Virus record (IMG/VR): IMGVR_UViG_3300046318_000171 | Location: 27,239 to 91,238 of that record | DNA: 64,000 nucleotides | Source: a virus | Direction: 5' to 3' (one strand) | Part shown: positions 1 through 64,000 of the stretch, piece after piece | Layout of the letters: each line of letters begins with the position of its first letter | Numbering within the stretch: the first letter of the stretch is position 1 | Program-made: the position numbers and the translations under genes | The notes under the pieces: generated by a model | What the model saw: the letters and a program-made list of their open reading frames with translations, nothing else | Database searches by the model: none | Told to the model about the DNA's origin: nothing

Positions 1-1
1 C

Positions 2-1144
2 AAGAGCCTGCTGTATGTGATGCCGTGCAACTCACGGTCGGTCAAGTCAATCGGCTTGTCAATGTACCGCAGAGTTGCTGCTGGCATTGTTGGTATGAGC
101 AATCGCCCAACATCAGCAGACCTCTGGCGTCACTTCCGCAACGAAGTCATTCGTCTAGAAGCACGTGCCAATGGCACAGACGAAGCGGTGTTGCAGCAGC
201 TCAAGTACAACAACTACGAGCAGTTCTGGTCCAAGATGAAGCAGGACAAGAAAGAGCGAGCCAAGGTTGTTGACCAAGCGGCTGTCGAAGCAATGTGGGC
301 AACCATCCCAATTGCTGAAGCAGGCACCGAGTCAAGTCGTGGCTGGGGTATCGAAGTCGAGACAGTTCGTGCTAACCAGACATCACGACCACGTGGTTGG
401 GAAGATGTGTACGACGGCTCACTGCCAGAGTCCGGTGGTGGTTGCAACTGTGGTTGCGACGACTGCTGCAATGGTGACCACTGCGACTACGAAGATGACG
501 ACTGCTTCGCCAACAGTGGTGGTGGTGAGTCAAGAGAGTTCGTCTCACCTATCCTGCGGTACTTCAACAGCAATGGTCTGCGTCAGTTGTGCGGTGACCT
601 TGGTGATGTCGAGCAATCTACAGCCCCAGGTATCCACGTTCACGTTGGTGCCGAAGACCTGACAGTCACAGACGTAGCCCGTGTGCTGTTTGCCTATGGC
701 GTAGTTGCTCCGTTCATCCAGCCGCTGTATCACCGCAAGGTGTTCGGTTACTGCCAAGAGATGCCCGGCAACAATGTCCAGTGGTGGCTGACTGCTGCTA
801 AGCGTCGTCTACAAGAGACAGGCAGAGTGCCACGACCTGCTGACATCTGCCACGAGCAGCCCGTCAACCGCTACCAAGATGTGAACACTCACGCCTTGGC
901 TGCACACCAGACCCTAGAGTTCCGTGCTATGGGTCCGTTCTACAACTACGAGCACCTAGTCCGTTGGGCTTGGTTCTGCCGAGAGATGTTGAATGTATCC
1001 CGACTCAACCTAGACCAGCGTGTCTGGACTAGTTGCGAGTCACTCACTGATGTCATCAATGTACTACGCAAGTATGGCTCAGAGTTCCCAACCGACAAGT
1101 CGCTGGCAGACACGCCAGCCGACACAAACACATACGAAGAATAG
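2..1144 (+). CDS. COOH-NH2 ligase (amidoligase family), 5' end outside window
   Basis: Probable ATP-dependent amidoligase with a glutamine-synthetase/GCS-like fold, joining a carboxylate to an amine. The frame is open to the left window edge; a GTG at 17 is the first start codon inside, but the true start is probably upstream. Counting from that GTG, family motifs appear in order: GIEVE (111-115), DGSL (133-136), EFVSP (174-178), GIHVHV (205-210) and LEFRAMG (300-306), which carry the Glu, His and Arg residues expected to bind metal and nucleotide. Between DGSL and EFVSP sits a Cys- and Asp-rich insertion (143-163) with eight cysteines, suggesting a metal-binding loop. The next gene, 9 bases downstream, is a class II glutamine amidotransferase, a pairing known for amidoligases in phages and biosynthetic clusters. 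The substrate is unknown; peptide or cell-wall modification is inference. Confidence 0.8.
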   Translation, partial: KSLLYVMPCNSRSVKSIGLSMYRRVAAGIVGMSNRPTSADLWRHFRNEVIRLEARANGTDEAVLQQLKYNNYEQFWSKMKQDKKERAKVVDQAAVEAMWATIPIAEAGTESSRGWGIEVETVRANQTSRPRGWEDVYDGSLPESGGGCNCGCDDCCNGDHCDYEDDDCFANSGGGESREFVSPILRYFNSNGLRQLCGDLGDVEQSTAPGIHVHVGAEDLTVTDVARVLFAYGVVAPFIQPLYHRKVFGYCQEMPGNNVQWWLTAAKRRLQETGRVPRPADICHEQPVNRYQDVNTHALAAHQTLEFRAMGPFYNYEHLVRWAWFCREMLNVSRLNLDQRVWTSCESLTDVINVLRKYGSEFPTDKSLADTPADTNTYEE

Positions 1145-1153
1145 GAGATACTT

Positions 1154-2251
1154 ATGTGTGGTATCGCAGGCTTTAGCCTAAGTAAGACCAGCAAGATAAA
1201 ACCTCGACAGTTGTCGAACGCTTTGCTGGGTGCAATCGAGGACCGTGGCGGTATGGCTTCGGGCTTCGCTTGGCAAGACAATGAGCATATGGGGTTCTAC
1301 AAAGCAGCCGTCACCGGCTCTACCCTGTCGCTCAAGACAATGCCAAAGGATGTGCGTAATGTTATCTTGCACACCCGCCTAGCCACTCACGGCTCAACCA
1401 ATGACAACCGCAATAATCACCCAGTGCTCTCGCCTAACGAGGACATTGCGTTGGTTCACAACGGAGTCATTTACAACCACAACCAAGTACGCAATCAGTT
1501 GGGTATGACACTGCCAGATGTAGATACAAGTGTTATCCCTGCAATCATTGAGCAGCGTGGGCTTGACTCTATCAACGAGTTGGATGGTGATGCCGCAATT
1601 GCGTGGTTCAACCGCAAGGAGCACAACACTATGCACCTTGCACGCTACAAGCACTCACCGCTAGTTATGGCTCAGGTAGAAGACGGGTCATTCATCTTCT
1701 GCTCAACCGAGCAGTTGCTATGGCGTGTGCTTGTCAGTATGGACCTAATGCCAACGTGGATGGAGACAGCCAGCGAGCTGGACTACTTCACCATCCGTGA
1801 TGGCGTAGTGATGAGCAAGTCGATGTTGCCTGAACCTAAGTACAACGACTACTCGTACGACTACTCGTACTTCCGCCACCAGACAGCCGGTGCCAAGCCA
1901 AAGACTATCGGGTCTTCGTTTGCGTACTACGACGAGTGGGACGACGACTACACCCCGTATTCGTTCAACGGTAAGAACACCGACCGTGATGACGAGTTCG
2001 ACAATGACGACGACTATGCCGAAGACGACTTCAACACTGACAATGTTGTGCCGCTCAATCGTGCAAAGTTCTACACCGTCATCTACGACACCATCATCAA
2101 AGACCACGAGTACATCTACTACTACGGCGACGAAGAGAAGACGTGGAAAGACGAGTTGTTCATCTGGGCTAACGAGAACTACATCAAGTTAGTTGACTAC
2201 GGAGTAATCGACAAGGGTGAGTTGCTCTCAACCACTGACGAGTTGTTCTAG
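1154..2251 (+). CDS. Class II glutamine amidotransferase (Ntn-hydrolase)
   Basis: The N-terminus MCGIAGF places the nucleophilic Cys at residue 2, as in GlmS, PurF and GltB glutaminase domains. Further GATase-II signatures follow: HTRLATHG, NNHPV and HNGVIYN. The enzyme should release ammonia from glutamine and, from its position, may supply the adjacent amidoligase. The glutaminase domain occupies roughly the first 210 residues. The remainder is a Tyr/Asp-rich region (about 230-300) and a short C-terminal part of unknown role; no sugar-isomerase, PRTase or asparagine-synthetase domain is attached. Ribosome-binding site AGGAGA lies just before the ATG. Family assignment is firm, pathway unknown. 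Confidence 0.9.
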   Translation: MCGIAGFSLSKTSKIKPRQLSNALLGAIEDRGGMASGFAWQDNEHMGFYKAAVTGSTLSLKTMPKDVRNVILHTRLATHGSTNDNRNNHPVLSPNEDIALVHNGVIYNHNQVRNQLGMTLPDVDTSVIPAIIEQRGLDSINELDGDAAIAWFNRKEHNTMHLARYKHSPLVMAQVEDGSFIFCSTEQLLWRVLVSMDLMPTWMETASELDYFTIRDGVVMSKSMLPEPKYNDYSYDYSYFRHQTAGAKPKTIGSSFAYYDEWDDDYTPYSFNGKNTDRDDEFDNDDDYAEDDFNTDNVVPLNRAKFYTVIYDTIIKDHEYIYYYGDEEKTWKDELFIWANENYIKLVDYGVIDKGELLSTTDELF

Positions 2252-2257
2252 TTGCAA

Positions 2258-2295
2258 TGTCGGGCAGGTGCTTGTGCGTGAGTGCCTGCCCGACA
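2258..2295 (+). repeat. Perfect inverted repeat (11-bp arms) between GATase and ssb
   Basis: TGTCGGGCAGG (2258-2268) pairs perfectly with CCTGCCCGACA (2285-2295) around a 16-base loop. There is no T-run after it, so it does not look like a classical terminator. It sits in one of the few gaps of this operon, before the strong Shine-Dalgarno of the next gene, and could act in RNA processing, partial termination or as a protein-binding site. Confidence 0.6.
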
Positions 2296-2327
2296 CAAAC
2301 ATACACGCACACGATAAGGAGATACAA

Positions 2328-2729
2328 ATGGAACAAACCACAGTAGCAGGCTTAGTAGCCACTACACCAAGACACCTAGTCACACAAGACGGGTTGCCAA
2401 TCACCTCGTTTCGTATGGCAGTACCAACACGCCGTTTCGACAGAACCACGAGCAAGTGGGTAGATGGCGAAACTAACTGGTACACAATCACAGCGTTCCG
2501 CCAACTAGCAATCAACCTTGTAGGCTCAATCAGCAAGGGTGAGCGTGTGCTAGTGCAGGGTAATTTGCGAGTGCGTGACTGGGACAACGGAGAGCGTGCC
2601 GGTACAAGCGTCGAAATTGAAGCGTTGTCAGTAGGACACGACCTGAACTGGGGCACAGCAGTGTTCACCCGCACCGTGCTAACGCAGGATGTAGACCCAG
2701 CCGCACAAGAACCACCATACGAGTACTAA
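2328..2729 (+). CDS. ssb: Single-stranded DNA-binding protein (OB fold)
   Basis: A 133-residue SSB. The central part has the family pattern: a variable N-terminal strand, SFRMAVPTRRFD, then WYTITAFRQLAINLVGSISKG and RVLVQGNLRVRDW, followed by a short acidic tail ending in PPYEY. It protects ssDNA during replication and recombination. The ATG at 2328 is preceded by AAGGAGA; an upstream in-frame ATG at 2217 lies inside the preceding gene and is rejected. The tail is shorter than in cellular SSBs and lacks the DDDIPF-type tip. A second, gp32-like ssDNA-binding candidate is encoded on the other strand at 30725-31375. Confidence 0.88.
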   Translation: MEQTTVAGLVATTPRHLVTQDGLPITSFRMAVPTRRFDRTTSKWVDGETNWYTITAFRQLAINLVGSISKGERVLVQGNLRVRDWDNGERAGTSVEIEALSVGHDLNWGTAVFTRTVLTQDVDPAAQEPPYEY

Positions 2730-2740
2730 GGAGAAAACAA

Positions 2741-3037
2741 ATGACTGATTTTGTGTGCAACAACTGTTCCTACGAATGTGATTGGGTAAACGAGCAGTAT
2801 CTATGCCAGACCTGTCTCAATGCTTACAGGTCAGGAGTGATAGAAACACGCTCCAACATTCGTTGGCAGTCCACACTCACACGAGAGATGGTTGACCATC
2901 TTCCTTGGGATGTGTGGTCAAGCCTAGAAGACGAACTCAACGAAGCAGTCGCAGAGTTGTGTGCGAAATACGGCGTAAGCGGAGACGATTACGGCGACGA
3001 AACAATCCAGATACTAGAAATAAAGGAGAACAAGTAA
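2741..3037 (+). CDS. Small zinc-ribbon protein
   Basis: A 98-residue protein with an N-terminal treble-clef or ribbon pattern C6-x2-C9 and C22-x2-C25, followed by a helical acidic C-terminal half ending IKENK. The last codons overlap the Shine-Dalgarno of the next gene and the stop overlaps its start (TAATG). No named family is recognised. First of a long chain of tiny early genes. Confidence 0.75.
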   Translation: MTDFVCNNCSYECDWVNEQYLCQTCLNAYRSGVIETRSNIRWQSTLTREMVDHLPWDVWSSLEDELNEAVAELCAKYGVSGDDYGDETIQILEIKENK

Positions 3038-3234
3038 TGACCCCGTTTGAAAAGTACCAAGAAGCAATCCTAAAACAGTTCAACGCTTTCTTGCGGTCAG
3101 GTAATCGAGAGCCGGTAGACAAGTACGATGTGTACTTCCAGTCGTACCTAATCGGTTCGATGTCTGCTTTGGTTAGCGACGAGAAGTACGAACAGCACAC
3201 GGCATTTGCCCTAAGTGAATTGGAGAACAAGTAA
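3037..3234 (+). CDS. Small hypothetical protein (65 aa)
   Basis: Starts at the ATG that overlaps the previous stop (TAATG); an alternative start 132 bases upstream would overlap the preceding gene extensively and is less likely. Predicted mostly helical, with no cysteines or membrane segment, ending in LENK encoded by the GGAGAACAAG Shine-Dalgarno of the next gene. Unrecognised. Confidence 0.7.
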   Translation: MTPFEKYQEAILKQFNAFLRSGNREPVDKYDVYFQSYLIGSMSALVSDEKYEQHTAFALSELENK

Positions 3235-3443
3235 TGAGCAAAATCGTTTACTTCGTAGTAGGCGTAGACCTTGAAGCCAAGTCTGCGTTCATTGACGACG
3301 ACACTTTCCTTGCCAGATTCGACAAGGAAGAAGCCGTCTTCGACGACTCAACAGGTAAGTGGTCGGCAGACGACGACCTAGTGCTTTACAAAGAAGCACT
3401 AGAAATCCTCAACAACACACCAATAGCAAAGGACGGAAACTAA
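3234..3443 (+). CDS. Small acidic hypothetical protein (69 aa)
   Basis: Start overlaps the previous stop (TAATG). The protein begins with a beta-strand-like VYFVVGVDLEAKSAFID followed by a segment rich in Asp. It resembles the neighbour at 4705-4950, which also reads as a 'hydrophobic strand, Asp-rich turn, F/W' protein, but similarity is too short to prove. Function unknown. Confidence 0.7.
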   Translation: MSKIVYFVVGVDLEAKSAFIDDDTFLARFDKEEAVFDDSTGKWSADDDLVLYKEALEILNNTPIAKDGN

Positions 3444-3649
3444 TGACACTCGAAGAACTAGAAAGAGCAATCACCCGCTGGGGCGACATCACCTACCTAG
3501 GCGTGTACACACTACGCAAAGATGGTGCGTTCATCAAGATGGTAGTCAATGGTGCATCTAAGCAAGACATCGAAGATTACCTGCGAGATGAATACCCTGA
3601 CCACTTCGAAGAAGAGGACTGGGAAGACGAAGAGGAAGAAAGTGAGTAG
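3443..3649 (+). CDS. Small acidic hypothetical protein (68 aa)
   Basis: ATG at 3443 overlaps the previous stop. The last third is nearly all Glu and Asp (EEEDWEDEEEESE), partly because GAGGAAGAA codons double as ribosome-binding sequence for the next gene, whose GTG start at 3642 lies inside this gene. Function unknown; strongly negative small proteins of this type in phages are sometimes DNA mimics, but nothing here proves it. Confidence 0.7.
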   Translation: MTLEELERAITRWGDITYLGVYTLRKDGAFIKMVVNGASKQDIEDYLRDEYPDHFEEEDWEDEEEESE

Positions 3650-3953
3650 ACCAACTATTCGCCTAGCCAACGACCTTGAAGCAGAAATCCTGCTTGGGTA
3701 TGTTGCTGAGTTGCTAGATGACGATAACGATGTAGTCACTGGGTTTGCCAGAGTAATGCTACTGAGAACCTATCGTCAACTAACCGAAGCACTAGAACTA
3801 GTAGACATAGGTGAATGCGACAACTGCGGACACCAATACGACACAAGTTCAAGAAATGACAGGTGCGGAGATTGCGGGCTATGCGGTGCGTGTTGCACTA
3901 GCGAGCCTGAGCACCAGCCAACACAAACACTCAAACCGCAATACGAGTACTAA
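3642..3953 (+). CDS. Cys-rich zinc-binding hypothetical protein (103 aa)
   Basis: Uses GTG at 3642, preceded by AGAGGAAGAA and overlapping the upstream gene by eight bases. The N-terminal 55 residues are helical and hydrophobic-leucine rich; the C-terminal part holds seven cysteines: C59-x2-C62, C75-x2-C78, C81-x2-C84-C85. This suggests one or two zinc knuckles. It ends in PQYEY, the same last three residues and the same downstream bases (CGAGTACTAAGGAGAA) as the SSB gene, showing reuse of an end-of-gene/RBS cassette. Confidence 0.7.
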   Translation: MSRPTIRLANDLEAEILLGYVAELLDDDNDVVTGFARVMLLRTYRQLTEALELVDIGECDNCGHQYDTSSRNDRCGDCGLCGACCTSEPEHQPTQTLKPQYEY

Positions 3954-3965
3954 GGAGAACAAATA

Positions 3966-4193
3966 ATGACAGTTGGAAGACTAATCAACCTGTTGCAAAC
4001 CCTGAACGAAGACGAGCCAATCGTGTTTCAGTTCTTGATTGCCGAGCACGTCAATTACTCAGCAGAAGACTTTGAACGTATCGCTGACTTCCTAAAGGAC
4101 AGCGGCCCGTTTGGAGAGGACATAGCACGAGTTCTAAAAGAATGGTGCGGAGAAGCATTTGACAACCTAGACGAGTGGGAAGAGGAGGACTAG
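3966..4193 (+). CDS. Small acidic hypothetical protein (75 aa)
   Basis: Well-placed AAGGAGAACAAATA before the ATG. The N-terminus MTVGRLINLLQTLNEDEPIV resembles the 'MTVKELIEKLKTFPEDMPV' opening seen in many small phage and prophage proteins of unknown function, so the family call is tentative. The rest is acidic, ending in EEED. Confidence 0.72.
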   Translation: MTVGRLINLLQTLNEDEPIVFQFLIAEHVNYSAEDFERIADFLKDSGPFGEDIARVLKEWCGEAFDNLDEWEEED

Positions 4194-4376
4194 ATGTCTA
4201 AGCACTACATCAAGGTACTAGTAGAGTACTGGTACGAGAGCGACAACGACGAGTTTGAGTCGTCAAGTGCAGCCGAGGAGTTCGGTTGGAACATTGACGA
4301 GCTCAACTACGGAAGCGTTCAATCAATCACCGTTGAGGAACTACCTAACGATGAAGAGGAAGAAGAGGAGAACTAA
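4194..4376 (+). CDS. Small acidic hypothetical protein (60 aa)
   Basis: The ATG follows the previous stop (TAG) directly. It starts with a strand-like KHYIKVLVEYWYES, then an Asp/Glu-rich segment and an EEEEEEN tail that encodes the next gene's GAGGAGAAC ribosome-binding site. Similar strand/helix layout to 4377-4559, 5983-6153 and 6153-6347. Function unknown. Confidence 0.68.
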   Translation: MSKHYIKVLVEYWYESDNDEFESSSAAEEFGWNIDELNYGSVQSITVEELPNDEEEEEEN

Positions 4377-4559
4377 ATGGGAATCAAGTACTACGTGCCA
4401 ATCAACCTAGACATTGAGGTTGAAGCAGACAACGCAGACAAAGCGTGGGAAGAAATCTACACCAAAATCAATGGGCAAATCATTGACCTAGTAGAAAGCA
4501 ACTTTGCTGGGGTGTCATTCGTTCTAGAAGTTGGCGAACCAGATGAGGTGCGTGACTAA
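4377..4559 (+). CDS. Small beta-alpha hypothetical protein (60 aa)
   Basis: Starts directly after the previous stop. Pattern: two strands (YYVPINLDIEVEADNADKAW) followed by an amphipathic helix and a final strand. The 'EVEADNADKAWE' segment matches 'EVVVAADSAEQARE' in the protein at 5983-6153, so the two are likely paralogues. Stop overlaps the next start (TAATG). Confidence 0.7.
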   Translation: MGIKYYVPINLDIEVEADNADKAWEEIYTKINGQIIDLVESNFAGVSFVLEVGEPDEVRD

Positions 4560-4705
4560 TGGAAATCAAAATCGATGACACATCATGGAAGACCTTGTTC
4601 TATTCTCTCATGGAAGCAATTGAAGACAACGAAGACCTGATTGACTTGTACGAAGTGTTCGAACAAGCAGGAGCAGAACTCGACGCAGATGAGGAGGACG
4701 AGTAA
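4559..4705 (+). CDS. Very small acidic hypothetical protein (48 aa)
   Basis: ATG overlaps the upstream stop and its own stop overlaps the next ATG. Sequence MEIKIDDTSWKTLFYSLME continues as an acidic helix and ends in DEEDE. The perfect start/stop coupling on both sides supports it as a real gene despite its size. No family recognised. Confidence 0.62.
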   Translation: MEIKIDDTSWKTLFYSLMEAIEDNEDLIDLYEVFEQAGAELDADEEDE

Positions 4706-4950
4706 TGGCAAATCACACACACCTAGTCGTGGCATACGACCACGACACCAAGCAGTTCTGGTTCGATGGCGATGGTTCACGAGAGTGGATTCGCCGTCTG
4801 TTCACTCCTGAGACCAACACTTGGTCTGATGAGCAGGAAGAGTACATCGCTATCCCTGCCGAGCAGGAGCAAAAGGCAATCAACGCACTTGGAGCACTTG
4901 GTATCGACATTACTAACGATAGTGCACTGGTCTGGCAGGAGCAGGGATGA
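4705..4950 (+). CDS. Small hypothetical protein (81 aa)
   Basis: Starts at the coupled TAATG with GAGGAGGACGAG as ribosome-binding site. Reads as a mixed alpha/beta domain: THLVVAYDHDTKQFWFDGDG then RRLFTPETNTW and an acidic helix. No catalytic motif is visible. Unrecognised. Confidence 0.72.
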   Translation: MANHTHLVVAYDHDTKQFWFDGDGSREWIRRLFTPETNTWSDEQEEYIAIPAEQEQKAINALGALGIDITNDSALVWQEQG

Positions 4951-4979
4951 GCAATGCCAACACAAACAAGGAGCATCAA

Positions 4980-5132
4980 ATGGAATATGCAGTAGCAGTA
5001 GAGCGGGAACGTATCCTGCAAATACTAGAAATGAAATTGTCATCAATGATTGACAATGACCAATGGTCAATGACCCGTAACGAGTTCAACGACCTAATCG
5101 ATTACATTGCCAATGTAAAGGAGGATAACTAA
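4980..5132 (+). CDS. Small helical protein of the 'ERERI' family (50 aa)
   Basis: I prefer the ATG at 4980, which follows AAGGAGCATCAA, over the ATG at 4947. The core AVERERILQILEMKL matches the motif found in the leftward genes at 22348-22611, 22608-22811 and 22808-23158 (ERERIIxLLE) and in 6815-7039 (HERKRIISLL). The family looks like a short helical hairpin; function unknown. Ends KEDN, encoded by the next gene's Shine-Dalgarno. Confidence 0.68.
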   Translation: MEYAVAVERERILQILEMKLSSMIDNDQWSMTRNEFNDLIDYIANVKEDN

Positions 5133-5230
5133 TGCAGGACACCTACATCCTAGACAAAATCATTGAGTACCTGGAGAACGGCGGGATACTCACCAAAGAA
5201 AACTATGAAACGTTCATCATTGAGTGCTAA
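5132..5230 (+). CDS. Very small hypothetical protein (32 aa)
   Basis: ATG overlaps the preceding stop (TAATG) behind AAGGAGGATAACTA. The sequence ILDKIIEYLENGGILTKENY closely parallels VLDAIYDFIGNGGTLGPDNF in the gene at 6347-6487, so both appear to be real and paralogous. It ends just before another AAGGAGA. Function unknown. Confidence 0.6.
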   Translation: MQDTYILDKIIEYLENGGILTKENYETFIIEC

Positions 5231-5241
5231 GGAGAAAAAAA

Positions 5242-5499
5242 ATGATTAAGTATCAAGAACTAGGCTACAAATCGTACGTTACTGGTGACGGACACAGCGG
5301 TGTTGAGAGCGTAGTTGTATTCGACCCCGACGAGTTGTACGACCAGTACCCACAAGTGTGGGACATCATTGAGAACATTGCAGATTATTTCAAGTATGAC
5401 TTCGTGGTTGCTTTCCTAGAGCAGGACATGGAAGTACTGGAAGAAGCCGCAGCAGAGCACGGATTCGACATCTCGGTAGTTACAGACAAGGAGAACTAA
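5242..5499 (+). CDS. Small acidic hypothetical protein (85 aa)
   Basis: Start chosen at 5242, seven bases after AAGGAGA; an upstream ATG at 5224 overlaps the preceding gene's end. Alternating strands and helices with an acidic face; contains FKYDFVVAFLEQDMEVL. Ends in KEN, encoded by the following AAGGAGAACTA ribosome-binding site. No family recognised. Confidence 0.7.
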   Translation: MIKYQELGYKSYVTGDGHSGVESVVVFDPDELYDQYPQVWDIIENIADYFKYDFVVAFLEQDMEVLEEAAAEHGFDISVVTDKEN

Positions 5500-5723
5500 T
5501 GACTAAGAAACAATTACTAAAATTCGCAAACGAACTGAGCGACACCGAAGAGACTGTAATTTTTGCTTACACAAAGTTCGACATTGACTACGAACGAGAG
5601 TACGATAACTTGCCACCGCTTACAGACGAGCAATGGGAAAAGTTCCGTTACTGGATGAACAAGTATGTCGATGTATCTAACGACTATCAAGACGCTTTAC
5701 ACTACGCACTAAAGGAAGGCTAG
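5499..5723 (+). CDS. Small hypothetical protein (74 aa)
   Basis: ATG overlaps the preceding stop. Acidic, aromatic-rich; opens MTKKQLLKFANELSDTEETV, similar in layout to the protein at 3966-4193 (an N-terminal helix followed by a 'DEE.V.F' strand), so a shared small fold is possible. Function unknown. Confidence 0.68.
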   Translation: MTKKQLLKFANELSDTEETVIFAYTKFDIDYEREYDNLPPLTDEQWEKFRYWMNKYVDVSNDYQDALHYALKEG

Positions 5724-5725
5724 AA

Positions 5726-5986
5726 ATGACTGAAGTAGCACTAAACCTGTGGGACGCTGACTTATACGGCGATGGCAGTGGCGGTAGAGGTATCAAACTT
5801 ACCGCTTATCAAATAGACGAAGACCTTGCTGTAAATTCGGCTGTGTTCATTAGCGTCAACTTGACTAAGGATGACCTACCTAAGCGGTATGTTGTAGACG
5901 ACGAGTGGGCTTACCCGGGCAGTAAGAAGTTCACTAAGTGGATGCAGCTGTTTATCGCTAAGCAGTTAGAAAGGAAAACAAAGTGA
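5726..5986 (+). CDS. Small hypothetical protein (86 aa)
   Basis: Starts two bases after the previous stop. Mixed alpha/beta protein with a Gly-rich turn (DGSGGRGIKL) and a conserved-looking VNLTKDDLPKRYVVDDEW. C-terminus basic. Its stop overlaps the GTG start of the next gene. No family recognised. Confidence 0.68.
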   Translation: MTEVALNLWDADLYGDGSGGRGIKLTAYQIDEDLAVNSAVFISVNLTKDDLPKRYVVDDEWAYPGSKKFTKWMQLFIAKQLERKTK

Positions 5987-6153
5987 GTGAGTTCAAAGTA
6001 AAGGTAGAACGCCACTACTCGTACGAAGTAGTCGTTGCCGCAGATAGTGCGGAACAGGCTAGGGAGTTAGTACGTGACTATGAAATCGAAGACCTGGAGT
6101 CATTTGAAACAGACGCCTGGTTTGACTTCAGTTTTGCAGAGGAGGTAAAGTAA
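5983..6153 (+). CDS. Small beta-alpha hypothetical protein (56 aa)
   Basis: Starts at GTG 5983 (GTGA overlap with the previous stop) behind AGAAAGGAAAACAAA. FKVKVERHYSYEVVVAADSA then a helix EQARELVRDYEI: the beta-beta-alpha order and the 'V.AADS.EQA' turn match 4377-4559 and, more loosely, 6153-6347. Function unknown. Confidence 0.65.
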   Translation: MSEFKVKVERHYSYEVVVAADSAEQARELVRDYEIEDLESFETDAWFDFSFAEEVK

Positions 6154-6347
6154 TGACAATTGAACACGAGTACGAAGTACGTTTCATTTTGGAACTATCC
6201 AACATCATCACGCTGGCTATTACCGCAGAAGAAGATGAAGAAGCAGCAATTGCACAAGCCGAAGACCGCTTAGCACTTGACGGCATCGATATCCAAAGTT
6301 TGGATGTGCTTGAAGTAACCGCAAAGAAAACAGGAGAGTACCACTAA
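6153..6347 (+). CDS. Small beta-alpha hypothetical protein (64 aa)
   Basis: Coupled TAATG start with GAGGAGGTAAAG. Two strands (YEVRFILELSNIITLAITAE), an acidic helix EEAAIAQAEDRLAL and a final strand VLEVTAK. It looks like a member of the same tiny fold family as its left neighbour. Function unknown. Confidence 0.68.
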   Translation: MTIEHEYEVRFILELSNIITLAITAEEDEEAAIAQAEDRLALDGIDIQSLDVLEVTAKKTGEYH

Positions 6348-6487
6348 TGACAGACACATCAACCTACACAGACGGTGAAGTACTAGACGCTATCTATGAC
6401 TTCATTGGTAACGGAGGAACACTAGGGCCGGATAACTTTGACGAGTTCATGGCTACCTTTGAGGAGGAAACAGATGGAAGCAAATAA
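6347..6487 (+). CDS. Very small hypothetical protein (46 aa)
   Basis: ATG overlaps the preceding stop. VLDAIYDFIGNGGTLGPDNF is a clear counterpart of ILDKIIEYLENGGILTKENY at 5132-5230. The C-terminal EEET codons form the GAGGAGGAAACA ribosome-binding site of the next gene, which starts 14 bases before this one's stop. Function unknown. Confidence 0.62.
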   Translation: MTDTSTYTDGEVLDAIYDFIGNGGTLGPDNFDEFMATFEEETDGSK

Positions 6488-6671
6488 GATGATGCACTAC
6501 CAGTTCGTCAGTGATTACGCAGTAATCAAATTTACTGTGCCTGGTCGAACTGAATGGTCAGAGGAAGAGTGGGATTCAGCCGCAGACTCTGACCTAGTAT
6601 CATACGTACACAACCCAGAGCAGTACTACATGGATGACTGCTGGGAACTAGAGGAGGAAACAAATGAATAA
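6474..6671 (+). CDS. Small acidic hypothetical protein (65 aa)
   Basis: Start at 6474 is chosen because GAGGAGGAAACAG precedes it at ideal distance; an ATG at 6438 is inside the upstream gene with no such signal. Aromatic and acidic (EWSEEEWDSAADSD; CWELEEETNE). The EEETNE end again encodes the next gene's ribosome-binding site and start. Unrecognised. Confidence 0.68.
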   Translation: MEANKMMHYQFVSDYAVIKFTVPGRTEWSEEEWDSAADSDLVSYVHNPEQYYMDDCWELEEETNE

Positions 6672-6822
6672 TACCGGAACAATAGCAGGACTAACTGCTG
6701 ACCTCAAAATCCTTCGTGCAGCGTATGCAAAAAGGAACTTGTGGTCTGAGGCTAGGGTAGTAGATTTGATTCTAAACAAAATCGTTGCCCCTTACGCAGA
6801 GGATGAGGAAACAAATGAGTGA
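6664..6822 (+). CDS. Small helical hypothetical protein (52 aa)
   Basis: ATG at 6664 overlaps the preceding gene, behind GAGGAGGAAACAA. A single amphipathic helix (IAGLTADLKILRAAYAKRNL) and a second hydrophobic helix VVDLILNKIV, ending in DEETNE. Function unknown; coupling on both sides supports it. Confidence 0.6.
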   Translation: MNNTGTIAGLTADLKILRAAYAKRNLWSEARVVDLILNKIVAPYAEDEETNE

Positions 6823-7039
6823 ACCACAGGGCTACACACAGGCAGTTGTTGACATTTTGAACTCACAGCTTGGGCAGTCAATTACTCAAGCGTTCACGGC
6901 TGGTGAAGAACACGAGCGTAAACGCATCATCAGTTTGCTTAGTCACTTGCACGACGAGTATACTGACGACTACGGCTACACCATGGAATCCATGGCAATC
7001 TCTAACGCCATTGACCGTATCAAAGGAATCACAAAATGA
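6815..7039 (+). CDS. Small helical protein related to the 'ERERI' family (74 aa)
   Basis: Starts at 6815 after GAGGAAACAA. Central AGEEHERKRIISLLSHL resembles the ERERIIxLL motif of 4980-5132 and of the three leftward genes near 22400-23100, and the C-terminal AIDRIKGITK parallels their AIAAIKGENK endings. Likely the same helical family. Function unknown. Its stop overlaps the next start (ATGA). Confidence 0.7.
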   Translation: MSEPQGYTQAVVDILNSQLGQSITQAFTAGEEHERKRIISLLSHLHDEYTDDYGYTMESMAISNAIDRIKGITK

Positions 7040-7161
7040 GTAAGCACAAACGTCAGTTGTCTGTACTAGGATGGGTAATCTACTTCCTAGGAAGAACAAT
7101 CAAAGTACTACTACACCTACAGAGCTCGATAATGATGGCTCAGGAACGGAGAAAAAAATAA
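7036..7161 (+). CDS. Very small basic protein with one hydrophobic segment (41 aa)
   Basis: ATGA coupling with the preceding gene, and its TAA overlaps the next ATG. Basic N-terminus (MSKHKRQ), a hydrophobic stretch LSVLGWVIYFLG, then a basic C-terminus ERRKK whose codons (GGAGAAAAAAA) serve as the next ribosome-binding site. Could be a small membrane-associated peptide. Function unknown. Confidence 0.55.
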   Translation: MSKHKRQLSVLGWVIYFLGRTIKVLLHLQSSIMMAQERRKK

Positions 7162-7523
7162 TGGATGAAGAAAGATACCTGTCCCCAGAGAGCATGATGA
7201 AAATGATTGACGCTCTGGCTGTCGAAGTAATCAGAGCCGGTGAAGCGGAGTCATACCTAATCAACAACGAACTACTCACCAACGAACAGGTGACCACGGT
7301 AATGAAGGCCAACACCTTCCTGACTGTGTTCGCTACGTTGTTGCTACGCATTGTTGAGCGAGAGAAACCTGAGTTCGCCAAAATGATTTTAGACATCTGG
7401 ATAGACAGCCCAGTCAAGAACCTAGTACGCCTAGCCTTTGCTGAAGAGATTGAGGCAGCAGTTGCCCACATCGCTGACGGCATCAACGAACTAGAGCAGC
7501 TAATCAACCGCAAGGATGATTAG
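7161..7523 (+). CDS. Helical acidic hypothetical protein (120 aa)
   Basis: The ATG at 7161 overlaps the previous stop and follows GGAGAAAAAAA; a longer reading from 7071 is rejected because it would lie over the previous gene. All-helical sequence with regular Leu/Ile heptads (EEIEAAVAHIADGINELEQL), probably a coiled coil. No family recognised. Confidence 0.7.
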   Translation: MDEERYLSPESMMKMIDALAVEVIRAGEAESYLINNELLTNEQVTTVMKANTFLTVFATLLLRIVEREKPEFAKMILDIWIDSPVKNLVRLAFAEEIEAAVAHIADGINELEQLINRKDD

Positions 7524-7675
7524 TGAAGGCTATCAACGGAACTAAAGTGTTCGGGTGGTGCATGTTTCCTATGAGCGACGCCCAACACAAACTCTGTAAA
7601 CTAACCAACATCAATGCCGACGGCACTACACGCACCTGTGAATGCCCCTGCCACAAGGAGAAAACAAATGAATAA
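7523..7675 (+). CDS. Small Cys-rich protein (50 aa)
   Basis: GTG start overlapping the preceding TAG (TAGTG). Five cysteines: C13, C25 and the cluster C39-x-C41-x-C43-H44, typical of a small metal-binding knuckle. The gene ends within the ribosome-binding site and start of the next one. Function unknown. Confidence 0.6.
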   Translation: MKAINGTKVFGWCMFPMSDAQHKLCKLTNINADGTTRTCECPCHKEKTNE

Positions 7676-7835
7676 AGACATCAAAGCACTGATAGATGGC
7701 TTAGCCGTTGGGCTAGGCTTTGTGGGTGTGACGGGCTTTGCAATAGACGCAAGCAAATGGCCCACACTATTCCTGCTTATCTCAATATCCATGGCACTAC
7801 CAATCGCAACACGACTAAAGGAACACGATGAGTGA
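7668..7835 (+). CDS. Small membrane protein (55 aa)
   Basis: Starts at 7668 after AAGGAGAAAACAA. Two hydrophobic segments, about residues 10-26 (LAVGLGFVGVTGFAI) and 31-46 (PTLFLLISISMALPIA), are joined by a short loop, with a basic C-terminus. Two-helix hairpin layout compatible with a small inner-membrane protein. Whether it is a holin, superinfection factor or something else cannot be told. Confidence 0.65.
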   Translation: MNKDIKALIDGLAVGLGFVGVTGFAIDASKWPTLFLLISISMALPIATRLKEHDE

Positions 7836-8052
7836 TGAAAAAGAAATGCGCAAGATTCAAAAACTAGCCGAGGCGCAGGGCTGGACAGTTACCAAAACCA
7901 GTAAGAACCACACCAAGTGGCTATCCCCACTAGGCGGCATGGTAATCAGTTCCGCTACCCCATCTGACCGTAGGACCCTGACGCACCTTAAGCGTGACCT
8001 ACGTGTCAACGGCTTCATTGACATCACCCGACAGAACAAGAGGAGGAAATAA
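7828..8052 (+). CDS. HicA-like (YcfA/dsRBD-fold) protein
   Basis: A 74-residue protein with the HicA pattern: helix KIQKLAEAQGWTVTKT, then strand-turn KNHTKWLSP (His as in the HicA catalytic position), a second strand GGMVISSATPS and a closing helix TLTHLKRDLRVNGF. HicA proteins are RNA interferases normally paired with a HicB antitoxin; no HicB-like gene adjoins it, so it may be an RNA-binding protein that has lost or never had toxin function. It overlaps both neighbours by a few bases. Confidence 0.6.
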   Translation: MSDEKEMRKIQKLAEAQGWTVTKTSKNHTKWLSPLGGMVISSATPSDRRTLTHLKRDLRVNGFIDITRQNKRRK

Positions 8053-8342
8053 TGGATGAACTAATAGACGACTCAGTCGACTTTACGCAAGCAAAGTGTG
8101 CGACTAAATCTGATGCTTGGGAAATCTTCTTCCCAGAAGGCAAGGAAGTACCAGCCAAGATTCGCTACGCTAAGGCCCTATGTGGTCAGTGCCCGGTTGC
8201 TATTGCCTGTCTTACCAAGGCTATGGGCATGGGTGCCGAACTACACGGTATCTGGGCCGGAACTACTCAGATTGAACGCAACCGTATGCGCAAGGACTTG
8301 AACTTGCTTGAGCTTCACGTCAAGAGTTTGCCAACATCCTAA
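8052..8342 (+). CDS. WhiB-family Fe-S transcription factor
   Basis: Contains the WhiB signature: C16, then C44-x2-C47-x5-C53 for a [4Fe-4S] cluster, followed by the turn HGIWAG and a basic segment (IERNRMRKDL). WhiB proteins are restricted to Actinobacteria and their phages and act by binding the primary sigma factor and promoter DNA. At 96 residues it is full length. Last gene of the rightward operon, ending 10 bases before the bidirectional terminator. In mycobacteriophages such proteins alter host gene expression (for example TM4 WhiB); a similar role is inferred. Confidence 0.93.
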   Translation: MDELIDDSVDFTQAKCATKSDAWEIFFPEGKEVPAKIRYAKALCGQCPVAIACLTKAMGMGAELHGIWAGTTQIERNRMRKDLNLLELHVKSLPTS

Positions 8343-8351
8343 TGGGTAAAA

Positions 8352-8385
8352 GAAAACCCCCCTGTGTAATAGCAGGGGGGTTTTC
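8352..8385. terminator. Bidirectional Rho-independent terminator
   Basis: A 13-bp perfect stem, GAAAACCCCCCTG (8352-8364) with CAGGGGGGTTTTC (8373-8385), and an 8-base loop. Six G-C pairs are followed by TTTT read in either direction. It lies exactly between the converging ends of the rightward operon (8342) and the leftward one (8395), so it should stop both. Confidence 0.93.
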
Positions 8386-8394
8386 CACTAACGC

Positions 8395-10440
8395 TTATGC
8401 GTTGTCTTTAATCAACTTAATCTCACAAGCGTCTGTGGTGCAGTAAGCCTCGCCAATAGCGTCGATACCTAGTCCAGCATAGACTCCAGAGAAATCAATA
8501 GGGAACAACTGCTTTGAGTACTCATCATACACGTCCTCAGTAATCTGAGTGTACGGCATCTGAGGGTACGTGTCATTGCCCATAGGCAAGAACGACACAG
8601 TCTTCAACTGACCATCGTACATGTGCAGCGCAGTACCTACCGAGTCCGATTCCTTTTCAGCATCAAAGGTTACAGTAACCGACACCGAGTTGTCTGACCA
8701 GTAACGCTGTGCCTGAGCAGCCAACGCCATCTTCTCGTAGATTGAAACTTCCTTCTCTGAACGCTTAGCGTCAGACTTGATAGGGAAGAATACAACAGAC
8801 GTAGTGTCTGGAGACTCTGACGCCGGTTCAATACGGTACTGAGCCATCTTAAACAACGCCAACATAGGGTCGCTGTTCGAGAAACGAATAGCACGCAAGA
8901 AGAATTTACCACCCGCAGTCCAGTGAACACCTGGACTTTCGCCAGCCAAAATAGACACAGTGCCTGAAGGCTTAACCGTAGTCATCTTAATTGACTCACG
9001 GATACCTAGCCATTCACTGTACGTCTTGTCGTACTCCTTAACCACACCATAACCTTCATCCATCCACTCACGTAGAGTCTGCATACCACGGTTGTCTGCG
9101 AAGTTAGCCACGCCACTGATTGATGTACCAATGCGGCGGTTGCGCTGCATAATTGCGTTGGTCTCTTCCCAGTGGGTAGGTAGCAAGGTCACAGTCTTTG
9201 CGTAGAGGTAAGCAAACTTGAGGGTACGCTTGAAGTCCTCTAGGCTGTCGTGACGGTTCAAGTAGGTCTCAACCAAGGTGCACATCTCAAAGCTTTCAAG
9301 GCTCTGCTCTGCACAAGGGTTGTAGCCAACTACACGGCGGTCCTTGTTGTTTACCGGGTCGGCAAGACGGCCATACTTACGGCTAACATCCATCCAGATA
9401 ACTCCTGGCTCACCGTTACGAACAATTCCGTCAACAATTGGCGAGAAGTCAGTGCCAACACAAACATCAACGCTGTTGTTCGACATCCATGCCCAGCCTG
9501 GGTTGTTAGGGTCGTACGAGTTACGGTCAGGGAATACATCAGCGTTCTTAAGGTTCAAGAAGTCTGCGTCGTCAATACGGCCAATCAATAGCTCCGCTGA
9601 ACGACGTACGTTACCTGAAACTACACAGACACCAATCATGTTGCCGATGTCTGCAATGTCCTTACGAGTTAGCTGCTCACCAGCACGGCCAATGAACATC
9701 TTGCGGATGTGTGCGTGCAAACGCTCCAACGGCTCACTACCTGCTGCGGTTCCACCAAAGGTCTTGATAGGAGCACCGTATGGGCGAATCTGTGAGTAAT
9801 CAAACTCAATCAACTTCTGCTCTGGCTTTAGGAACGAGTTAATCAACGCTACGGTTGACTCCTGCCAGCCTTCACGAGTGTCTGGGATTTCGTAGCTAGA
9901 TACGCCTGATGGCTCGTAAATCTCGAACCCCTTGTCCGCACCCTTGTCATCGAACCCTACACCAACGCCTAGCATCGACGCTTCCATTAGGAAACCAAAT
10001 GGCTTGGCTGGGTTGTTCTTGGTCATTTCGTTAGTTGAAACAAACGCACAGTTCTGTAGGGCTGCTGAATTCTTCTGGGTGTTAACAATGTCAGTGCCCA
10101 TTACCCATAGGCCACGGCCCGGTGGAGTCCACTTCAAATTGAATAGGCGGTCAAACGCCTCTTTTGCTGATGCTGCCGCTTTTGCGTCGCTCCATGGAAG
10201 GCGGCTAGACTTAGCCCAGTCCTTCTGCAATGAATACATGCCGTTGATTACACGCTCACACACTTCCGCCCAAGTTTCCTTGGTGTCGTCTTCTTTCTTA
10301 CGGCTGTATGTTCTGAGGAATGTAATCTCGCCTACTGAGTTTCCTGCTACGTCTGCGTAACCAAACGGCGGCTTCTTGTCCTTGTAACCTGCGACGAACT
10401 CGCTCGCTAACTGGAATGAAAAATTAGTCATAACCACCAT
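8395..10440 (-). CDS. nrdJ: Class II (adenosylcobalamin-dependent) ribonucleoside-triphosphate reductase
   Basis: Makes deoxyribonucleotides from ribonucleotides using B12. 681 residues, slightly shorter than the Lactobacillus monomeric RTPR. Visible landmarks: KPPFGY near the N-terminus, C131 in NCAFVST (redox partner), SMLGVGVGFDD, and NPCAE with C376 and C387, which keep the 11-residue spacing of catalytic Cys408 and Cys419 in the Lactobacillus enzyme, plus the C-terminal shuttle pair C667-x4-C672. So it is the monomeric RTPR type. Two in-frame ATGs (10440 and 10431) are possible; GGTGG lies before the second. Last gene of the leftward transcript. Supplies DNA precursors oxygen-independently. 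Confidence 0.95.
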   Translation of the reverse strand: MVVMTNFSFQLASEFVAGYKDKKPPFGYADVAGNSVGEITFLRTYSRKKEDDTKETWAEVCERVINGMYSLQKDWAKSSRLPWSDAKAAASAKEAFDRLFNLKWTPPGRGLWVMGTDIVNTQKNSAALQNCAFVSTNEMTKNNPAKPFGFLMEASMLGVGVGFDDKGADKGFEIYEPSGVSSYEIPDTREGWQESTVALINSFLKPEQKLIEFDYSQIRPYGAPIKTFGGTAAGSEPLERLHAHIRKMFIGRAGEQLTRKDIADIGNMIGVCVVSGNVRRSAELLIGRIDDADFLNLKNADVFPDRNSYDPNNPGWAWMSNNSVDVCVGTDFSPIVDGIVRNGEPGVIWMDVSRKYGRLADPVNNKDRRVVGYNPCAEQSLESFEMCTLVETYLNRHDSLEDFKRTLKFAYLYAKTVTLLPTHWEETNAIMQRNRRIGTSISGVANFADNRGMQTLREWMDEGYGVVKEYDKTYSEWLGIRESIKMTTVKPSGTVSILAGESPGVHWTAGGKFFLRAIRFSNSDPMLALFKMAQYRIEPASESPDTTSVVFFPIKSDAKRSEKEVSIYEKMALAAQAQRYWSDNSVSVTVTFDAEKESDSVGTALHMYDGQLKTVSFLPMGNDTYPQMPYTQITEDVYDEYSKQLFPIDFSGVYAGLGIDAIGEAYCTTDACEIKLIKDNA

Positions 10441-10493
10441 TTCTTGAATTGTCTGAATACCCCGATTGGGGGACTTCTATTGTCGGTGGTTTT

Positions 10494-10523
10494 ACTCTAC
10501 AGTGCTTCTACTAATTTGGTCAA
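10494..10523 (-). promoter_or_regulatory. Candidate sigma70-type promoter before the reductase gene
   Basis: On the minus strand TTGACC (10523-10518) and TAGAGT (10499-10494) are separated by 18 bases, 5/6 and 4/6 matches to the -35 and -10 consensus. The gap between 10441 and 10603 is the largest in the leftward half, which leaves room for a separate promoter. Prediction from consensus only. Confidence 0.35.
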
Positions 10524-10585
10524 GAACCAAAATACTTCACCCAGTTTTGAATGCCATGCTGTTCCAACACTCAATACCGCCTAAT

Positions 10586-10620
10586 ATCAGATAGCCCGTA
10601 AACCTAGTTCTCTATCTGAT
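10586..10620 (-). repeat. Inverted repeat over the end of the upstream gene
   Basis: ATCAGATAG (10586-10594) and CTATCTGAT (10612-10620) form a perfect 9-bp stem around a 17-base loop that contains the stop codon of the 10604-12079 gene. No U-run follows on the minus strand, so termination is doubtful; it may stabilise the 3' end or reduce read-through into the reductase. Confidence 0.4.
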
Positions 10621-12079
10621 TACGGATAATCATGGTGGTTTTCTCTTCGCCTAACCCTGCCTGCTGGTCCTTAACGGCCTGCACACGGTCACCAAAAATC
10701 GCACTCAAAACACCCTGTCCAGCACTACGCTGCGCAGTAATCTGGATGAACTCTTTGTTCTCGTCCAGCTCTTTAATATTCTTCAACATCTTCTGATAAC
10801 GGTCAATCTCTTGCGACACGTTTGGGTCTGCGTATCCACCGTTCAATTCTTCTGCAAACCGCATAAACATTACTCTCTGGGCCTGCATCTCCAACATTGC
10901 GGTATTCAATGCACGCAACTGTTCAGGGGTCTTAACCTCTACTGGCAGACTAAACGCACAGGTGTTTTGCGGCTTAAATGCAGGGCAATTTGACGCTACA
11001 AAACAGGTGTCGCACTGGCGCAAACTGGTCACATTTGAACTAACAACAACGCTGTCTTTGAGGACATCAACACCGTTTTCGGTTTCCACAACCTGCTTGA
11101 CTTGGTACCCCAAAACAGGCATTGAAACGACCTCTTCTGGGTCTCTTTGGACCACTTCTGAGCGTTCAACTTTCCGCATCTCCGACCCACTGTTATTAGA
11201 CGACCCCCCACCCATTTCCATCAAACCCGTGTATAGGGTGTCGTCACTCTTATCAGATAGGAACGGGTTATTATTGGTTGTCATGTTGCCTTCTAACTGT
11301 AAATATGACCAAACGGCTACTTTAGTCGCTTCGGTTGTGTCGTCGTCTACGAACTTTTTGAAATCTAGCCCAGCTCGGTCCAACGTCGCCTTGTATCTCG
11401 GTCGGGCCTGGGCTTTCATTTTTTTTGGGTATCGAACCAGCTTCATTCCATCCCAAATGATTGTCTCACCATTTCTCATTGGTGACAACCACGACAGTGT
11501 GCTTGTGGTTGTAAACGGAATACTCCTCAGGTTATCCGGTTTGGCCACTGCAAGGCCGTGGAACCGTGTTTGATACTTTTGGACTAAACTACGTGTAATC
11601 CCCGCTAATGCCGTCACAGCGTCTACAGCGGCTCCTGGGAGGGCAATGTTCTGGTACTCCTCTGCCCACTGACTTATCACCGGCAAACCGTACGCTTCGT
11701 GCCACACCACCCACAACTTAGGGTCGTTCTCAAATGCGGCTCGTTGCTGCTTAATCCACGGCAATCCCATTACCTGGCTGTCAAACTCAACCCAGCCCTC
11801 AATACGGTCGTAATTTAGGGCGATAAACTCTTCATACTCGGCCGCATAATCCTCTAACTCGGCCCTTGACAGGTTGGCTTTATCCGCCTGAGTTGCCCCC
11901 GAGTCTACCCACACTTTCATCTCTGGCAGGAAATGCTCACCAATTAGATACGCCTTGTTCTTAGGCAACCCACGCTTCTTCAACCCCCAGTAATTCAACA
12001 TTACGTGTTGAACACCGCTCTTCTCCAATAGGGTGCGGTTTGACGGGATTTCTACGCCCCCAAAAATTACCCTACTCAA
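10604..12079 (-). CDS. Probable two-domain protein: TGT-like TIM barrel plus Cys-rich C-terminal region
   Basis: 491 residues. The first 240 residues recall the phage tRNA-guanine-transglycosylase-like (DpdA/TGT superfamily) TIM barrels: strand-ending KVWVDSGA (residues about 55-62), a long helix EDYAAEYEEFI, VEFDSQVMG, and STLSWLSPMRNGE, where relatives have a 'STSWL.G.R.G' motif. A Ser/Asn-rich linker (about 275-310) follows, then a region with CDTC, NCPAF and NTCAF cysteines and a helical C-terminus. No queuosine or 7-deazaguanine synthesis genes are nearby, so base modification is speculative. The upstream HAD-like gene overlaps its start by eight bases. Confidence 0.4.
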   Translation of the reverse strand: MSRVIFGGVEIPSNRTLLEKSGVQHVMLNYWGLKKRGLPKNKAYLIGEHFLPEMKVWVDSGATQADKANLSRAELEDYAAEYEEFIALNYDRIEGWVEFDSQVMGLPWIKQQRAAFENDPKLWVVWHEAYGLPVISQWAEEYQNIALPGAAVDAVTALAGITRSLVQKYQTRFHGLAVAKPDNLRSIPFTTTSTLSWLSPMRNGETIIWDGMKLVRYPKKMKAQARPRYKATLDRAGLDFKKFVDDDTTEATKVAVWSYLQLEGNMTTNNNPFLSDKSDDTLYTGLMEMGGGSSNNSGSEMRKVERSEVVQRDPEEVVSMPVLGYQVKQVVETENGVDVLKDSVVVSSNVTSLRQCDTCFVASNCPAFKPQNTCAFSLPVEVKTPEQLRALNTAMLEMQAQRVMFMRFAEELNGGYADPNVSQEIDRYQKMLKNIKELDENKEFIQITAQRSAGQGVLSAIFGDRVQAVKDQQAGLGEEKTTMIIRNQIEN

Positions 12080-12557
12080 AATTCAACGTTTCTGTTCTGC
12101 TCAGACGGGCGTCCTGCGTGCGCAAAATGTTCTGTTGCTTGATGGCCTCTTCGATGTCGTTCCATGCTCGAACCTTCTTTGGGGCATCCGGGCGGAACTC
12201 TACACGGGTGTACGATGGCACACCGAACATGGCGCTTGGGATACCCATGTCAAACGCATACGCCCATAATGATGGGTCGTTGGTGATAAACAAATCTACT
12301 GGCCCTCGGCTACGGGCGAACTTAATCTGGCGTTCTTTGAGGTTCTCGTCAACTAGGCTTACTGAACCGTCAACGATACGGTCATAATCTACTACCTTGT
12401 TGTTGTCCAACCAGTGGACTATCTCAGCTTCTGTGCCTGGCCCCATGAACGTCAATGCGTTGTACACGCTGAGTGTACCAACCATCAGGATTCCTGTTCC
12501 GATTGGTTCGTCTTTTTGACCTTTGAGTACGCCGTCTATGTCTACGAGTATTTGCAT
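12072..12557 (-). CDS. HAD-like phosphatase
   Basis: The N-terminus MQILVDIDGVL carries the HAD motif I (D-x-D-G), where the first Asp is the nucleophile. Further on, DLFITNDPSLWAYAFDMGIP resembles the late motif around the second metal ligand. At 161 residues it is a small, capless HAD, comparable with nucleotidases or polynucleotide-kinase phosphatase domains. Substrate unknown; placed next to a nucleotidyltransferase-fold gene and a TGT-like gene, so nucleotide or RNA end processing is possible. Confidence 0.6.
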   Translation of the reverse strand: MQILVDIDGVLKGQKDEPIGTGILMVGTLSVYNALTFMGPGTEAEIVHWLDNNKVVDYDRIVDGSVSLVDENLKERQIKFARSRGPVDLFITNDPSLWAYAFDMGIPSAMFGVPSYTRVEFRPDAPKKVRAWNDIEEAIKQQNILRTQDARLSRTETLNFE

Positions 12558-12566
12558 GGTTTTATC

Positions 12567-13445
12567 CTATTGGTTGCGGTGCAACGCCGCCCGTCTAATT
12601 AACGTACTTGTTGACGGCAATTCAACTCCGTACAACTCCTGGGCGTTGCTGGTGAGGTAACGTCGCAACGACCTCAAATCTTGAACTGTTCCTGCACGCT
12701 TGCCTGCCTGCCAACGGTAGTTGTGGAAATCTCCGTACCCTGAACCTGTTGGCGAAAACGCCATTGAACGGTTCTCGTGAATCTGGGTGTACAATGCGTT
12801 GGCCTGCTGTGCAGCTGCGGTCAATCGAACTTCTGCGTTACGCTTCATCGGCTCATTGTGGGCCATCTGAATGTCGTTCACGGCCTGGGTTACCCTTGTA
12901 CGGGCCTGTGTGGCCTGCTGACGGTCGTTCTCGACAATCTGGTCCCACTCAGCGTTCTTAGGTGCCTGGGCGTTAGGGTCCGGTGTGACGGTCCACTCGT
13001 CGTACTTCAAATCGTACGCTGCGTATGGGTTAATCGTGCGGATGTCTGTCGCAATCGGGTTGACGTAAAATGTCAACTCGTAACCGTTCCAGTTCTCTGT
13101 CTGACCGTGCAATTCCTCGTGGAATTCTTCATTCATCTGCTCAGAGATTTCCTTGTCCAACAAACCTGCAAACTCTGGGTTTGCCTTGCGGAACTGAACG
13201 AAATCGACTCCGACCAAACAGTCTAGGTCACGTGGCTCACGTGCTGCTGACCACTGGTACGATACACCGCTACCTGCTAACCAGGCGTGTGCCCAAATGT
13301 CCGAGTGGCGGTACTTCAGCGATAGAAAATCTTTTAAAACACTCAACACACCTGTTCGTGCCCATGAGCGCAGGTGACGACTCTCAAACAACTTAGGGTC
13401 TAGTTCTTGCGCAGGGGCACTGAAATAGGACGTTGGAATAGTCAT
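12567..13445 (-). CDS. Putative nucleotidyltransferase-fold protein
   Basis: 292 residues. AGSGVSYQW followed by EPRDLDCLVGVDF (about residues 56-77) fits the pol-beta-type nucleotidyltransferase signature 'GS-(x)n-DhD', with a third acidic strand position possible around GYELTFYVNP. The remainder is helical and Gln/Ala-rich (a long coiled-coil region about 165-225), ending in a basic segment. Substrate unknown; annotation of related actinophage proteins as nucleotidyltransferases supports the guess. The start codon lies within a perfect inverted repeat (13436-13455). Confidence 0.5.
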   Translation of the reverse strand: MTIPTSYFSAPAQELDPKLFESRHLRSWARTGVLSVLKDFLSLKYRHSDIWAHAWLAGSGVSYQWSAAREPRDLDCLVGVDFVQFRKANPEFAGLLDKEISEQMNEEFHEELHGQTENWNGYELTFYVNPIATDIRTINPYAAYDLKYDEWTVTPDPNAQAPKNAEWDQIVENDRQQATQARTRVTQAVNDIQMAHNEPMKRNAEVRLTAAAQQANALYTQIHENRSMAFSPTGSGYGDFHNYRWQAGKRAGTVQDLRSLRRYLTSNAQELYGVELPSTSTLIRRAALHRNQ

Positions 13446-13455
13446 AGGACTATTC
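13436..13455 (-). promoter_or_regulatory. Hairpin enclosing a start codon
   Basis: GAATAGTC-ATAG-GACTATTC on the plus strand is a perfect 8-bp inverted repeat with a 4-base loop. On the minus strand, the ATG of the 12567-13445 gene straddles the loop and the second arm, and the previous gene's TAG begins at the first arm. Folding would hide the start codon, which also lacks a clear Shine-Dalgarno, so translation may depend on read-through from upstream. Confidence 0.5.
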
Positions 13456-13739
13456 TATTCGGCTACAGTGGTGCTTTCTGGGTTAATTCCACGCTCTTTT
13501 AGCTTGTCCTTGATGACATCTGCTGGCGTAGTTACCGGCGGCATCAGGGTAGCAATGACCTTACTGGCCACACGGTCAGCCAACAACCCCATCTCAAACT
13601 CGTCAGCAATCTGCTTGGCGGCCTGGTACACGTCGTAGTTTGTTGCTACTCGTTCCGCTACCGGCATCTCTTCTGGCATCTCTGCGTACGAGGTTAGTGT
13701 GCCATCTTTGTTAACTGTGATTAGGAAAAAAGTCTCCAT
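13455..13739 (-). CDS. Hypothetical protein (94 aa)
   Basis: Start overlaps the upstream stop (TAATG). Contains EEMPVAERVATNYDVYQAA and a helical KQIADEFEMGLLADRV segment, then VIKDKLKERGINPEST. Alpha-helical and soluble; no cysteines or membrane segments. No recognised family. Confidence 0.7.
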   Translation of the reverse strand: METFFLITVNKDGTLTSYAEMPEEMPVAERVATNYDVYQAAKQIADEFEMGLLADRVASKVIATLMPPVTTPADVIKDKLKERGINPESTTVAE

Positions 13740-14308
13740 TAGTACATACCCATAATCTTTCTCTTTCGCTGAACTACTTCGCCGTGGTATGGGCAGAAGT
13801 GGCAGGTGTAAATCTTTGGACCATCTAGGTGCTCAGGCTTTGGCAGGCCCAGCTCTCCACGCTCTTTGGCGGTGTCTGGCAACAGACGCTTTGATGGTTT
13901 CTGGTAATCGTCGCAGTCATTCTTTGGCTGGTTGTGTTTCATCCAGCACTCCATTGCGTCTTCCGCAAACTGCATCTTAGTTTCGTAGAATGACTTGTCT
14001 GGGTCGATGTCGTCTAGACCTCGTGACCCGCCCTTACCCAACTGGTCAAGGACTGCCCTGCGCTCTTCTGGGTTGCCCCATACTTTTACTGGGACTTTAA
14101 ATAGTTTACCAACGTGTGGGTCGCCTGAAGGAAACTTGTGCTTCTCTAGGGCAATCTCTAACAGGTAATCCTGGTCTGAACGGCCTTCGTGGTCAGGGAG
14201 TTCTTCCCATGTCTCACAAACCATGCAACGTAGCAAACGGATGATGGGCCCCTCAATTGGTTTAGAACCAATCAGGGGCTTTCCATCCGGCGAAATCAAA
14301 CCACTCAT
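13739..14308 (-). CDS. Zinc-binding hypothetical protein (189 aa)
   Basis: Two cysteine pairs, CMVC near residue 30 and CHFC near residue 170 followed by a His, probably come together as a single zinc site. The middle part contains many Lys/Asp and a motif DAMECWMKHNQPKNDCDDY. The protein does not match a family I know. It is translationally coupled on both sides (TAATG). Confidence 0.7.
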   Translation of the reverse strand: MSGLISPDGKPLIGSKPIEGPIIRLLRCMVCETWEELPDHEGRSDQDYLLEIALEKHKFPSGDPHVGKLFKVPVKVWGNPEERRAVLDQLGKGGSRGLDDIDPDKSFYETKMQFAEDAMECWMKHNQPKNDCDDYQKPSKRLLPDTAKERGELGLPKPEHLDGPKIYTCHFCPYHGEVVQRKRKIMGMY

Positions 14309-14484
14309 TAAATGGCTCCGTGACGCTTAATCCACGCCTGACCTTCTGTGGTCTTCAGGTCCTGCTCACGCTTAGCTTCAAGAGCTCTCTGGGCCTTCTC
14401 GTGGGCCTCTGAACCGCTCATTGGTCGTGGTGCATCTCCACGGGTCCACATCATAATTCCTAGGTGGGGTGCTTCAGTGCTCAT
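14308..14484 (-). CDS. Small hypothetical protein (58 aa)
   Basis: ATG at 14484 preceded by AAGGAGAACAAC; stop overlaps the next start. Contains MMWTRGDAPRPMSGSEAHEK followed by a charged helix AQRALEAKREQDLK. Polar and soluble. Unrecognised, but the strong ribosome-binding site and coupled stop support it. Confidence 0.68.
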   Translation of the reverse strand: MSTEAPHLGIMMWTRGDAPRPMSGSEAHEKAQRALEAKREQDLKTTEGQAWIKRHGAI

Positions 14485-14512
14485 GTTGTTCTCCTTATCA
14501 GTGATACGAATT

Positions 14513-14541
14513 AGTGTAACCAGTTAACGGCTTCCGCACAA
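14513..14541 (-). promoter_or_regulatory. Weak candidate promoter
   Basis: Minus-strand TTGTGC (14541-14536) and TACACT (14518-14513) with 17-base spacing, in a 68-base gap before the strong ribosome-binding site of the 14308-14484 gene. Match to consensus is partial (3/6 and 4/6), so this is only a suggestion. Confidence 0.25.
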
Positions 14542-14552
14542 GGGGCGTAAAA

Positions 14553-15203
14553 CTACTTTAGTTTTGCTAGCGCACGACCGGCACGCTTTGCCTGACCTTT
14601 GGTCTTGTACGTGGTTTTTCCGCTTGATAGTTTAGCAATATTGTTAATCTTACCCTTACGAACGCCAGCTTTTGAGGCAGCAGTTTTCATTTCGTCAAGG
14701 GCAGTCGCAGACTCTGTGTGAGCTTTAGTGGCCAAGTTGTCTCTCTTTAACGCCGAGGTCTGACTGGCTGTAGACATGCGGCCTGCAGCGTGCTCCTGAG
14801 TGGCGTCTTTAAGAAGCATTCCTGTGGTAACCCGAGCTGAACTGCGGCGGCCTTCTTCTTGAGATGCCATTCGCACGTTACGCTCAGCACTAGCCTTGGC
14901 GGCTTTCTTAGGGGACACTGGCTTGGCTGGGCCACCAGAAAACACACCAGAAGACTTAACTAAACGGTCTGTGTTTCGCTGCTTCAGAGTGTTAGTGTTG
15001 CTGCGACGCTCAGCGATTTCACGGATGTCGCCTTTACCAGGGGCAGGAGGGTTCTTACTCAGGCTTTCCGCACGTACACGTGCATCAGTCTTTGGATTGT
15101 TGCCTGAGGTCGTGGTAGCAAAACCACGTGCCTTACCTAGGTCGTGAGCAGTCTTGACAGGAGTCGTTGCGCCTGTGCGGCGGTCGTAAAATTCAATTGC
15201 CAT
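14553..15203 (-). CDS. Basic Ala/Lys/Ser-rich protein (216 aa)
   Basis: Strongly basic, low-complexity protein: repeated KAAKASAER, TKAHTESATALDEMKTAASKAG and a C-terminus TYKTKGQAKRAGRALAKLK. Composition suggests a nucleic-acid-binding or virion-internal protein. It begins the downstream end of a series of unrecognised large Ala-rich genes (20922-14553) and may be packaged with them; that is inference. Confidence 0.65.
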   Translation of the reverse strand: MAIEFYDRRTGATTPVKTAHDLGKARGFATTTSGNNPKTDARVRAESLSKNPPAPGKGDIREIAERRSNTNTLKQRNTDRLVKSSGVFSGGPAKPVSPKKAAKASAERNVRMASQEEGRRSSARVTTGMLLKDATQEHAAGRMSTASQTSALKRDNLATKAHTESATALDEMKTAASKAGVRKGKINNIAKLSSGKTTYKTKGQAKRAGRALAKLK

Positions 15204-15205
15204 GA

Positions 15206-15418
15206 TTACTTACCTGGGTTTACCTGTGAGTCTTCTGGGAACTCGCTGGTAACGAATCCGTAACCCCAGAATGGGTTTAGTGACTGACGGTTGTCGGTGG
15301 TCTTGATGTCACCGTCAACGTCAACGACCTGTGTATCAGGGCGGACCTTGCGGTACTTACCGTCGGTTGAACCTTCGTGTAGGCTCTCGTTCATTGAACG
15401 ACTAGTGTTGACTGCCAT
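15206..15418 (-). CDS. Hypothetical protein (70 aa)
   Basis: Short polar protein with the segment YRKVRPDTQVVDVDGDIKTT and a C-terminal WGYGFVTSEF. Spacing of two bases to the downstream gene and 13 bases to the upstream one. No family recognised. Confidence 0.65.
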   Translation of the reverse strand: MAVNTSRSMNESLHEGSTDGKYRKVRPDTQVVDVDGDIKTTDNRQSLNPFWGYGFVTSEFPEDSQVNPGK

Positions 15419-15431
15419 TTTTTCTTCTTTC

Positions 15432-17330
15432 TTAACGTAGAACGGTGGCGTTTACTCGTGGAATTCCCACGCCTGCCATAGTTTGAAGGGTTTCACGGTA
15501 CTTACCTACCAAGTCAGAACCTGCGCCTAGGTGAGCGAGGTCCTGCACGTGAGAGCTCTCTGACCCTGCTTTAGCGAGGTACTTTGCAGCGTCAGTAGTA
15601 CGGTCCATGGCTGTACGCATGTGTCCAGCCAAAATCTGTGGGTCAGCAGAATCGTTGCTCTTAAGGTAACGGCTGTGCTCCTGGAACGCTCCTAGGGCGT
15701 TGTTTAGGTGCTGAGCTACGCTAGGGTCAACGTCTACACCCTGGCCAACCAAGTCTCTGTACGACTTCTTTACAGCGGTAAAGTGGTCGTACATGTTCTG
15801 CATCTGGCTCTTAACACCAGGTGCGTACTTAGCGGTACGTTCATCAGTTGCTTGGGTATTCTTGGCTTGCTGGTTGGCGAAGATTTGTGCACGAGTCATC
15901 TCACGCAAACTTCCCCATGACGACTTACCTTCACGCTGCTGAGTTGCACGGATGTTTGGTGCGTAAGTAGCAAACGCCTCATCTTGACGTTGCTTCTTCA
16001 ATTCCTCAAGGTCTCTTGCGGTGTTCTTCTTGTCATAACCTACAGGAGCCATAACAGGCACTGACGTGTCCTGCTCTCTTGGAGATTGCGCACCAGGAAC
16101 GTTGATGTTGTTTTTCTTCAAGTATTCTGCTGGATTTTTTTCGACTTCTGCTCTTGCAAACGCATGAGATTGTGCGGCGCTTCTCTGAACCAAGTTCTGG
16201 TTTCCTGAAGCGTATTCTGTAAAACTACCCGCATTATCAAACTTGTTTACCGCTTCTTCGTATCGTGCTTGGTGGTCTGGAGATGGGAAAGCCAACTCAA
16301 GAGTTCCGTACCTAGTTGACCCACCAAAATCACGAGGAGTTGGGCGCACTGGAACAGGGTTGTTAGCGTCGAAGTGCTGCAAAGCTGCCTGCTTGATTAC
16401 TGGTGACATACCAGCAACAGGGGTGACTGTGGCTGAGCTACGGACCATACCGATTGTTCTAGGCGGAGTCTTTGCCTCGGTGTACGCCTGAGCCTCTAGT
16501 GAACGCTCGTAACGTTCACGGGCATGCGATGCGTGGTCTTCACCGTTAGGGAACAACTCACGAGTACCAAAAGGAGCACGGTTAGTCTCGTTGATTACGT
16601 CGCCAATTCCCTTACCCGAACCTTCTTTTCTGCGCATGTGCCCAACAATTTCGTTAGCAGCATCACCATAAGTGCGGTTTTGATTGCGGTAATTGTTAGT
16701 AAAATCTCCACCACTTTGGCCAGCGATTAGGCGTAGGTGGTGAGCAGCCATGCCGATAGCTTTTGCTGCCATGTTGAGGTGGTCACCCGGAGTTCGCAAA
16801 CGCTGGTTCTTAATCTCAGCGACATCGTTTCCAGACAATGCCTGTCCAGGAATTTCGGCGTCACCCAAGTGCAGGGCACCGTACAAACCTAGCTTAGCTC
16901 CACCACCAGTTTTCCAGTTAGTTCCCTTGCCACCACGGGCAACGTTTTCTGCGTCCGCAATGTGAGCGTATGCGTTTCCAAGTAGTGGGTGAACGTGAGA
17001 GTCTAGAAGTGCTCGAGTATCCTCGTCTGCGTTGTCGTGGTGCTCATCAGCAGCGTTACTCAGCTTAGTGATGAGGTCTGACATGTGCCCAAACAAATCG
17101 TTAGGCGCAGTACCTGTGCTAGCTGCCTCAGTGTACTCTGCGACACGGTCAACTTTTTTTGCCTCTGCAGCACCCGCAGCAATCTTGTTAGTCTTAGTGC
17201 CTTTAGGTGCCATTCCCTTTACTGCAGCACGAGTTAGGCGAGCGGCCTCTGCACGCTTGGCAGCTTCTGCTGGCGACTGGCCTTTTAGGTAGCCGCCGAT
17301 TCCGCCTTGATTACCATTGTTGGTTGCCAT
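15432..17330 (-). CDS. Large Ala-rich hypothetical protein, possibly virion-internal (632 aa)
   Basis: No catalytic motif seen. Opens with a Gly/Gln segment (MATNNGNQGGIGGYLKGQS) and Ala/Lys-rich helix, then His-containing helical parts (DEHHDNADEDTRALLDSHVH; MAAKAIGMAAHHLRLIAGQ) that resemble four-helix-bundle repeats. A mid-region contains VMAPVGYDKKN. The size, helical composition and neighbouring genes of like composition suggest an ejected or capsid-associated protein, but it could be anything. ATG overlaps the upstream stop. Confidence 0.65.
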   Translation of the reverse strand: MATNNGNQGGIGGYLKGQSPAEAAKRAEAARLTRAAVKGMAPKGTKTNKIAAGAAEAKKVDRVAEYTEAASTGTAPNDLFGHMSDLITKLSNAADEHHDNADEDTRALLDSHVHPLLGNAYAHIADAENVARGGKGTNWKTGGGAKLGLYGALHLGDAEIPGQALSGNDVAEIKNQRLRTPGDHLNMAAKAIGMAAHHLRLIAGQSGGDFTNNYRNQNRTYGDAANEIVGHMRRKEGSGKGIGDVINETNRAPFGTRELFPNGEDHASHARERYERSLEAQAYTEAKTPPRTIGMVRSSATVTPVAGMSPVIKQAALQHFDANNPVPVRPTPRDFGGSTRYGTLELAFPSPDHQARYEEAVNKFDNAGSFTEYASGNQNLVQRSAAQSHAFARAEVEKNPAEYLKKNNINVPGAQSPREQDTSVPVMAPVGYDKKNTARDLEELKKQRQDEAFATYAPNIRATQQREGKSSWGSLREMTRAQIFANQQAKNTQATDERTAKYAPGVKSQMQNMYDHFTAVKKSYRDLVGQGVDVDPSVAQHLNNALGAFQEHSRYLKSNDSADPQILAGHMRTAMDRTTDAAKYLAKAGSESSHVQDLAHLGAGSDLVGKYRETLQTMAGVGIPRVNATVLR

Positions 17331-17533
17331 TACGCCATCTTTCCTTTAATTCTTTTTGCTCGCTTAATCTCAGCACAAGGAGAGCAAATACCTAAACGAC
17401 TGTACATGTACTCCGTAGGGTTCATCACAATACCGCATGATGGGCAAGCAGATGAGCCTTTATACAGGGTAGCATTTTTTGCGATTTGAAATGCCTGAAG
17501 TTCTAAAGTTAGAGCGCCGTCTCCGTCGTTCAT
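17330..17533 (-). CDS. Small zinc-ribbon protein (67 aa)
   Basis: C30-x2-C33 and C50-x2-C53 form a clear zinc ribbon (CPSCGIVM ... GICSPC), followed by a basic tail KRAKRIKGKMA. It sits, with one-base overlaps, between the two largest proteins of this block. Could be a nucleic-acid-binding accessory. Unrecognised family. Confidence 0.72.
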   Translation of the reverse strand: MNDGDGALTLELQAFQIAKNATLYKGSSACPSCGIVMNPTEYMYSRLGICSPCAEIKRAKRIKGKMA

Positions 17534-19332
17534 TACTCCCCAATCTTAGGCAGTGATGGGACGACTGTGCGGTCACGCATAGTTTCCTTTGCCATTGCCA
17601 TGGCTTGAGCAGTACCGCTTGCTCGGAGTACCTTGCGCAAATCTTTAGGAACCTGTCCTTGCCCCTCTACACCGGTGCCTGTTCCAGCAACAATGTGGTC
17701 GTGGGCTTCTTTGATTAGTGCGGTCATACCACCTGGGGTAATTCGCTCAATCATTCTAGGGCCAGATTTTTCTGGTTTTGCGGTAGATTTACGTGGCTTC
17801 TTAGCTTCAGCTGCTTCTTTAGCCAACTGGTCTTTGATAGACAACGACGGCCCCATTTCGCCAACCGGACGGTCAGGTCCTCCGGCACGAGTAGTTACTC
17901 CACCGGTGGTTTCTACTGGGACACCTACAGCGGCACGGCCAGCGTAAACTGCTCGCTGACCCTTACGAGTCTGGTTAAGGAATCCTTGAAGTTTAGGAAT
18001 GTCTGGGTGGTTAGACGAAACGGCTTTCAACTGAGTTAGCAGCTTGTTGCTGATAGGCTCCTGACGAAGTTTACCTGCAGTTTCTGAGTTTACAACTTTA
18101 CCGTTCTTAACAATAGGCTGTTCACGGTCTGTAGAAATAAACATGTGACCTGGCTTTGACAAAGCATCTTCTGGATTAAGAAGGTTGTTGTCCTTGTCGT
18201 ACCTAGCCAATAGCGGGTCGATGTCCTGGAGTGCCTGAACGTTTGTCTTGTTCTTCGGAACCTGTAGACCCTTAGTTTTTTTCTCTCCAGTAGGAGTGGT
18301 GGTCTCCTTGTAACGGACTGCGTTTGCTACATCGCTCATTTCGCTGTCTGAGACTGGGCTCTGCAAACCGTGCTTGCTAAGCAACGAACGGTTAAGGATT
18401 CCGTTAGCGGTCTTTAGGTGCTTAACTGCTTTAACGATGAAGGCGTGGTTGTCCGCCTGGTTTTTAAACTTAAACTTACCATCGCTACCCTTCAATCCAC
18501 TAAGAATAGACTGCGCCTCGACCAGGTTGTTATCTACTCCAAGCTTCTCACGAAGAACGTGTGCGCTTGCTTGCGTGCGAAGTTCTCCTGCGCTATCACG
18601 AGCAGTGTTTATCATGCTTCTGACTGAGCCAGCAGCCTTACCTTTTAGGGAATAGCCTTGGCTTATAGTGTCTGCAACGTTGGCACGACGGTCGTACTCT
18701 GACGCTTTTGAGTTTAGCTTTGAATCCAATCCGTCATAGTGCGCACGGATTCGGTCATGGATGTCCATGGCGACTTTCCATGCCTTGTCTGCTGCGCCTG
18801 CACCACTAAAAGTTTGGCGCTTAAATGATGGGCCAGACTTAACTGGAGTAGGAACAAACCCTTTGTTGTGCTCACACTTATCGGTGCTGCAACGGCCACG
18901 CAAGATGTGGTCAGTGATATGCTTAACAGCGTCTTCGGTAACACGAGACTTATAGATGTTGTCTTCAGTGTCAATCTTGTCTTCAAGAGAGCTGCCTTCT
19001 GCCTGCTTTTCTGCAGGAGTTCGGTAGTCTGGGCGGGTCCTGACACCGTCTAGGTCTATCTCAGATAGGTCAGTGTTCTGGGCTGTAGGTGCGGCCATGT
19101 CAGCAGTAGACAAGGTGCGGCCCGAGTCATACTCGTCAAATCCTTTGCCGCCAACTTTAATCTTGTCAGCGTCGGCCTCGCTCATAGCGTGGGCAGAGTC
19201 GGCCCTCTTACGGCCCTCTTCGGCCTTAGCTGCAGCAGTCGTCTCTGCAGTGTCGAGAATTGCCTCGCCACCTAAGACCTTTTGTGCTTCGCTTGCGCTT
19301 TTAAAGAGTTCGCTGCGACTTACTGAACGCAT
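17533..19332 (-). CDS. Large hypothetical protein, possibly virion-internal (599 aa)
   Basis: Helical, Ala/Lys/Asp-rich. A small Cys/His cluster CSTDKCEH lies near residue 158. Further helical parts (RANVADTISQGYSLKGKAAG; HAFIVKAVKHLKTANGILN) resemble in style the neighbour at 15432-17330. The C-terminus carries ERITPGGMTALIKEAHDHIV. No known domain. Its partner genes 19332-20922 are small Gly/Asn/Gln-rich proteins typical of structural modules. Confidence 0.65.
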   Translation of the reverse strand: MRSVSRSELFKSASEAQKVLGGEAILDTAETTAAAKAEEGRKRADSAHAMSEADADKIKVGGKGFDEYDSGRTLSTADMAAPTAQNTDLSEIDLDGVRTRPDYRTPAEKQAEGSSLEDKIDTEDNIYKSRVTEDAVKHITDHILRGRCSTDKCEHNKGFVPTPVKSGPSFKRQTFSGAGAADKAWKVAMDIHDRIRAHYDGLDSKLNSKASEYDRRANVADTISQGYSLKGKAAGSVRSMINTARDSAGELRTQASAHVLREKLGVDNNLVEAQSILSGLKGSDGKFKFKNQADNHAFIVKAVKHLKTANGILNRSLLSKHGLQSPVSDSEMSDVANAVRYKETTTPTGEKKTKGLQVPKNKTNVQALQDIDPLLARYDKDNNLLNPEDALSKPGHMFISTDREQPIVKNGKVVNSETAGKLRQEPISNKLLTQLKAVSSNHPDIPKLQGFLNQTRKGQRAVYAGRAAVGVPVETTGGVTTRAGGPDRPVGEMGPSLSIKDQLAKEAAEAKKPRKSTAKPEKSGPRMIERITPGGMTALIKEAHDHIVAGTGTGVEGQGQVPKDLRKVLRASGTAQAMAMAKETMRDRTVVPSLPKIGE

Positions 19333-19694
19333 TAGATACCTTCCAAACCATTTCTTGTACTACCAGAATACCCTCCAGGACCGCCAGAAAACCACGAAAC
19401 TCGTGGCTCTACGTAAATACGGTCAATGGATACAACATCATCAATACCAATTTGAGGACGTTCACCCCACCCAAATCGTGGTGGGAAAAGTTGAATTTGA
19501 GGCAAGTTAGGGCGGACTTCTTCTTGAAGTACAGTTCCACGCATAGTGGCAACCATCAACGCTTGCTGAGTTAGGCGCTCTTCGTTAGATGACCAAGGGC
19601 CGTTATAGCTTGACTTAGGGCGTCCTTGCTGGTCCGTGAGGTTGTTACGCCACGGTTTTGTTCTATCGTAATTACCGTCGAATTCTCCAGCCAT
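19332..19694 (-). CDS. Hypothetical protein (120 aa)
   Basis: Polar protein with Asn/Gly/Arg-rich ends and the core VRPNLPQIQLFPPRFGWGER. One-base overlap with the downstream start. Composition like a minor structural protein. Unrecognised. Confidence 0.65.
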   Translation of the reverse strand: MAGEFDGNYDRTKPWRNNLTDQQGRPKSSYNGPWSSNEERLTQQALMVATMRGTVLQEEVRPNLPQIQLFPPRFGWGERPQIGIDDVVSIDRIYVEPRVSWFSGGPGGYSGSTRNGLEGI

Positions 19695-19695
19695 G

Positions 19696-20229
19696 CTATG
19701 ACCACGCTGGCTTCAAGTATGCTAGTTGGTTAGCACGACGAACATCCATGGCCATGTCTTGGTCTGAACGCATGTTTGACTTGCCGTCATTAACTAGGTG
19801 AGGTGCAGGGATAAGGCGTAGGTCTTGGCCAGCCTTTGGAACCATCCAGACCAATGCGCCATTGACGTCAACCTGCTTGGCTTTCATCTGACGCTTGATG
19901 CCCATCTCTGCGTTAAACTCTGGGCTCCAGTAGTACGCAGATGGCTCAATACGCTCACCCTTGTGCACACCACGCTGGTATGACTTCTGACCTACACGGC
20001 TCTTGATTGAGTCGAGTAGGCGGTCATCACGACGTGAGCGGATAGTGCCGAGGTAGCCGTCAGGGTATTCTGCAGAAGGGACACGGCCAGTACCAATACG
20101 GATAGCGTCAAGCTCACCACGAGCGACAGGGGTTCCCTGGCCGCCTTGGTTGTTATAGCCGTTTAGCCCACCAGCACCTAGCGACTGCCAGTTCTGCTGT
20201 GGGCTAAAGTTATTGACCGCACCTGCCAT
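19696..20229 (-). CDS. Hypothetical protein (177 aa)
   Basis: Gly/Asn/Gln-rich N-terminus (SLGAGGLNGYNNQGGQGTP), then a more ordered part with SRRDDRLLDSIKSRVGQKSY and VNGALVWMVPKAGQDLRLIP. C-terminal MAMDVRRANQLAYLKPAW. Looks like a virion-associated protein by composition only. Confidence 0.65.
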   Translation of the reverse strand: MAGAVNNFSPQQNWQSLGAGGLNGYNNQGGQGTPVARGELDAIRIGTGRVPSAEYPDGYLGTIRSRRDDRLLDSIKSRVGQKSYQRGVHKGERIEPSAYYWSPEFNAEMGIKRQMKAKQVDVNGALVWMVPKAGQDLRLIPAPHLVNDGKSNMRSDQDMAMDVRRANQLAYLKPAWS

Positions 20230-20486
20230 TAAGGAATACCTGCTGGGTTAGATAGGGCGTCTTGACCTCGTGCACCGAATACACCTGTAGAGGTGTCTGC
20301 GCTGTAAGACTGTGGCTTGTTCGGGGCTAGTTGGTGTGTTTCAAACACGAACTGGTTACTCGAACGCTTGTTCTTGCTGTAACTAGCCCCAGGGATTTGG
20401 AACTGAACAGAGTTGTTCGGGTTACCCACGTCCATCTGCGAAGCAACGTGCGGCGAAGGAACTCCGTAAGGAGCAGTTCCCATCAT
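20229..20486 (-). CDS. Hypothetical protein (85 aa)
   Basis: Start at 20486 (ATGATG) is chosen because CTAAGGAGAGCCAC precedes it; a start at 20573 would sit inside the upstream gene. Pro/Ser/Asn/Gln-rich without predicted helices (YGVPSPHVASQMDVGNPNNS). Possibly a structural decoration protein. Unrecognised. Confidence 0.65.
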   Translation of the reverse strand: MMGTAPYGVPSPHVASQMDVGNPNNSVQFQIPGASYSKNKRSSNQFVFETHQLAPNKPQSYSADTSTGVFGARGQDALSNPAGIP

Positions 20487-20496
20487 GTGGCTCTCC

Positions 20497-20922
20497 TTAG
20501 AGGTAAGAAGCCTCGTTGCCGCTTTCGAAGTTAGGAACAGCACGGCCTGCAACTGAAGGGATAATGCGAGCATTAGCCATAGTTGGGCCAGCAGCTGGGT
20601 CTAGCTGAACGAAAGTGGTCTTAGGCTGAACCATGTAAGTTGCGCCAAGCACTTCGATGTTCTGGCGGTTCTGCTTGCTACCAGGGTTGGTAGGGTCTGC
20701 TGCCTGAACGTTCTTCTTAGGAACTAGAGTTCCCTGTAGTGCTGGGGCTGGAGCTGCTGCACCAATTGGTACACGAACGCTACCTGCTGCCGCTGCGTCT
20801 GAGTGAGCCTCGTCTGAGGTCTTGTGCATACGAGCCATTGATTTACCTGCCGCTTCTAGTGGGTTTGAGGGAATGCCTGAACGACGGCGCATGCCGTGTC
20901 CAACACTGTACTGAGTTGCCAT
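20497..20922 (-). CDS. Hypothetical protein (141 aa)
   Basis: Preceded by AAAGGAGCCCTC. N-terminus basic (GHGMRRRSGIPSN), Ala-rich middle, C-terminal half with NIEVLGATYMVQPKTTFVQL that looks like beta structure. First gene of the 20922-14553 block after SpoVS. Unrecognised. Confidence 0.65.
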   Translation of the reverse strand: MATQYSVGHGMRRRSGIPSNPLEAAGKSMARMHKTSDEAHSDAAAAGSVRVPIGAAAPAPALQGTLVPKKNVQAADPTNPGSKQNRQNIEVLGATYMVQPKTTFVQLDPAAGPTMANARIIPSVAGRAVPNFESGNEASYL

Positions 20923-20937
20923 GAGGGCTCCTTTGTT

Positions 20938-20960
20938 CTCTATAAGGATAGAGCTTTTTT
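20938..20960 (+). terminator. Weak hairpin with T-run, plus-strand orientation
   Basis: CTCTAT-AAGG-ATAGAG (20938-20953) followed by CTTTTTT reads as a small intrinsic terminator on the plus strand, which here carries no genes. It lies between SpoVS and the next leftward gene and might stop antisense transcription, or act as a 5'-leader hairpin on the minus strand. A stem of only 6 bp makes it uncertain. Confidence 0.35.
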
Positions 20961-21255
20961 AGCTTACAGAAATGACAAACACAATTGCGCTGATGTCTCC
21001 ATCACGGCTTTCAATTGTGGTGAAACCAGGCTTCATGGTTAGGTCTAGACCACGAGGGGCTACATAGCCTCGTGCGATGGCGGCGGCCTTCACTGCTTGG
21101 TTTACTGCACCTGCACCTACGGCACGAAGCTTAACTTCACGCTTGTCGTAGATTGCGTGTGCAATTGCTGATGCTACTGATTGTGGATTTGAGCCTGCCG
21201 ATACACGGAGAAAGTCTTCCTCGGTGTTAGGTAGGATGGTCGGTTCTTCGGTCAC
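20959..21255 (-). CDS. SpoVS-family (Alba-like) protein
   Basis: Strong match to stage V sporulation protein S: LRVSAGSNPQSVASAIAHAI, then VKLRAVGAGAVNQAVKAAAI and ARGYVAPRGLDLTMKPGF, with a final strand ISAIVFVISV. SpoVS is a small dimeric protein of Alba/IF3-C-like fold, thought to bind nucleic acid, conserved in spore formers and Thermus. GTG start preceded by AAAGGAACACC. The host need not be a sporulator. In the phage it sits next to a RuvC-like resolvase; a role in DNA/RNA handling is inference. Confidence 0.92.
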   Translation of the reverse strand: MTEEPTILPNTEEDFLRVSAGSNPQSVASAIAHAIYDKREVKLRAVGAGAVNQAVKAAAIARGYVAPRGLDLTMKPGFTTIESRDGDISAIVFVISVS

Positions 21256-21317
21256 GATTGGTGTTCCTTTAGTTGTCGAATTCGTGTGCCATCCTCAACA
21301 ACAAGAATAGGGGAAAT

Positions 21318-21905
21318 TTAAGCTATTTGGTCCCTATACTTAGGGTCTTTTATTTGCTCTACAATCGCTTCTTCTATGGCTCCCAGGGAGTTACCGGATG
21401 CCAATCTGGCTAGGGCGTAGGAGTCTGCGGCGTTGTCGTCGTTGAACTCGATGCCCCAACGCTTGTAAATCTGCATCAACATTTCCTGCTTCTTAGCCGT
21501 ACCCTTGCCTGCAGCGTACTTCTTCAGGGTCATCGGGGGGATTTGGAGCGGAGTCCTGAGATGGTCTTGGTGGTCATAATCTCTAAAGTACAGCCACAAG
21601 GTCAGCTTGACGGTGGCGGCTAGTTCCCCTAGGACTAGGGCAGACTGGCTGGCTAGTACCGTACCCTCCATGGCTACGTCTTGGATGTAGTCGTCTTCTA
21701 CGGTACGCAACTTAGAGGTGAGCCATTTGCTGATGTCGTCCAGTCTTTGGACGCCTCGGTAGTCAGACTTGTACACCCAGGTGTTGAATTGGTCTGGAGC
21801 ATCCACGTTTAGGATGGTTAGAGCAAAACCAGTGAGCGACTGGTCTATACCTATCGCCACTGGTCCAGGTCTGAGGTTACCCCCGAATACCTTTTCTTTA
21901 CTCAT
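21318..21905 (-). CDS. RuvC-like Holliday junction resolvase
   Basis: RNase-H-fold nuclease: AIGIDQSLTGFAL holds the first Asp (D21), VAMEG a Glu (about residue 88), and FNDDNAADSYALARL the C-terminal Asp pair. PMTLKKYAAGKGTAKKQEML is the helix region that in RuvC precedes the last acidic residues. It should resolve branched DNA before packaging. Eight-base overlap with the upstream zinc-ribbon gene; final gene of the replication/recombination block. Confidence 0.85.
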   Translation of the reverse strand: MSKEKVFGGNLRPGPVAIGIDQSLTGFALTILNVDAPDQFNTWVYKSDYRGVQRLDDISKWLTSKLRTVEDDYIQDVAMEGTVLASQSALVLGELAATVKLTLWLYFRDYDHQDHLRTPLQIPPMTLKKYAAGKGTAKKQEMLMQIYKRWGIEFNDDNAADSYALARLASGNSLGAIEEAIVEQIKDPKYRDQIA

Positions 21906-22032
21906 AGTAGGTGTCTTCGTCTTCTTCTACCCAAGCAAAATACTTGTATGAGGCACACTCGTCGCAGTAATCTGCCCCGTTGTCGTGACCTTCAGTTCGG
22001 TAGCAACCTGTGCACATGTACTTTTCAGACAT
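21898..22032 (-). CDS. Very small zinc-ribbon protein (44 aa)
   Basis: ATG at 22032; C7-x2-C10 and C23-x2-C26, followed by an acidic aromatic tail (FAWVEEDEDTYYE). Overlaps the resolvase start by eight bases. Function unknown. Confidence 0.65.
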   Translation of the reverse strand: MSEKYMCTGCYRTEGHDNGADYCDECASYKYFAWVEEDEDTYYE

Positions 22033-22033
22033 T

Positions 22034-22351
22034 TTATTTCCACTCTTTAGGGGTGTCGTTGCAGGTATAGCAACGGTATAGAGAGGTCAGACCTACTTTC
22101 ATGTAGGTTTCTTGACCACAGTTTGGGCACTCTTCAATATACTTGGAAAGGTAGTCCTGGTAGTGCGTGTATGTTGCTGCGGCCTGTTTCAATAGTTCTT
22201 TACGCTGAGCGTAGTACTTCTTCCAGTTAGGAATCGGTATACGAATGTTAATGCTATTTGGCCACTTACGGCTATCTTTTCCGTTATATGTTTGGAAAAG
22301 GTGAACCCACGATAGAAGGTAGTAACGCACTGCGTTTAGCCATATCTTCAC
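22034..22351 (-). CDS. Small zinc-ribbon protein (105 aa)
   Basis: GTG start embedded in AACAAGTGA at the end of the preceding gene. The basic, aromatic N-terminal half (YYLLSWVHLFQTYNGKDSRKW) is followed by C75-x2-C78 and C94-x2-C97. Possibly a nucleic-acid-binding protein. Unrecognised family. Confidence 0.7.
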   Translation of the reverse strand: MKIWLNAVRYYLLSWVHLFQTYNGKDSRKWPNSINIRIPIPNWKKYYAQRKELLKQAAATYTHYQDYLSKYIEECPNCGQETYMKVGLTSLYRCYTCNDTPKEWK

Positions 22352-22611
22352 TTGTTTTCTCCCTTGATAGCAGCGATAGCCATAGTAAGCAAACGGCGTG
22401 TTTCTGCGTTCTCGGCTGTATCGAATAGCGGTTCAAGCAGTTCGATAATGCGTTCACGCTCAATTTGAAACAAAACCTCAGCCTCTTGATTGAAGTTGCA
22501 GTTACCCTCGCCAATTATGTTCAGCCGAAAACCTTTTAGGCTGTCATACCACAAATAGAAACTGTCATCATCCCGAGGCATGATGCGGTTGTATTTCATC
22601 AAGTCGCTCAC
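22348..22611 (-). CDS. Small helical protein, 'ERERI...IKGENK' family (87 aa)
   Basis: Contains FQIERERIIELLEPLFDTAE and ends in AIAAIKGENK. The same two elements appear in the next two genes upstream and in the early genes 4980-5132 and 6815-7039. GTG start fused to the previous gene's 3' end (GGGAGAAAACAAGTG). Function unknown. Confidence 0.7.
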   Translation of the reverse strand: MSDLMKYNRIMPRDDDSFYLWYDSLKGFRLNIIGEGNCNFNQEAEVLFQIERERIIELLEPLFDTAENAETRRLLTMAIAAIKGENK

Positions 22612-22811
22612 TTGTTTTCTCCCTTGATAGCAGCAATCAGTTTCTCTACGTAGTAATGCTCACGAGTGCAGAGTTCGCTATGAGTCATACTCCTGTGCTC
22701 TAGGTCTTTGGCTAATTTGATAATTTCCATCTCACGCTCAGTCCTGCCAAACTCGTAAGCGAACTCAGGGTCTAGCATGTTATCGTCTAGGTCATCGTAA
22801 AAAGTTCTCAC
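22608..22811 (-). CDS. Small helical protein, 'ERERI...IKGENK' family (67 aa)
   Basis: Shares TEREMEIIKLAKDLE and the ending LIAAIKGENK with its downstream neighbour. GTG start overlapping the upstream stop. The N-terminal YDDLDDNMLDPEFAYEFGR is acidic. Function unknown. Confidence 0.7.
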   Translation of the reverse strand: MRTFYDDLDDNMLDPEFAYEFGRTEREMEIIKLAKDLEHRSMTHSELCTREHYYVEKLIAAIKGENK

Positions 22812-23158
22812 TTGTTCTCTCCCTTGTCCATAAAGTTAGTCTGTCCATCAATCGTGGACACGCTAGGTTCTTGGACACTCTTTCCCTTGATAAGAGCGAT
22901 GTGAGAGTTTAGCGTTACAATCATTTCTTCCCAATGGATAGCAGTTGGCACAGCACCCCTGCTTTCAGCAGAACCCATTAGTTCTTTATAAACTAACTTT
23001 CGGTCTTCTAGCAGTTTGATAATGCGTTCACGTTCTAGTGACTCTCCCAAGCAGACAGGGCATACGTCCTCGTCAACACTAGTAAAGTCCCAACCATGTA
23101 CGTCACATACATAGTAGGTAGAGAACTCAGACACTACCTCACGCTTACGGTCACTCAA
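22808..23158 (-). CDS. Zinc-ribbon protein with 'ERERI' helix (116 aa)
   Basis: An N-terminal zinc-binding part (C18, H21, C33-x2-C36) is fused to the SLERERIIKLLEDRKLVYKE helix found in the two following genes. Towards the end there is HIALIKGKS, and the extreme C-terminus is again KGENK. Likely TTG start at 23158, overlapping the upstream TGA; no in-frame ATG precedes the cysteines. Function unknown. Confidence 0.65.
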   Translation of the reverse strand: MSDRKREVVSEFSTYYVCDVHGWDFTSVDEDVCPVCLGESLERERIIKLLEDRKLVYKELMGSAESRGAVPTAIHWEEMIVTLNSHIALIKGKSVQEPSVSTIDGQTNFMDKGENK

Positions 23159-23307
23159 TTAAAACTACTCCCTTTGTGTTTTGGCATGTTATCAGTCTTA
23201 CACTTAGGGCAAGTTAATAGAACTGCCCCAGTAATGGGACAAGTGCCCCCTACGACAGGCTTATGCCCACGTAGGAAGCACCATGCTCCTTTTAGCCAGT
23301 TACTCAC
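23155..23307 (-). CDS. Very small Cys-containing protein (50 aa)
   Basis: GTG at 23307, overlapping the upstream stop. WCFLRGHKPVVGGTCPITGA followed by TCPKC gives C10, C23 and C33-x2-C36, possibly one zinc site. Basic C-terminus. Function unknown. Confidence 0.6.
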   Translation of the reverse strand: MSNWLKGAWCFLRGHKPVVGGTCPITGAVLLTCPKCKTDNMPKHKGSSFN

Positions 23308-23677
23308 TAGGCCATTCACCGTCAAGAACCATCATAGCGATGATTGCGTAGTTAGCTAGGTCCAAGAATGAGTCCTTGAGACTTTCGTTCTCTGGTTTTG
23401 CACCTGAGTCTACTAGATTATTGATGCGGGCCATCTTGTCCCACATGCGCACACGCAACCCGTTGATAGGTCCGCCTGGGGCTAAGGCAATGTTCTTAGG
23501 TCCGTAATCCTTGTGCTTCTGTAGCAACACGGCCTTAGCGTGCTGAAACTTCTGCTGCACAGCCTCATTAAAAGCAGAATCGCTACCCTGTCTAATTAGC
23601 CCCAAAATCTCTTCGGGAAGGATGCTGATGTCCCCAATTAAACCCATCTCGCTGTCTCCAACTATGTGCTTTGCCAT
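23300..23677 (-). CDS. DUF1599-like nucleotide-modification-associated protein
   Basis: Start at 23677 (MAKHIVGD) after GAGGTATAAC; an earlier ATG at 23725 lies in the upstream gene. LLQKHKDYGPKNIALAPGG, then GLRVRMWDKMARINNLV and ESLKDSFLDLANYAIIAMMV match the DUF1599 pattern (all-helical, MazG-like metal-binding residues in E/D-rich helices). Members accompany phage nucleotide or base metabolism; a pyrophosphatase-like role is inferred. Its location beside recombination genes fits nucleotide-pool management. Confidence 0.75.
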   Translation of the reverse strand: MAKHIVGDSEMGLIGDISILPEEILGLIRQGSDSAFNEAVQQKFQHAKAVLLQKHKDYGPKNIALAPGGPINGLRVRMWDKMARINNLVDSGAKPENESLKDSFLDLANYAIIAMMVLDGEWPSE

Positions 23678-23678
23678 G

Positions 23679-23855
23679 TTATACCTCACTCTTGATACGG
23701 ATGATGTCGACAATTTCGGCACCAAGGTCGCTAGACCATTTGTAAAACAATTCTGGCAGTCTGCGCTCTAGAACATCAGCGATTAGCTCCGCTGCCTTCT
23801 TTTCGCCTTCGGCCATTCCCTCTTCAAATCCTAGGGCGTAATCAAACTTACTCAC
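23679..23855 (-). CDS. Small helical hypothetical protein (58 aa)
   Basis: GTG at 23855, overlapping the upstream TAG by one base. YALGFEEGMAEGEKKAAELI continues as an amphipathic helix with DVLERRLPELF. It recalls the 'ERERI' small proteins but without the exact motif. Function unknown. Confidence 0.6.
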   Translation of the reverse strand: MSKFDYALGFEEGMAEGEKKAAELIADVLERRLPELFYKWSSDLGAEIVDIIRIKSEV

Positions 23856-24313
23856 TAAATGTATTCCTTCCGCAATGCTTTCGAGTCATTTGAGCGGCGG
23901 GTAATCTCACGGCTAACGAGAGACAAATCACGCTCATGGTTAGTCAGTAGCATCTCTACCAACTTACGATAAGCGTACTTTTCCTCGTAGTCCCTGTCAA
24001 GGTCCACGATGTCCTGGCTAACAGCAATCTCTGCCTTGACCGTGGTGACACGTTCGCCCTTTACTCCGGCACCCATGCGCTTGATAAGCATGGTGTTCTC
24101 AGCAAAGTCCTTCTTCTTAAGAAGGGCACGCTCTTCAAGCTGAGCCATGACCAACTGAGAGTTGATGTAATCAGTCCAAGCAGTCAGACGAGTAAACAAC
24201 TCGCCCAACTCCTCAGACGGAATAGCAGTAATGTCTGCTGGGAGGGTAACCTGTTCGTCGCTTGGTTTGACGAAGTGGATACCCCAACCAGCAAATTTTT
24301 CTAGTGCAGACAT
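23855..24313 (-). CDS. Coiled-coil hypothetical protein (152 aa)
   Basis: Mostly helical: SEELGELFTRLTAWTDYINS, then AQLEERALLKKKDFAENTML and a long RDYEEKYAYRKLVEML helix. No catalytic residues recognised. It lies between a Cas4-like nuclease/small membrane protein pair and nucleotide genes. In other phages similar helical proteins accompany recombination genes, but no family is claimed. Confidence 0.7.
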   Translation of the reverse strand: MSALEKFAGWGIHFVKPSDEQVTLPADITAIPSEELGELFTRLTAWTDYINSQLVMAQLEERALLKKKDFAENTMLIKRMGAGVKGERVTTVKAEIAVSQDIVDLDRDYEEKYAYRKLVEMLLTNHERDLSLVSREITRRSNDSKALRKEYI

Positions 24314-24414
24314 TAGTCCTCCTCAGACTTTTTTACGAACAGCAGAACGGCACCCCAAATAAGGGCGACCATGTAACCCACTGTTGCTCCCACAATAAAC
24401 GACCAGAAGTCCAT
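24313..24414 (-). CDS. Very small single-span membrane protein (33 aa)
   Basis: ATG at 24414 follows the previous gene's end and its stop overlaps the next start. MDFWSFIVGATVGYMVALIW continues hydrophobically to about residue 27, then KKSEED: a single membrane helix with a charged C-terminus. Function unknown. Confidence 0.55.
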   Translation of the reverse strand: MDFWSFIVGATVGYMVALIWGAVLLFVKKSEED

Positions 24415-25280
24415 TAGTCCTCCTTGTAAGGGGCACACTGCTTGCAGGTGCCGCCGGGGTTGTTGTTGCAGTCTGGGGCTACTCCTGCCTCAACTGCGTC
24501 TACTACAAACTTAGCCTTATCGAAGATGTGACGAACCAGCTCAAAGTCACGCTTGACTGAGAACTCCTTGTATGACTGGTCAGCCTTCAACTCGTAAAGG
24601 AACACAATCTCGTTGATAGGTTCGTCGTTGTCGTCACGAACACCCATGCGGCCCATCAGCTCAAGGTACATCTGACCCTGAAGGATGTGGCTAGGGAATG
24701 GACGGCGTACGTTGCCCCACGCCTTCATGAAGTCGCCATCGGCGTCCATCATCAAGTTCGGTGCCTCTGCACGGATGGTACCTGGACCGATTGACTTAAT
24801 CTCAATCAGGGTGTCGTTACCCAATCCCTTGACCCAGCCGTCGGTGTGGCCCTTGATGCGAAGAGCGTCGTCGTGCAGGGTAACCTCACGATACTCAAAG
24901 ATGTCTTTGCTGCAGTTAGGGCATAGTACCGGTCCTGTGCCAAAGATAGAGAAGTCGCAGCCCTTGCAAGTAAAGCGACCGTATAGAACGCCCATCTCCT
25001 GGAAGTAACGCTGCCACTTGGCGTGAATGGCGTGGCCTGTGTCGAAAATGTTCTGTAGGCGTAGTGGTGGCTTTTCAGCAATCTTGGTGCGGCCGCTTAG
25101 TAGGAAGTACGACCCACGCTTACAGAAGTCCTTCTTAATGATTTCTGATGGGTGCAAAACCAAAGTGCTACGGTCTCCTACTGGACGTGCCAACAGGTGG
25201 CGCTCAATGTCGCCTAGAAGACGAGCAGGCTTTGCCTTAGCGTCTAAGAACTTTCTTAGTTCAGTCTTTGCTACGGTCAT
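24414..25280 (-). CDS. Cas4/RecB-like Fe-S exonuclease with inserted zinc ribbon
   Basis: PD-(D/E)XK nuclease: HTDGW (D147), LIEIKSIG (E160, K162) and the motif QGQMYLELM of RecB-family nucleases. Four cysteines, C53 near the N-terminus and C271, C279, C282 at the C-terminus, match the split [4Fe-4S] site of Cas4, AddB and Dna2. A further pair C105-x2-C108 / C120-x2-C123 forms an extra zinc ribbon between the N-terminal part and the active site. It probably processes DNA ends in replication or recombination. No CRISPR array is present. Confidence 0.87.
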   Translation of the reverse strand: MTVAKTELRKFLDAKAKPARLLGDIERHLLARPVGDRSTLVLHPSEIIKKDFCKRGSYFLLSGRTKIAEKPPLRLQNIFDTGHAIHAKWQRYFQEMGVLYGRFTCKGCDFSIFGTGPVLCPNCSKDIFEYREVTLHDDALRIKGHTDGWVKGLGNDTLIEIKSIGPGTIRAEAPNLMMDADGDFMKAWGNVRRPFPSHILQGQMYLELMGRMGVRDDNDEPINEIVFLYELKADQSYKEFSVKRDFELVRHIFDKAKFVVDAVEAGVAPDCNNNPGGTCKQCAPYKED

Positions 25281-25651
25281 TTGTTCTCCTTTTTATCTAG
25301 CTGAAAGATGTATTCCTTCAGCGTCATAGTATCTTTATAGTTCTTCCGCCACTTTCGCACAAGGGCGTTACGTTCTCTATGGCTTAGTCCGCCCCAGATG
25401 CCGTTACCAATGTCCTGGCTTACGGCGGTCCATAGGCACTCAGCTCTTACCGGACAAACACTACTTTTGTTTGGTCCAAAGCAATAGGTCTTTGCTTCAT
25501 CAGCAATCTTCTTGTAGAGCTCTTTGTCTCTTGGTGGGAAAAAGATGTTTACATCTACTAGAAAGTTTCCCTCGTCATCAACACTCCAGCAAGCGGCATC
25601 TGTGTACCACTCAAGGTCGCCGTCACGAGGAAGCAGGTTCTGAAGACTCAT
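25277..25651 (-). CDS. WhiB-family protein with unusual cysteine spacing
   Basis: WhiB features: C21 after a Trp/Asp-rich start, CPVRAECLW and GIWGGLSHRERNALVRKWRK with the G-I-W-G-G turn and basic tail. The cysteines are C21, C57, C66, C72: the usual C-x2-C is expanded to C-x8-C (CFGPNKSSVC), while C66-x5-C72 is normal. The C21-C57 gap is also longer than usual. Four ligands remain, so an Fe-S cluster is plausible. 124 residues, ending KKENK over the next gene's ribosome-binding site. Confidence 0.88.
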   Translation of the reverse strand: MSLQNLLPRDGDLEWYTDAACWSVDDEGNFLVDVNIFFPPRDKELYKKIADEAKTYCFGPNKSSVCPVRAECLWTAVSQDIGNGIWGGLSHRERNALVRKWRKNYKDTMTLKEYIFQLDKKENK

Positions 25652-25958
25652 TTAGCTTATTCCACATTTCAAACAGGTCGGTCTCCAGGAGAATCACATA
25701 GTCTTCCCCGTCTAGATGGATTCCGAATATTGGCGTACGACCATCCATGATGGCCTCGTTAATAATCTTCTTCAGCTCGGCAGACTGAATAGTTTTAGAT
25801 TTCTTGCCAGTCCACTTATGCTCAACCAAAAGCTCGTTGTTGCGGACGTCTCCTTTACGAGACCAGAACGCCCCAGAGGCGGCCGTCGTGCTGCCACCAA
25901 TGGCTTTAGCAATACGTTTCTCATGCTTCTGGGACTGTTTCTGGCCTTCGGACTTCAT
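25623..25958 (-). CDS. Small PD-(D/E)XK nuclease, resolvase-like
   Basis: Residues 36-50 read GDVRNNELLVEHKWT, giving D37 and E46-x-K48, the nuclease core, following KRIAKAIGGSTTAASGAFW, which fits the N-terminal helix of small Holliday-junction-resolvase-like or VRR-type nucleases. C-terminal part polar. Its end overlaps the WhiB gene start by 29 bases. DNA processing in the recombination module is inferred. Confidence 0.65.
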   Translation of the reverse strand: MKSEGQKQSQKHEKRIAKAIGGSTTAASGAFWSRKGDVRNNELLVEHKWTGKKSKTIQSAELKKIINEAIMDGRTPIFGIHLDGEDYVILLETDLFEMWNKLNESSEPASS

Positions 25959-26173
25959 TAGATGCTTGCGTCAATCACGTGGTTCAAAGCAATGGTCAAA
26001 CCGTAACGAACACCGTCGTCAGTTGCGTACGCAATCGACTGCTGGATGCTGCGGATGACGTCATTGCGGAGTTCTTCCGCACCCTCGTGACGAAGGTCCT
26101 GGTTCTGTGACTCTACATACAAAGCGTAGTCGTTCTCTACCTGGTCCATGTATAGCTCCTTCATTCTACTCAT
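25958..26173 (-). CDS. Small hypothetical protein (71 aa)
   Basis: Helical, polar protein (MSRMKELYMDQVENDYALYV; RSIQQSIAYATDDGVRYGLT). Coupled to the RecA gene upstream (overlap of eight bases) and the nuclease downstream (one base). Function unknown. Confidence 0.68.
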   Translation of the reverse strand: MSRMKELYMDQVENDYALYVESQNQDLRHEGAEELRNDVIRSIQQSIAYATDDGVRYGLTIALNHVIDASI

Positions 26174-27212
26174 CTGTTCCTCCTACGAAACTATCTGGTG
26201 TACTCAAGATTTTATCCTTAAGTTCTTCTAGCAAGTCTACCTCTTCACGGATAGAGTTGACAAGACCTTCTGAGCCCTGCCACTTGCGTTCTCCGTAATA
26301 GTACCAACCACCCTTGCGGTCCACAATACCCTTGATGATGGCAAGTGATGCGGTTTCCTTGGCGGTGTCGAAGTCACCGGCAGCGTAGATGCTGTGAGGC
26401 GAGAAGTAGAAGTCGATGTACGCTACACGCTGCGGTGGGGCGGTCTTGTTCTTGATAGTACGAATCTTGATGCGCTGGCCTACACGTACCTTGTTGTTAC
26501 CTGAGCCAGTCTCAATCCACTCGTCACGACGTACCTCTGAACGGGTAAAGAAAGCGTAGTTCTTGCCTTCTCCACCTGGAGTGGTGCGTGGGTCTCCGTG
26601 CATCACACCAATCTTCATGCGGTACTGGTTGATGATTAGACCGAGTATTGGGCGTTCGTCCTCCACCAATGAACGTTTCATGGCAGCGCCCACTACTCGG
26701 AAGAACTTGTTAGTGAGAAGAGCACCACGGCCGACAGTCATTTCGTCCATGTTCTTCTCCATCTCAGGAGCAGGGCTTAGGGCAGGAAGAGAGTCAATAA
26801 CAATAGCGTCGACTGACTTCGATTCAGCAAAAGCAATAACTGCGTCATAAGCTTCCTCCATGATGTTGGTTTCTACAACAATAACTCTACTAGTGTCTAC
26901 GCCACACATGTCTGCGTACTCTGGAACCCACTGCTCTGCAGCAACCCACACAGTGGTGTGCTCTGGGTTTAGTTTCTGGTTGGCGGCGATGGTTTTGAGA
27001 GCAATCGCTGTCTTACCGTGCGACGGCTCCCCGATAAGTTCGTTCCACTGGTTAGCAGGAAAACCACCACCCAGGCAGTAGTCAAAAGTAGTAGAGCCAG
27101 TAGTAATACGCTTGATAAGGTCTGCACGGATGTTCTCTCCTACAACTACGACGTTTTCTCCAAACCGCTTATTAATAGCGGCCATAATCTTTTTAGCTTC
27201 AGCATTAATCAT
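26166..27212 (-). CDS. recA: RecA/UvsX-like recombinase
   Basis: Strand-exchange ATPase. Walker A GEPSHGKT at 61-68, preceded by TGSTTFDYCLGGGFPANQWN as in RecA ('GS..LD..LG.GG.P.G'); Walker B VDAIVIDSLPAL; loop with TVGRGALLTNKFFRVVGAAM and INQYRMKIGVMHGDP (RecA L2 region 'INQ.R.KIGV.FG.P'), then TTPGG. The C-terminus is acidic. 348 residues, normal for RecA. Works with the neighbouring ssDNA-binding, Cas4-like and resolvase proteins. Confidence 0.93.
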   Translation of the reverse strand: MINAEAKKIMAAINKRFGENVVVVGENIRADLIKRITTGSTTFDYCLGGGFPANQWNELIGEPSHGKTAIALKTIAANQKLNPEHTTVWVAAEQWVPEYADMCGVDTSRVIVVETNIMEEAYDAVIAFAESKSVDAIVIDSLPALSPAPEMEKNMDEMTVGRGALLTNKFFRVVGAAMKRSLVEDERPILGLIINQYRMKIGVMHGDPRTTPGGEGKNYAFFTRSEVRRDEWIETGSGNNKVRVGQRIKIRTIKNKTAPPQRVAYIDFYFSPHSIYAAGDFDTAKETASLAIIKGIVDRKGGWYYYGERKWQGSEGLVNSIREEVDLLEELKDKILSTPDSFVGGTDE

Positions 27213-27438
27213 CTGTGTTGTCTTCCTTGTTCTGAGTGAGTTTGTCGGCTATTTCAAGCAGCTCGTCGATACTTACTACGTCTCGGTCATGGAGGATTGC
27301 GTTGTGAACAGCATCCCCAAGTACGTGTGAAGCCTCCAGCAAGCCATCCCGCTTACCAAACCTGTACCCGTCCTGATAGTGGCGAATAACATCCTCCATC
27401 CATTGTTCGTCTGTCCAGTTACTACCACTGCTCGTCAA
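27205..27438 (-). CDS. Small hypothetical protein (77 aa)
   Basis: Likely TTG start at 27438 inside the end of the upstream gene, or an internal ATG at residue 14 (MEDVIRHYQDGYRFGKRDG). Helical with acidic C-terminus; the 'YQDGYRFGKRDGLLEA' pattern resembles the small helical phage proteins of the ERERI type. Function unknown. Confidence 0.6.
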   Translation of the reverse strand: MTSSGSNWTDEQWMEDVIRHYQDGYRFGKRDGLLEASHVLGDAVHNAILHDRDVVSIDELLEIADKLTQNKEDNTDD

Positions 27439-27868
27439 GAGGCTCTCCTAGGTTTATCAAGGCACATTCTGATGCCTTTACTTCAATGAACTTTTCGTTG
27501 TTAGTGTAAATCGTATTCTTAATGATAGTTGGGGCTGCGGATAATAGCAAGCCCGGCACTATCATTGCGTGTGTTCTTTCGTGGTTAAAAGTCACAAAGA
27601 AAGTTCTGTGCGGGTCTTTCAGGAACTTACGCTTGCGGTCAGAGTAGTGAAGGGTGTCGTACTGAAACTTTGGGCCCTTCCAGTTGTGCTTTACCTCAAC
27701 TTCAAAGCTGGTGTCATCACCGTAAGGGTCTGTAGATAGCACGTCGATTCCGTACTGGTCTGGGTTGACCCAGGCCTTCCAACCGTTAGCGTCAAGCAAC
27801 GCAATCAGTAGGTCTTTGGCGTTATCGTCGTTGCTGTAAAGTTCAGGGCTAAAGGGCTTTCCGGCCAT
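27422..27868 (-). CDS. PD-(D/E)XK nuclease-fold protein
   Basis: GIDVLSTDPYG (D42) then SFEVEVKHNW (E58-x-K60) is a restriction-endonuclease-like active site. Early residues AKDLLIALLDANGWKAWVN form the typical first helix. The C-terminal half is beta-rich. 148 residues. Third nuclease of this fold in the recombination block; substrate unknown. Confidence 0.7.
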   Translation of the reverse strand: MAGKPFSPELYSNDDNAKDLLIALLDANGWKAWVNPDQYGIDVLSTDPYGDDTSFEVEVKHNWKGPKFQYDTLHYSDRKRKFLKDPHRTFFVTFNHERTHAMIVPGLLLSAAPTIIKNTIYTNNEKFIEVKASECALINLGEPLDEQW

Positions 27869-28254
27869 TAGCCGTCAATCCTTCCAATGATTCCCTGGGG
27901 GTTCCAGTTGCTAGTGACGTCATTGCCTGTGGCCTGTTTCGCCGCACCTTCAACGTGTGCGCCAGCAAGCCCACCAAAGCGGCTACCCGACTGCTCAAGC
28001 GGGTACCCGCAGTCGAAACACCGTGGAGCTGCATTCTGAATTGCCATGAAGTTAGCCGACCCGCAGTCAGGACACGAAGCAGTCTGCGAAGAGGACGGAA
28101 GCTGACGGGTTTGCGGCTGATTAGGCTGAAACGTGGGCATCGGCTGCAATGGCTGCTGCGATGGAGGCATCGGTATGTTGTTTACTGGACGACCAACTTG
28201 CGGCTGGTTGCCCTGCTGAGCTAACTTGTTTGCCCACCAATCTGCGTTGTTCAT
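27868..28254 (-). CDS. Pro/Gln-rich protein with zinc ribbon (128 aa)
   Basis: N-terminal 55 residues are Pro/Gln/Asn-rich (PPSQQPLQPMPTFQPNQPQT), then a zinc ribbon C61-x2-C64 / C79-x2-C82, and a Gly-rich C-terminus. Resembles single-stranded nucleic acid binders with a disordered linker. Overlaps neighbours by one to four bases. Function unknown. Confidence 0.7.
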   Translation of the reverse strand: MNNADWWANKLAQQGNQPQVGRPVNNIPMPPSQQPLQPMPTFQPNQPQTRQLPSSSQTASCPDCGSANFMAIQNAAPRCFDCGYPLEQSGSRFGGLAGAHVEGAAKQATGNDVTSNWNPQGIIGRIDG

Positions 28255-28661
28255 TTCTTGTGCTCCTTAGGGATTTCTAGTAGACCCATGTCAATCAACT
28301 GAGAGATAGAGCCCATTAGCGCAGAGATAGAAATCTGCTCCATCATGTTCTTGCTCTCCAACCAGATTTCATCTGGAAGACCTTTTAACTCCTCGGCGGT
28401 ATTCAGCCTCTGAAACTCAGTAGAGCCTTCAGCAATTAAGTGTGAGTGAGAGTACAACACAGGGATAAGGTAAGAAATCTTCTCGACTCTTTTGTCGCTT
28501 TCCTTCTCTTCTTTGTGCTGCACTTCGTCGCTTAGAACGCTGCAACCAAGTAAGACGCTAAGTTCGTGAGCGTCGTTTATCTGTGAGTCCAGTATGAACC
28601 CACGGATGCGGCTAGACATGTCAGCCAACGTCAGCTTTGGCTTCTTCTTGCGCTTAAACAT
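28251..28661 (-). CDS. Hypothetical protein (136 aa)
   Basis: Basic N-terminus (MFKRKKKPKLTLADMSSRIR), then helices with Lys/Glu and a hydrophobic part (MMEQISISALMGSISQLIDM). Directly downstream of DNA polymerase with one-base overlap, so it may be replication-related; no domain recognised. Confidence 0.68.
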   Translation of the reverse strand: MFKRKKKPKLTLADMSSRIRGFILDSQINDAHELSVLLGCSVLSDEVQHKEEKESDKRVEKISYLIPVLYSHSHLIAEGSTEFQRLNTAEELKGLPDEIWLESKNMMEQISISALMGSISQLIDMGLLEIPKEHKK

Positions 28662-30661
28662 TACTTAGCCTCACCCCACTTATCGACAACGTATACCTCG
28701 GCCTTTAGTGGGACAGTAATCTGAGACAAGGTAATGCCTTCCATAGAATTACGAATAGCCTCGGCCACTTCTTCCGCCCTGTCTTCCGGTGCAATAGTTA
28801 CAAGTTCGTCGTGAACTGTAAGAATAAGATTAACATCAGGCTCGTCAATAAAGCAAGAGTGTGCACGCACCAAAGCCAACTTCATCAAGTCTGCAGCAGA
28901 CCCCTGAATCATGGTGTTGAACGCCTGACGCTCTGCACGACCCAACATGCTGAAGTCCTTAGAGTTCAACTCAGGGATGTAGCGACGGCGACCAAACATC
29001 GTCTCAACAAAAGGAATAGGACCAGCCTGCTTAGCCTGACGAATAACCTTTGCCTTGTACTTCTCAATAGATGCAAACTTCTGCTCAAAACGCTTTAGCA
29101 AGTCCTTTGCCTCAGCCAAGGTACACCCGATAGATGACGCAATCTTGTCAGGCCCAACACCATACGAGATAGCGAGAACAAGTACCTTACCGGCTTTACG
29201 GTCAACGCCCATGGTGTCACCGATAGTCGTGTAAACGTCTCCACCAGTCAGGTAGTTCTCACAAAGAACAGGGTCAGCAGAGAACGATGCGATTACTCGT
29301 GGCTCAATCTGAGAGTAGTCGGCCACAACCAGTTTGTAGCCAGGAGGAGCTACAAACAGGTTGCGGACCAACTTGCCGTAATCTCCAGACGAGGGGATGT
29401 TCTGGAGGTTTGGTTCTGAAGAAGAGAAACGGCCTGTCTCTGCTCCGTGAGCCTTGAAGTTAGTGTGAACACGTCCGTTGATAAGCAGAGACTTCTTCTC
29501 AGTAATCTTCTCTTTACCATTGGTTGTGCGCTTTACAGAGCCCCCCGTGTAAGGAGTTACGTAAGTGGTCATGAGCTTGTTCAAGTCCTGGTACTCCAGT
29601 AGGGCGTCAACTAGTTCGTCTTTACCACGGTAGTACTCAAGGGCGTCAGCAGACACAGAGAAGTGCGCAGCAGTTAGGTCAGCGCCGTTCTTCTTAGCCT
29701 CTGCTCCCTTAGGGGTCAGCGTGTTCTTAAACTTAGGGTTAGGAGTGATGCGAGCCTTCTTGCCGTCTTCACCAACAAATAGAAGGTTCTGCTTGGCAGG
29801 AACCGAGTTGATAGCGAACGCCTTACCCGCAGCCTTGTAGCAACGAGCCTCGGCGTCCATCTTGCCCTTCTCGATTTCTTTAGCAAGAATCTCCAAGGCG
29901 TCCTGGTCGATGTACGCACCGGCAAGCTCCATGTCGCACAGAGCAGGGAGAACGTCCATCTCCAACTTCCAAACCTTCTTAAGGTTCCCTACAATCTTTG
30001 GCTCGAGTGCCTTGTAGAGTTTCCAAGTTACCTCAGCATCGATGCCCGAGTACTTAGCCACATCGCTAAACGAGTGAAGGGCAACGTTCTCTCCAACACC
30101 CTTCTCGACTTCAATACCTAGTTCACGCTTGACACACGCAGCAAGACCTAGGTCAAACTTGTTGAGGTTGTTTACAATGAACGCTGCCATAAGCGTGTCG
30201 AAGTGTGGCTTAGGTGGGACTGTGCCACCGTAGTACTTAGCAATTGACTTGAGGTCGAACTTTGCGTTGTGGGCAACCTTTAGGGCAGAACCAAACATGA
30301 TTGGCTTGATTGCGTCAAACACCTGGCGTGGGGTCAACTGTGCAGGAGCCTCGCCAAACTTAGCGGTCCACTTGCGCTGGTCCTTTGAGTAGTGGCTCTC
30401 TAGTAGCGGCTTGCCTTCAGCAAGACGGCGCTGGCCAGCAAGCATAAGTGGCTTGTCATACCCCACTAGTTCACCGTTAGGGTGACCCATAGGGATAACG
30501 TCGGTGCGGCCATCGGTCGCAAATGAAATCCAGCATACGTCATTGATAACTGGGTATAGACGGTCTTCGCCAATGGTCTCTGTGTCCCATGCGAACGCAT
30601 CTACTTTTGAATAAAAGTCTACGAACTCTTTTAACTGTTCTGGTGTTGTGATTATGTTCAT
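28661..30661 (-). CDS. polA: DNA polymerase I (family A) with 3'-5' exonuclease domain
   Basis: 666 residues, lacking the 5' nuclease domain. Exonuclease motifs: FAWDTETIG (about residue 19-27), HNAKFDL (exo II), and YSGIDAEVTW (exo III). Polymerase motif A VVADYSQIEPRV (about 445), motif B GVDRKAGKVLVLAISYGVG, and motif C LTVHDELV (about 616) with the catalytic His-Asp-Glu. Main replicative polymerase of the phage. Start behind AGGGCAAAC. A terminator-like hairpin lies before the start. Confidence 0.96.
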   Translation of the reverse strand: MNIITTPEQLKEFVDFYSKVDAFAWDTETIGEDRLYPVINDVCWISFATDGRTDVIPMGHPNGELVGYDKPLMLAGQRRLAEGKPLLESHYSKDQRKWTAKFGEAPAQLTPRQVFDAIKPIMFGSALKVAHNAKFDLKSIAKYYGGTVPPKPHFDTLMAAFIVNNLNKFDLGLAACVKRELGIEVEKGVGENVALHSFSDVAKYSGIDAEVTWKLYKALEPKIVGNLKKVWKLEMDVLPALCDMELAGAYIDQDALEILAKEIEKGKMDAEARCYKAAGKAFAINSVPAKQNLLFVGEDGKKARITPNPKFKNTLTPKGAEAKKNGADLTAAHFSVSADALEYYRGKDELVDALLEYQDLNKLMTTYVTPYTGGSVKRTTNGKEKITEKKSLLINGRVHTNFKAHGAETGRFSSSEPNLQNIPSSGDYGKLVRNLFVAPPGYKLVVADYSQIEPRVIASFSADPVLCENYLTGGDVYTTIGDTMGVDRKAGKVLVLAISYGVGPDKIASSIGCTLAEAKDLLKRFEQKFASIEKYKAKVIRQAKQAGPIPFVETMFGRRRYIPELNSKDFSMLGRAERQAFNTMIQGSAADLMKLALVRAHSCFIDEPDVNLILTVHDELVTIAPEDRAEEVAEAIRNSMEGITLSQITVPLKAEVYVVDKWGEAK

Positions 30662-30682
30662 GTTTGCCCTAAAGAAGATTAT

Positions 30683-30713
30683 AGGGGGCTGAGGTACAAA
30701 ACCCCAGCCCCCT
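30683..30713 (-). terminator. GC-rich hairpin between gp32-like gene and polymerase
   Basis: Minus-strand arms AGGGGGCTG and CAGCCCCCT (with three further pairs after one mismatch) form a strong stem with a 5-base loop. It follows the stop of the 30725 gene by 12 bases. There is no adjacent U-run, only TATAATCTTCTTT, so termination may be partial. The TATAAT after it could be a promoter -10 box for polA, but no -35 is seen. Confidence 0.5.
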
Positions 30714-30724
30714 TGGTGAGAGGA

Positions 30725-31375
30725 TTAAGCGACTAGTGCACGAGCAACGTCAAGCAACTCTTCACGAGGGCTGATGTAAATTGCTTTGGTGTCGTACTTA
30801 ACAGCCTTGGCCGCAACAGCGTCAAGGTCGTCCGCATCCAACTCCCACTCTTCAGCAAGGTCTGTGGCACGTACACGCTCAAGGGTGTACTGAGTGTCAC
30901 GGCCCATGCCTAGACGTGATACTGACCAGTAGTACTTGGTCAATGGTCCACGACGAGGGTCATCGCTGGCAGCCTGTAGCTGGCGTGCCATGGTAATAGG
31001 TACAGTCATAATCTGTACTTCAGGGGTTCCATCCGAGAAACCTAGGATGTTAAACGCAAAACGAGCACGAGGCTTGTCTCCTGCAATGGTGCATAGAGGG
31101 CACTCGTCACCTAGACAGACGAAAGACTTGCGGCCTTCACGGTCAATCCAGTGCTGTTCGTAAACCATAAATGGTGCGTCGTCAAGGAAACGTACTAGCT
31201 GTGCCTGGTCCGAGAACTTAAAGTCGGTGGCGTAAGCGTTGCTCTTTTCCTTTGGCTTTAGGAACGCAGATGCTGCTTCCCATCCAGCCTGTACTGTGGT
31301 GCCGTGCTTTGGCTTGGCATCTACGCTGTCTTCAGTAAGGTACTGGTCAGCATCAATAGTTGGGTTAGTAACCAT
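30725..31375 (-). CDS. gp32-like single-strand DNA-binding protein (tentative)
   Basis: 216 residues. H75, C87, C92-x2-C95 (in FVCLGDECPLC) give a His-Cys3 zinc site comparable to that of T4 gp32, followed by RARFAFNILGF, a core OB-fold strand. The C-terminus is acidic (ELDADDLDAVAAKAV). Position immediately before DNA polymerase in the transcript supports a replication role. A separate bacterial-type SSB is encoded at 2328-2729, so function could differ. Confidence 0.6.
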   Translation of the reverse strand: MVTNPTIDADQYLTEDSVDAKPKHGTTVQAGWEAASAFLKPKEKSNAYATDFKFSDQAQLVRFLDDAPFMVYEQHWIDREGRKSFVCLGDECPLCTIAGDKPRARFAFNILGFSDGTPEVQIMTVPITMARQLQAASDDPRRGPLTKYYWSVSRLGMGRDTQYTLERVRATDLAEEWELDADDLDAVAAKAVKYDTKAIYISPREELLDVARALVA

Positions 31376-31426
31376 GGTGTTTGTTTCTTTCTAATCGGCC
31401 TTATCGGCATTTTGTCGGGGAGTCGG

Positions 31427-31900
31427 TTAACTCCCGGTTTCTTCCTTCCATCGGCGAACTAACGCCTCTGTGAGGTCTTCATGCTTTTTCCACTCTACAC
31501 GAGCAGAGCCAAGAAGTCTACGACGTGCAAACTCCTCGATAGCAATCTCAATGAGCTTTCGTGTGTAAACACGATTACCTAATACCTTTTTACCGTTTAA
31601 ACTCTTAGAGCGCAAGCGGTATGGAGCGTTAGGTATGTAGCCTTTTTTCTCCCATAGTCTAATAGTGACAATCTCTTTTTCCAAGGCCGCTGAAAGAGCG
31701 CCGATGGTAAACAGTTCTGTCTCTACTCCTTTGAGAGTTTTGATGATTGGGTCTGCGTCCCAACCGTTTGATTCTCCAATCGCTTTCTTCTTGCGTTTCT
31801 CAGAAAGCTCTGAAGGCTCACGGCGTGGCTGCTTAGACCCAGGTGCACGGTCTAGTCCCTCAAATGACTTGAGGATATCAGCTTCGCCACGAATAACCAT
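31427..31900 (-). CDS. MerR-like winged helix DNA-binding protein
   Basis: Residues about 64-130 contain LFTIGALSAALEKEIVTIRL, WEKKGYIPNAPYR and YTRKLIEIAIEEF, the MerR-type layout (HTH, wing, helix) with the 'I..WE..G.IP' motif. N-terminal 45 residues are basic and disordered; C-terminal end charged. No effector domain, so it may be a DNA-binding accessory or excisionase-like regulator. Followed by the gp32-like gene. Confidence 0.7.
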   Translation of the reverse strand: MVIRGEADILKSFEGLDRAPGSKQPRREPSELSEKRKKKAIGESNGWDADPIIKTLKGVETELFTIGALSAALEKEIVTIRLWEKKGYIPNAPYRLRSKSLNGKKVLGNRVYTRKLIEIAIEEFARRRLLGSARVEWKKHEDLTEALVRRWKEETGS

Positions 31901-31901
31901 T

Positions 31902-32348
31902 TTAACTCTTCAGTGTTCTTAGTGCCCAGACTACGTTACTAGGGAACATCTCGTCAAGCTGTTCCTCAGTAATCTTACCTTCGTAGAAAGCAGCCATCAA
32001 CTTATCTTCGTCTAGAACAGGAGTCATTACAAAAATTTCGTCCTTAAGTCCTAGCTCAGAAAGAATCTCGTCTGCCTTAGGCTCGTTGAGTTTACGAGTG
32101 ACACGGCGCTGCTTTTCCAAACGCACAATGCCGTCAATGTCAGAACCGAGTTCAAGCTGAACGTTGCCTCTGTCATCTTCGTAACCATCTTCATCTAGAT
32201 GGGCAAATAGTTTATCACGGAGCTCCTTTGAGCGGGTCTCCATCTGGTCAATGTTTTTCTTGACATACAGGTACTCTTTTACCTGCCCGGCGATGTCGTC
32301 AGGGTTTAGAACAATGTCACGCAGTTCTTCTTCAATTCTTTTTGCCAT
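31902..32348 (-). CDS. Coiled-coil hypothetical protein (148 aa)
   Basis: Begins with a long helix (YLYVKKNIDQMETRSKELRD) then DGYEDDRGNVQLELG, a strand pair, and basic QRRVTRKLNE. The arrangement is similar to small helical proteins that follow helicase genes in other actinophages, but no family can be named. One base separates it from the next gene. Confidence 0.7.
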   Translation of the reverse strand: MAKRIEEELRDIVLNPDDIAGQVKEYLYVKKNIDQMETRSKELRDKLFAHLDEDGYEDDRGNVQLELGSDIDGIVRLEKQRRVTRKLNEPKADEILSELGLKDEIFVMTPVLDEDKLMAAFYEGKITEEQLDEMFPSNVVWALRTLKS

Positions 32349-32357
32349 TAGGCCCTC

Positions 32358-33923
32358 CTAATTTGATTTGCTAAGGAAGTCTATCAAACTTCCAACAGTA
32401 AGGTCAACCCCACCTTTTTCGTTGATACCAGCACCATCTAGGATGGCTCCGGCGATGTCGCTCTTCTGTTTCAACATATCGTACTGGCGTTGCTCAATGG
32501 AGTCAAGTACCAGTATGTCTTGGATTGTGATGCTTGGCCAGGTGCTAGAGGCCCTGTTAATTCTGCCGTTGCGCTGCACTGCAAGCCCGGCGCTCCAAGG
32601 TTGGTCGTAGTTTACAAGGAGGTTCGCTTGAGGTAGGTCAACACCATAACCACCAGCGTCACTGCTAACCAGAACACGGCAAGTTGGGCTCGTTTGGAAA
32701 GTGACTTTAGCTTCTTCTTTTTGTTTTGCATTCATTTCTCCCGTATACCCAACCGCCATGTATCCAGCGTTCTCCAGGTTAGCGACAATGTCCCATACTG
32801 AAGTAACGTAACTAGAGAATACCACGGCTTTGTAGCTTGGGTCGATGTCAAGATGGTCTTTTAGATAATCAATTAGAGTGTCACGCTTTGGGGCCTTAGT
32901 TAGTTCGTGAACCTTATCCGCCAAAGAATGGATGTAAGCACTGCCTTTTCCGTTGTGAGCCTCAAAGTTGCTGACGCTTTCTACCAGCGTAGAGAACCCC
33001 GAGCACAGCATTCGCATTGCGCCAATCCTTGACATGATTTGCCCCCGCAGTTCATTTGCCGGGTCTCCTGGGTCGTACTGTTGGCCGTAGTGTGACGCCA
33101 CATTAAACGATGAACCAAACATATCACGAGCCTCCGACAAAACAGTCTTTAGGTCTTCAGCGATTAGGTTGTAAAGTTTTTGAGACTTGCTGTCTAGCTT
33201 TACCAACAAAGGTTCACGGTAGATGGCGTCAGGAAGGTACGGCTTAACGTCGTCGTCTTTTTGAGACTTACGTACCGAAAAAGCTTGGAGCTTTGTGTGC
33301 AACAGTTCAAGGTTGCGGTAACGTTGGACTCCGCCAAAGTAGTTGCGGACTATGAACGTTTTGTCAAAGATGTCGAAGCGCCCAAGAACTTGAGAGTTGA
33401 CGAACTGCATGATGGAGAAAATCTCCTCAGGCTTTCCGTTCTCTATCGGTGTTCCTGTGAGTGCAAATCTGATAGGTATTCTTTTTGCAATCTCTTTAAC
33501 TCTTTTAGCTCGCTTAGCCTTGAATCCCTTGATAGCCGTAGCTTCATCACAAATGATTGCACTAAACGCAAAAGTTTTAATAGTATCCCAGTCATTTACA
33601 ACCTGTTCGTAGTTCATGATTACGTAGTCGTAATCGGTGTGTGTGTCGTATTGCGCTTGACGTTGCTTAGGGGTTCCGTCAATAACTATGGCGGTGGAGT
33701 CGCTAAACTTAGCAACTTCCTTTTGCCATTGGTATTTCAAACTAGAAAGGCACAGTACTAGAACGGTGTTCTTTACTTGCCCTGCGTCTCTCAGTGTTTC
33801 TACTGCAGCAATGGTCATAGGGGTTTTGCCCAAGCCCATTTCGTAAGCCACAAGGATGGTCTGTGTTTTGACCATCTTTGCTACTGCTTCTTCTTGGTAC
33901 GGTTTTAGTGTTCCCTTAAACAT
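32358..33923 (-). CDS. SNF2/superfamily 2 helicase-like ATPase
   Basis: Start at 33923 (MFKGTLKPYQEEAV) overlapping the primase end, with GAAAAGGCG upstream; a longer in-frame version from 34022 is unlikely. Motifs: Q-motif-like LKPYQ, Walker A YEMGLGKT, II CDEAT, III FALTGTPIEN, V VSSDAGGYGVDLPQ and VI QRNGRINR. This is the SNF2-type DNA translocase pattern used in phages for replication, repair or fork remodelling. 521 residues. Lies between primase and the coiled-coil gene. Confidence 0.9.
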   Translation of the reverse strand: MFKGTLKPYQEEAVAKMVKTQTILVAYEMGLGKTPMTIAAVETLRDAGQVKNTVLVLCLSSLKYQWQKEVAKFSDSTAIVIDGTPKQRQAQYDTHTDYDYVIMNYEQVVNDWDTIKTFAFSAIICDEATAIKGFKAKRAKRVKEIAKRIPIRFALTGTPIENGKPEEIFSIMQFVNSQVLGRFDIFDKTFIVRNYFGGVQRYRNLELLHTKLQAFSVRKSQKDDDVKPYLPDAIYREPLLVKLDSKSQKLYNLIAEDLKTVLSEARDMFGSSFNVASHYGQQYDPGDPANELRGQIMSRIGAMRMLCSGFSTLVESVSNFEAHNGKGSAYIHSLADKVHELTKAPKRDTLIDYLKDHLDIDPSYKAVVFSSYVTSVWDIVANLENAGYMAVGYTGEMNAKQKEEAKVTFQTSPTCRVLVSSDAGGYGVDLPQANLLVNYDQPWSAGLAVQRNGRINRASSTWPSITIQDILVLDSIEQRQYDMLKQKSDIAGAILDGAGINEKGGVDLTVGSLIDFLSKSN

Positions 33924-34884
33924 ACGCCTTTTCACCGAGTACTGACGACTTTGCATTCTGGATTCCCCATGCAATCTCGTCATCGGTGAGGTCGCCTGGG
34001 TCTTTCTTCCCAGTACTACCATAGTTGAAATACGAGAGGTTTAGGCCGTATTTACGGGCAAACTCCAGCATTTCTTTAGAAGCTTTCTTACCGGCGGTGT
34101 CGTTGTCGAAGGCAGCGATGATACGGTCAGAATAACGCAGCAACCTAATCTGCTCTGTGCTCGGTGACGAACCACAGATTGCCACGGCGCTCTTGACCCC
34201 TGCGCTAAACAGCCGTAGGCAGTCCAAGGGGGACTCTACAACCACAACTAGGTCTTCCTGCTGGTTATCTAGTCCAAAGAGCGTCTTGGACTTCTGAAGG
34301 CCTGTAGGACGGTTAAAAAAGGTTCGCTGCAGAGTACCCTTCTCCTGCCAGCCCATCAACTCGTTAAAGTGCGGCTCACGTAGCGGCAGAATCCAGTTGG
34401 CCTTCTTTGGGTCCCACATAACGTGGTACGCCTTGGCAGCCTCAGCGGTAATGTTCCTGCCGTCTAAAGCCTCCTGAGGTGGCTCCGTAAAAAGCACCAG
34501 ACGAGCCTCAGACATAGGAACAGGCTTTGGGTATGACTCCACATAGTTTGGTAGGGCCCGAACAATCTCCATAAGCTTCTCTGGGGAGACCTCAATCTTC
34601 CCAGCCAGCCATTCTTCCGCAGCACGGTAGGCGTACACCACACCAGTAGATGTCTTGGTGTAGAACTGCATGACATCGCAGACTAGGTGGAGGATGTTCC
34701 CCTTGTAGCCACAAGAAAAGCAGATGTGCATTCCAGACTCAAGGTTTATCCACCAAGATGGGGAGTGGTCTTCCCTACCTGTACGAGCAAAGTGCGCAGG
34801 GCACAATGAGTTTGCCTCAAGAGAACGCACGTCATACTCTAGACCTAGGTTCTCAAGAACCTCTTCGACATTAAACTGACGCAT
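33916..34884 (-). CDS. dnaG: DnaG-type DNA primase
   Basis: N-terminal CHC2-like zinc finger (C28-x2-H31, C55-x2-C58, with GYKGN after it), then a Toprim domain: DLVVVVESPLDCLRL (catalytic Glu), GSSP and IIAAFDNDTAGKKAS (DxD). 322 residues, so it lacks the helicase-binding C-terminal domain. Synthesises primers for lagging-strand replication with the DnaB-like helicase encoded just upstream. Confidence 0.93.
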   Translation of the reverse strand: MRQFNVEEVLENLGLEYDVRSLEANSLCPAHFARTGREDHSPSWWINLESGMHICFSCGYKGNILHLVCDVMQFYTKTSTGVVYAYRAAEEWLAGKIEVSPEKLMEIVRALPNYVESYPKPVPMSEARLVLFTEPPQEALDGRNITAEAAKAYHVMWDPKKANWILPLREPHFNELMGWQEKGTLQRTFFNRPTGLQKSKTLFGLDNQQEDLVVVVESPLDCLRLFSAGVKSAVAICGSSPSTEQIRLLRYSDRIIAAFDNDTAGKKASKEMLEFARKYGLNLSYFNYGSTGKKDPGDLTDDEIAWGIQNAKSSVLGEKAYV

Positions 34885-36131
34885 TAGTTACCAAACGGAC
34901 TGCAGAACTTGCAACCAACCTGCTTTGATTCGTCGTGGAAACAACCAGTGTCCCAACGCCAAGTAATCGAGGTCTCTGATGGGGGGCAGTTACGTGCCTG
35001 AACAACCTTAAGCAAACGAATCTCGTCGTCTTCTTCTACCGGCTCAAGACCAAGGATTACGTCAGAGTCCTGAAAGAATGATGACGAGTAACCGATTGAG
35101 TCTGCCGACACCTTGCCACCCTTCATCTTCCAAAGAAGAGTCTGGGTAGAGATAACGATTGGGATGTTCAACTTCTGTGCCACACGCTTTAGACCACGAG
35201 TGATGTTAGTCAAAGCCTGTGGAGTGTTGGCCTCACCAGTCACCTGGTCAAGCATCAAGTACACACCATCTACAAACAAGATGTCAGGGTTCAACTGCTC
35301 GGCCTTGGCCATCAACGAGTCGATAGTCAAACCGTTCACCGCATCCACTAGGTGGAAAGGCTTCTCGGTCTTAAGGTCGTCAAGGCGCTTTAGCAAACGG
35401 TCTTCTTCGGCTGTCTGCAACTTGCCTCGACGGAAACGAGCGTTTGAGATGTGGGAACTCAACGATAAATAACGCTGTGTCTGCTCGTGGTTGTTCATCT
35501 CAAACGACTGGAACATAGGCACTAGGCCTGCGGCGTGAACGTTCTCCGCCATCTGCAAACAAATCTGAGACTTACCCGTCTTAGGTGGGGCGATAACAGT
35601 AACTAACTGCCCACCCTGCAAACCTGCGGTTGCCTCGTCGATTTTCTCAAAGCCTGTAGGGACACCCAGCAACTTGCTGTTCTGCACGTCCTGATACTCG
35701 TCCCAGAACTTGTCTGGGTTAGCGGTAACGTCAACGTGGGTGGTGCCAATGATGCCCTGGTCGTTGACGATAGTGACCGTCTTAGACATCTCGTTTAGGG
35801 CACCGTCGTGGTCGTTCATCTCAACCTTGGAGATAACCTGCTCGATACCGTTACGGGTCAGGGTGCGACGGCGGTAAGCCACCATCGTGTCAATCAGGTA
35901 CTCAATCGCATCTTCTACGTTAAGTACTTTAAAGTTAGGGAAGTTGTCCACCACAGTGACTGCGGTCGGAACCTCACGGTAGTTGGCGTAGTGCTCACGA
36001 ACGAACTTCCACACTCGGCGGAGGTCGTCGTCTACAATCCAGTCGTCCTTGATGCCACGCTCAAGAACAGGAATGATGTTGCGGTCAGCAATCACCTTAC
36101 TGACTAAGCGGTACTCGTTATCGTATGCCAT
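34884..36131 (-). CDS. dnaB: DnaB-type replicative helicase
   Basis: 415 residues. RecA-like C-terminal core: FEKIDEATAGLQGGQLVTVI, Walker A APPKTGKS, QSFEMNNHEQTQRYLSL, Walker B PDILFVDGVYLM, and QTLLWKMKGGKVSADSIGYS. N-terminal domain reduced (MAYDNEYRLVSKVIADRNII...). The C-terminus has CKFC and CFHDE cysteines, a short zinc knuckle. Loaded by the DnaC-like ATPase and paired with the primase. Start behind GAGGGCAAAC. Confidence 0.93.
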   Translation of the reverse strand: MAYDNEYRLVSKVIADRNIIPVLERGIKDDWIVDDDLRRVWKFVREHYANYREVPTAVTVVDNFPNFKVLNVEDAIEYLIDTMVAYRRRTLTRNGIEQVISKVEMNDHDGALNEMSKTVTIVNDQGIIGTTHVDVTANPDKFWDEYQDVQNSKLLGVPTGFEKIDEATAGLQGGQLVTVIAPPKTGKSQICLQMAENVHAAGLVPMFQSFEMNNHEQTQRYLSLSSHISNARFRRGKLQTAEEDRLLKRLDDLKTEKPFHLVDAVNGLTIDSLMAKAEQLNPDILFVDGVYLMLDQVTGEANTPQALTNITRGLKRVAQKLNIPIVISTQTLLWKMKGGKVSADSIGYSSSFFQDSDVILGLEPVEEDDEIRLLKVVQARNCPPSETSITWRWDTGCFHDESKQVGCKFCSPFGN

Positions 36132-36148
36132 GTTTGCCCTCTGTTGTT

Positions 36149-36565
36149 CTACAAGTTCTCTAGTTCGATTCCAGCGGAACCGTACCTAGCAACTCTTTCT
36201 CTTAAATCTATTACGCCCTTCAGGTTGGTCCTGTAAGGCAGTTCACCAATGAAGTCATCAATGTCGGTGTAAAGCTCAGCGTAGTTGAAGGGGTTACCTC
36301 CACGACGCTCCAGTTTATCCATTATCTTATCTAGCAGTTCTTCTGTCCAGAGCTCGTTAGCAAAACCCGCTAACTCAACTGAAAGACCGAACTTGGAAGC
36401 GATGTTCCATAGGTGTGATAGTGCTGGGTTGTTGAGGCCGCTAAACACACGTTCCTGGCTAGTACGCATCATTTTGCGACTGTCCTGGACGTAAGTCTCG
36501 GCCACAACATCCACCACCACGATAATACGTGGAGATGTCTCGTTAGAAATATCTCCGTTAAGCAT
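36149..36565 (-). CDS. Hypothetical protein (138 aa)
   Basis: N-terminus beta-rich (SPRIIVVVDVVAETYVQD) followed by helices (NPALSHLWNIASKFGLSVEL) and NPFNYAELYTDIDDFIGELP. Flanked by helicase and loader genes with one-base overlap upstream, so probably part of replication. No family recognised. Confidence 0.7.
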   Translation of the reverse strand: MLNGDISNETSPRIIVVVDVVAETYVQDSRKMMRTSQERVFSGLNNPALSHLWNIASKFGLSVELAGFANELWTEELLDKIMDKLERRGGNPFNYAELYTDIDDFIGELPYRTNLKGVIDLRERVARYGSAGIELENL

Positions 36566-36873
36566 TAAAGGACTTCTACCTCACCGTGCTGAATAACAAA
36601 CGCACGCCACTTAGTAGGGTCCGCCATTGCAGTGATAGCCTCGTCGTCCTCTACATCTTCCGGTATCTGAACGGTGTAGTGACCGCCACCTTCATCCATA
36701 CGCTCTCTCACAAACTTGGTGTGGCGGCACTTTGCGGTGACACCAAACGCCTTGCAAGAACAACGGATTTTCTTGTGGAACTCAGCGTCAACCTCTACTT
36801 CAGCAACGCCGTCTTCGCTGATAAACATCTGTACTGTTCTCCAGGCAATGTCCATCTCTACTTCTTTCTTCAT
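36565..36873 (-). CDS. SWIM zinc-finger protein
   Basis: CSCKAFGVTAKCRHTKFV fits the SWIM motif C-x-C-x8-C-x-H (C38, C40, C49, H51). SWIM domains bind DNA or proteins in helicases (SNF2-associated), transposases and Sws1. 102 residues with beta-strands around the finger. It is encoded in the same replication operon as an SNF2-type ATPase, which may be its partner; that is inference. Confidence 0.75.
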   Translation of the reverse strand: MKKEVEMDIAWRTVQMFISEDGVAEVEVDAEFHKKIRCSCKAFGVTAKCRHTKFVRERMDEGGGHYTVQIPEDVEDDEAITAMADPTKWRAFVIQHGEVEVL

Positions 36874-37592
36874 GCTCGTCTTAGGTCCTCTCCAATAATA
36901 CGTACTCTGGTAAATGCTTCGTGGGCGAAACTACCCATCGCCTCACCGTACTGTTTCTTCCAGTTATCACGGTTCACGTTGGTAGTAATGATAGTCGGTA
37001 AAGCCTTATCGTAGCGTGAACGGAGCACCTCGTCAAATGACGTGTTGTCGTACTCCGAGCCGTACTCCTTGCCCAAGTCATCCAAGACTAGAACACGGAC
37101 ATTCAGGCTGTCCTCCTTGCAGCGACCATGGAACCCTTCCATCTCCAACTGCATCAACTTCTTGGTCTCTGGCTCCGCATCAAACATCATCTTCTTGCGG
37201 CTCAGAAACTCTGGGAAAGTCATGTAGTAAATCGGGCGGCATTTCATGCCGTAGTCGTCAGGTTTCATCTGCAGAACTTCACGAGCCTTCTCGTCGTCCT
37301 CAGGGAGCATGCGAACAAACTCCATAGCAGCAGTCACAGCGTGGGTGGTCTTACCCAACCCAGGACCGCCGTCAAACAACAGCCCAACACCAGTACGGCC
37401 TAGGCCGCCAACCTGCTTGATAATCTCACCCTCGATTGCACGCTCCAACCAAATGTCGATGTCCTCGGGGAATCCACCTGTGCGCTCTGCAATGTCCTTT
37501 GGTTCCAAACCGATAAAACGGCTAGGAATGTTAGCGCCACGCAACAACCAGTGTTTCTTGTTGGGTGACAACTTACTAACGTCGTAACTCAT
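36870..37592 (-). CDS. dnaC: DnaC-like AAA+ helicase loader
   Basis: 240 residues. Walker A DGGPGLGKTTHAV, Walker B VRVLVLDDLGKEY, sensor-1-like TIITTNVNRDNW, and arginine finger region HEAFTRVRIIGEDLRR; the DnaC/IstB layout. Residues about 40-65 (DIDIWLERAIEGEIIKQVGG) form the helicase-facing helix. Follows the initiator-like gene directly and should load the DnaB-like helicase. Confidence 0.92.
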   Translation of the reverse strand: MSYDVSKLSPNKKHWLLRGANIPSRFIGLEPKDIAERTGGFPEDIDIWLERAIEGEIIKQVGGLGRTGVGLLFDGGPGLGKTTHAVTAAMEFVRMLPEDDEKAREVLQMKPDDYGMKCRPIYYMTFPEFLSRKKMMFDAEPETKKLMQLEMEGFHGRCKEDSLNVRVLVLDDLGKEYGSEYDNTSFDEVLRSRYDKALPTIITTNVNRDNWKKQYGEAMGSFAHEAFTRVRIIGEDLRRA

Positions 37593-38554
37593 TAAGCCCT
37601 CCTAAGCTTTTCTTCGTACTCTGCTAAGTCTCTCCTACCAGGCATCGATTTGTCAAATCGTTTGCCATCCGAGGCGTAAATGTAATTCTCGTCCTTGTCC
37701 TCAGAGGTCATCTCCAAGTCCTCAGTAACCCGAGAAATGTTCATCGTAATGAAGTTCAAGAAGATACCGTGAGCCTTCTTAGGCGAACCCTTGATGGCTG
37801 ACAAGTTACGCTCGTCACCAAAGAAACGGTCCATAAGTTCCATCTCCAAAGTGGCTGACACCTCAAACCGTGAACGGTTAGCCGACAAAGCACCACGCAA
37901 AGCGTTGGTGTTCACCAAGCCAGGGATACCACGAATCTTGTCATAAACCCGAGACGAAAACTCTGAAGCAACATCCGCAGCAGTCCACTCCTCCTGAGGT
38001 CGCTGACGACGAGTCTTAGGGTCCCTCTTCGACACTGGCTTAGCCTTAGCCTGAACCTCGTCCTCCAACAAACCAAACCCTGCAATGCCTTCGTCATCGT
38101 CTTTCCAACGATTAACCACAGCAACCTCCTTCGATTTCGGGGCCCTAGCCCCTAAAGAATACGAAGTATTCTTTACTTTAGTAGTATCAGCTGTATCAGT
38201 AGTTATATCTATATCAGCTGTTGATGTTTCATCCGTGAGACATGGTAAAACACCCTCAATCTCGATGTCAACCCCCTTAGTTTCAGAAATGAAACATGGA
38301 GACAAAAGCTGGTACTTGTTCTTCCAGAACTTACCTAGGTTGCGCTTAGTACGATGGGTGTCAACTAACCCTTTATCCTCAAGACCAGACATGTCACGCC
38401 AAATAGTTGTACGAGACAATCCGGTAAGACCAGACAGGTCTTCCATAGTTAATTCAACAACGCCAGATTTGTTAGCGTGTCGAAACATCAAGGCGAGTAA
38501 ATAAAACTCGCTAGGCTTTAGACCTTTGTCTAAAACCTCGTCAGGTATCTGCAT
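37592..38554 (-). CDS. Replication initiator-like winged-helix protein
   Basis: N-terminal winged helix: KPSEFYLLALMFRHANKSGV, then LSGLTGLSRTTIWRDMSGLE and a wing HRTKRNLGKFWKNKY. The middle is a long disordered, Ser/Thr/Asp-rich linker; the C-terminal half (about 190-300) is helical like DnaD/RepA-type initiators. Position just before DnaC- and DnaB-like genes suggests origin recognition or loader recruitment. 320 residues. First gene of the replication block. Confidence 0.7.
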   Translation of the reverse strand: MQIPDEVLDKGLKPSEFYLLALMFRHANKSGVVELTMEDLSGLTGLSRTTIWRDMSGLEDKGLVDTHRTKRNLGKFWKNKYQLLSPCFISETKGVDIEIEGVLPCLTDETSTADIDITTDTADTTKVKNTSYSLGARAPKSKEVAVVNRWKDDDEGIAGFGLLEDEVQAKAKPVSKRDPKTRRQRPQEEWTAADVASEFSSRVYDKIRGIPGLVNTNALRGALSANRSRFEVSATLEMELMDRFFGDERNLSAIKGSPKKAHGIFLNFITMNISRVTEDLEMTSEDKDENYIYASDGKRFDKSMPGRRDLAEYEEKLRRA

Positions 38555-38562
38555 AGTGCCCT

Positions 38563-38835
38563 CTAAAAGTTACGTCGATTAACCACAGTCGGCTGTGGCT
38601 GAGACATCTTGTCTACCACACCAATGACCACCAACGCAAGGAGACTCGCAGCCCCCGAAGCAACAAAAACAGGGAAACCCTTAAAATCCAAGTACCAGAA
38701 AGCCACCAGATTCAAAGGATACGTGCCCGCAATCTTAATGTACCGATAAAAACCGGCGGGCGTGATGAGTTCGATTAAGCCAAGAGCGAATGCTGTCGCA
38801 AGGGCTGAGATAACAGTTCCAATTAATAGTTCCAT
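38563..38835 (-). CDS. Small membrane protein, holin candidate
   Basis: Three hydrophobic segments (about 4-22 LIGTVISALATAFALGL; 38-50 YPLNLVAFWYL; 55-75 FVASGAASLLALVVIGVV) and a charged C-terminus. Size (90 residues) and place between tail and replication genes are compatible with a class I holin, but no endolysin adjoins it, so this is only a suggestion. Weak ribosome-binding site. Confidence 0.5.
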   Translation of the reverse strand: MELLIGTVISALATAFALGLIELITPAGFYRYIKIAGTYPLNLVAFWYLDFKGFPVFVASGAASLLALVVIGVVDKMSQPQPTVVNRRNF

Positions 38836-38847
38836 GCAAGCAGGGTA

Positions 38848-40866
38848 CTACGAAATTCCGACGTATTCAAGCCCTTCATAAGTCGACACAGAAAATGGCG
38901 TACCAATAGGCATGTAGCCTGCAATGTTTGCAATCAGACGTGGAATCTTAATGCTCTTGTTTGGGTACAAGTATGAGATTGACTCGTCAGCAGTTCCAGC
39001 CCAACTTGCTCCATACGCTGCAGGAAATGCTCCATCAAAGTAATCGGTAGGAACATACCCAAGCTCAAGTTGAGCGCCGTCCAAATCAATTGTATTTCCA
39101 GTAGTAGTTCCTGACAGTACACAAGTAATAGCTGTGGTGTCAGCAAACTCCGCAGGGACGTACAGACTTACGTAGAATCGCTGCCAACTGCTAGTCAAGG
39201 TGATGTCGTCACTCTCAACAGTTACTGCGTCTAAAGTACCATCATCTGCAGACATTGACAGAGTCACTGTCTCAGTTCCAGAAGTGGTCTTTGCGTAAAT
39301 TGAGAAAGTGTAAAATGCTCCGACCGGAAGAGTAGCCGTGGTAACAGTAGTGTACGATGACGTTGACCCTGTGGTAGTTACTGACTGCAACATCTGCGAA
39401 GTGTCAACCGAGTAAGGGAATGTGCTGTCTTCTAAAGTGTTTCCGTCATCTACAATCGTCCACTCAGAGTTTGCTGTGTCAAATGACGGGTTGTTCAAAT
39501 AGTTGATTTTGCTTGGGGCAAGAAGAACGTTGACTCCACGAGCTTCTTCGTAGGATGGGGTGGAATCTTCATACAAAGCAAACTGAACCATGTCTAGGTA
39601 ATATGTTGCTGCTCCGCTAAACGCAAGTCTAATAGAAGCGTAAGTAGCTCCCTCAGGGGCAGTCCACGAATTAGAGGCGTTCTTCATCCAAGTGTTTGCC
39701 GTAAGGGAAAACGTTTGTTCGTCAGCAACTAAAGGCTCGCCTAGATAGTCGTACCAAACTACTCTTGCGGTGATACTTCTACTAGCAGTTGAGGTTAAGG
39801 CAAAGAACAGCACTTGGTAGTCTTCACCAGCAACCACGGGGATGCCCAAAGTTTTTGGCTTGTTTTCTCCGTTAGAGATAAAGCTGCTAGTACTAGAGGC
39901 AACCACTTTGCCGGTGTATGTCAAATCTGCAACCAAAGTCTCGCTGATGCTGTGGTGTACCGAGCCTTCTACAGAAATGGTGCACGCCCCACCAGGAAGC
40001 CAGTTTCCTACACTTTTGTAGAATGTGCTGTCCTGCATAGACAGCATTAGGTTCTTAGTTTGAGTTACGGTTGGCGCAAAACCAGTAAGGCTTTCGGCAA
40101 GGGTCTGCACTCCAAGAGCCGTTCCCTTGTTGTTGTGCAAGTATGTCGCTTCACGTACCAAACGCTTCATTGCTCGAAGTCCTAGCCCGTACTCGGAAGG
40201 AAGTCCTAGTTGAAACGCTTGTAAAGAGACTATTTCTGGTGGGGTAGATAGTCCCGAAAAGTTTGGCTTTAAAGCGTCAGCGTAAGTCAGCAACTCGTCT
40301 AGTGTTAGAGAAAAGCCTTTTAGAAAAGTGTAGAGAGTCGACTCAGGGTCAACATTGTCTAAAGGCGACTGGGTTGCTGTCGTGTATACTTTTGGAATCA
40401 AGTCCATGAATTTCTCATGGGTAGTTTGGTTAGCACTTCCAGCGAATGCGGTAGACCCATGGTCACTAGGGATAATTACCGACGCATCTCCTGCCTGGTA
40501 CCAGATGCCGTCATCTTTTCGCAACCACATGCGGTAATACGCAAATCTACCACCAATTAATGGGTAGTCGTTATTAGGGTCACTATCTAGGGTGTTGTCG
40601 TAGCCGTCAACGAACTCCGACCTAGAGAATACTCCTTCTAGGCCACTTTCTTCCCAAAGAATAACTCCGTCTTCTTGAGTTTCTGGGAAAGACACTTGGT
40701 TACGAACGAGTCTAACTGCGTTAAAAGTGCTGTTAAGAGAGGCCCAAGTTAGAAGAACTTTATCGTAGTCAATGGTAGTGGCAGTGAACGGCTGTACTGA
40801 GAATGACAGTCGTGACTGCTGGCCGTAGTAGCCACCAGCGTAGAGTACGTTATTATACTTAGGCAT
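38848..40866 (-). CDS. Tail tip/baseplate protein (gpI-like) with CBM-like domain
   Basis: 672 residues. Residues about 150-270 (MDLIPKVYTTATQSPLD; FLKGFSLTLDELLTYADALK; RLVREATYLHNNKGT) resemble phage tail protein I / baseplate wedge proteins. The C-terminal half includes two beta-sandwich, carbohydrate-binding-module-like regions (KINYLNNPSFDTANSEWTIV to about residue 610; 'DGAQLELG' near its end is typical). It could bind host surface glycans. Last gene of the tail block. Confidence 0.75.
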   Translation of the reverse strand: MPKYNNVLYAGGYYGQQSRLSFSVQPFTATTIDYDKVLLTWASLNSTFNAVRLVRNQVSFPETQEDGVILWEESGLEGVFSRSEFVDGYDNTLDSDPNNDYPLIGGRFAYYRMWLRKDDGIWYQAGDASVIIPSDHGSTAFAGSANQTTHEKFMDLIPKVYTTATQSPLDNVDPESTLYTFLKGFSLTLDELLTYADALKPNFSGLSTPPEIVSLQAFQLGLPSEYGLGLRAMKRLVREATYLHNNKGTALGVQTLAESLTGFAPTVTQTKNLMLSMQDSTFYKSVGNWLPGGACTISVEGSVHHSISETLVADLTYTGKVVASSTSSFISNGENKPKTLGIPVVAGEDYQVLFFALTSTASRSITARVVWYDYLGEPLVADEQTFSLTANTWMKNASNSWTAPEGATYASIRLAFSGAATYYLDMVQFALYEDSTPSYEEARGVNVLLAPSKINYLNNPSFDTANSEWTIVDDGNTLEDSTFPYSVDTSQMLQSVTTTGSTSSYTTVTTATLPVGAFYTFSIYAKTTSGTETVTLSMSADDGTLDAVTVESDDITLTSSWQRFYVSLYVPAEFADTTAITCVLSGTTTGNTIDLDGAQLELGYVPTDYFDGAFPAAYGASWAGTADESISYLYPNKSIKIPRLIANIAGYMPIGTPFSVSTYEGLEYVGIS

Positions 40867-40876
40867 TTACCGCTCC

Positions 40877-41206
40877 TTATACGTACTGGAGCCACACATC
40901 GCCGTTAGCACCGTCTCCTGAAGATGGGGCTGCGGTTGATGCGTTAATTCGTCTGAATCCAAATCCACTTGTTACTGACGACGAGTTGCTCTTGATAGTG
41001 GTTGTAAGAATAGACTCAATGTTTTCGATTCTTGCCTTGACAGTTCCCCACTCAGTAGTTCCCTGAAGTGAAGGAAGTACTCCAAGGGTAGCTTGGATAG
41101 CCTCAATTTCGTCGTAAGCCGTGTTTATGTCGGCGGCTACCACCAAATCTTGTAGGTCAACTTTACGTGTAAAGCTAACCTTGGTGGTTGGGTATGATGC
41201 GGCCAT
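40877..41206 (-). CDS. Tail-associated protein (109 aa)
   Basis: A short protein resembling the N-terminus of tail fibres: VDLQDLVVAADINTAYDEIE, a coiled-coil like helix IENIESIL and a Gly-rich C-terminus ending DGANGDVWLQYV, a common ending of phage virion fibre-tip proteins. Encoded between the spike protein and the gpI-like protein. Likely a small adaptor or fibre stub. Confidence 0.6.
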   Translation of the reverse strand: MAASYPTTKVSFTRKVDLQDLVVAADINTAYDEIEAIQATLGVLPSLQGTTEWGTVKARIENIESILTTTIKSNSSSVTSGFGFRRINASTAAPSSGDGANGDVWLQYV

Positions 41207-41260
41207 TATGTCTCCTAAGTATCTTGTTTAATTTTGCCAAATAACAAAGCTATTATCTGG

Positions 41261-41938
41261 CTATTCGGTGGTGTAAGTTCCCGATATGTGAAAGTTGTCA
41301 GCAGTGGACAAGTTCACGGGTACGTTGTGGGTAAAAGGCACGTCTTGACCGTTAGAGCTTGTAGACCTAAGGAGAACCTGGTTAGACCCAGCTAAAACAT
41401 GCCCTCCCATGGCGTACTCGTTTCCAGTAGAGATGTCGTGTAAGCAACCGTCTCTAAAAAAGTAGTTGTACTTTGATGGAAGGGGCAAGGTAAGGTAGTA
41501 CTGCCCGGTACCAAAACTAGTAATATTGTCCATGTCCACATCTACTCGAAAATGCACCAAGTTACCTGTTTTTATATAAGACCCGGTAAATAAAGGGGCA
41601 CCATTAAACGTAGGTTGCGTACCTAATGAGCCACCAGATACCGTATACGAAGTATCCGGTGGAGCAGGGGGGACAGTGCCAGAAAAAAGGCCTGCCCATA
41701 GGGGGAAAGATGGGTCCCCTCCTTCAAACATTATGAATACACCGTCACCAACGGATGGAGTAATTACCTGCGTATTAGACGGGGATGAGATTGGCCAAGC
41801 CCATCCGGTAACTTGGCTAGACAATACTTGAGGAACCTGTACTCTAATCCTGTTTTTTGATAGCGGGTCTCGGGTGTCAGCGACTACTCCCCGGTAAACA
41901 CCGTAGAATCTAACTTTTCCATCCGAATCTTTTATCAT
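41261..41938 (-). CDS. Baseplate spike / gpV-like OB-fold protein
   Basis: FYGVYRGVVADTRDPLSKNR then IRVQVPQVLSSQVTGWAWP and PSVGDGVFIMFEGGDPSFPL: the pattern of phage baseplate assembly protein V / gp5 OB domain. The C-terminal part (about 110-225) is beta-rich with no lysozyme motif. Forms the membrane-piercing spike or its base. Confidence 0.85.
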   Translation of the reverse strand: MIKDSDGKVRFYGVYRGVVADTRDPLSKNRIRVQVPQVLSSQVTGWAWPISSPSNTQVITPSVGDGVFIMFEGGDPSFPLWAGLFSGTVPPAPPDTSYTVSGGSLGTQPTFNGAPLFTGSYIKTGNLVHFRVDVDMDNITSFGTGQYYLTLPLPSKYNYFFRDGCLHDISTGNEYAMGGHVLAGSNQVLLRSTSSNGQDVPFTHNVPVNLSTADNFHISGTYTTE

Positions 41939-43782
41939 ACAATTGCTGTAATCGTGTAGGTCTTAGAGGTGTAGTTGTCTTCGGCCAGCACAGTTACGGT
42001 CAAGGTGTTGGTTCCTGAAGCAAACGTGGCTGAGTAAGTGCTTCCTGAAACTAATGAGCCGTTGACACGTACAACAGAGTTGGCGTTACTCTTGGTCAAA
42101 CCAATTGTGGCGCTTCCCGCTGTAGCTCCAGTAATGTTGTAGTTAACAATGCTGGTGGTAAACGCTGGAGAAAGAGTTCCATTGTTAGTTGTAATTGCGC
42201 TCAGGTTGGCGTTGCTAGACGCCAAGGTTACACTCAAGCTACTTTCTTCAAACGTAAAGATTTCGTTTGCTGCCCCAACTAGGGTGTTTCTAGCCGCAGT
42301 GTCAGTTAGCCTGTACAGGTTTATGACTCGGGCATTGTAGACGCCGTTTATTGAACGGATGATTGACTCTACCTCTTCTGGGGTGATAATCGCCCCAAAG
42401 TCGGTGTAGTTGTATGAGTAGGCGGTAGTTAGCGCAGTCAAAATAGCCTGCTGAACTTCTGACTCCACAGCCTGGCTATCCAACGTGTAAAGAACTTCAA
42501 TTGCAGATGGCACGTAGGTCGGAGGAAGTACAGTCACCGTAGCGCCAATCTGAGTACGATTTACAAACGCCTCTTCTACCGCTGCCTTAAGTGGGGCCCA
42601 TTCAGTGGTTTTAAGAACTAACTCACTAGACACCATGTCGTATAGCGGGTACAGGACTCCGTCGTTATCGTTTTGAGATGGACCAACGTAAAGGTTTACC
42701 GATGACCAGATGTCTGCTTCAGCATTAGCTTTTCCTACTTCGCTTACAGTAAGTGCGATGCTTGAGTAGTCGGTTAAAGATACTGCACGATTGTTGGCCG
42801 CCAACGCCAAAGGTGCGTTGATTCTAATCTGAGTGTTGCTTTCAGGCTCAATACCTCCACTACCAACGGTCGTGTTCTCAACTGCTAGCGAACTAGAAAC
42901 AGCCGACGTTTGTGAGTCGGTAAGACCTGGAATCTTGATAATAGTGTCAAGAGTGGTTGTCGGTATGTTTCCAGAAACACCGCCTCCCACCACGTAGTCT
43001 GCCTTTATGACAGAGGTAGACGGTGGGATAGCCCCAGAGACACCGTCTCCAAATGTAATGTATACGTAGTTGTCTGCGTCTGTTGACACTGAGAACACGG
43101 TGTCCTGTGGTCCGTAATCAGCGATGTGGGTTGCACGGGTCCAAGGCTTAGTGATACTGCCTGTCTTTACGTAAACAACTACCGAACTGTCAACTACTTG
43201 GTTTTCTGAAAGAATGAATGTTTGTTGTGGCAATCCGTCTGAGATTCCAATGAGCTCTCCGGCTACGTCAAACTCATCTTCCGCTTCGTTGCCGTCACGT
43301 TGTGAAATGTTCTCCCCGTGGTAGGCAGTTACTTCGGCAAAATCGTTTGCTGGAACAGTGAGTTCTACTAGGGTGGTGAAGATTACTTGCTCTACAACAT
43401 CGTTGTTTGACACATCTCCAGATAGTTGGGTAAACGCAGGCAAGACGATGTCTGAGTCTGAGGTGTTAGTAACTTTTATCGTAGCGTATGCGTTCTGGTA
43501 ACTAGTCGGGGTATAGCCGTACACAGCAGCCAAGTCTAATAGGCTTTGTCGTTGCGTGGCTGTAAGAAGGAACCCTTCGTTAGCAACACGGTCGATGTAG
43601 TAAGCCACAATATCGCCTACGTAAGCAAACGCCTCAACCATAGCCACACCGAAGTCAGCCGGGTCTTGTCCTGTCCACTCTTGGATTTTACTATTAATCC
43701 TGGTAATTAGTTGCGACCGCAAGGAGTAGTAGTCACGACTTGTGTAGTCTACTGAGATTGGTGCATCGGGGTTGGTCGTCAT
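41935..43782 (-). CDS. Baseplate J-like protein with cadherin-like C-terminal domain
   Basis: N-terminal VDYTSRDYYSLRSQLITRIN, PADFGVAMVEAFAYVGDIVA and YYIDRVANEGFLLTATQRQS are typical of gpJ/T4 gp6-like wedge proteins; the central part includes GVSGAIPPSTSVIKADY. The last 90 residues (LSAITTNNGTLSPAFTTSIV; NYNITGATAG; VLAEDNYTSKTYTITA) form a cadherin-like beta-sandwich not usually present in gpJ. Four-base overlap with the spike gene. Confidence 0.9.
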   Translation of the reverse strand: MTTNPDAPISVDYTSRDYYSLRSQLITRINSKIQEWTGQDPADFGVAMVEAFAYVGDIVAYYIDRVANEGFLLTATQRQSLLDLAAVYGYTPTSYQNAYATIKVTNTSDSDIVLPAFTQLSGDVSNNDVVEQVIFTTLVELTVPANDFAEVTAYHGENISQRDGNEAEDEFDVAGELIGISDGLPQQTFILSENQVVDSSVVVYVKTGSITKPWTRATHIADYGPQDTVFSVSTDADNYVYITFGDGVSGAIPPSTSVIKADYVVGGGVSGNIPTTTLDTIIKIPGLTDSQTSAVSSSLAVENTTVGSGGIEPESNTQIRINAPLALAANNRAVSLTDYSSIALTVSEVGKANAEADIWSSVNLYVGPSQNDNDGVLYPLYDMVSSELVLKTTEWAPLKAAVEEAFVNRTQIGATVTVLPPTYVPSAIEVLYTLDSQAVESEVQQAILTALTTAYSYNYTDFGAIITPEEVESIIRSINGVYNARVINLYRLTDTAARNTLVGAANEIFTFEESSLSVTLASSNANLSAITTNNGTLSPAFTTSIVNYNITGATAGSATIGLTKSNANSVVRVNGSLVSGSTYSATFASGTNTLTVTVLAEDNYTSKTYTITAIV

Positions 43783-44189
43783 AGGAACTCCTCGTAAATA
43801 GGTGCGTCACCAGCGATGTACGCCAGTCCAACAGTTATGGTTACTTCTTCTTGGTTAGGTAGTGCATAGGTGACATCCGCTGAAACAAGAGTGTCTTCGC
43901 TAAAAGTCACGTCAACTTCCTGCAATGTAAGGGCCGGTAAAAATTTAGCAAAAGCCGTGTAAAGTTCTCGCTTTGTAGCATCAGCAACTACCTGTCTACC
44001 ATTGAAAGTTGCGTATGGTATCTGAGTACCAAAATCTGTTCGCATTACTCGCTCTCCAACAGTGGTTCCGACTACAGAGCGTACTTTGTCCGCCCAAATT
44101 TTAGTTTGGTCTTTTGTACTAGAGACGTTTCCATAAGAGTCAATCGAGAAAGGTAGAGAGATAGCTCGCTCAATATTTTGGTTAGCCAT
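43779..44189 (-). CDS. gp25/gpW-like baseplate wedge protein
   Basis: ISLPFSIDSYGNVSSTKDQT, WADKVRSVVGTTVGERVMRT and DFGTQIPYATFNG match the gp25-like lysozyme-fold domain of contractile systems, with the strand motif 'GERVMR.DFG'. 136 residues, typical. Sits between hub and gpJ genes in canonical order. Confidence 0.9.
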   Translation of the reverse strand: MANQNIERAISLPFSIDSYGNVSSTKDQTKIWADKVRSVVGTTVGERVMRTDFGTQIPYATFNGRQVVADATKRELYTAFAKFLPALTLQEVDVTFSEDTLVSADVTYALPNQEEVTITVGLAYIAGDAPIYEEFL

Positions 44190-45487
44190 TAGCCTCTCCT
44201 TTCAGATATAGGGCTGGTTTTCCATCTAGCTGGGGTTCTATTAAATCCTTGGTTGCCCTGTTTAATTATAGGAGATTTAACTTCTAGCCGAGTGCCTTGT
44301 TTAGCCGCTCTTTTTTGCTTTTTGGAAATTAACGCAGCGTTTAGGTCTACTACCCCCACTACTCCCTGCGGGTCTTGCCTGAGAGCACCTTGCTTTGTGC
44401 GGCCAATTCCATCTGTGGCCACCACCGCTTCGATTTGGTAGTCCCCAATCTTGTGGAACATGTGGTGAACTTCTTTGATAATCCAGTACCCGTCAGTAGC
44501 CTCTCCAGTTCCAGCAATAAATACTGGGCTAAAAGGGCGAATTCTAGGGTCGCCCTGACCCACGATTTTAGCGGGCATAGTCATGCGTGCAGCCGTTGCC
44601 GCTCCTTCAGCCATAGAGACGGCTGCAGTGTGGCTGTTAACTACTTGACCCGTTTGGTATTCGTCAAAAAGAACGTCGTTAACAGAACTGCGCAACGCTT
44701 TGCCAGAACGATTAGGGGTCTTCTTACTTTTAAAAATTTTACCGGTAACAGGGTCTACGCCACTCACTACCTTATTAGTTCTGTTTACGGCCTGGCCCTC
44801 GATGTGCTCTCCTCGTAAAACTTGAAGAGAGTCCAAAGTGCGGTCAATAGCTTGAGAGTTCATTGGTTGGTCGGTGTTGAAGAAGTTTAGAACTGGGGCA
44901 GAACTAGACTTGGTGTCTATAAGATTGTCTAGTTTTTTAAAGTAAAAAGTGGTGCCCTCTACCACTACCGCAAAGCCAATAAGTTTTGCTTGCTCTTGAA
45001 TCCATTCCCAAATAGAGTGCCCAGAAACTACTAGTTGGTCAAACTTTCGTGCGTGGCTGTCTCCTACAAAACTAAATCCGTATGGACGAACTAGCTCTGC
45101 GACTGCTTGAGGAATAGTCTTGTTTTTAAATACCTTAGTAACTTTTTGCTTAAGAGGGTAGGAGGACGCCACACAATGAACCTGCATGGTTTTCTCACGG
45201 CCTGTCTTGTTACTGACAGAGACGTAAGATACATACCCCACCCATTCATTGCGATGCGTACCTTGCGACCATCTAAACACCATAGGCACTCCGGTCTTCA
45301 GAGTGTTCGCCCAAACCGTGCTTGGCACAGGGTACTCAAGAACCAACACGTCATGATGGTTTTGTTTCTGGTACAGGTCTGCTCGTCTTGGTATTTTGCC
45401 TAAAGACGGTATAGTAGGGAACTCCACAGAGATAGAAGTACTTCTGCGGTATTTTCCTGCTTCAACAATGTTAGGGCTATCAGTCAA
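44189..45487 (-). CDS. Tail hub protein (gpD/gp27-like)
   Basis: 432 residues. Beta-rich N-terminal domains with VWANTLKTGVPMVFRW and WVGYVSYVSVSNKTG, then LKQKVTKVFKNKTIPQAVAE and HSIWEWIQEQAKLIGFAVVV, a segment typical of XkdQ/gpD-type hub proteins that contact the tape measure and spike. Probable TTG start overlapping the LysM-like gene's stop by eight bases. Basic C-terminal tail. Confidence 0.78.
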   Translation of the reverse strand: MTDSPNIVEAGKYRRSTSISVEFPTIPSLGKIPRRADLYQKQNHHDVLVLEYPVPSTVWANTLKTGVPMVFRWSQGTHRNEWVGYVSYVSVSNKTGREKTMQVHCVASSYPLKQKVTKVFKNKTIPQAVAELVRPYGFSFVGDSHARKFDQLVVSGHSIWEWIQEQAKLIGFAVVVEGTTFYFKKLDNLIDTKSSSAPVLNFFNTDQPMNSQAIDRTLDSLQVLRGEHIEGQAVNRTNKVVSGVDPVTGKIFKSKKTPNRSGKALRSSVNDVLFDEYQTGQVVNSHTAAVSMAEGAATAARMTMPAKIVGQGDPRIRPFSPVFIAGTGEATDGYWIIKEVHHMFHKIGDYQIEAVVATDGIGRTKQGALRQDPQGVVGVVDLNAALISKKQKRAAKQGTRLEVKSPIIKQGNQGFNRTPARWKTSPISERRG

Positions 45488-45749
45488 CTGGAATCCTAAG
45501 AGGAGTGCCTGCAGGAATTGAGAACGGGCTAATTACTTCCGGGTTAAAGTCCATAATTCTCCACCATAAAGATGGGCTTCCAAGAAGACTGTTTGCTACT
45601 AAATCAATTCGGTCTTTCTCTCGCCAGGTGTAGGTGTAGTACCGTGATGAATCTGTAGGAAATGTACGAAGAACAGCAATAGACGGCCCTGCATTAGTTT
45701 CTATTGCAATAATGTTTCCCGTAGCGTATCTGCTATCTACAAAAATCAT
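45480..45749 (-). CDS. LysM-like / gp53-type baseplate protein
   Basis: 89 residues. YYTYTWREKDRIDLVANSLL followed by GSPSLWWRIMDFNPEVISPF and AGTPLRIP is a LysM-like pattern as in T4 gp53, gpX and XkdP C-terminus. Role: joins hub and wedge, or binds peptidoglycan. Tightly coupled to both neighbours. Confidence 0.82.
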   Translation of the reverse strand: MIFVDSRYATGNIIAIETNAGPSIAVLRTFPTDSSRYYTYTWREKDRIDLVANSLLGSPSLWWRIMDFNPEVISPFSIPAGTPLRIPVD

Positions 45750-47083
45750 TTTCTGTTCTGGCTCCTTCTGTAGTCTTCAGACCCAACGCTTCCTGGGGTT
45801 AGTAGTGGAGTCACGGTGCCCGCTGGTGCCGGGTTAGTGCTCTGGTAGTCTGGTAGGCGGCTGCAAGTAATGGCTACGTTGCTAAACAAAGGAACCATGC
45901 GGTTGTCAAAAATAACGTGCTCTACGTTTATTCCAGTAATAAATACTAGGTAGCGCATGTTTTTACCTAAGTGCAGTTCTACTGGACGGGCTCCTAGGAA
46001 GCCCATGTCTGCAGTTCCGCCTCCCAAGAAGCTATAGTCACGTAGAGAGCTCTTCATGGTGTAGCCCATGATAGTTCGTAGAAGAAACTCTAGGTCGTAC
46101 ATGGTGCCCATGTTGTAAATTGCTTTTTGAGTTTTTTCATCTAAAATAGCTTTTTCTAGTCCGTATGCATTTCTAGACTCTGGTCTCAAAGTTCCTGGGG
46201 CACCACCGCCAACCTCGTCTTCACGCCAGTAGTGCTTCATGTCATACATACGATTTATCAAAAGTTGAAATTGAATAGTACTTTGAGTTACACCAGTACC
46301 AACTAGGTTAAAGTTATCCTGGCCCGAAGCCTCAAAGTTAGGGTCAACCAATGGGGTTCCAGCGTAAGCCATGCTGATGCTTCCCGGGTTGTACTGAAAC
46401 CTAAAAGCGTGTGGAGGCAGCGCCTCATTGGTGCCCAGCAATCCTTTGTCAGCATCTTCTGGCTTAAATCCAGTCGATAGGTCTTTCCAAGTAATAAACA
46501 TGCCTTTACTCGACTTGCCGTTAGCCCAAAGTTCAAGGGCAGAAGTCAAGCCAATGTTTGGCTTGTTGTTTTCTACTGCGCTTCCGAGCGTAGTAGTGTT
46601 GGCTTTTTCTAAAAGAAATTCCGACCTAGAAGTAAAGTACGCCTCATCAACTGACCCAACATTGTATCGGAGCTTGGTGTCCACAGGAGGTTTAGGTGGA
46701 ACAACAGGTTTTTGGTTTTTATTTCCAGCCCCAGTGGTAGTGGTCGTAGTAGTAGGCTTGGGAGTGTTGGCCTGTAGTTGTGAAGTGACTATTGCTAAAG
46801 AACTACTGCGGCTTTTAAGTCTTGAAAGTAAAGCGTCAAGATTGAAATCGGCAATAATTTTGTCTCCAGAAGTAGACGACGGAGACGACTTAACGATTTC
46901 ATTTTTTATAATGCTTCGTTTAATGTCGGCTATCTCACCTTCTAAAAGAATTTTTCTAGTAGTAAGCCTATCGACTATGTACTTTGGAGTAGGCGTGTCG
47001 GTCCTAGTACCACTAACTACTCTGGCTACGGCCTTGTCTCTAGAGTCAAGCCTTAGACTACTACCATCATTTCTACTACCCAT
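45746..47083 (-). CDS. CIS-tube-like baseplate/tail adaptor protein
   Basis: 445 residues. N-terminal 160 residues are basic and disordered with coiled coil and Thr/Pro-rich linker; the rest contains FRFQYNPGSISMAYAG, VTQSTIQFQLLINRMYDMKH and ELHLGKNMRYLVFITGINVE, the pattern of the 'CIS tube' domain found before LysM domains in contractile systems (Afp7/PVC7-like). Here tube and LysM-like parts are encoded as separate genes. Likely connects inner tube to baseplate. Confidence 0.72.
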   Translation of the reverse strand: MGSRNDGSSLRLDSRDKAVARVVSGTRTDTPTPKYIVDRLTTRKILLEGEIADIKRSIIKNEIVKSSPSSTSGDKIIADFNLDALLSRLKSRSSSLAIVTSQLQANTPKPTTTTTTTGAGNKNQKPVVPPKPPVDTKLRYNVGSVDEAYFTSRSEFLLEKANTTTLGSAVENNKPNIGLTSALELWANGKSSKGMFITWKDLSTGFKPEDADKGLLGTNEALPPHAFRFQYNPGSISMAYAGTPLVDPNFEASGQDNFNLVGTGVTQSTIQFQLLINRMYDMKHYWREDEVGGGAPGTLRPESRNAYGLEKAILDEKTQKAIYNMGTMYDLEFLLRTIMGYTMKSSLRDYSFLGGGTADMGFLGARPVELHLGKNMRYLVFITGINVEHVIFDNRMVPLFSNVAITCSRLPDYQSTNPAPAGTVTPLLTPGSVGSEDYRRSQNRK

Positions 47084-49413
47084 TATGAGGCTCCCATGCT
47101 GTGGATACGGTTGTCTTCTTCAAGGTACTCTTTAACCCGTTTCGCAAACTTACGTGCTTCAGACTCAGACGCCTGACCAATTGTTAGGTTAATAGTTACA
47201 TTATTTCCGGCTTTTTTGCCGCCAAACACCTTGTCTTTACGGTAATCTTTTGCCACATCCGCAGGAAGAATTGCTTCTCCTTGGTGGACGTTTACTGGGC
47301 CGTCTTGAGTTACGTTGAGCATACCTTCAGAAGCACCACGTACATTTGACAAGTACCTGCTTCCCATGCTGCGGCCAGTAATTTGTCCGTAAGCTCCTCC
47401 GACATTAGAAGTGGCTGAGCTAACTGCGCTTGATGCAGCTGCTGCTGAAGAGTTCACTTGGACAGCTGAAACTTGAGCCCCACCCTTGACTCCAGAAGTA
47501 CCTGCGCTAACTAGGTCAGGAGCTGGTGCCGAACCAGGAGCGAACAATGAGTTTCCGGTCTCTCCCCATGTAGACGCCTGCAAAGCAGAAGCGGTAAATC
47601 CGATTCCTAGGTAAGGTGCAGGGTTAATTCGTGCGCCTCCCTGCCAAAGTTCAAAGTGAAGGTGAGCACCAGAGGTCTGTGTGCCAGTGTTTCCAGAGTA
47701 AGCAATGATGTCACCTTGCTTTACGGTAGAGCCCGCTGGGGCTACTTTACGACTTAGGTGAGCGTACTGAGTAGCAAAGTTTTCTGCGTGGCTAACTCGT
47801 ACTACGTTTCCAAGCGCCCCACTGTCGTTGTACGATACGGTTCCGTCTGCCGCTGCCACAACTGGAGTTCCTTCAGAAACTCCATAGTCAATTCCGTGGT
47901 GCCCTTGGCTTCCCCACAGCCCGCCTTTTTGTCCAAAGTGGGCAGTAATAGCTCCTTTAGTAGGGGCCATAAGTTTCAGCCCACCAGTTCCGTTGCTAGT
48001 ACCTAGGCCAATAGTGCTAGAGTCACCACCTGCACCTACCATGTTTGAGATTCCGGCAACCGCTAGACCACCTAAAGCACCAACACCAGCACCGACCAGA
48101 GTACCAACTCCTGGCCCAAAGAAAGAACCGATTGTTCCACCGAGCATTGCACCAGAAAGTGCAGCACTACCAAAGTCCATAGCGTCCATTGCTTCACCGC
48201 TTTGCCCTTTGGAGTAGGCACTTGCAGCTGACATTCCTAGGCCAATAGTTCCTCCCGCAATACCGAACCCTTTTACTCCTATGTTTTTTGCTACGGAACC
48301 AAAACCCTTTCCACCACCACCAGCAAGTTTATTAATTGCGCTCATGGTTAACATTGAGCCACCGATACTGGCCGCACCAGAAACCAAAGACCCAGCAGCA
48401 GACAATGCCCCACCACCAACTTGACTTCCTGCCAAAGCGGCAGCGTAGGAGTTTAGAGAGCCAAATGTAGCTGCAAGGTCACCAGAAATAGCGTTCAGGG
48501 TGTCTAGGTGGTCTGCAGCAGTTTGTAGTCCGGCAAGGTACTGCGACTCCGCTTTGCTTTGCGCACCAGTAGTCGAAGAGTTAATTTGGTAAGCAGCGTT
48601 AAACGGGTTGTCGTTACCAGCAGCCGCCATCGACGCACGAATCTTGTCCATAGCCTTGGGGTCAGACAAGTCCATGGTGTTGCCCTTAGCACGTTCAATC
48701 ATGTATTGAGAGAACATCGCCTGCTGGTCTTCGCTCAAACCAGACGCTTTAATTGTGGCACCTAGAGCACCACGGTAAAGAGAATCACGAGTTTGTTCTA
48801 CAGTTGCCTTGCCTCGACCAGCGGTGACTCGTTGAGCCAACTGTTCAAAGATTTGTGCTTGAGTAAAAGCCTTACCTGTGCGGGCATCAGAAGTAGATAT
48901 GCCAAAGTTACGCATCATCATGGCTGAAGTAGCGCCCGTGTTCATGCCTGCAATGGCAACCGCAGCTTTATCGGTTTCCATGTTCAGGTACTTAGTGGCG
49001 TTACCTGCACCACGAACCACGTTCATGTACTGGCTACCTGCTGCTGAGCTGAAATTAACGCCCATGTTAGAAAGGTTCTGGGCAACCATGGCGTCTACGC
49101 CAACCGAGCTCAGCCCACCGGCAAGTCCACTAAAGGTGGCTTGAGAAAGACGCTGGCGGTTAATGCCGCCCATCATTCTTGAGGAATTGTAGTACCCACC
49201 AGCACGAGCAACAGTCCCAGCAACATCCGGCATCATACTGAAGCCGCCAGAAACCATGCCGCCAATAGCCCCTAGAGAGCTAGAGAGAATGTTGGCTTTG
49301 CCCATGCCGATAGCAGAGCCGCCAAGGATGCCCATGGTCTTCTCAGCTTGAAGACCGAGTTTCTCCACGGCTTTAGTTAAGCCAGCAATTTCGCTAAGTG
49401 GGTCTTTAGCCAT
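47083..49413 (-). CDS. Tape-measure protein with M23 peptidase domain
   Basis: 776 residues. N-terminal part Ala/Gly-rich with hydrophobic helices (about 330-465, many GxxxG-like repeats) as expected of a tape measure. At about 500-600 a lysostaphin-type M23 domain: GHHGIDYGVSEGTPVVAAAD, then YAHLS and GAHLHFELW give the zinc ligands (H-x3-D and H-x-H). C-terminus basic/acidic helix. It sets tail length and likely degrades peptidoglycan during entry. Rather short for a myovirus tape measure. Confidence 0.88.
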   Translation of the reverse strand: MAKDPLSEIAGLTKAVEKLGLQAEKTMGILGGSAIGMGKANILSSSLGAIGGMVSGGFSMMPDVAGTVARAGGYYNSSRMMGGINRQRLSQATFSGLAGGLSSVGVDAMVAQNLSNMGVNFSSAAGSQYMNVVRGAGNATKYLNMETDKAAVAIAGMNTGATSAMMMRNFGISTSDARTGKAFTQAQIFEQLAQRVTAGRGKATVEQTRDSLYRGALGATIKASGLSEDQQAMFSQYMIERAKGNTMDLSDPKAMDKIRASMAAAGNDNPFNAAYQINSSTTGAQSKAESQYLAGLQTAADHLDTLNAISGDLAATFGSLNSYAAALAGSQVGGGALSAAGSLVSGAASIGGSMLTMSAINKLAGGGGKGFGSVAKNIGVKGFGIAGGTIGLGMSAASAYSKGQSGEAMDAMDFGSAALSGAMLGGTIGSFFGPGVGTLVGAGVGALGGLAVAGISNMVGAGGDSSTIGLGTSNGTGGLKLMAPTKGAITAHFGQKGGLWGSQGHHGIDYGVSEGTPVVAAADGTVSYNDSGALGNVVRVSHAENFATQYAHLSRKVAPAGSTVKQGDIIAYSGNTGTQTSGAHLHFELWQGGARINPAPYLGIGFTASALQASTWGETGNSLFAPGSAPAPDLVSAGTSGVKGGAQVSAVQVNSSAAAASSAVSSATSNVGGAYGQITGRSMGSRYLSNVRGASEGMLNVTQDGPVNVHQGEAILPADVAKDYRKDKVFGGKKAGNNVTINLTIGQASESEARKFAKRVKEYLEEDNRIHSMGAS

Positions 49414-49422
49414 GACACATCC

Positions 49423-49572
49423 TTAAATCTTTCCAAACTCCCTAGCCATCTCTAGCCAGTTAGTACGTTCTCTTGGGCTCAACTGCTTGATTTCTTCAAG
49501 CGGCCACCCGTGTAGCTCAGCGATTAAATGCCATTCTCTAAAAAGAGAGTTGTAATTTAAAACACTAGAATT
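49423..49572 (-). CDS. Frameshift extension of tail assembly chaperone (+1 frame)
   Basis: No start codon opens this frame, yet it encodes a coherent 49-residue sequence from 49572 down: LFREWHLIAELHGWPLEEIK then LSPRERTNWLEMAREFGKI, resembling the C-terminal part of T4 gp26-like and related tail assembly chaperones. It continues from the upstream gene if the ribosome slips +1 at TTT-C (49576-49573), just before the 0-frame stop (49567-49565). Only two tape-measure-adjacent genes use such overlap in most phages, so a programmed +1 shift is the best reading. Confidence 0.65.
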   Translation of the reverse strand, partial: NSSVLNYNSLFREWHLIAELHGWPLEEIKQLSPRERTNWLEMAREFGKI

Positions 49573-50380
49573 GAAACAAAGCTCCGAGAGTAATCGGAAC
49601 CACTACCTTTCCACCACAATCAGGGCAGTCAATAGTTACATCGTCAAACTGTGGGCCCGGGGCACGCTTAGATAGTTCTTCACCAATCTTGCGGCGGTCC
49701 ATGATGCCCAAGTTCTGAATCTGAGTCTTGCTGATGACAGGGCTTCCATCAATCTCCAAGACAGTCTGTTCAAGAAGAATGGTCTGAAGTTCAGCCATGG
49801 TCTTGTCAGTATTAGCCGTAATTTCCTTCTGAGTGTACCCAGTAGGAAGCTGCACTAGGAACTCTTTGTCTTTGCCAAACACTGTAAAGCGTCGGTCAGT
49901 CACTGGGTCTACAAGAACCTTTGACTTGATGTCAGTGTCGACATCTACCTCGACTTCTTTGCTGTCGTTGCAACCAGAGCACCAACAAATAAGCGTGGCG
50001 TGAGGCCCAAACGTTGCTTTGTAAATCCCAACAAGAAGAGCGTCACGGTCACCCGCTAGCATCTTGTCCAAGATTTCTTCAGTAGCCTTTTCTTTACCTA
50101 CTGAAACTACTCCACGGTTCAAGATGGTAGGGAAAGCTTTGCTAAGGCTAGACGCCTTAGTGATTACTTCTTCGTCCCTACCTGTTAGCTCTCGAACCTC
50201 TGCGGTCTTGACGACCTCCCCAGCGGAACTTACGTAGCCGCCAGGGAGAGTCACCAAGGTTTCCGAAGGAGGAGTGATAGCAGCTGGTTGAACGGTTGTT
50301 TCTGGTTCAGCAGTTGCTTGTGCAATCAAATTGTTTGCCATCGCAGGGTTTACCGCTGCGTTTAGAGAATTTGTAGTCAT
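49565..50380 (-). CDS. Tail assembly chaperone (0-frame product)
   Basis: 271 residues between tail tube and tape measure, the usual chaperone position. N-terminal Ala/Pro/Thr-rich, then EVRELTGRDEEVITKASS, and KATFGPHATLICWCSGCNDS plus DCPDCGGKVVVPITLGALF; the paired CxxC motifs and 'LTGRDEE' opening are as in T4 gp26-like baseplate-hub/chaperone proteins. It stops at TAG after FQF; a +1 slip would add 49 residues (49423-49572). Confidence 0.78.
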   Translation of the reverse strand: MTTNSLNAAVNPAMANNLIAQATAEPETTVQPAAITPPSETLVTLPGGYVSSAGEVVKTAEVRELTGRDEEVITKASSLSKAFPTILNRGVVSVGKEKATEEILDKMLAGDRDALLVGIYKATFGPHATLICWCSGCNDSKEVEVDVDTDIKSKVLVDPVTDRRFTVFGKDKEFLVQLPTGYTQKEITANTDKTMAELQTILLEQTVLEIDGSPVISKTQIQNLGIMDRRKIGEELSKRAPGPQFDDVTIDCPDCGGKVVVPITLGALFQF

Positions 50381-50396
50381 TTATTTGTCCTTGTTA

Positions 50397-51017
50397 TTAA
50401 GCGTCGAATGATGCTGCAGTGGTGTTCTCGTCCGCTGCCCACTTGATGTCGAAGCCTTCGTGTACGAGAGTTAGCTGCTCTACCAAAATAGCGTTGTCAC
50501 CAGCGTTTAGGTCTGAGTAAGCAACTGAGGTTGGCCAGCAGTTGTATACCTGGAAACGCATAGCTACGTGGTCATCGGCAGAGGTGTTAGTTCCGTTGTC
50601 AGCGCCTGAACCAGCGATTGGGTGCGATAGCACCTGAATCTCTAGGTCAGCACGGAAGTTCTGTGCCTGAGTGCCAGCAGAACCACCCTGAACGGTAGCA
50701 AACAACTTACGCATCCAGTCCCAGTGCTGCTTAGTACCGAGAACGACACCACGCTGCAAGGTGATAGGGGCGAAAGTGGTCTGACCAGGAATCTGGTGAA
50801 CAGTGGTGTTGTACCCACCTTCACGGTAAGGGATTGAGTCAGTAGTCACTGACAGACCCGAAACCGAAGTGAATCCAACGGTAATGCCCTTAGGGACATT
50901 AGCGTACCAATCAGCACCAGCGTCGCTAGGCTTCAGTGGCTTGAAAGTAACCAGGAACCTAAAGTTTCTGATTGGGTCGGTCGCAATTGACGAACGATTG
51001 TTAATGATAGTAGGCAT
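50397..51017 (-). CDS. Tail tube protein (T4 gp19-like)
   Basis: 206 residues. NFRFLVTF, GFTSVSGLSVTTDSIPYREG and GYNTTVHQIPGQTTFAPITL then LQRGVVLGTKQHWDWMRKLF are characteristic of the gp19/Hcp-like tail tube family. Forms the inner tube in the contractile tail. Directly follows the sheath gene. Confidence 0.94.
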   Translation of the reverse strand: MPTIINNRSSIATDPIRNFRFLVTFKPLKPSDAGADWYANVPKGITVGFTSVSGLSVTTDSIPYREGGYNTTVHQIPGQTTFAPITLQRGVVLGTKQHWDWMRKLFATVQGGSAGTQAQNFRADLEIQVLSHPIAGSGADNGTNTSADDHVAMRFQVYNCWPTSVAYSDLNAGDNAILVEQLTLVHEGFDIKWAADENTTAASFDA

Positions 51018-51035
51018 TTATTCCTTCTCCTTCGA

Positions 51036-52532
51036 TTAGTTCGAGGTCTTCTGGCTGAGGCTAATGACCACAAACTCAGTAGGGTACTCAAGAGCAACAC
51101 CGACTTCAATGTGGACTTCACCAAGAGCGATGCTGTCCGCAGTGTTGTTTTCAGCGTCTACCTTAACGAAGAATGCGTCCGCTGAAGTTGCGCCACGGAG
51201 ACCTCCTGCGTTGCGGTAGTCGTTCAAGAACACAGTCAGGCTAGTGCGGAGACGTGCCCACAACTTTTCGTCGTTGTTCTCGAAGAGTGCAAACTGAGTT
51301 AGGTCGTTGAGCTGCTTCTTGATGTAAATCAAGCTGCGGCGCATGTTGACGTAACGGTTAGCGGTTCCATCCTGCTTAAGAGTGCGAGCACCCATAGACA
51401 CGATTCCAGCACCAGGCAAGTTACGCAAAGCGTTTAGCGGCTTAGCGGCTGCATTTAGGCTGTCTAGCTCTGCAGAAGTGAACGCCTTCTCCAAAGCGAT
51501 AGCTCCACGTACAGTTGCCTGAATACCAGCAGGAGCCTTGAAAGGACCAGTCTGGCGGTCAGTCTGAATGTAGAGTCCAGCAATTGCTGCCGAAGGACCT
51601 GACTTACGTAGCGACTGTGAGCTGCGGCCTAGCGGGTCCTGAACAAAAATGTTCGGGAAGTAGACAGCTGCGTTTGCAGAAGCGGTAAGGCCACCTGCGT
51701 AAGTAACTGCGTCTGAAACAGAAAGGTCAGGAGCGGTGTCTAGAACAGCAAAGCCGTTGTTAGCATCTGCCCAAGCAATCATCTCTCCCTGCACGGTTTC
51801 AGCGTCTGCGTCGCTAAGTACTGAGAACAGTTCCGGAGCGAACAACACCAGTGGGCGGTCAACAGCCGAGAAGTCAGCAATAACGTCAGAGTAGTCGTCT
51901 ACGTCCGCAGCAGTTCCGTTTGAACCACTGGTTAGTGGTAGGACTGCGTTGGTAGGTGCGTTTGCAGTATCGCTAAGGGTCATGGTGATGTACGACGACG
52001 AGTAACCGATAACGGTAGGAGCGAAGTCACTTGAAGTTGAGTTGTTAAACACAACGTTTGAGAACTGCTCAAGAACGATGTCGTTGGTTACGTCGCTTCC
52101 AGTTCCTGACACAGTCTCCTTGTAAACAGTTACGTTGAAGTAACCTGAGACAGCAGCAGCAGTAATCTGGACACGTAGGTTGTTTCCGTCAGCGCCCTTG
52201 TTCTTAGCAGTAATGGTACCAATGGTTCCGCTTACTGCCTTAGGGATGTCTACGTCAGCAGCTACAGCGTCTGAGTGTAGAACACGGCGAACGTAAAGTT
52301 CGCTTCCGCCATTCTGGAAGAACTGGCCAACTCCAAAAGTAGCTGGGTGGGTAACGTCGTATCCACCAAACTTCTTTACGAAGTCGTACCATGATGTGAC
52401 CAAGGTCACGGTTTCTGGTCCTTGTGCAAATGTACCAAAAGCAGCACCCGCAGCGTTTGCGGTGCCTGATACAGCGACAGGAGCAGGAAGTAGACGTTCA
52501 GTAATGTAAACGCCTGGACGACTGTAAGTCAT
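51036..52532 (-). CDS. Contractile tail sheath protein
   Basis: 498 residues. MTYSRPGVYITERLLPAPVA and VSWYDF-type segments (TSWYDFVKKFGGYD; QFFQNGGSELYVRRV) start it; the C-terminal domain includes LKQDGTANRYVNMRRSLIYI, KKQLNDLTQFALFENND and SADAFFVKVDAENNTAD, as in sheath proteins. This gene shows that the phage has a contractile tail. Confidence 0.96.
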   Translation of the reverse strand: MTYSRPGVYITERLLPAPVAVSGTANAAGAAFGTFAQGPETVTLVTSWYDFVKKFGGYDVTHPATFGVGQFFQNGGSELYVRRVLHSDAVAADVDIPKAVSGTIGTITAKNKGADGNNLRVQITAAAVSGYFNVTVYKETVSGTGSDVTNDIVLEQFSNVVFNNSTSSDFAPTVIGYSSSYITMTLSDTANAPTNAVLPLTSGSNGTAADVDDYSDVIADFSAVDRPLVLFAPELFSVLSDADAETVQGEMIAWADANNGFAVLDTAPDLSVSDAVTYAGGLTASANAAVYFPNIFVQDPLGRSSQSLRKSGPSAAIAGLYIQTDRQTGPFKAPAGIQATVRGAIALEKAFTSAELDSLNAAAKPLNALRNLPGAGIVSMGARTLKQDGTANRYVNMRRSLIYIKKQLNDLTQFALFENNDEKLWARLRTSLTVFLNDYRNAGGLRGATSADAFFVKVDAENNTADSIALGEVHIEVGVALEYPTEFVVISLSQKTSN

Positions 52533-52576
52533 CGTTGTCTCCTAACTAGGTTGATTGTTAAAGTATGGGGGCCGAA

Positions 52577-53224
52577 TTATATTGCGGTAGTAGTAAACGT
52601 TCCTGAACCAATAAAGTCAGGGTCTCCTGGCCTTCCGCCAGCATCTGTGGCGTTAGGTTCGTCTAGGTGTACTTCTTGTACCTTGTATAGCGTACGCAGG
52701 GTACCTTGAGAGACCTCGCTAGAGACTCGTACAGTAATAGCGTTTATGAATAGGCGCTTTGCCTGTTCAGTGGCGTCTCGTTTTGAGACACCCATGACAT
52801 CCATGCGTCGGACAGTTCCATCGTCCAACTTTAGGATGCCAAATCTTTGAGGTAGTTTTTGAAAGTTAATCTGAGTAAGTAGCTCACGGTCGTGGCGTGG
52901 GTGACGGCTGTACACCGTTACTTGGTAGTCAATGTTTACCGGAATAGGAATGTCAACTTCAAATCGCTGGTCCGCAGTCAAGCCATCCGGAGACAAATAG
53001 TCTTTGCCGGTCCATCCACGCATTTCACGCTCAGGGTCACGCATGATGTCAATCATGTCAATAGTGACGTAAGGGTAAAGCTGTGGGGTCAACTCTTGGT
53101 CAGGCTGACCAAAGTACACACGAACAGCACGGTCTGTGTCTTGACCGTCAGCCTTTTGGTCGTGCACAACCATGCCTAGAAGTGCGTCACGAAGAGCTTT
53201 GTCTTCTGATAGAAGAAAGGTCAC
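52577..53224 (-). CDS. Tail terminator / tail completion protein (tentative)
   Basis: 215 residues directly before sheath. RVYFGQPDQELTPQLYPYVT, IDMIDIMRDPEREMRGW and FEVDIPIPVNIDYQVTVYSR fit proteins capping the tail tube in contractile phages (gpU/gp15-like). No precise homologue can be named from sequence alone. Its start overlaps the end of the next upstream gene (ATGA-type). Confidence 0.6.
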   Translation of the reverse strand: MTFLLSEDKALRDALLGMVVHDQKADGQDTDRAVRVYFGQPDQELTPQLYPYVTIDMIDIMRDPEREMRGWTGKDYLSPDGLTADQRFEVDIPIPVNIDYQVTVYSRHPRHDRELLTQINFQKLPQRFGILKLDDGTVRRMDVMGVSKRDATEQAKRLFINAITVRVSSEVSQGTLRTLYKVQEVHLDEPNATDAGGRPGDPDFIGSGTFTTTAI

Positions 53225-53532
53225 TTCTTACCTCCCATGTGCTTGCCAAGACTCTCTACAAACTTAGAGCCTGCACCCGCAGGGTTGTTGTTGTACTTGC
53301 GGATAGTAGCAGTTGGGCGCTTAGACTCGTTGCCAAACTCGTGGGTAAGGGCGTCGCCCATGTACTTGTCGTGAACGTACACGTTGAACTTATTGTCGTG
53401 AAAACGCACGTGGAGGTTGTCTACAACCTTTTGGTCCCAGCCATGCGAAATGGCGCTCTTACGAATCTCACCTTCCATAAACTGGGCGGTGTCGTGAGCG
53501 GCGCTGTGAAGGTTATTAAGTATGCTTCTCAA
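53221..53532 (-). CDS. Neck / head-tail connector protein (tentative)
   Basis: 103 residues, apparent TTG start overlapping the upstream TGA (TTGA). NLHSAAHDTAQFMEGEIRKS, VHDKYMGDALTHEFGNESKR and a basic Gly-rich tail fit HK97-gp10-like tail-joining proteins ('...YA..HEFG...RP'). Placement between neck and sheath genes supports this. Confidence 0.6.
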   Translation of the reverse strand: MRSILNNLHSAAHDTAQFMEGEIRKSAISHGWDQKVVDNLHVRFHDNKFNVYVHDKYMGDALTHEFGNESKRPTATIRKYNNNPAGAGSKFVESLGKHMGGKK

Positions 53533-53723
53533 GGCTTCTTACCTGAATGGGATTTTGGCTGCTGGAATGTGTTCCGCACATAGCCTGAGACTAGTTGCCC
53601 AAACATCGCTTCCTGGCGGTTATTAGGGCGGTAGCCCCCAACACCACGAAGAAACTCTTCCTTTTCTTGGAACACGAGGTAGTCGTTAACTCGTTTCCAC
53701 CAAGGGTTGAAGTTGGAACTCAT
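53529..53723 (-). CDS. Small neck-region protein (64 aa)
   Basis: Start at 53723 (MSSNFNPWWKRVNDYL) after AAAAGGATTTTGCTG; a longer version from 53774 lacks a ribosome-binding site. Aromatic/basic N-terminus, C-terminus QQPKSHSGKKP. Probably structural by position. Unrecognised. Confidence 0.6.
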   Translation of the reverse strand: MSSNFNPWWKRVNDYLVFQEKEEFLRGVGGYRPNNRQEAMFGQLVSGYVRNTFQQPKSHSGKKP

Positions 53724-53828
53724 CAGCAAAATCCTTTTCAGGTGCAAGCTACATACGTAGAGGGAATCCCGCACGGAATTCCATACCTTAAGGATAAGGA
53801 TTATTGGAGAGGATTAAACGCTAAATGT

Positions 53829-54179
53829 CTACTTCTTTAAGTAGTCGTTGTTCTGGTGCGTCTTCAGAGAGTGGCAGTTATGGCACAAAGTCTGGTAATT
53901 AGACGGGTCGTTGTTCTTCTTATCGCCATCAATGTGGTCCACGCAAAGCTGGACTGAGTGTTCTGGGATGAAGCCGCACCACTCGCAAAGCTCCCCTTTA
54001 TGGAACACCCAAGGGCGCTCGGTGGCTTTCTGGCTAGTCTTAAAAGCGTGCTTACAGCGCCAGTAGGGGGTTCCGTCAGGCTTTACATTGCCGCTAGGGC
54101 GTAGGGCTACCTGCAATCCACAAAGGGTACAGTCCCCAATCATAGCCTCTGGGTCAACGTTGGTAATCTTATGGCGCAT
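53829..54179 (-). CDS. HNH endonuclease
   Basis: 116 residues. C17-x2-C20 zinc pair; then LCEWCGFIPEHSVQLCVDHI, DGDKKNNDPSNYQTLCHNCH: the HNH motif with paired CxxC. Resembles free-standing homing-type phage endonucleases. Read-through from upstream is blocked by the terminator at 54194-54222 and 105 bases separate it from the neck genes, so it looks inserted. ATG at 54179. Confidence 0.88.
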   Translation of the reverse strand: MRHKITNVDPEAMIGDCTLCGLQVALRPSGNVKPDGTPYWRCKHAFKTSQKATERPWVFHKGELCEWCGFIPEHSVQLCVDHIDGDKKNNDPSNYQTLCHNCHSLKTHQNNDYLKK

Positions 54180-54193
54180 GGGTACAGGGTAGC

Positions 54194-54222
54194 AAAAGAG
54201 GCCCCTGTTGCCAAGGGCCTCT
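54194..54222 (-). terminator. Rho-independent terminator
   Basis: On the minus strand AGAGGCCC, a 10-base loop, GGGCCTCT, then TTTTGC. It follows the stop of the 54238-54552 gene by 15 bases and separates the small-basic-protein cluster from the HNH gene. Confidence 0.8.
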
Positions 54223-54237
54223 GATGTTTGTGTTGGA

Positions 54238-54552
54238 TTACTTCTTTTTAGACTTGCAGTGTGCGCATTTTCCGCATGAGCACTTCTTGGCTTCACGCTT
54301 GTTTTCAGCCTTCTCGCCCTTCTTGCCTTCAGCCTTTTCGTGAGCAGAGTGCTTCTTGATGCCCTTGATAATCTTGGCGTCAATCTTCTTGTCTTCAGCC
54401 ATGGTCTTAGGCTTCTTCTTGTCGCCGTGCTCTTTGTCCTTCTTCTCGAACTCACGCTTCTCAGCAGGAGTCAAGCCCTTGGTCATTTTGGCGTCTTTTT
54501 TCTTGTCTTTTTCCTCGGTGTACTTACCTTTTAGGAATGCTGGCTTAGCCAT
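54238..54552 (-). CDS. Lys/Glu-rich protein with Cys cluster (104 aa)
   Basis: Highly charged sequence (KDKKKDAKMTKGLTPAEKRE; HGDKKKPKTMAEDKK) ending in CSCGKCAHCKSKKK, a compact four-Cys cluster. Similar 'CxCGK' ends occur in the tiny open frame at 54991-55050. Not a known domain; likely DNA- or metal-binding by composition. Confidence 0.68.
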   Translation of the reverse strand: MAKPAFLKGKYTEEKDKKKDAKMTKGLTPAEKREFEKKDKEHGDKKKPKTMAEDKKIDAKIIKGIKKHSAHEKAEGKKGEKAENKREAKKCSCGKCAHCKSKKK

Positions 54553-54555
54553 TGT

Positions 54556-54810
54556 TTATCTGCCTGTCTTTGGTCGGTAGTTCTTTGCTCGCCTGCTTGT
54601 GTCTTTAGGGTCTGCATGCGGGTTCATTACTGGAGGAGCACCCTTGATGCGTGCTTTAAGGTCGGTGACCTCTGCCTTGACCTTGCGACCCAAAGTGGTC
54701 TGACCAAGAGTCTTTTTTGCTGGCTTAGCGACTGGTTTAGCAGCTGGCTTGGCGGCAGGCTTAGCTGCTGGCTTCTTTAGATTAACTGGTTTCTTCAAAT
54801 TAACAGCCAT
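54556..54810 (-). CDS. Histone H1-like AKP-repeat protein (84 aa)
   Basis: N-terminal region made of repeats of KKPAxKPAAKP (residues 6-35), like the C-terminal tails of H1-like bacterial nucleoid proteins, then VKAEVTDLKARIKG and a Pro/Arg-rich tail. Could bind and compact DNA. Ribosome-binding site inside the upstream gene (TAATG coupling). Confidence 0.68.
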   Translation of the reverse strand: MAVNLKKPVNLKKPAAKPAAKPAAKPVAKPAKKTLGQTTLGRKVKAEVTDLKARIKGAPPVMNPHADPKDTSRRAKNYRPKTGR

Positions 54811-55001
54811 TATTTGCCTCTCTTAATTCCGCTGTACTTCTTACCTTTAGCAACCTTTTTGCCCATGCCTGATTCGGCAGAGCTTCCCTTAGGAGCAGGC
54901 TTAGGAGCGTACTTCCCTATACCCTCTTTAGCTAATCCCTCGTCTATTTTCTTTTTTACCGCTGCGTTTGCCAGTCGGGTCGGTACTTTTTTAATAGCCA
55001 T
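54810..55001 (-). CDS. Small basic protein (63 aa)
   Basis: Basic throughout: KKVPTRLANAAVKKKIDEGL and GKKVAKGKKYSGIKRGK, with a Pro/Ser turn. Preceded by GAAGGAGCCAACT. One of a set of tiny basic proteins here. Function unknown. Confidence 0.65.
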   Translation of the reverse strand: MAIKKVPTRLANAAVKKKIDEGLAKEGIGKYAPKPAPKGSSAESGMGKKVAKGKKYSGIKRGK

Positions 55002-55050
55002 TAGTTGGCTCCTTCTGTTCTTTACCGCATGTGCAGTTTCCGTTACACAT
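54991..55050 (-). CDS. Possible 19-residue Cys-rich peptide
   Basis: ATG at 55050 opens MCNGNCTCGKEQKEPTNGY, four bases after the upstream stop and overlapping the next start. The CxCGK motif is echoed in 54238-54552, and the ribosome-binding site of the next gene lies inside. Too short for certainty and no strong Shine-Dalgarno of its own. Confidence 0.3.
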   Translation of the reverse strand: MCNGNCTCGKEQKEPTNGY

Positions 55051-55054
55051 TACT

Positions 55055-55285
55055 TTACCACTTTCTGTTCTCTTTGAGTTGCTTCTCAGCAAGTCGAAGC
55101 TTGTCTAACTTAGCCTGAGAACTAGCAATAGCCCCTTCATTGCCACTTCCCTTGGCCTTAAGCAAGTCTTGTTCAGCAGACTGACGCTTACGCTTGACCG
55201 CCATAGGGGCAGTGATTCTGCGCCACCCCTCGCCCTTAGGGAGCAAGGTGTCAGGCGATGTCTTAATCCTAGTGACTCTAGCCAT
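55055..55285 (-). CDS. Basic hypothetical protein (76 aa)
   Basis: RITAPMAVKRKRQSAEQDLL followed by a helix SQAKLDKLRLAEKQLKEN, a charged coiled-coil. One-base overlap upstream. Function unknown. Confidence 0.66.
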   Translation of the reverse strand: MARVTRIKTSPDTLLPKGEGWRRITAPMAVKRKRQSAEQDLLKAKGSGNEGAIASSQAKLDKLRLAEKQLKENRKW

Positions 55286-55578
55286 TACTTACCCGCCCTA
55301 CGCTTGTTTTCTTTGCCAACATTTTTCTTGTGGCTCATAGCCCGAAGGTTGCTCTTAGAGTCGTTCTTCTTGTTGTTGTCTTTGTGGTCTACGTCAGTGT
55401 CCTTAGACAACTTGCGGCCGGTGTGCTGCTCGTAGTCTTCACGAGCCTTGTTCTTAGACTCAGTACGCCAACCGTCCTTAGTCTTAACTTTCCAGACGTA
55501 AATCTCACGGCCACCGTTTTGCTTAGAGCCCTTATACGGGCCAAACTTCTTACGGGTACCAATCTTTACTTCAGCCAT
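55285..55578 (-). CDS. HNH-like endonuclease without zinc cysteines (97 aa)
   Basis: A strand pair (REIYVWKVKTKDGWRT), then KLSKDTDVDHKDNNKKNDSK and SNLRAMSHKKNVGKENKRR, a His-Asn-His/Lys type HNH motif ('VDH.DNNK.ND...NL..'). It lacks CxxC pairs seen in many HNH proteins, and may be a short homing endonuclease or a domesticated version. One-base overlaps on both sides, unlike a recent insertion. Confidence 0.72.
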   Translation of the reverse strand: MAEVKIGTRKKFGPYKGSKQNGGREIYVWKVKTKDGWRTESKNKAREDYEQHTGRKLSKDTDVDHKDNNKKNDSKSNLRAMSHKKNVGKENKRRAGK

Positions 55579-55814
55579 TAGCGGTGCCTCGCTGCCTTTT
55601 CTGCAATCTTTTTAGGTTGTGGGACAAACTGCTTGCCCTTTTTATTTCCTTTAGCTTTAGCCCTGTTAGTAGCGGCCTTCTCTGCAGGCGTCAGGTCTTT
55701 CCAAGCTTCCTTAGGAAGGTAGCGCTTTTTGCCCTTAGACGGCTTTCCGTCTGAGGTTCCCCACTCTTCCTTAGTCCACTTATCCAGGGACTTCTGCGAT
55801 TTTGCTTTAGGCAT
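55578..55814 (-). CDS. Basic hypothetical protein (78 aa)
   Basis: LDKWTKEEWGTSDGKPSKGK then RYLPKEAWKDLTPAEKAATN, then a basic Lys/Arg tail. The segment 'W..EEW.T.DGK.S.G..RYLP' is a recurring motif in small phage proteins from aquatic environments, function unknown. One-base overlap with its neighbours. Confidence 0.7.
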   Translation of the reverse strand: MPKAKSQKSLDKWTKEEWGTSDGKPSKGKKRYLPKEAWKDLTPAEKAATNRAKAKGNKKGKQFVPQPKKIAEKAARHR

Positions 55815-56005
55815 TAGTTCTTGTAGCCTCCGCCAGCCTTCTTGTATTCAGAAGCCAAAAGTTGGGCCTTACGGGCAGACCACTCGCCTGGGTCTCCACC
55901 CTTGGTTCCAGCCTTAATCTTGTTAAACAACTGCTTACGCAGACCAGGCTTGGTGTAGTTACCTGCCTCGTTTACCTTAGACTTTGATTTTTTAGCGGCA
56001 GGCAT
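55814..56005 (-). CDS. Small DUF5872-like basic protein (63 aa)
   Basis: NYTKPGLRKQLFNKIKAGTK, GGDPGEWSARKAQLLASEYK and KAGGGYKN match the short DUF5872-type motif ('KP.LR...K...GGKPGQWSARKAQ.L...Y...GGGY') found in many phage and giant-virus proteins. ATG at 56005 (TAATG) is preferred to the GTG two codons upstream. Function unknown. Confidence 0.75.
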   Translation of the reverse strand: MPAAKKSKSKVNEAGNYTKPGLRKQLFNKIKAGTKGGDPGEWSARKAQLLASEYKKAGGGYKN

Positions 56006-56313
56006 TACCACTTCACCTTGTCAGCCCAGTAAGCTGCTGACATCTTTCCCTTAGCAATGTTCTTGGCGTGACGTGCCTTGAATGACTCACGGCGCTTACG
56101 ATAAGACTCAGACTCACCTTCTTTTTTAGGGGAGCCCTTAACGCCTTGCTGACCAAAACGAATGGTCTTAATTTGGTCGCCTTCTTTAGCCACAACCACG
56201 TGCGACTTCTTCGCTCCTGGAGTAGCCTTAGGCTTGTTGTAGCCCGTCACACCCGCACGAGCTAGACGTGGGTCCTTAGCCTTACCGTGGTGCTTCTTCT
56301 TGTGTTCAGACAT
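56005..56313 (-). CDS. DUF6321-like basic protein (102 aa)
   Basis: AKEGDQIKTIRFGQQGVKGS, SYRKRRESFKARHAKNIAKG and KMSAAYWADKVKW form a strongly conserved phage motif that I associate with DUF6321; role unknown. Lys/Arg-rich N-terminus. The AARHAKNI...AAYW pattern is often found near capsid or neck genes. Coupled to the next gene by overlapping TAATG. Confidence 0.75.
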   Translation of the reverse strand: MSEHKKKHHGKAKDPRLARAGVTGYNKPKATPGAKKSHVVVAKEGDQIKTIRFGQQGVKGSPKKEGESESYRKRRESFKARHAKNIAKGKMSAAYWADKVKW

Positions 56314-56486
56314 TACTTTCCCTTTCCAGGAGTTTCAATTTTTCTAGGACGCTTCATAGCAGGCTGGCGGGCAGGGTTCTTAGGAACAGCGCCTTTGTGA
56401 ACCTTGTCATTGACCTTCTTAGGTCCACGACCAATGTGGTCTTTAGGATTCTTTTCGTTTGTTACGGCTTTGTGTTCTCTTGCCAT
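56313..56486 (-). CDS. Small basic Lys/Pro-rich protein (57 aa)
   Basis: Disordered, basic: VTNEKNPKDHIGRGPKKVND and KNPARQPAMKRPRKIETP. ATG at 56486 follows AAGGTGAAGA. It overlaps the upstream gene by 44 bases in another frame. Function unknown. Confidence 0.62.
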   Translation of the reverse strand: MAREHKAVTNEKNPKDHIGRGPKKVNDKVHKGAVPKNPARQPAMKRPRKIETPGKGK

Positions 56487-56598
56487 TCTTCACCTTCTTG
56501 GGTAGTTTTCCTTTAGGAGTATGGTCTTCCCACTCCTTGGCCATCCCTGGATTATTAGCATACATCCAGGCACGTTGGGCTTGTGACTTAAACGGCAT
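56443..56598 (-). CDS. Small conserved phage protein, 'FKSQAQR..MY' family (51 aa)
   Basis: MPFKSQAQRAWMYANNPGMA, then KEWEDHTPKGKLPKK: a short motif widely found in phages as a stand-alone protein or tail extension, function unknown. Basic C-terminus KNGKRTQSRNKRKES is encoded in the same bases as the start of the next gene. Coupled TAATG with the gene upstream. Confidence 0.72.
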   Translation of the reverse strand: MPFKSQAQRAWMYANNPGMAKEWEDHTPKGKLPKKVKNGKRTQSRNKRKES

Positions 56599-57047
56599 TA
56601 GTCGTACCAAATGCTGTTGCCTGTAAGAATCCAGTCATTAGTAGCAATCTTAATCAGGCGGGTAACGCACGTTCCTGTAGAGCCCATGTAGTTGGTGCTT
56701 GTGCCATTTCCTTCGCCGTAAACATTAGAGCGAGTCTCAGAGGCGTCATGGGTTTGTTCACGCATCATAATGGTTGCGTCTATAGTCACAAAGGTAATCA
56801 CTGTACCAATAGGAAACGCCACAGCAGCGTTAGCAGGTACAACAAAATCCTGGTTATAGTTATTCTCGTCTTTAGTTACAACGATAAAAGTTCCCGCATC
56901 AGCCAAGGTAAGGGCGATGTCCGTGCTTGTTGAAACAACGGGGTTTCTAGTGCTTGGCTTGAGGGTGTTGGTGTCTAGGTAATCCAAAGCAGTGTTGAGG
57001 ACGTCGCCCCAGCCGGTCTGTCCATTGGTAGGTTTTACAAGTGCCAT
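56598..57047 (-). CDS. Virion-like protein (149 aa)
   Basis: Beginning MALVKPTNGQTGWGDVLNTA is typical of phage proteins that sit at fibre or tail-wrapping surfaces ('KPT.G...WG...N'), followed by beta-strand-rich sequence (GTFIVVTKDENNYNQDFVVP; IATNDWILTGNSIWY). Likely a minor structural or fibre-associated protein. AGGAGCGTAAGA-like ribosome-binding site. Confidence 0.65.
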   Translation of the reverse strand: MALVKPTNGQTGWGDVLNTALDYLDTNTLKPSTRNPVVSTSTDIALTLADAGTFIVVTKDENNYNQDFVVPANAAVAFPIGTVITFVTIDATIMMREQTHDASETRSNVYGEGNGTSTNYMGSTGTCVTRLIKIATNDWILTGNSIWYD

Positions 57048-57049
57048 TC

Positions 57050-57664
57050 TTACGCTCCGTAAGGTCCTGAGCTATAGCCGCCTGCGCCATAGCCACTGAT
57101 TCGTGGTTCATTTGTTGCGGCCAAGGCGTACCGCTGGAACTGAGGGTCGTTTACAAGCTCTTCTGGGTTTACCTGGTTTAGGTCCACGGTAACTACCGAC
57201 CAACGGTAGCCGAACGAACCACGAGGCAAAACACGAGTAGGAACGAACACTTCGCCACGGTAAAGGACACGGTCCTTAATGTGGTTGTTTGAGTCTGTAA
57301 TCAAAGACGGTAGCAAACGCTGCACATCGCCTACGTTCATTACCAAACGTAAGGTGTCGGCAACGTAGAAACCACGTTCGTTCATGATGTTGGTACCACG
57401 AACAAACTGCGCCATCATAACCGGAAACTTGAACGGGAGCATCCATCGACGACCTTTACCGGCAACGCTAGAAGACACGTCATAAATCTCGTCTACAATG
57501 TCGTTGTAGTTTTCTTCTAGGTAGTAATCTTGCCAACGGAACCAGTCAACTTCGACACCAACGGTGCCGCCGAGTTCTTCGGCCATACCTTCGTACATAG
57601 AGAAAGCTTCGTAATCCATGTCAAATCTGGAATTACGGTCTCCGCTTTCTTTTCCACCACGCAT
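57050..57664 (-). CDS. Neck-like structural protein (204 aa)
   Basis: GVEVDWFRWQDYYLEENYND, YDVSSSVAGKGRRWMLPFKF and YVADTLRLVMNVGDVQRLLP then LYRGEVFVPTRVLPRG: a beta-rich structural protein as found between head and tail genes (T4 gp14/gp13-like position). C-terminus Gly/Tyr-rich. Family not certain. Confidence 0.62.
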   Translation of the reverse strand: MRGGKESGDRNSRFDMDYEAFSMYEGMAEELGGTVGVEVDWFRWQDYYLEENYNDIVDEIYDVSSSVAGKGRRWMLPFKFPVMMAQFVRGTNIMNERGFYVADTLRLVMNVGDVQRLLPSLITDSNNHIKDRVLYRGEVFVPTRVLPRGSFGYRWSVVTVDLNQVNPEELVNDPQFQRYALAATNEPRISGYGAGGYSSGPYGA

Positions 57665-57672
57665 AAAGTCTC

Positions 57673-57975
57673 CTAGTTAGCCTTACCTACGCTGTGCAGG
57701 TAGTTGTGCTCAAACTGCTTTAGGTGCCCAACGGCGCTAATAAATCCGTACAAAGCAGGAGTTTGGTCTCCGCCTACAACCGGGATAGTCAGGCTGTTTG
57801 CTACATTTGCTGCGTACTCCATTAGTTCGTCTGCAACGTACGCTTTGGCTTTTGCAAGAAACTCAGGGTCTTCATCTACGTAGTCCAGAAGCTGGCCAAA
57901 CTGGTTAAAGAAAAGGATTTCATCCTCACCTTGAACTACTGGTCCTTGAAATGTTGTTACGAATTTATACTCCAT
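57673..57975 (-). CDS. Hypothetical protein (100 aa)
   Basis: ATG at 57975, preceded by AGGAAAGTGGTAATA, is chosen over a GTG at 57999 inside the upstream gene. Begins with beta structure (YKFVTTFQGPVVQGEDEILF) followed by helices with FISAVGHLKQFEHNYLHSV. Position between head-to-tail and fibre-like genes suggests a structural role; unrecognised. Confidence 0.65.
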   Translation of the reverse strand: MEYKFVTTFQGPVVQGEDEILFFNQFGQLLDYVDEDPEFLAKAKAYVADELMEYAANVANSLTIPVVGGDQTPALYGFISAVGHLKQFEHNYLHSVGKAN

Positions 57976-57977
57976 TA

Positions 57978-58142
57978 TTACCACTTTCCTAGAGGGCACG
58001 TTGCATCATGCACCTTTGTCTTTACGTTCATAAAGCACATGCATTCTCGGCATTGACGGGTTGGTTTAAAAAACTTTTCACAGTTCTTGCAAATTTCATA
58101 ACGGACCTTAGGGTCTTTAATCTGCTCTTCTTTTTGTTCCAT
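57978..58142 (-). CDS. Zinc-ribbon protein, paralogue of 61075-61323 (54 aa)
   Basis: Cysteines C18-x2-C21-x9-C31-x2-C34-x-C36-x12-C49, then CPLGKW at the end. The protein encoded at 61075-61323 has exactly the same cysteine spacing plus a KTK element and CPVHKW ending. Six-Cys ribbon of unknown function. ATG at 58142 and coupling TAATAATG to the next gene. Confidence 0.72.
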   Translation of the reverse strand: MEQKEEQIKDPKVRYEICKNCEKFFKPTRQCRECMCFMNVKTKVHDATCPLGKW

Positions 58143-58147
58143 TAGTC

Positions 58148-59284
58148 CTACTTGAGATAGAAGTTGTCTAGGGTTGCGCTTTGTGAGTAGCTTGATGGCG
58201 CAACTAGTATCCCTGCCTTAGACGTTTTGGTCGGGGTTGTAGCGGCGTAAGTGTTGCTGTTTAACAGGATGTCTTGTCCTGCGGCTCCGTAGGCACTGAC
58301 TGTGATGTTGTCGTTTGATGTAACTACTTTAATGCTACGCACTGCTGCTGAATGAGAGTACGTGGCTACAGCGGCTACTGTTCCCGAAGTATTCTTTAGG
58401 ATACGGGTGTTGTAAGAGCCAGTGACAGTCTCTGTAGCGTCATAGGTGATTGTTGCAGTACAGTAGTCCCCATTTCTTGTGCCACTGTCAGGGCAAGTAG
58501 GATACGTTGAAATGGTTCTACACGGGTCGCTTCCACCCGAAGTGCAAGTAGAGCCGTTGAGTACTCGGCAGTTAGGTTCTCCGTTGTAAATCAAATAAGT
58601 AGCGCCACCAGAGCACGCATAAAGAGTTGCCGGAGTCTGGCAGGTGTTGTTGATACACGAACCACCAACTGCCTGGCATTGAGGGCCACAAGATTCTCCA
58701 GTAGGCTCCCAGCCTTGGTAAGTGTAGAGCAAAGACGGCTCGTAACTGTAGTACGCAGCAGTGTAAACACCGTCATTTGTAACCACTGCTGGAGAGTATG
58801 TAGTAGACGTAGTGGTGCAGGTAGTCCCGCTCAAAATACCGCCGCTTGGGCAACTGTAAGAGGTCGTAGAAGTGGCGGATGTAACTGCAGCCCACCAGTT
58901 GCTTGAGTCAGTGACCCAAAATGCAACTCCAGGACCTGCGCCTGTAGGAACATCCACTCGGGCATCCACGTCAGTCAACTCTGACACAGCGTCTAATGTA
59001 GCCAAAGGATAACTTGACGCACTTGTGCTGGTAGTAGCTTTGTTGCTAGAGATTGCCCAGCTGCCAGAAGTAGCAGTCCAAGAAGCAACTAAATTAGAGG
59101 TAGTTCCCAAAGAGCTGGCGTCAGTCCTGGTAAAGTCGTCTTTGATGACGGCAGAAAACCACTCTTTCCATACGCCGTCTACTTTTACATAACCTTTTTT
59201 GGCAGCTTTCCACGTTCCAGAAACTTTTACGTAGGCAGAATCAGCGACCTTATAGGTGTCGCTAATTTTGATAGAACCAGGCAT
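58148..59284 (-). CDS. Cys-rich fibre-like protein
   Basis: 378 residues. N-terminal beta-repeat SDTYKVADSAYVKVSGTWKA then AKKGYVKVDGVWKEW is a short tail-fibre-like lead. Then a concanavalin/jelly-roll-like part (FTRTDASSLGTTSNLVASW ... GVAFWVTDSSNWWAAVTS) interrupted at about residues 145-280 by a Cys-rich segment with repeats such as SCPSGGILSGTTC and TCPDSGTRNGDYC. The C-terminal portion resumes the jelly-roll (SIKVVTSNDNITVSAYG; TLDNFYLK). Probably surface-exposed and host-interacting. Ribosome-binding site GGAGG. Confidence 0.72.
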   Translation of the reverse strand: MPGSIKISDTYKVADSAYVKVSGTWKAAKKGYVKVDGVWKEWFSAVIKDDFTRTDASSLGTTSNLVASWTATSGSWAISSNKATTSTSASSYPLATLDAVSELTDVDARVDVPTGAGPGVAFWVTDSSNWWAAVTSATSTTSYSCPSGGILSGTTCTTTSTTYSPAVVTNDGVYTAAYYSYEPSLLYTYQGWEPTGESCGPQCQAVGGSCINNTCQTPATLYACSGGATYLIYNGEPNCRVLNGSTCTSGGSDPCRTISTYPTCPDSGTRNGDYCTATITYDATETVTGSYNTRILKNTSGTVAAVATYSHSAAVRSIKVVTSNDNITVSAYGAAGQDILLNSNTYAATTPTKTSKAGILVAPSSYSQSATLDNFYLK

Positions 59285-59307
59285 GGGGGAACCTCCGTAT
59301 CTATCAA

Positions 59308-60348
59308 TTATGCCCTGTAGAATTCCAAATTACGGGCTAACCGTTTGTCAGTTGGGTTTAGTTCTAGGGCTTTTTCACCCCAAGCAATTGCTTCTTTTTT
59401 GTTTCCCAGGTAGTAGTGGGCTAGTGCCCCAAGGTCGTAAGGTAAATCTCCCCAAGCAAACTCTTCGCAAAGATAGTCGAGTGGTTTATCCACGATGTCG
59501 ATTGCCTGTAGGGCGTAGCGCAAGCAGTTAGCCCAATCCTGTTTACCATACAAGTATTGGGCCATCTCAACCAAGGCTTCACGACGGCCAGGGGCTTCAT
59601 CGGCTGCCTGTTCCAGATAAAGATGAGCAAGGTCTGGCAAACACTTAGCAAGATACCTGCAGGATGCGGCCCGTTCTGGGCCCCATGTAGCTTTAGGGTT
59701 TTGTAAATGACGCTTGAACATGTCAGCGGCTTTATCGTACATTCGGTTGAAGAAGTACTCCCGAGCCAGGTAGTACTGGTTACGGTCGTCAGTAGGGTCC
59801 TCAGCGACAGCAAGTTCTAAAAGAGGGAAGTACTGTCCACGACTCTTAGTAGGGTCTGGATGATGGTGGATTTCTAGCCCAATCCACTCCTGAACTTCTT
59901 GGATACGGTCAGCAACGATTACTTCGTGGACGGGGTGCTTCCAGCGGTATCCGTGTCTTCTGTGGATTTTATCTCCGCCGTATTGAAGACCAGGCTCATC
60001 ACCGTTCCAAGACCAGGTGTACTGATAGCGAGGACGAGTAGTTTCTGGCTTAATTTGCTCAAGATGTTCACGCCAGCCTTCAACCAGGACTTCATCCATG
60101 TCCAAAGCAACACAAATATCGATATCATCAGGGAGAAGCCCCAAAGAAATATTCCTAGCATCGTCAAAGCGCCAAGGGTTAATACTACCAGTGGCAACAC
60201 TAACACCCAGTGCAGCCGCTCTAGCGACTGTGCCGTCACTTGAGCCAGTGTCAAGAATGAATCGATAATCCGCCTCTTTCGCACTTTCGGCCCATCGTTC
60301 AACAAACTGTTCTTCATTTTTAGCAATTGTGTACACCGCAACTTTCAT
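59308..60348 (-). CDS. Family 2 glycosyltransferase with TPR-like C-terminus
   Basis: N-terminus MKVAVYTIAKNEEQFVERW, DTGSSDGT and the DxD-like ALDMDE at about residue 83 are GT2 features (SunS/glycosyltransferase family). WRFDDARNISL lies between. Residues about 190-345 form TPR-like helical repeats (ALAHYYLGNKKEAIAWGEKA). 346 residues. It could glycosylate phage DNA, virion or host molecules; in this place next to fibre genes a virion target is a guess. Confidence 0.88.
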   Translation of the reverse strand: MKVAVYTIAKNEEQFVERWAESAKEADYRFILDTGSSDGTVARAAALGVSVATGSINPWRFDDARNISLGLLPDDIDICVALDMDEVLVEGWREHLEQIKPETTRPRYQYTWSWNGDEPGLQYGGDKIHRRHGYRWKHPVHEVIVADRIQEVQEWIGLEIHHHPDPTKSRGQYFPLLELAVAEDPTDDRNQYYLAREYFFNRMYDKAADMFKRHLQNPKATWGPERAASCRYLAKCLPDLAHLYLEQAADEAPGRREALVEMAQYLYGKQDWANCLRYALQAIDIVDKPLDYLCEEFAWGDLPYDLGALAHYYLGNKKEAIAWGEKALELNPTDKRLARNLEFYRA

Positions 60349-61082
60349 TATTCTCCAAATGTTAACTTCATACGTTCTTTGGCTGCTACCAGCTGGTCTT
60401 CAGAGATGTCATTAGAAATTCCAACTCTACCCAGCTCAGCCGCCGTTACCGCAACCACAGCAGAGCCACCAAAAGGGTCTAGAACCACGTCTCCTTTTTT
60501 GGAAAACATCTCTATTAGCCTTTTGGGTACTTCTTTGTTCATAGCGTCAATGACCGGGAACCTAGACGATAAAGCCAAGTCTACTGGGTCGTTCATGTTG
60601 TTAAACGGTAAATTCCAAACCGGATTGTTGTACTTTCTAACTACAAACGGATTGTGATAAAGGTCCGTAGGAAAGGCGAAGTGGTGCCAAGTAGTCAGGG
60701 CGCTGTCAGCAATCTTTTCAACTAAGGTGTAGTCCATAGTCGGGTCTTCGCCATAACTATTCTGGATAATCTTCTCTACGTGCCTAAATTTTGACTTGTT
60801 TACAATTTCTAAGACTAGCCTGATGTCTATGTGGTTGTTCGGGCCGTTTGCAATGAAGAAGCTTCCGCTAGGCTTAAGTACTCGCTGAATCTCAAGTACA
60901 GACTGCAGCAGTAGTTTCAACATCTTTTTATCGCTGCCAGAGTTTATCTGCTCGTCAGCATCCCCACCGTATCGTTTGACATCCACCCCAAAGTATGGCG
61001 GGTGAGTGATTACCAAATCAACAGAGTTGTCAGGAAGAGCCAGCTTTCGGGCGTCTCCATGCATCAAGTGAACCTTATCCAT
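60348..61082 (-). CDS. DNA methyltransferase (N4-cytosine/N6-adenine type)
   Basis: Starts at 61082, after GGAGGAAAATA; an ATG at 61106 is in the preceding gene. Motif IV THPPYF (26-31), motif I-like DPFGGSAVVAVTAAELGRVG near the C-terminus, in the order typical of beta-class amino-methyltransferases. GSFFIANGPNNHIDIRLVLE is motif V-like. No restriction enzyme adjoins, so it probably protects phage DNA from host restriction or is regulatory. Confidence 0.88.
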   Translation of the reverse strand: MDKVHLMHGDARKLALPDNSVDLVITHPPYFGVDVKRYGGDADEQINSGSDKKMLKLLLQSVLEIQRVLKPSGSFFIANGPNNHIDIRLVLEIVNKSKFRHVEKIIQNSYGEDPTMDYTLVEKIADSALTTWHHFAFPTDLYHNPFVVRKYNNPVWNLPFNNMNDPVDLALSSRFPVIDAMNKEVPKRLIEMFSKKGDVVLDPFGGSAVVAVTAAELGRVGISNDISEDQLVAAKERMKLTFGE

Positions 61083-61323
61083 TATTTTCCTCCTTGAATC
61101 CAACATCGCCTAGTTCTTCTGCACCCCATTTGTGCACTGGGCACTCGGAGTTAGGCAGTTTAGTTTTTGCAGGCATAATGCACCCGCACTTTAGGCACTG
61201 CTGGGTCAGGGAAACAAAGAACTCACAATCTTTGCAAATCGCCATTCTTCTGCTTGCTATTTCTTCTGTAACTCTACCGATGTTCTTGTTAAACAAATCC
61301 CAAGGTCGTGAAGGCCTATTCAT
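61075..61323 (-). CDS. Zinc-ribbon protein, paralogue of 57978-58142 (82 aa)
   Basis: C30-x2-C33-x9-C43-x2-C46-x-C48-x12-C61, then KW: identical spacing to the smaller 57978-58142 protein. N-terminus MNRPSRPWDLFNKNIGRVTE. Overlaps the methyltransferase start by eight bases and the glycosyltransferase end by eight. Function unknown. Confidence 0.72.
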   Translation of the reverse strand: MNRPSRPWDLFNKNIGRVTEEIASRRMAICKDCEFFVSLTQQCLKCGCIMPAKTKLPNSECPVHKWGAEELGDVGFKEENNG

Positions 61324-62275
61324 CTACTCTATACTCCTTAGGAATGTACCCACCAGCGGCTGCTCCATGTTTCAAGCTTATCTTTGCGTAACGCTCGTAG
61401 TTCTTTATTTTCTCTCGATTTGCGGGATTGTTGACGTATGCTTTATACCCAGCAATCTGTCGAACATCAAACTCATTCCTCAGAGACGGCTTTAAGTACT
61501 CGGTTACAAACGTGCGCTTACCTCCGTACTTGTTTCGGTCATCACCGTTTAGGTGGGTGATTGGGAACCACTTTAGGTTAGGAAACACCAAAGAAAACCC
61601 CATGTCGTACAACTCTACGGAGTAAGCCACTTCTTCATCGTAAAACATTCTGTCTGGGCTAGACCCGGTGTTCCTACCAAACTGTCTGTCACCAAAAGCA
61701 CAAGCGGCGTTAAACTTCACCGCTGGGTAGAACTTGTCTGGGTTGTCTTCTCCTAGTGGGTAGTCGCCCCACTTAGGAATGGCCATTACCCACAGACTGC
61801 CAGGCTCGTAAAAAGGGTAGGCGGTACGCTCCATGTTTTGCATAGGCTTACGCTCTGGGTGGTACTTGTAAGTCCCAATGTAGTTAGTCATAACCACTTT
61901 GTCGCTGTTAGCTGCCACCTTAGCCTCTTCGTAAAGAGTTATCATGAACTCATCCCAATCCTGAGAGAAGTGGGTGTGGCAGTCTACCTGAAAGAAGTAG
62001 TCCTCATCTTCGTACAGAACTTCGGCTCTGATGCGTCCTTTACCCACACCTAATTCTTCAAATGTGTTCTTTTTAATCTTGGTAAAAGAGGCTCTTACTC
62101 TAGGGTCGTTTAACTTAAGAAGTTTCTTGTACTCGTTGCTTTTTACTGCTGCAATTCCTACGCCCACACGAATTCTTTCTGGGTACTTTGCAGCACTCAG
62201 AGCGTTCAACACCGACGGCAGTATCTCCGTGTCATCCATGGCTGCCATCGAAACAAAGATAGTTGCGTGGCTCAT
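61316..62275 (-). CDS. GlcNAc-transferase-like glycosyltransferase
   Basis: IFVSMAAMDDTEILPSVLNA, LSAAKYPERIRVGVG, then FQVDCHTHFSQDWDEFMI (metal-binding D-x-H) match the PF11397-type N-acetylglucosaminyltransferase family best known from Skp1 glycosylation in Dictyostelium and also found in viruses. Later NAACAFGDRQFGRNTG and ITHLNGDDRNKYGG. 319 residues. Likely acts with the neighbouring GT2 in glycosylating virion or DNA. Confidence 0.8.
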   Translation of the reverse strand: MSHATIFVSMAAMDDTEILPSVLNALSAAKYPERIRVGVGIAAVKSNEYKKLLKLNDPRVRASFTKIKKNTFEELGVGKGRIRAEVLYEDEDYFFQVDCHTHFSQDWDEFMITLYEEAKVAANSDKVVMTNYIGTYKYHPERKPMQNMERTAYPFYEPGSLWVMAIPKWGDYPLGEDNPDKFYPAVKFNAACAFGDRQFGRNTGSSPDRMFYDEEVAYSVELYDMGFSLVFPNLKWFPITHLNGDDRNKYGGKRTFVTEYLKPSLRNEFDVRQIAGYKAYVNNPANREKIKNYERYAKISLKHGAAAGGYIPKEYRVDE

Positions 62276-62928
62276 TGGAACTTCTTTTTACTCCAGAACT
62301 TCTGGCGGTACCAGCCCAACGGGTGGGTGAACACCTCGTGCTGCATCGGGTAGTCGTAGGCCTTTCCGTTATCATCCACGGACATCGACCATGACTCCCG
62401 TTTAAAAGGGATTATTTGGATTAGAGGAGTTCCTGCAGGAATTACGCCTTCAAAGTCGTCTCGTATTACAAAAGGAAAGTTAACAACAACCGGGTGCTTA
62501 TCGGTGTCCACAATTCCAGAAAAACAATGAAACGGCAAATCCTCTCGGTTCTGAGGGTGAATAAACAGGCAGCTATACCCCTTAGGAGTTTTAATGTGGA
62601 AGTTGTTTATCCACTTGTAAGGCATCGAGTTGAACTCATCTGGGATAACTACGTCTGCTGTTTGACTAGGGGCGTGGTGACTGACTACTTCAAACACGGC
62701 GTTAGTCCAAAAGCCTCGCTCTTTTGAGTAGCTGACATCCACAGGCAGAGCGATGACATACCCCGCTGTCAAAGAGTCTAGGAAAGGCACGCAACGTTTT
62801 ACGCTGGACACCCTGTCGTCAGACACAGGCTTCATCTTCCTGAACCAGTCTGGAACCAGCCTGCTCATTGGAAATGGGCGAAGAATTTCCACTTGAGGTT
62901 TAGTGGAGTGAAACTTTATCTTAGGCAC
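62272..62928 (-). CDS. Unknown phage protein, paralogue of 63256-63945 (218 aa)
   Basis: GTG at 62928 gives MPKIKFHSTKPQVEILRPFP, aligning with the N-terminus of the 63256 protein; a longer ATG start (62988) would overlap the previous gene by 68 bases. Shared blocks with the paralogue: CVPFLDSLTAGYVIALPVD, GYSCLFIHPQNREDLPF, FSGIVDTDKHPVVVNFPF and GVIPAGTPLIQIIPFKRESW. The G-I-V-D-T-D...IPAGTP.IQIIP part recalls the dUTPase/dCTP-deaminase core strand; enzymatic activity is not shown. Unrecognised function. Confidence 0.72.
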   Translation of the reverse strand: MPKIKFHSTKPQVEILRPFPMSRLVPDWFRKMKPVSDDRVSSVKRCVPFLDSLTAGYVIALPVDVSYSKERGFWTNAVFEVVSHHAPSQTADVVIPDEFNSMPYKWINNFHIKTPKGYSCLFIHPQNREDLPFHCFSGIVDTDKHPVVVNFPFVIRDDFEGVIPAGTPLIQIIPFKRESWSMSVDDNGKAYDYPMQHEVFTHPLGWYRQKFWSKKKFQ

Positions 62929-63256
62929 CGTGGTTATGTCCGTTGTGTTCTGGGGCCTTAAAGTCCTTGCCATCCCAAGTCCAGCCAATAGTTGGAATTA
63001 CGCCAGTCTCTTCAAACTCGACAAAAGACGGCTCACTCAACAAGAGCGCAGCCATTCGGTTCTCCGTGTGGATTACCTCCTCAACACGTCCATCCAACAC
63101 GATAGCGATGTGGTTAATTTTTACCGGAGGGGGCGGTGCTGGGATGTCCATAACAGCAGGAAGCTTAACTTTAGTTCCTACAAGTTTATGGATTCCCATT
63201 TTTACTAAGTCCCAAGTAGAGAGCTTTACTACTTCTTGAATTTGACTCTGGTCCAT
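62921..63256 (-). CDS. Hypothetical protein (111 aa)
   Basis: Between the two paralogues. Pro-rich PAVMDIPAPPPPVKINHIAI then VLDGRVEEVIHTENRMAALL and a His-containing end NGHNHGA. The N-terminal helix STWDLVKMGIHKLVGTKV is hydrophobic. Start overlaps the upstream stop (TAATG). Function unknown. Confidence 0.68.
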   Translation of the reverse strand: MDQSQIQEVVKLSTWDLVKMGIHKLVGTKVKLPAVMDIPAPPPPVKINHIAIVLDGRVEEVIHTENRMAALLLSEPSFVEFEETGVIPTIGWTWDGKDFKAPEHNGHNHGA

Positions 63257-63945
63257 TAGTTGTACTCCTTACGTACCCAACGCTTTTTCTTGTAAGTGTT
63301 CTTTGGCTGCCTTACTAGCGTGCCCTGTTTTCCGTACTCGTTGACTAGTGACTGGTCGTACTTGGCCAACCAAGACGCTCGTTTAATAGGGATTATTTGA
63401 GCGATTGGGGTTCCTGCTGGGATGGTGCCAATAAAGTCTGCTTTTAAATAGAAAGGAACGTTGCCATTAGCCCAGAACTTGTCGCTGTCCATGATTCCAG
63501 ACATCGTAGTAAACGGCAAATCGAATCTGTTTAGTGGGTGGCAAATCAGGGCGCTCCATCCACGGGGTAGCCTAAGACCCCATTCGTTAGCCCATACTAG
63601 ATGGTTATCTAGGTGACCCGCTGGGGTGGGGATTAACTCACCTAATTCTTTAGGTCTTTCAGCAACAAAGTGACCCAGCTCTTCTGGGCCGTTCCACCCA
63701 AGACGCAGCGTGCCGTCATCATTTCTAGAAACATAGATGTCTACAGGGGTTACGAGGGTGTACCCACTAAGCATGGCGTCCAAGAATGGTACACAAGTTT
63801 TAAGGCCGTGCTTCTCCACGCCATCTCGCTTATCTACAAACGTGGTTTCCGATTTGCGGTACCACTCTGGTAGGAAGTGCTTGATGGCTAGGGGCTTGCC
63901 TATTTGAACTCTAGTGTTCTGAGAAGTAAAGGTTATGAACTTCAT
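63256..63945 (-). CDS. Unknown phage protein, paralogue of 62272-62928 (229 aa)
   Basis: ATG at 63945 after GGAGCACTTAA. HFLPEWYRKSETTFVDKRDG, KTCVPFLDAMLSGYTLVTPV, GWSALICHPLNRFDLPF and MSGIMDSDKFWANGNVPFYL, then GTIPAGTPIAQIIPIKRASW. Same order and spacing as its downstream relative, so tandem duplication followed by divergence is likely. A dUTPase-like beta-fold is possible but unproven. First gene of the leftward block visible in the window. Confidence 0.75.
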   Translation of the reverse strand: MKFITFTSQNTRVQIGKPLAIKHFLPEWYRKSETTFVDKRDGVEKHGLKTCVPFLDAMLSGYTLVTPVDIYVSRNDDGTLRLGWNGPEELGHFVAERPKELGELIPTPAGHLDNHLVWANEWGLRLPRGWSALICHPLNRFDLPFTTMSGIMDSDKFWANGNVPFYLKADFIGTIPAGTPIAQIIPIKRASWLAKYDQSLVNEYGKQGTLVRQPKNTYKKKRWVRKEYN

Positions 63946-63975
63946 TTAAGTGCTCCATGTTAGTTAGTCTATTCG

Positions 63976-63981
63976 ATTGTA
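63976..63981 (-). promoter_or_regulatory. Possible -10 box upstream of 63945
   Basis: Minus-strand TACAAT (5/6 to TATAAT), 31 bases before the ATG at 63945. The -35 region would fall outside the window, so this cannot be confirmed. Confidence 0.25.
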
Positions 63982-64000
63982 ACTGAGTCGATTGTGTTTA

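Follow-up and report, generated by a model that had tools for sequence, protein, structure and literature searches.

The record under study (G000) is a phage contig of 91,238 bp; the window referred to throughout is the stretch of 64,000 nucleotides at G000:27239-91238. At its start lie two adjoining plus-strand genes, which the first-pass annotation had taken, from their motifs, for an amidoligase and a class II glutamine amidotransferase (GAT-II). All of those motifs – GIEVE, EFVSP, HVHV and EFR in the one, Cys2, HTRLATHG and HNGVIYN in the other – were located in the window (Table 1). The window edge truncates the amidoligase, leaving the first third of the protein outside, and gene calling on the whole record gives a protein of 587 aa (G000:26619-28382, plus strand). 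The gap between its stop codon (1142-1144) and the start of the GAT gene is 9 nt.

Table 1. Features of the amidoligase/GAT-II locus (window positions) and of the haloarchaeal virus loci compared with it (contig positions).
Feature	Position	Strand	Remarks
Amidoligase (Amidoligase_2, PF12224), C-terminal 380 of 587 aa	2-1144	+	Open at window edge; start 619 nt upstream (G000:26619)
N-terminal extension, remaining part (residues about 207-308 of 587)	2-307	+	Absent from short phage amidoligases
GIEVE	347-361	+	First conserved acidic motif of the glutamine-synthetase-like fold
Cys/His-rich insert (C355, C357, C359, C362, H367, C375)	443-505	+	Metal-binding-like; poorly modelled loop
EFVSP motif	536-550	+	
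HVHV motif	635-646	+	
EFR motif	917-925	+	
GGAG, ribosome-binding-like site of GAT gene	1144-1147	+	Overlaps amidoligase stop codon; direct reading
GAT-II, 365 aa, complete	1154-2251	+	GATase_6 domain, residues 1-about 225
Cys2, N-terminal nucleophile after Met removal	1157-1159	+	Protein begins MCG
HTRLATHG motif	1370-1393	+	
HNGVIYN motif	1457-1477	+	
Tail motif Y[YF]RHQT[AS]GAK (general form YRxxT[AS]G)	1868-1897	+	Conserved, past GAT domain; modelled short helix
Small C-terminal alpha/beta unit (residues 306-360)	2069-2233	+	Confidently modelled
Single-strand DNA-binding protein	2328-2729	+	Next gene downstream; context, outside the pair
WhiB-like gene	8052-8342	+	Closes the plus-strand gene run
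DpdA-like gene (phrog_887, queuine tRNA-ribosyltransferase family, E 1.3e-57)	10604-12079	-	Candidate DNA base transglycosylase
Haloarchaeal virus pair, GAT-II and phrog_23742 protein	L218:30238-31891	-	
Haloarchaeal virus pair, GAT-II and phrog_23742 protein	L222:2501-4148	+	
Haloarchaeal virus pair, GAT-II and phrog_23742 protein	L221:2027-4020	+	

The pair had also been described as heading an early operon, but the gene caller finds nine plus-strand genes upstream, from G000:23851 on. The two genes thus sit within a run of small plus-strand genes, and their apparent position at its head arises because the window edge cuts that run. A promoter scan, with one site found against 4.1 expected by chance, gave no support for a start there. 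WhiB proteins are markers of actinobacterial hosts, so the WhiB-like gene at the end of the run indicates such a host here; a second WhiB-like gene (window 25277-25651, minus strand) was recognised solely by visual inspection of its cysteines. Elsewhere the record encodes a contractile tail sheath, found in a PHROG search, and a 1039-aa collagen-like protein rich in GPTGPTGPQG repeats (G000:1010-4129, minus strand). Also on the minus strand of the window are a DUF1599 protein (Nucleotide modification associated domain 1; 23300-23647, 31.6 bits against a cut-off of 25) and an N6_N4 DNA methyltransferase (PF01555, 75 bits; 60348-61106) near a GlcNAc glycosyltransferase (61316-62275). PADLOC returned no match to known defence proteins.

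Profile searches agreed with the families first assigned, placing each protein above a curated cut-off and far beyond chance: Amidoligase_2 at 38-40 bits (cut-off 22) and GATase_6 (PF13522) at 74.7 bits (cut-off 27). The residues on which catalysis would depend are also kept in relatives. All 22 aligned amidoligase sequences share E325, E327, E386, H419, H421, N502, E513 and R515, the residues of GxExE, E, HxH, N and ExR. The 30 aligned GAT proteins likewise all keep R75, T78, N103, G104 and D124, and the MCG start is near-invariant (at least 90%); one row, L012, is cut by the choice of start and its frame reads ICG.

Modelling of the amidoligase (pLDDT 79.5) gave a region at the N terminus, a long helix spanning 246-296, and a glutamine-synthetase (GS)-like domain with a disordered Cys-rich loop. 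This domain spans residues about 305-572, and about 310 residues precede it. In a fold search covering residues 305-572, the segment 319-570 resembled YbdK (Z 10.6 and 10.1), plant glutamate-cysteine ligase (9.3), Dop (9.2) and glutamine synthetases (about 9). The phage amidoligase is therefore predicted to share the GS-like fold of these enzymes, although a PDB sequence search found no significant similarity to any of them, and Foldseek gave no match at E <=0.001 (best E 4.7e-3). Residues 1 to about 300 matched no Pfam or PHROG family, DUF7711 scoring below its cut-off.

The GAT model (pLDDT 84) is closest to the glutaminase domain of GlmS, with a Foldseek E-value of 1.3e-14; GlmS also heads the PDB sequence matches, and NCBIfam hits are to glmS (9e-22) and asparagine synthase (AsnB, 7e-15). 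In fold and catalytic motifs the protein agrees with the glutaminase domains of GlmS and AsnB, but no synthase domain is fused to it. It is not a full GlmS enzyme: only positions 1-198 of 607 in the NCBIfam glmS model were matched, reaching 77 bits where the cut-off is 418, and the sugar isomerase domains are absent. The EgtC model TIGR03442 gave 12 bits (0.094) against a cut-off of 218.65, and GATase_4 (0.034) was likewise far below its own. Judged by these matches the GAT-II is of GlmS/AsnB type and lacks an EgtC-type identity, which favours a supply of ammonia over removal of a gamma-glutamyl group.

A first scan of viral contigs gave three relatives (44-50% identity), in all of which the GAT is the immediate next gene on the same strand. 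A scan with the single GAT sequence retrieved no relatives and an alignment query was required. From a larger search of viral loci, fetched by GAT-II similarity alone, the best 80 of 231 were taken, and in 75 of these 80 an iterated amidoligase HMM detected the ligase gene beside the GAT-II, bearing out the co-occurrence expected by the first-pass annotation. The remaining five have their GAT 116-1068 nt from a contig end. When these best 80 of 231 loci are clustered at 90% identity, every one of the 46 clusters includes at least one locus with an amidoligase. In 54 loci the amidoligase is encoded upstream on the GAT strand, in 21 it is on the other strand, and a tree of 68 GAT domains implies at least two such changes of arrangement with the linkage kept. 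Distance matrices of the two proteins are correlated (r 0.80, n=68), although vertical descent alone could explain this. Conversely, a GAT-II is present in 36 of 41 viral loci selected by their amidoligase, many of the contigs overlapping the earlier set. No fused GAT-amidoligase protein was seen among the loci scanned.

Cellular GAT-II loci, by comparison, had an amidoligase in 1 of 80 (best 80 of 84), but they comprise another mix of subfamilies (22-33% identity, mostly long synthase-like GATs), so that 75/80 versus 1/80 contrasts subfamilies and is not a matched comparison. The sole positive, on a contig from a cellular MAG (L137:579-5716), has two adjacent amidoligase-like genes, a GAT-II and a match to gamma-glutamyl cyclotransferase (GGCT) just upstream, along with an ATP-grasp-like protein recognised by eye; it is perhaps a phage. 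In another cellular locus, from a Gaiellaceae genome (L138:7734-9694), MurT-like and GatD-like genes, again judged by eye, lie near a standalone GAT-II gene.

Within the GAT tree the window's protein falls in a fully supported clade of 36 rows, in which both partners are enlarged. Median amidoligase length is 500 aa in 35 loci on the window's side, some of whose amidoligase frames are short or split, and 320 aa in 40 loci on the other side; the corresponding GAT medians are 360 and 268 aa. By crude patterns, 30 of the 35 and none of the 40 are rich in Cys between GxExE and EF, and 32 of the 35 and none of the 40 have the GAT tail motif. In the opposite-strand group, loci L021, L030, L031, L033, L036-L039 and L046 have an amidoligase frame that reaches only about 190-320 aa, and these genes may be split or broken.

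The GAT-II is not the only partner with which viral amidoligases are found. GGCT (PF06094) had no match in the window's record, its control matching in 9 of 14 genomes; it was also absent from 13 related records (G001-G013) and present in 4 of the 22 records of the same search. A search for COOH-NH2 ligase (PF14395) gave no match in the record, but its control matched nowhere. A second set of 22 whole records combined 10 annotated phages with 12 contigs from the 41 amidoligase-selected loci, chosen because they were new or lacked a GAT. Eight have GAT-II only, as do two haloviruses below the family cut-off, and five have GGCT only, plus one below the cut-off at a contig end. Both occur in three (LUZ24, Laroye and Ottawa), and neither in a further three, namely a 9.2-kb fragment, Porphyromonas phage W08 and Faecalibacterium phage W09. 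GAT-II and GGCT thus largely alternate as partners of the amidoligase, a substitution that is new as far as we searched. Both enzymes cleave gamma-glutamyl bonds, and the alternation can be read in two ways: each partner may free a nucleophile for the ligase, or each may undo the ligase's product.

Our preferred explanation, held with a probability of about 0.48, is that the pair encodes a two-protein glutamine-dependent amidating enzyme. Cys2 of the GAT-II would attack the gamma-amide of glutamine and free ammonia, while the amidoligase with ATP would convert a carboxylate to an acyl phosphate, from which ammonia would displace phosphate to leave an amide. Known members of the GS fold act on glutamate gamma-carboxylates, and by analogy the carboxylate here is probably a glutamate-like gamma-carboxylate. 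Ammonia would be transferred between proteins in physical contact, perhaps via the GAT tail and the extra parts of the amidoligase. The computed support consists of the two family assignments, the GS-like fold, the conserved linkage and a full set of catalytic motifs. The use of glutamine-derived ammonia, first suggested by the annotation, is plausible because the GAT-II is of GlmS/AsnB rather than EgtC type; what sits less easily with it is that several phages have GGCT in the place of GAT-II, which a pure supplier of ammonia would not by itself predict, and that the Porphyromonas and Faecalibacterium phages have an amidoligase with neither partner.

The second way of reading the alternation is a gamma-glutamyl cycle, in which the amidoligase would link an amine to a glutamyl gamma-carboxylate and the GAT-II, as GGCT elsewhere, would later cleave the bond. 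The logic of ligation followed by cleavage has precedents in EgtA/EgtC and PuuA/PuuD. Such a cycle would account for the interchange of the two partners, and gamma-glutamyl ligases are indeed what the amidoligase matches best in structure. We nevertheless consider it rather unlikely, given that the GAT-II is nearest to the GlmS/AsnB glutaminase domains, with the EgtC and GATase_4 scores far below their cut-offs, and that LUZ24 and the two Arthrobacter phages hold GAT-II and GGCT together.

Whichever mechanism applies, a cell-wall carboxylate was among the targets first put forward, and the pair could alter wall peptides, blocking superinfection for example. Actinobacterial hosts amidate their own walls with glutamine-dependent enzymes, MurT/GatD and AsnB. 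In passages of the published work, the module of RIO-1-like podoviruses is termed a peptidoglycan modification cassette (PMC5498523), and such a role is cited for phiEco32 (PMC10580990, PMC11318856). Set against this are viruses whose hosts would offer no such target. An amidoligase with GGCT occurs in a phage assigned by its record to the Anaeroplasmataceae, which are wall-less bacteria, and the haloarchaeal viruses ChaoS9 and PhiCh1 have a GAT-II just downstream of a protein that is amidoligase-like by motif order only. Haloarchaea lack peptidoglycan.

The haloarchaeal case deserves a closer look. In PhiCh1, ChaoS9 and one IMG/VR contig a GAT (MCW..., HTRYATRG, HNG) follows a protein of 355-428 aa that has GMEVEQ, E, HVH, N and TIELR in amidoligase order. 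A class II glutamine amidotransferase is named in both viruses in passages of a paper on archaeal tailed viruses (PMC8651126); the GAT relationship has weak profile support (probability 79.5), with a score below the Pfam cut-off. The amidoligase-like protein of ChaoS9, ChaoS9_220, has no Pfam family, belongs to a PHROG of unknown function and was missed by the amidoligase HMM; its profile-profile probabilities against the amidoligase (3.4, 31.9 and 0.8) do not support a relation. An ordered-motif pattern, written post hoc once the halovirus sequence had been seen, matched 45 of 1146 proteins of at least 200 aa, comprising 26 labelled amidoligases, 16 from minus-strand loci (amidoligase frames unlabelled by the script and recognised from alignments and length data) and three halovirus copies. 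Of 106 labelled amidoligases the same pattern picked up only 26; it did not detect halovirus copy L221, and it matched 34 of 200,000 shuffled versions of ChaoS9_220. The halovirus protein is likely, though unproven, to be a relative of the amidoligases, and archaeal viruses may carry the module; as far as we searched, this apparent pairing of GAT-II with an amidoligase-like protein in haloarchaeal viruses, seen in motifs, is new. It weakens the cell-wall target but does not refute it, and we regard that target as somewhat unlikely.

A broader possibility would make the amidoligase the core of a virus-wide modification system, its partner only freeing a nucleophile from a gamma-glutamyl donor. 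GAT-II would release ammonia from glutamine for a plain amide, and GGCT would draw on a gamma-glutamyl compound to release an amine or amino acid for a substituted one. Since the pair, or a close analogue, occurs in haloarchaeal viruses, the target would be not peptidoglycan but something common to bacterial and archaeal cells or to the viruses themselves, be it protein, nucleic acid or small molecule. We hold this synthesis to be quite unlikely.

A nucleotide carboxylate, also among the targets first proposed, could be reached if a base bearing a carboxyl group is amidated by the pair, or if the pair acts together with a DpdA-like transglycosylase of the same genome. The record does encode a DpdA-like protein. 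Moreover, phage ligases of another fold, some with a GAT-II-like domain, amidate 5-carboxymethylcytosine, according to passages of PMC12783734; the enzyme there is asparagine-synthetase-like, with a fold unlike that of Amidoligase_2. Yet phrog_887 is present in only 4 of 33 pair-carrying records. Neither QueC nor CmoA, the latter a partner in the 5-carboxymethylcytosine pathway, was found in the record, although the controls matched. We judge DNA hypermodification improbable, with little in its support. A general link in which the pair travels with DpdA, as a 7-deazaguanine reading would have it, is not supported by the 4 of 33 records (which may be fragments) and the lack of QueC. The DpdA-like frame of one related record (G001:34655-36136, minus strand) has a single internal TGA stop.

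Least probable of all, in our estimation, is an auxiliary role in nitrogen metabolism, the genes helping the host to use ammonia. This was proposed for a Planctomycetes phage on the basis, in the passages available, of phage addition experiments rather than gene tests (PMC10945688). GAT-II releases ammonia rather than assimilating it, and the conserved pairing with a specific ligase indicates a dedicated product.

The founding analysis of these modules is reportedly that of Iyer et al. 2009. Passages of later papers place the amidoligase/GAT-II module in UFV-P2 and other LUZ24-like phages (PMC3890496), among them a clinical phage (PMC11945000), and in phage tf (PMC3517423), Arthrobacter cluster AL phages (PMC5513430) and a Planctomycetes phage (PMC10945688), while Clostridium prophages combine an amidoligase with GGCT (PMC11318856). 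The module thus recurs in very different tailed viruses. Passages of the open-access literature, most subscription journals being outside its scope, contained no recognised assay of these enzymes, nor any experiment on the substrate of the module. The minimal two-gene form, the interchange of GAT-II and GGCT and the possible archaeal carriers together pose a testable question, namely whether the amide is plain or substituted and on what it is formed, and the two-gene form should be the easiest for in vitro study.

Compared with the amidoligase/GAT-II/GGCT/ATP-grasp module of LUZ24- and RIO-1-like phages, the window likewise has Amidoligase_2 directly before GATase_6, on one strand and near replication genes. 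It differs in having two genes only, in a record without GGCT, in the long region before the GS-like domain and the Cys/His insert of its amidoligase, and in the conserved tail motif of its GAT; in LUZ24 the two proteins are about 391 and 510 aa. The OM43 phages MEP401 and MEP402 also have PF12224 and PF13522 together, a likeness drawn from passages of published text (PMC10580990). Arthrobacter cluster AL and related phages (Laroye gp98-gp99, Ottawa gp65-gp66) share the order of amidoligase then GAT-II and an actinobacterial host, as the window's WhiB-like gene suggests for its own, but they have GGCT and smaller proteins (amidoligase 324-337 aa, GAT 295-307 aa). The module is therefore already known from LUZ24-like, RIO-1-like, Arthrobacter cluster AL and OM43 phages, and the window represents its two-gene form without GGCT, in which both proteins are enlarged.

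Follow-up and report, generated by a model that had tools for sequence, protein, structure and literature searches.

A probable programmed +1 frameshift at a conserved UUU_C site in the PF12322 tail assembly chaperone gene of contractile-tailed phages

The tail assembly chaperone frameshift of the lambda type, which yields the proteins G and GT, was reportedly described by Xu, Hendrix and Duda in 2004. G/GT frameshifts are widespread, and the extension of lambda GT is thought to connect the tape measure protein with the tail-tube subunits.

Shifts in the forward direction have been inferred for the tail chaperone of HSTV-2 (PMC5009743) and for a minority of actinophages, with 350 annotated forward cases in PRFect (PMC10885494). 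Listeria phage PSA undergoes +1 shifts at proline CCC codons in its capsid and tail-shaft genes (PMC5009743). A slip at UUU_C was proven for the influenza A PA-X site, UCC_UUU_CGU (PMC3498833), and +1 shifting at UUU_CGN was proposed for amalgaviruses (PMC5052127). Firth et al. considered that a class of sites combining UUU_C with restricted A- and E-site codons might be predicted (PMC3498833). On 70S ribosomes, stems located upstream of and adjoining the E site were found to raise +1 and to attenuate -1 shifts (PMC6321510).

Here we describe a phage locus that, judged by comparison with its relatives, very probably represents a conserved programmed +1 frameshift in the PF12322 tail chaperone of contractile-tailed phages. 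No report of a phage UUU_C site with a conserved 5' hairpin was found in the open-access literature.

Gene layout and the +1-frame extension

The window, i.e., the whole stretch of DNA analyzed, comprises 64,000 nucleotides of a 91 kb virus record. The chaperone gene lies between the tube and tape measure genes (Table 1), and records of the BRock type have the same order. Its 3' end reads GGA GCT TTG TTT CAA TTC TAG, with the TTT at 49576-49574 and the following C at 49573 on the minus strand. Skipping of this C results in a product reading ...GALF-NSSV..., with 49 codons leading to a TAA at 49425-49423. The conceptual +1 product of the locus is ...GALF-NSSVLNYNSLFREWHLIAELHGWPLEEIKQLSPRERTNWLEMAREFGKI, and the predicted transframe peptide for the window sequence is ...GALF-NSSVLNYNSLFR. 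The +1 frame opens just past an upstream TAG and stays open across the 0-frame stop as far as the TAA, which is separated by 9 bases from the tape measure ATG at 49413. Within the extension, the first ATG, GTG or TTG is a TTG at codon 31 and the next is an ATG at codon 42. Both are too late for the domain, and the extension is therefore effectively without a start codon. A sequence-only reading of this DNA had proposed a TAG ending the upstream gene, a TTT-C slip ahead of CAA and a 49-codon frame lacking a start; the positions of the stop and of the slip proved correct, and the lack of a start held in effect, given the late TTG.

Table 1. Features of the tail chaperone locus and its neighbors in the window
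Feature	Position	Strand	Basis or remark
Sheath gene	52532-51036	-	Upstream of tube gene
Tail tube gene	51017-50397	-	PF06841
0-frame tail assembly chaperone, G-like short form, 271 aa (putative)	50380-49565	-	ORF and PF12322
AGGU, Shine-Dalgarno-like	49608-49605	-	Invariant in 48/48 window-clade representatives
5' RNA hairpin (predicted), 8-bp stem GGUUCCGA / UCGGAGCU, 6-nt loop	49601-49580	-	RNAalifold, covariation
E-site codon TTG	49579-49577	-	YTR in 58/60 representatives
Slip site UUU_C (predicted)	49576-49573	-	TTTC in 99/99 readable relatives
0-frame A-site codon CAA	49573-49571	-	CAR or CGN among relatives
+1-frame extension, T-like, 49 codons plus TAA	49572-49423	-	Three-helix domain, purifying selection
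0-frame stop TAG	49567-49565	-	Two sense codons (CAA TTC) after slip codon
Putative tape measure, 776 aa, M23 peptidase domain	49413-47083	-	ORF and domain match

The M23 peptidase domain of the putative tape measure protein occupies residues 504-598. A region at 53221-56610 on the minus strand, upstream of the tail module, contains short ORFs rich in lysine; some of these ORFs have HNH-endonuclease-like motifs, and several overlap in different frames.

Read in the +1 frame, the extension shows purifying selection: dN/dS among the closest relatives was 0.06-0.11, and differences by codon position numbered 439/265/727, being highest at the third. Its conserved motif is Y..L..EW..L...Y.GWTL.EIK.LSPRER.NWLEIA. 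The 0-frame protein and the extension were folded separately, unchanged, and the AF2 model of the extension had a mean pLDDT of 89 with helices at residues 7-21, 25-29 and 33-45. Its top BFVD neighbors included a protein named as a tail assembly chaperone as well as T4-like baseplate proteins of KPV15 and ZZ1, none of them significant, while its profile matches were weak (Phage_TAC_7, E 0.013; Phage_P2_GpE, E 0.1; a gp51-like PHROG).

Conservation and codon restriction at UUU_C

The chaperone gene contains a single in-frame TTTC. The 48 window ORFs of at least 150 codons were examined for TTTC within the last 6 codons together with a +1 frame that continues beyond the stop for 40 codons or more, and only the chaperone ORF had this combination. 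The arrangement is well outside what chance would produce. Relatives were collected from phage records (Streptomyces phages BRock, LuckySocke, Alone3, GiJojo and pSt2308), from IMG/VR (the best 80 of more than 500) and from bacterial genomes, giving 99 readable loci including the window itself, 60 of them non-redundant at 95% identity. At all 99 readable loci, TTT CRN was followed by a stop 2-3 codons on, and the +1 frame was open into the same domain. Two further genome loci with the extension were found, in a Streptomyces diastatochromogenes chromosome (CTG TTT CGC) and in a metagenome-assembled bacterium (TTG TTT CGC). The S. diastatochromogenes contig holds a related tail cassette with a UUU_CGC site, which suggests that a relative of the BRock group is integrated in that chromosome. 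TTT was retained there at 66% GC, with long ORFs nearby using 71 TTC versus 14 TTT.

A sequencing or assembly error would also look like a single-base change of frame. The probability that such an error or a decayed gene accounts for the locus is negligible, as the configuration is shared by 99 loci, which come from many assemblies made independently and some of which belong to complete genomes of cultured phages, and selection on the extension counts against decay.

Two observations are consistent with the extension being a separate small protein made from its own start or by re-initiation: BRock, LuckySocke, Alone3 and GiJojo annotate it as a gene of its own, and the +1 ORF of the huge phage LR756508 contains an ATG. 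This reading is nevertheless very unlikely. An own start for the extension in homologues, which the sequence-only reading had named as evidence against a shift, was absent from the +1 ORF upstream of the domain in 38 of the 60 non-redundant relatives and had no conserved position in the rest; the annotated starts disagree between records; and separate translation leaves the conserved UUU_C unexplained. The best reading of this architecture, which 99/99 readable relatives share, is that the tail assembly chaperone gene undergoes a programmed +1 shift at UUU_C, as first proposed from the window alone.

In the record pieces examined, the separate hypothetical genes span 3848-4030 (BRock), 3860-4015 (LuckySocke and Alone3) and 3791-3988 (GiJojo), with inconsistent starts, and the extension is absent from the pSt2308 annotation. 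If the shift is as proposed, these five Streptomyces phage records require re-annotation, with one frameshifted tail chaperone gene each.

The P-site TTT and the C after it were invariant across the 99 readable relatives, with CAR or CGN as the A-site codon. Whether relatives keep TTTC had been suggested as a check on the window's sequence, and all of them do. On a protein tree, the third base of TTT underwent 0 changes, against 14-31 (mean, 21) at upstream third positions and 31 changes at the A-site codon. The sole other unchanged third position on the tree was the G of AGGU at -31. Other conserved Phe columns were mixed, with 46 TTT to 14 TTC and 39 to 10.

The same restriction was evident in codon usage among the 48 window-clade representatives. 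The slip Phe was TTT in 48:0 versus a background of 189:85, and the E-site Leu was YTR in 46:0 versus 751:544, so that CTT and CTC were never used and the third base was a purine in 46/48. At A-site Arg, CGT was avoided (4:31 versus 211:182) and the rarer CGA, CGC and CGG were taken. Among the 60 representatives, the A-site codon was CGN in 43 and CAR in 17, the window having CAA. At the locus and in its relatives, a UUU in frame precedes a C and the frame continues at +1 downstream; the strict motif UUU_CGN does not describe the 17 CAR sites or the window. As far as sequence can tell, the phage site works like UUU_CGN without being strictly that motif.

Two other kinds of shift were considered. 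A -2 shift, for which phage Mu gpGT is a known natural case (PMC3498833), would yield the identical frame; it is highly improbable here, given that -2 re-pairing of tRNA-Phe is impossible (UUU to UGU) and re-pairing at +1 to UUC is perfect. Only a +1 shift explains the invariant C after TTT, and the UUU_C slip in PA-X was proven to be +1 by mass spectrometry (PMC3498833). An RF2-like shift at the last sense codon (TTC_TAG, CTC_TGA) was rejected, since that codon varies and re-pairs poorly while TTTC is invariant.

A covarying hairpin and an AGGU element upstream of the slip site

The hairpin and AGGU described below, and the kinship with T4 gp26/gp51, are additions to the sequence-only reading. 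Going upstream, nearly every codon was constrained from the slip codon back to about 36-37 nt, and codon choice farther out was near neutral. The onset of synonymous constraint at about -36 coincides with, and is apparently explained by, a hairpin, GGUUCCGA-N6-UCGGAACC, that ends beside the E-site codon. RNAalifold predicted the core 6 pairs of the stem unprompted, and the minimum free energy structure of the window sequence holds all 8 stem pairs. The 8-bp stem had a covariation score of 0.373 versus 0.196 (sd 0.015) in shuffled alignments, with 39 compensatory cells (both sides changed) versus 12.8; these shuffles ignore relatedness, which the tree count handles for the slip site and not for the hairpin. 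Covariation peaked at register 0 only, with no sliding register close, and the strongest pair was GC in 18, UA in 12, CG in 7, AU in 6 and GU in 2. The segment from -34 to -1 was unusually stable (mean z, -1.84; 47/60 below -1) compared with an equal-length upstream control (+0.44). When sequences were folded singly, a stem just upstream of the slip site was also predicted in BRock, SP-15, the S. diastatochromogenes contig, LR756508 and Flavobacterium immuto. No 5' hairpin was predicted for Streptococcus phage GXN1 folded in this way, and other distant relatives differ in detail. Downstream of the slip site, excess stability was mild (mean z, -0.9 versus -0.5 in one control) and no consensus pairs indicating a 3' stimulatory structure were found.

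AGGU is located 29-32 nt upstream of the slip site, a few nucleotides ahead of the stem. The codon that supplies its G as third base was GAG or AAG, never GAA or AAA, in the 48 window-clade representatives, and GAGGT was present in 11/12 BRock-clade representatives.

If the frameshift is real, the hairpin might still have another function, as a weak intrinsic terminator or a transcriptional pause before the tape measure gene. A hairpin followed by TTGTTTC gives a terminator-like score, and expression of the tape measure gene might need lowering relative to the tube protein. This alternative is unlikely on several grounds. A terminator would prefer an E-site codon ending in U, contrary to the purine preference found at this third base; the T-run after the hairpin is short and interrupted (TTG/CTG TTT C); and the stem would be covered by ribosomes that read on to the stop 9 nt downstream. 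The covarying stem ends at the E-site codon, the juxtaposition used in the tested design of a +1 stimulator (PMC6321510). By analogy with that design, the phage hairpin is likely to be a stimulator of the +1 shift.

A programmed +1 shift at this site would probably proceed as follows. Normal translation would produce the short protein (G), presumably a chaperone, and ribosomes that shift would, we infer, do so with an efficiency that makes the long protein (GT) the minor product. The tRNA-Phe would re-pair from UUU to UUC, with slow decoding of the 0-frame CAR or CGN codon allowing time for the slip. The hairpin, re-forming right behind the E site, would block backward movement and favor the forward slip, possibly assisted by the AGGU upstream of it. 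The shifted frame would then pass the 0-frame stop and append the 49-residue three-helix domain, which, as in lambda GT, would join the tape measure protein to the tail-tube subunits.

Extrusion of the stem would put AGGU at Shine-Dalgarno distance from the P site, which is offered as a hypothesis only. More broadly, the site could be a natural conserved bacterial element in which a 5' hairpin that refolds co-translationally is the main stimulator of the UUU_C slip and its extrusion sets AGGU at that distance; we advance this combined model tentatively, with the balance somewhat against it. If true, it would amount to a two-part upstream device that differs from the designs of RF2 and PSA and has converged with the UUU_C sites of eukaryotic viruses.

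PF12322 proteins and comparison with known systems

The chaperone gene matched PF12322 (T4_baseplate) with 28.4 bits against a cut-off of 24.5, and BRock scored 33.4. In Foldseek searches of BFVD, the short form matched a T4-like hub assembly protein (E 1.9e-19), SP-15 (7e-12) and gp26 of Aeromonas phage 25 (E 7e-5). Its top PDB match, the HK97 tail assembly chaperone, had prob 0.92 but E 0.54. T4 has two PF12322 genes, encoding gp26 (208 aa) and gp51 (249 aa). The C-terminal tail that gp51 has in addition aligned with the extension by hhalign at a score of 23.3, against at most 15.0 when columns were shuffled 200 times, and in a single comparison the full-length alignment continued through the gp51 tail with E 1.9e-4. 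Among structures, gp51 was one of the top matches of the extension, with E>0.1. The extension HMM gave no significant match to single gp51 or P2 E' sequences. Both gp26 and gp51 are listed as hub assembly chaperones (PMC3004832). According to the part of PMC10885494 that cites Vladimirov, Gautam and Davidson (2022, Virology 566:9-15), they are the short and long tail chaperones of T4. The reading of gp26/gp51 as a split short/long pair agrees with that published work and is not new here.

Overlapping +1 extensions were found in the same slot in more distant family members, namely SP-15, Listeria LIS04, Streptococcus GXN1, Flavobacterium immuto, Microcystis Mel-JY01 and LR756508. A -1 extension, at T_TTT_TTC, was found in Agrobacterium Atu_ph07 and apparently also in LR756511. 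The +1 extensions are unannotated or mis-split in SP-15, LIS04, GXN1, immuto and Mel-JY01. In the record pieces examined, the +1 genes of SP-15 and LIS04 span 1444-2383 and 1480-2439, respectively, and the PF12322 gene of Atu_ph07 spans 1447-2289 and following. A search of viral contigs with SP-15 as the query returned SP-15 alone. PF12322 thus appears to unite +1, -1 and two-gene routes to a short/long chaperone pair, and the evolution of shift direction should be traceable within it.

The T4 pair resembles the present system in belonging to the same protein family and in the C-terminal tail of gp51, which is similar to the frameshift extension. It differs in that the short and long forms come from two genes, without frameshifting. 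With lambda G/GT, the locus shares its place after the tube gene and ahead of the tape measure gene, a single start for both the short and the long form, and a C-terminal extension in another frame that ends beside the tape measure gene. The predicted shift is +1 rather than -1, however; the site is UUU_C rather than of the X_XXY_YYZ type; and a covarying hairpin lies upstream. HSTV-2 and the forward-shifting actinophages likewise have a predicted +1 shift in the tail chaperone gene, but the portions of PMC5009743 and PMC10885494 that deal with these cases describe no shared site, E- or A-site restriction or upstream hairpin.

Listeria PSA, which the sequence-only reading had cited as precedent, turned out to be a poor one. 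Its shifts are also +1 and within the structural cassette of a phage, but they take place at CCC in capsid and tail-shaft genes and not in the tail chaperone, and PSA was rejected as a model for its different site and different genes. A better match is the UUU_C/UUU_CGN class of PA-X and amalgaviruses (PMC3498833, PMC5052127), with which the phage site has in common the UUU_C slip in the P site, CGN codons in the A site and a restricted E-site codon. Those are RNA viruses translated by eukaryotic ribosomes, whereas the phage family adds CAR codons and a 5' hairpin.

The locus would accordingly provide a deeply conserved natural +1 element for bacterial ribosomes, combining a set slip codon, restricted E and A sites and a covarying upstream hairpin. 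The upstream-hairpin model, tested with engineered constructs (PMC6321510), could be examined at a site shaped by evolution, and these phages would realize the UUU_C class predicted by Firth et al. in 2012 (PMC3498833).
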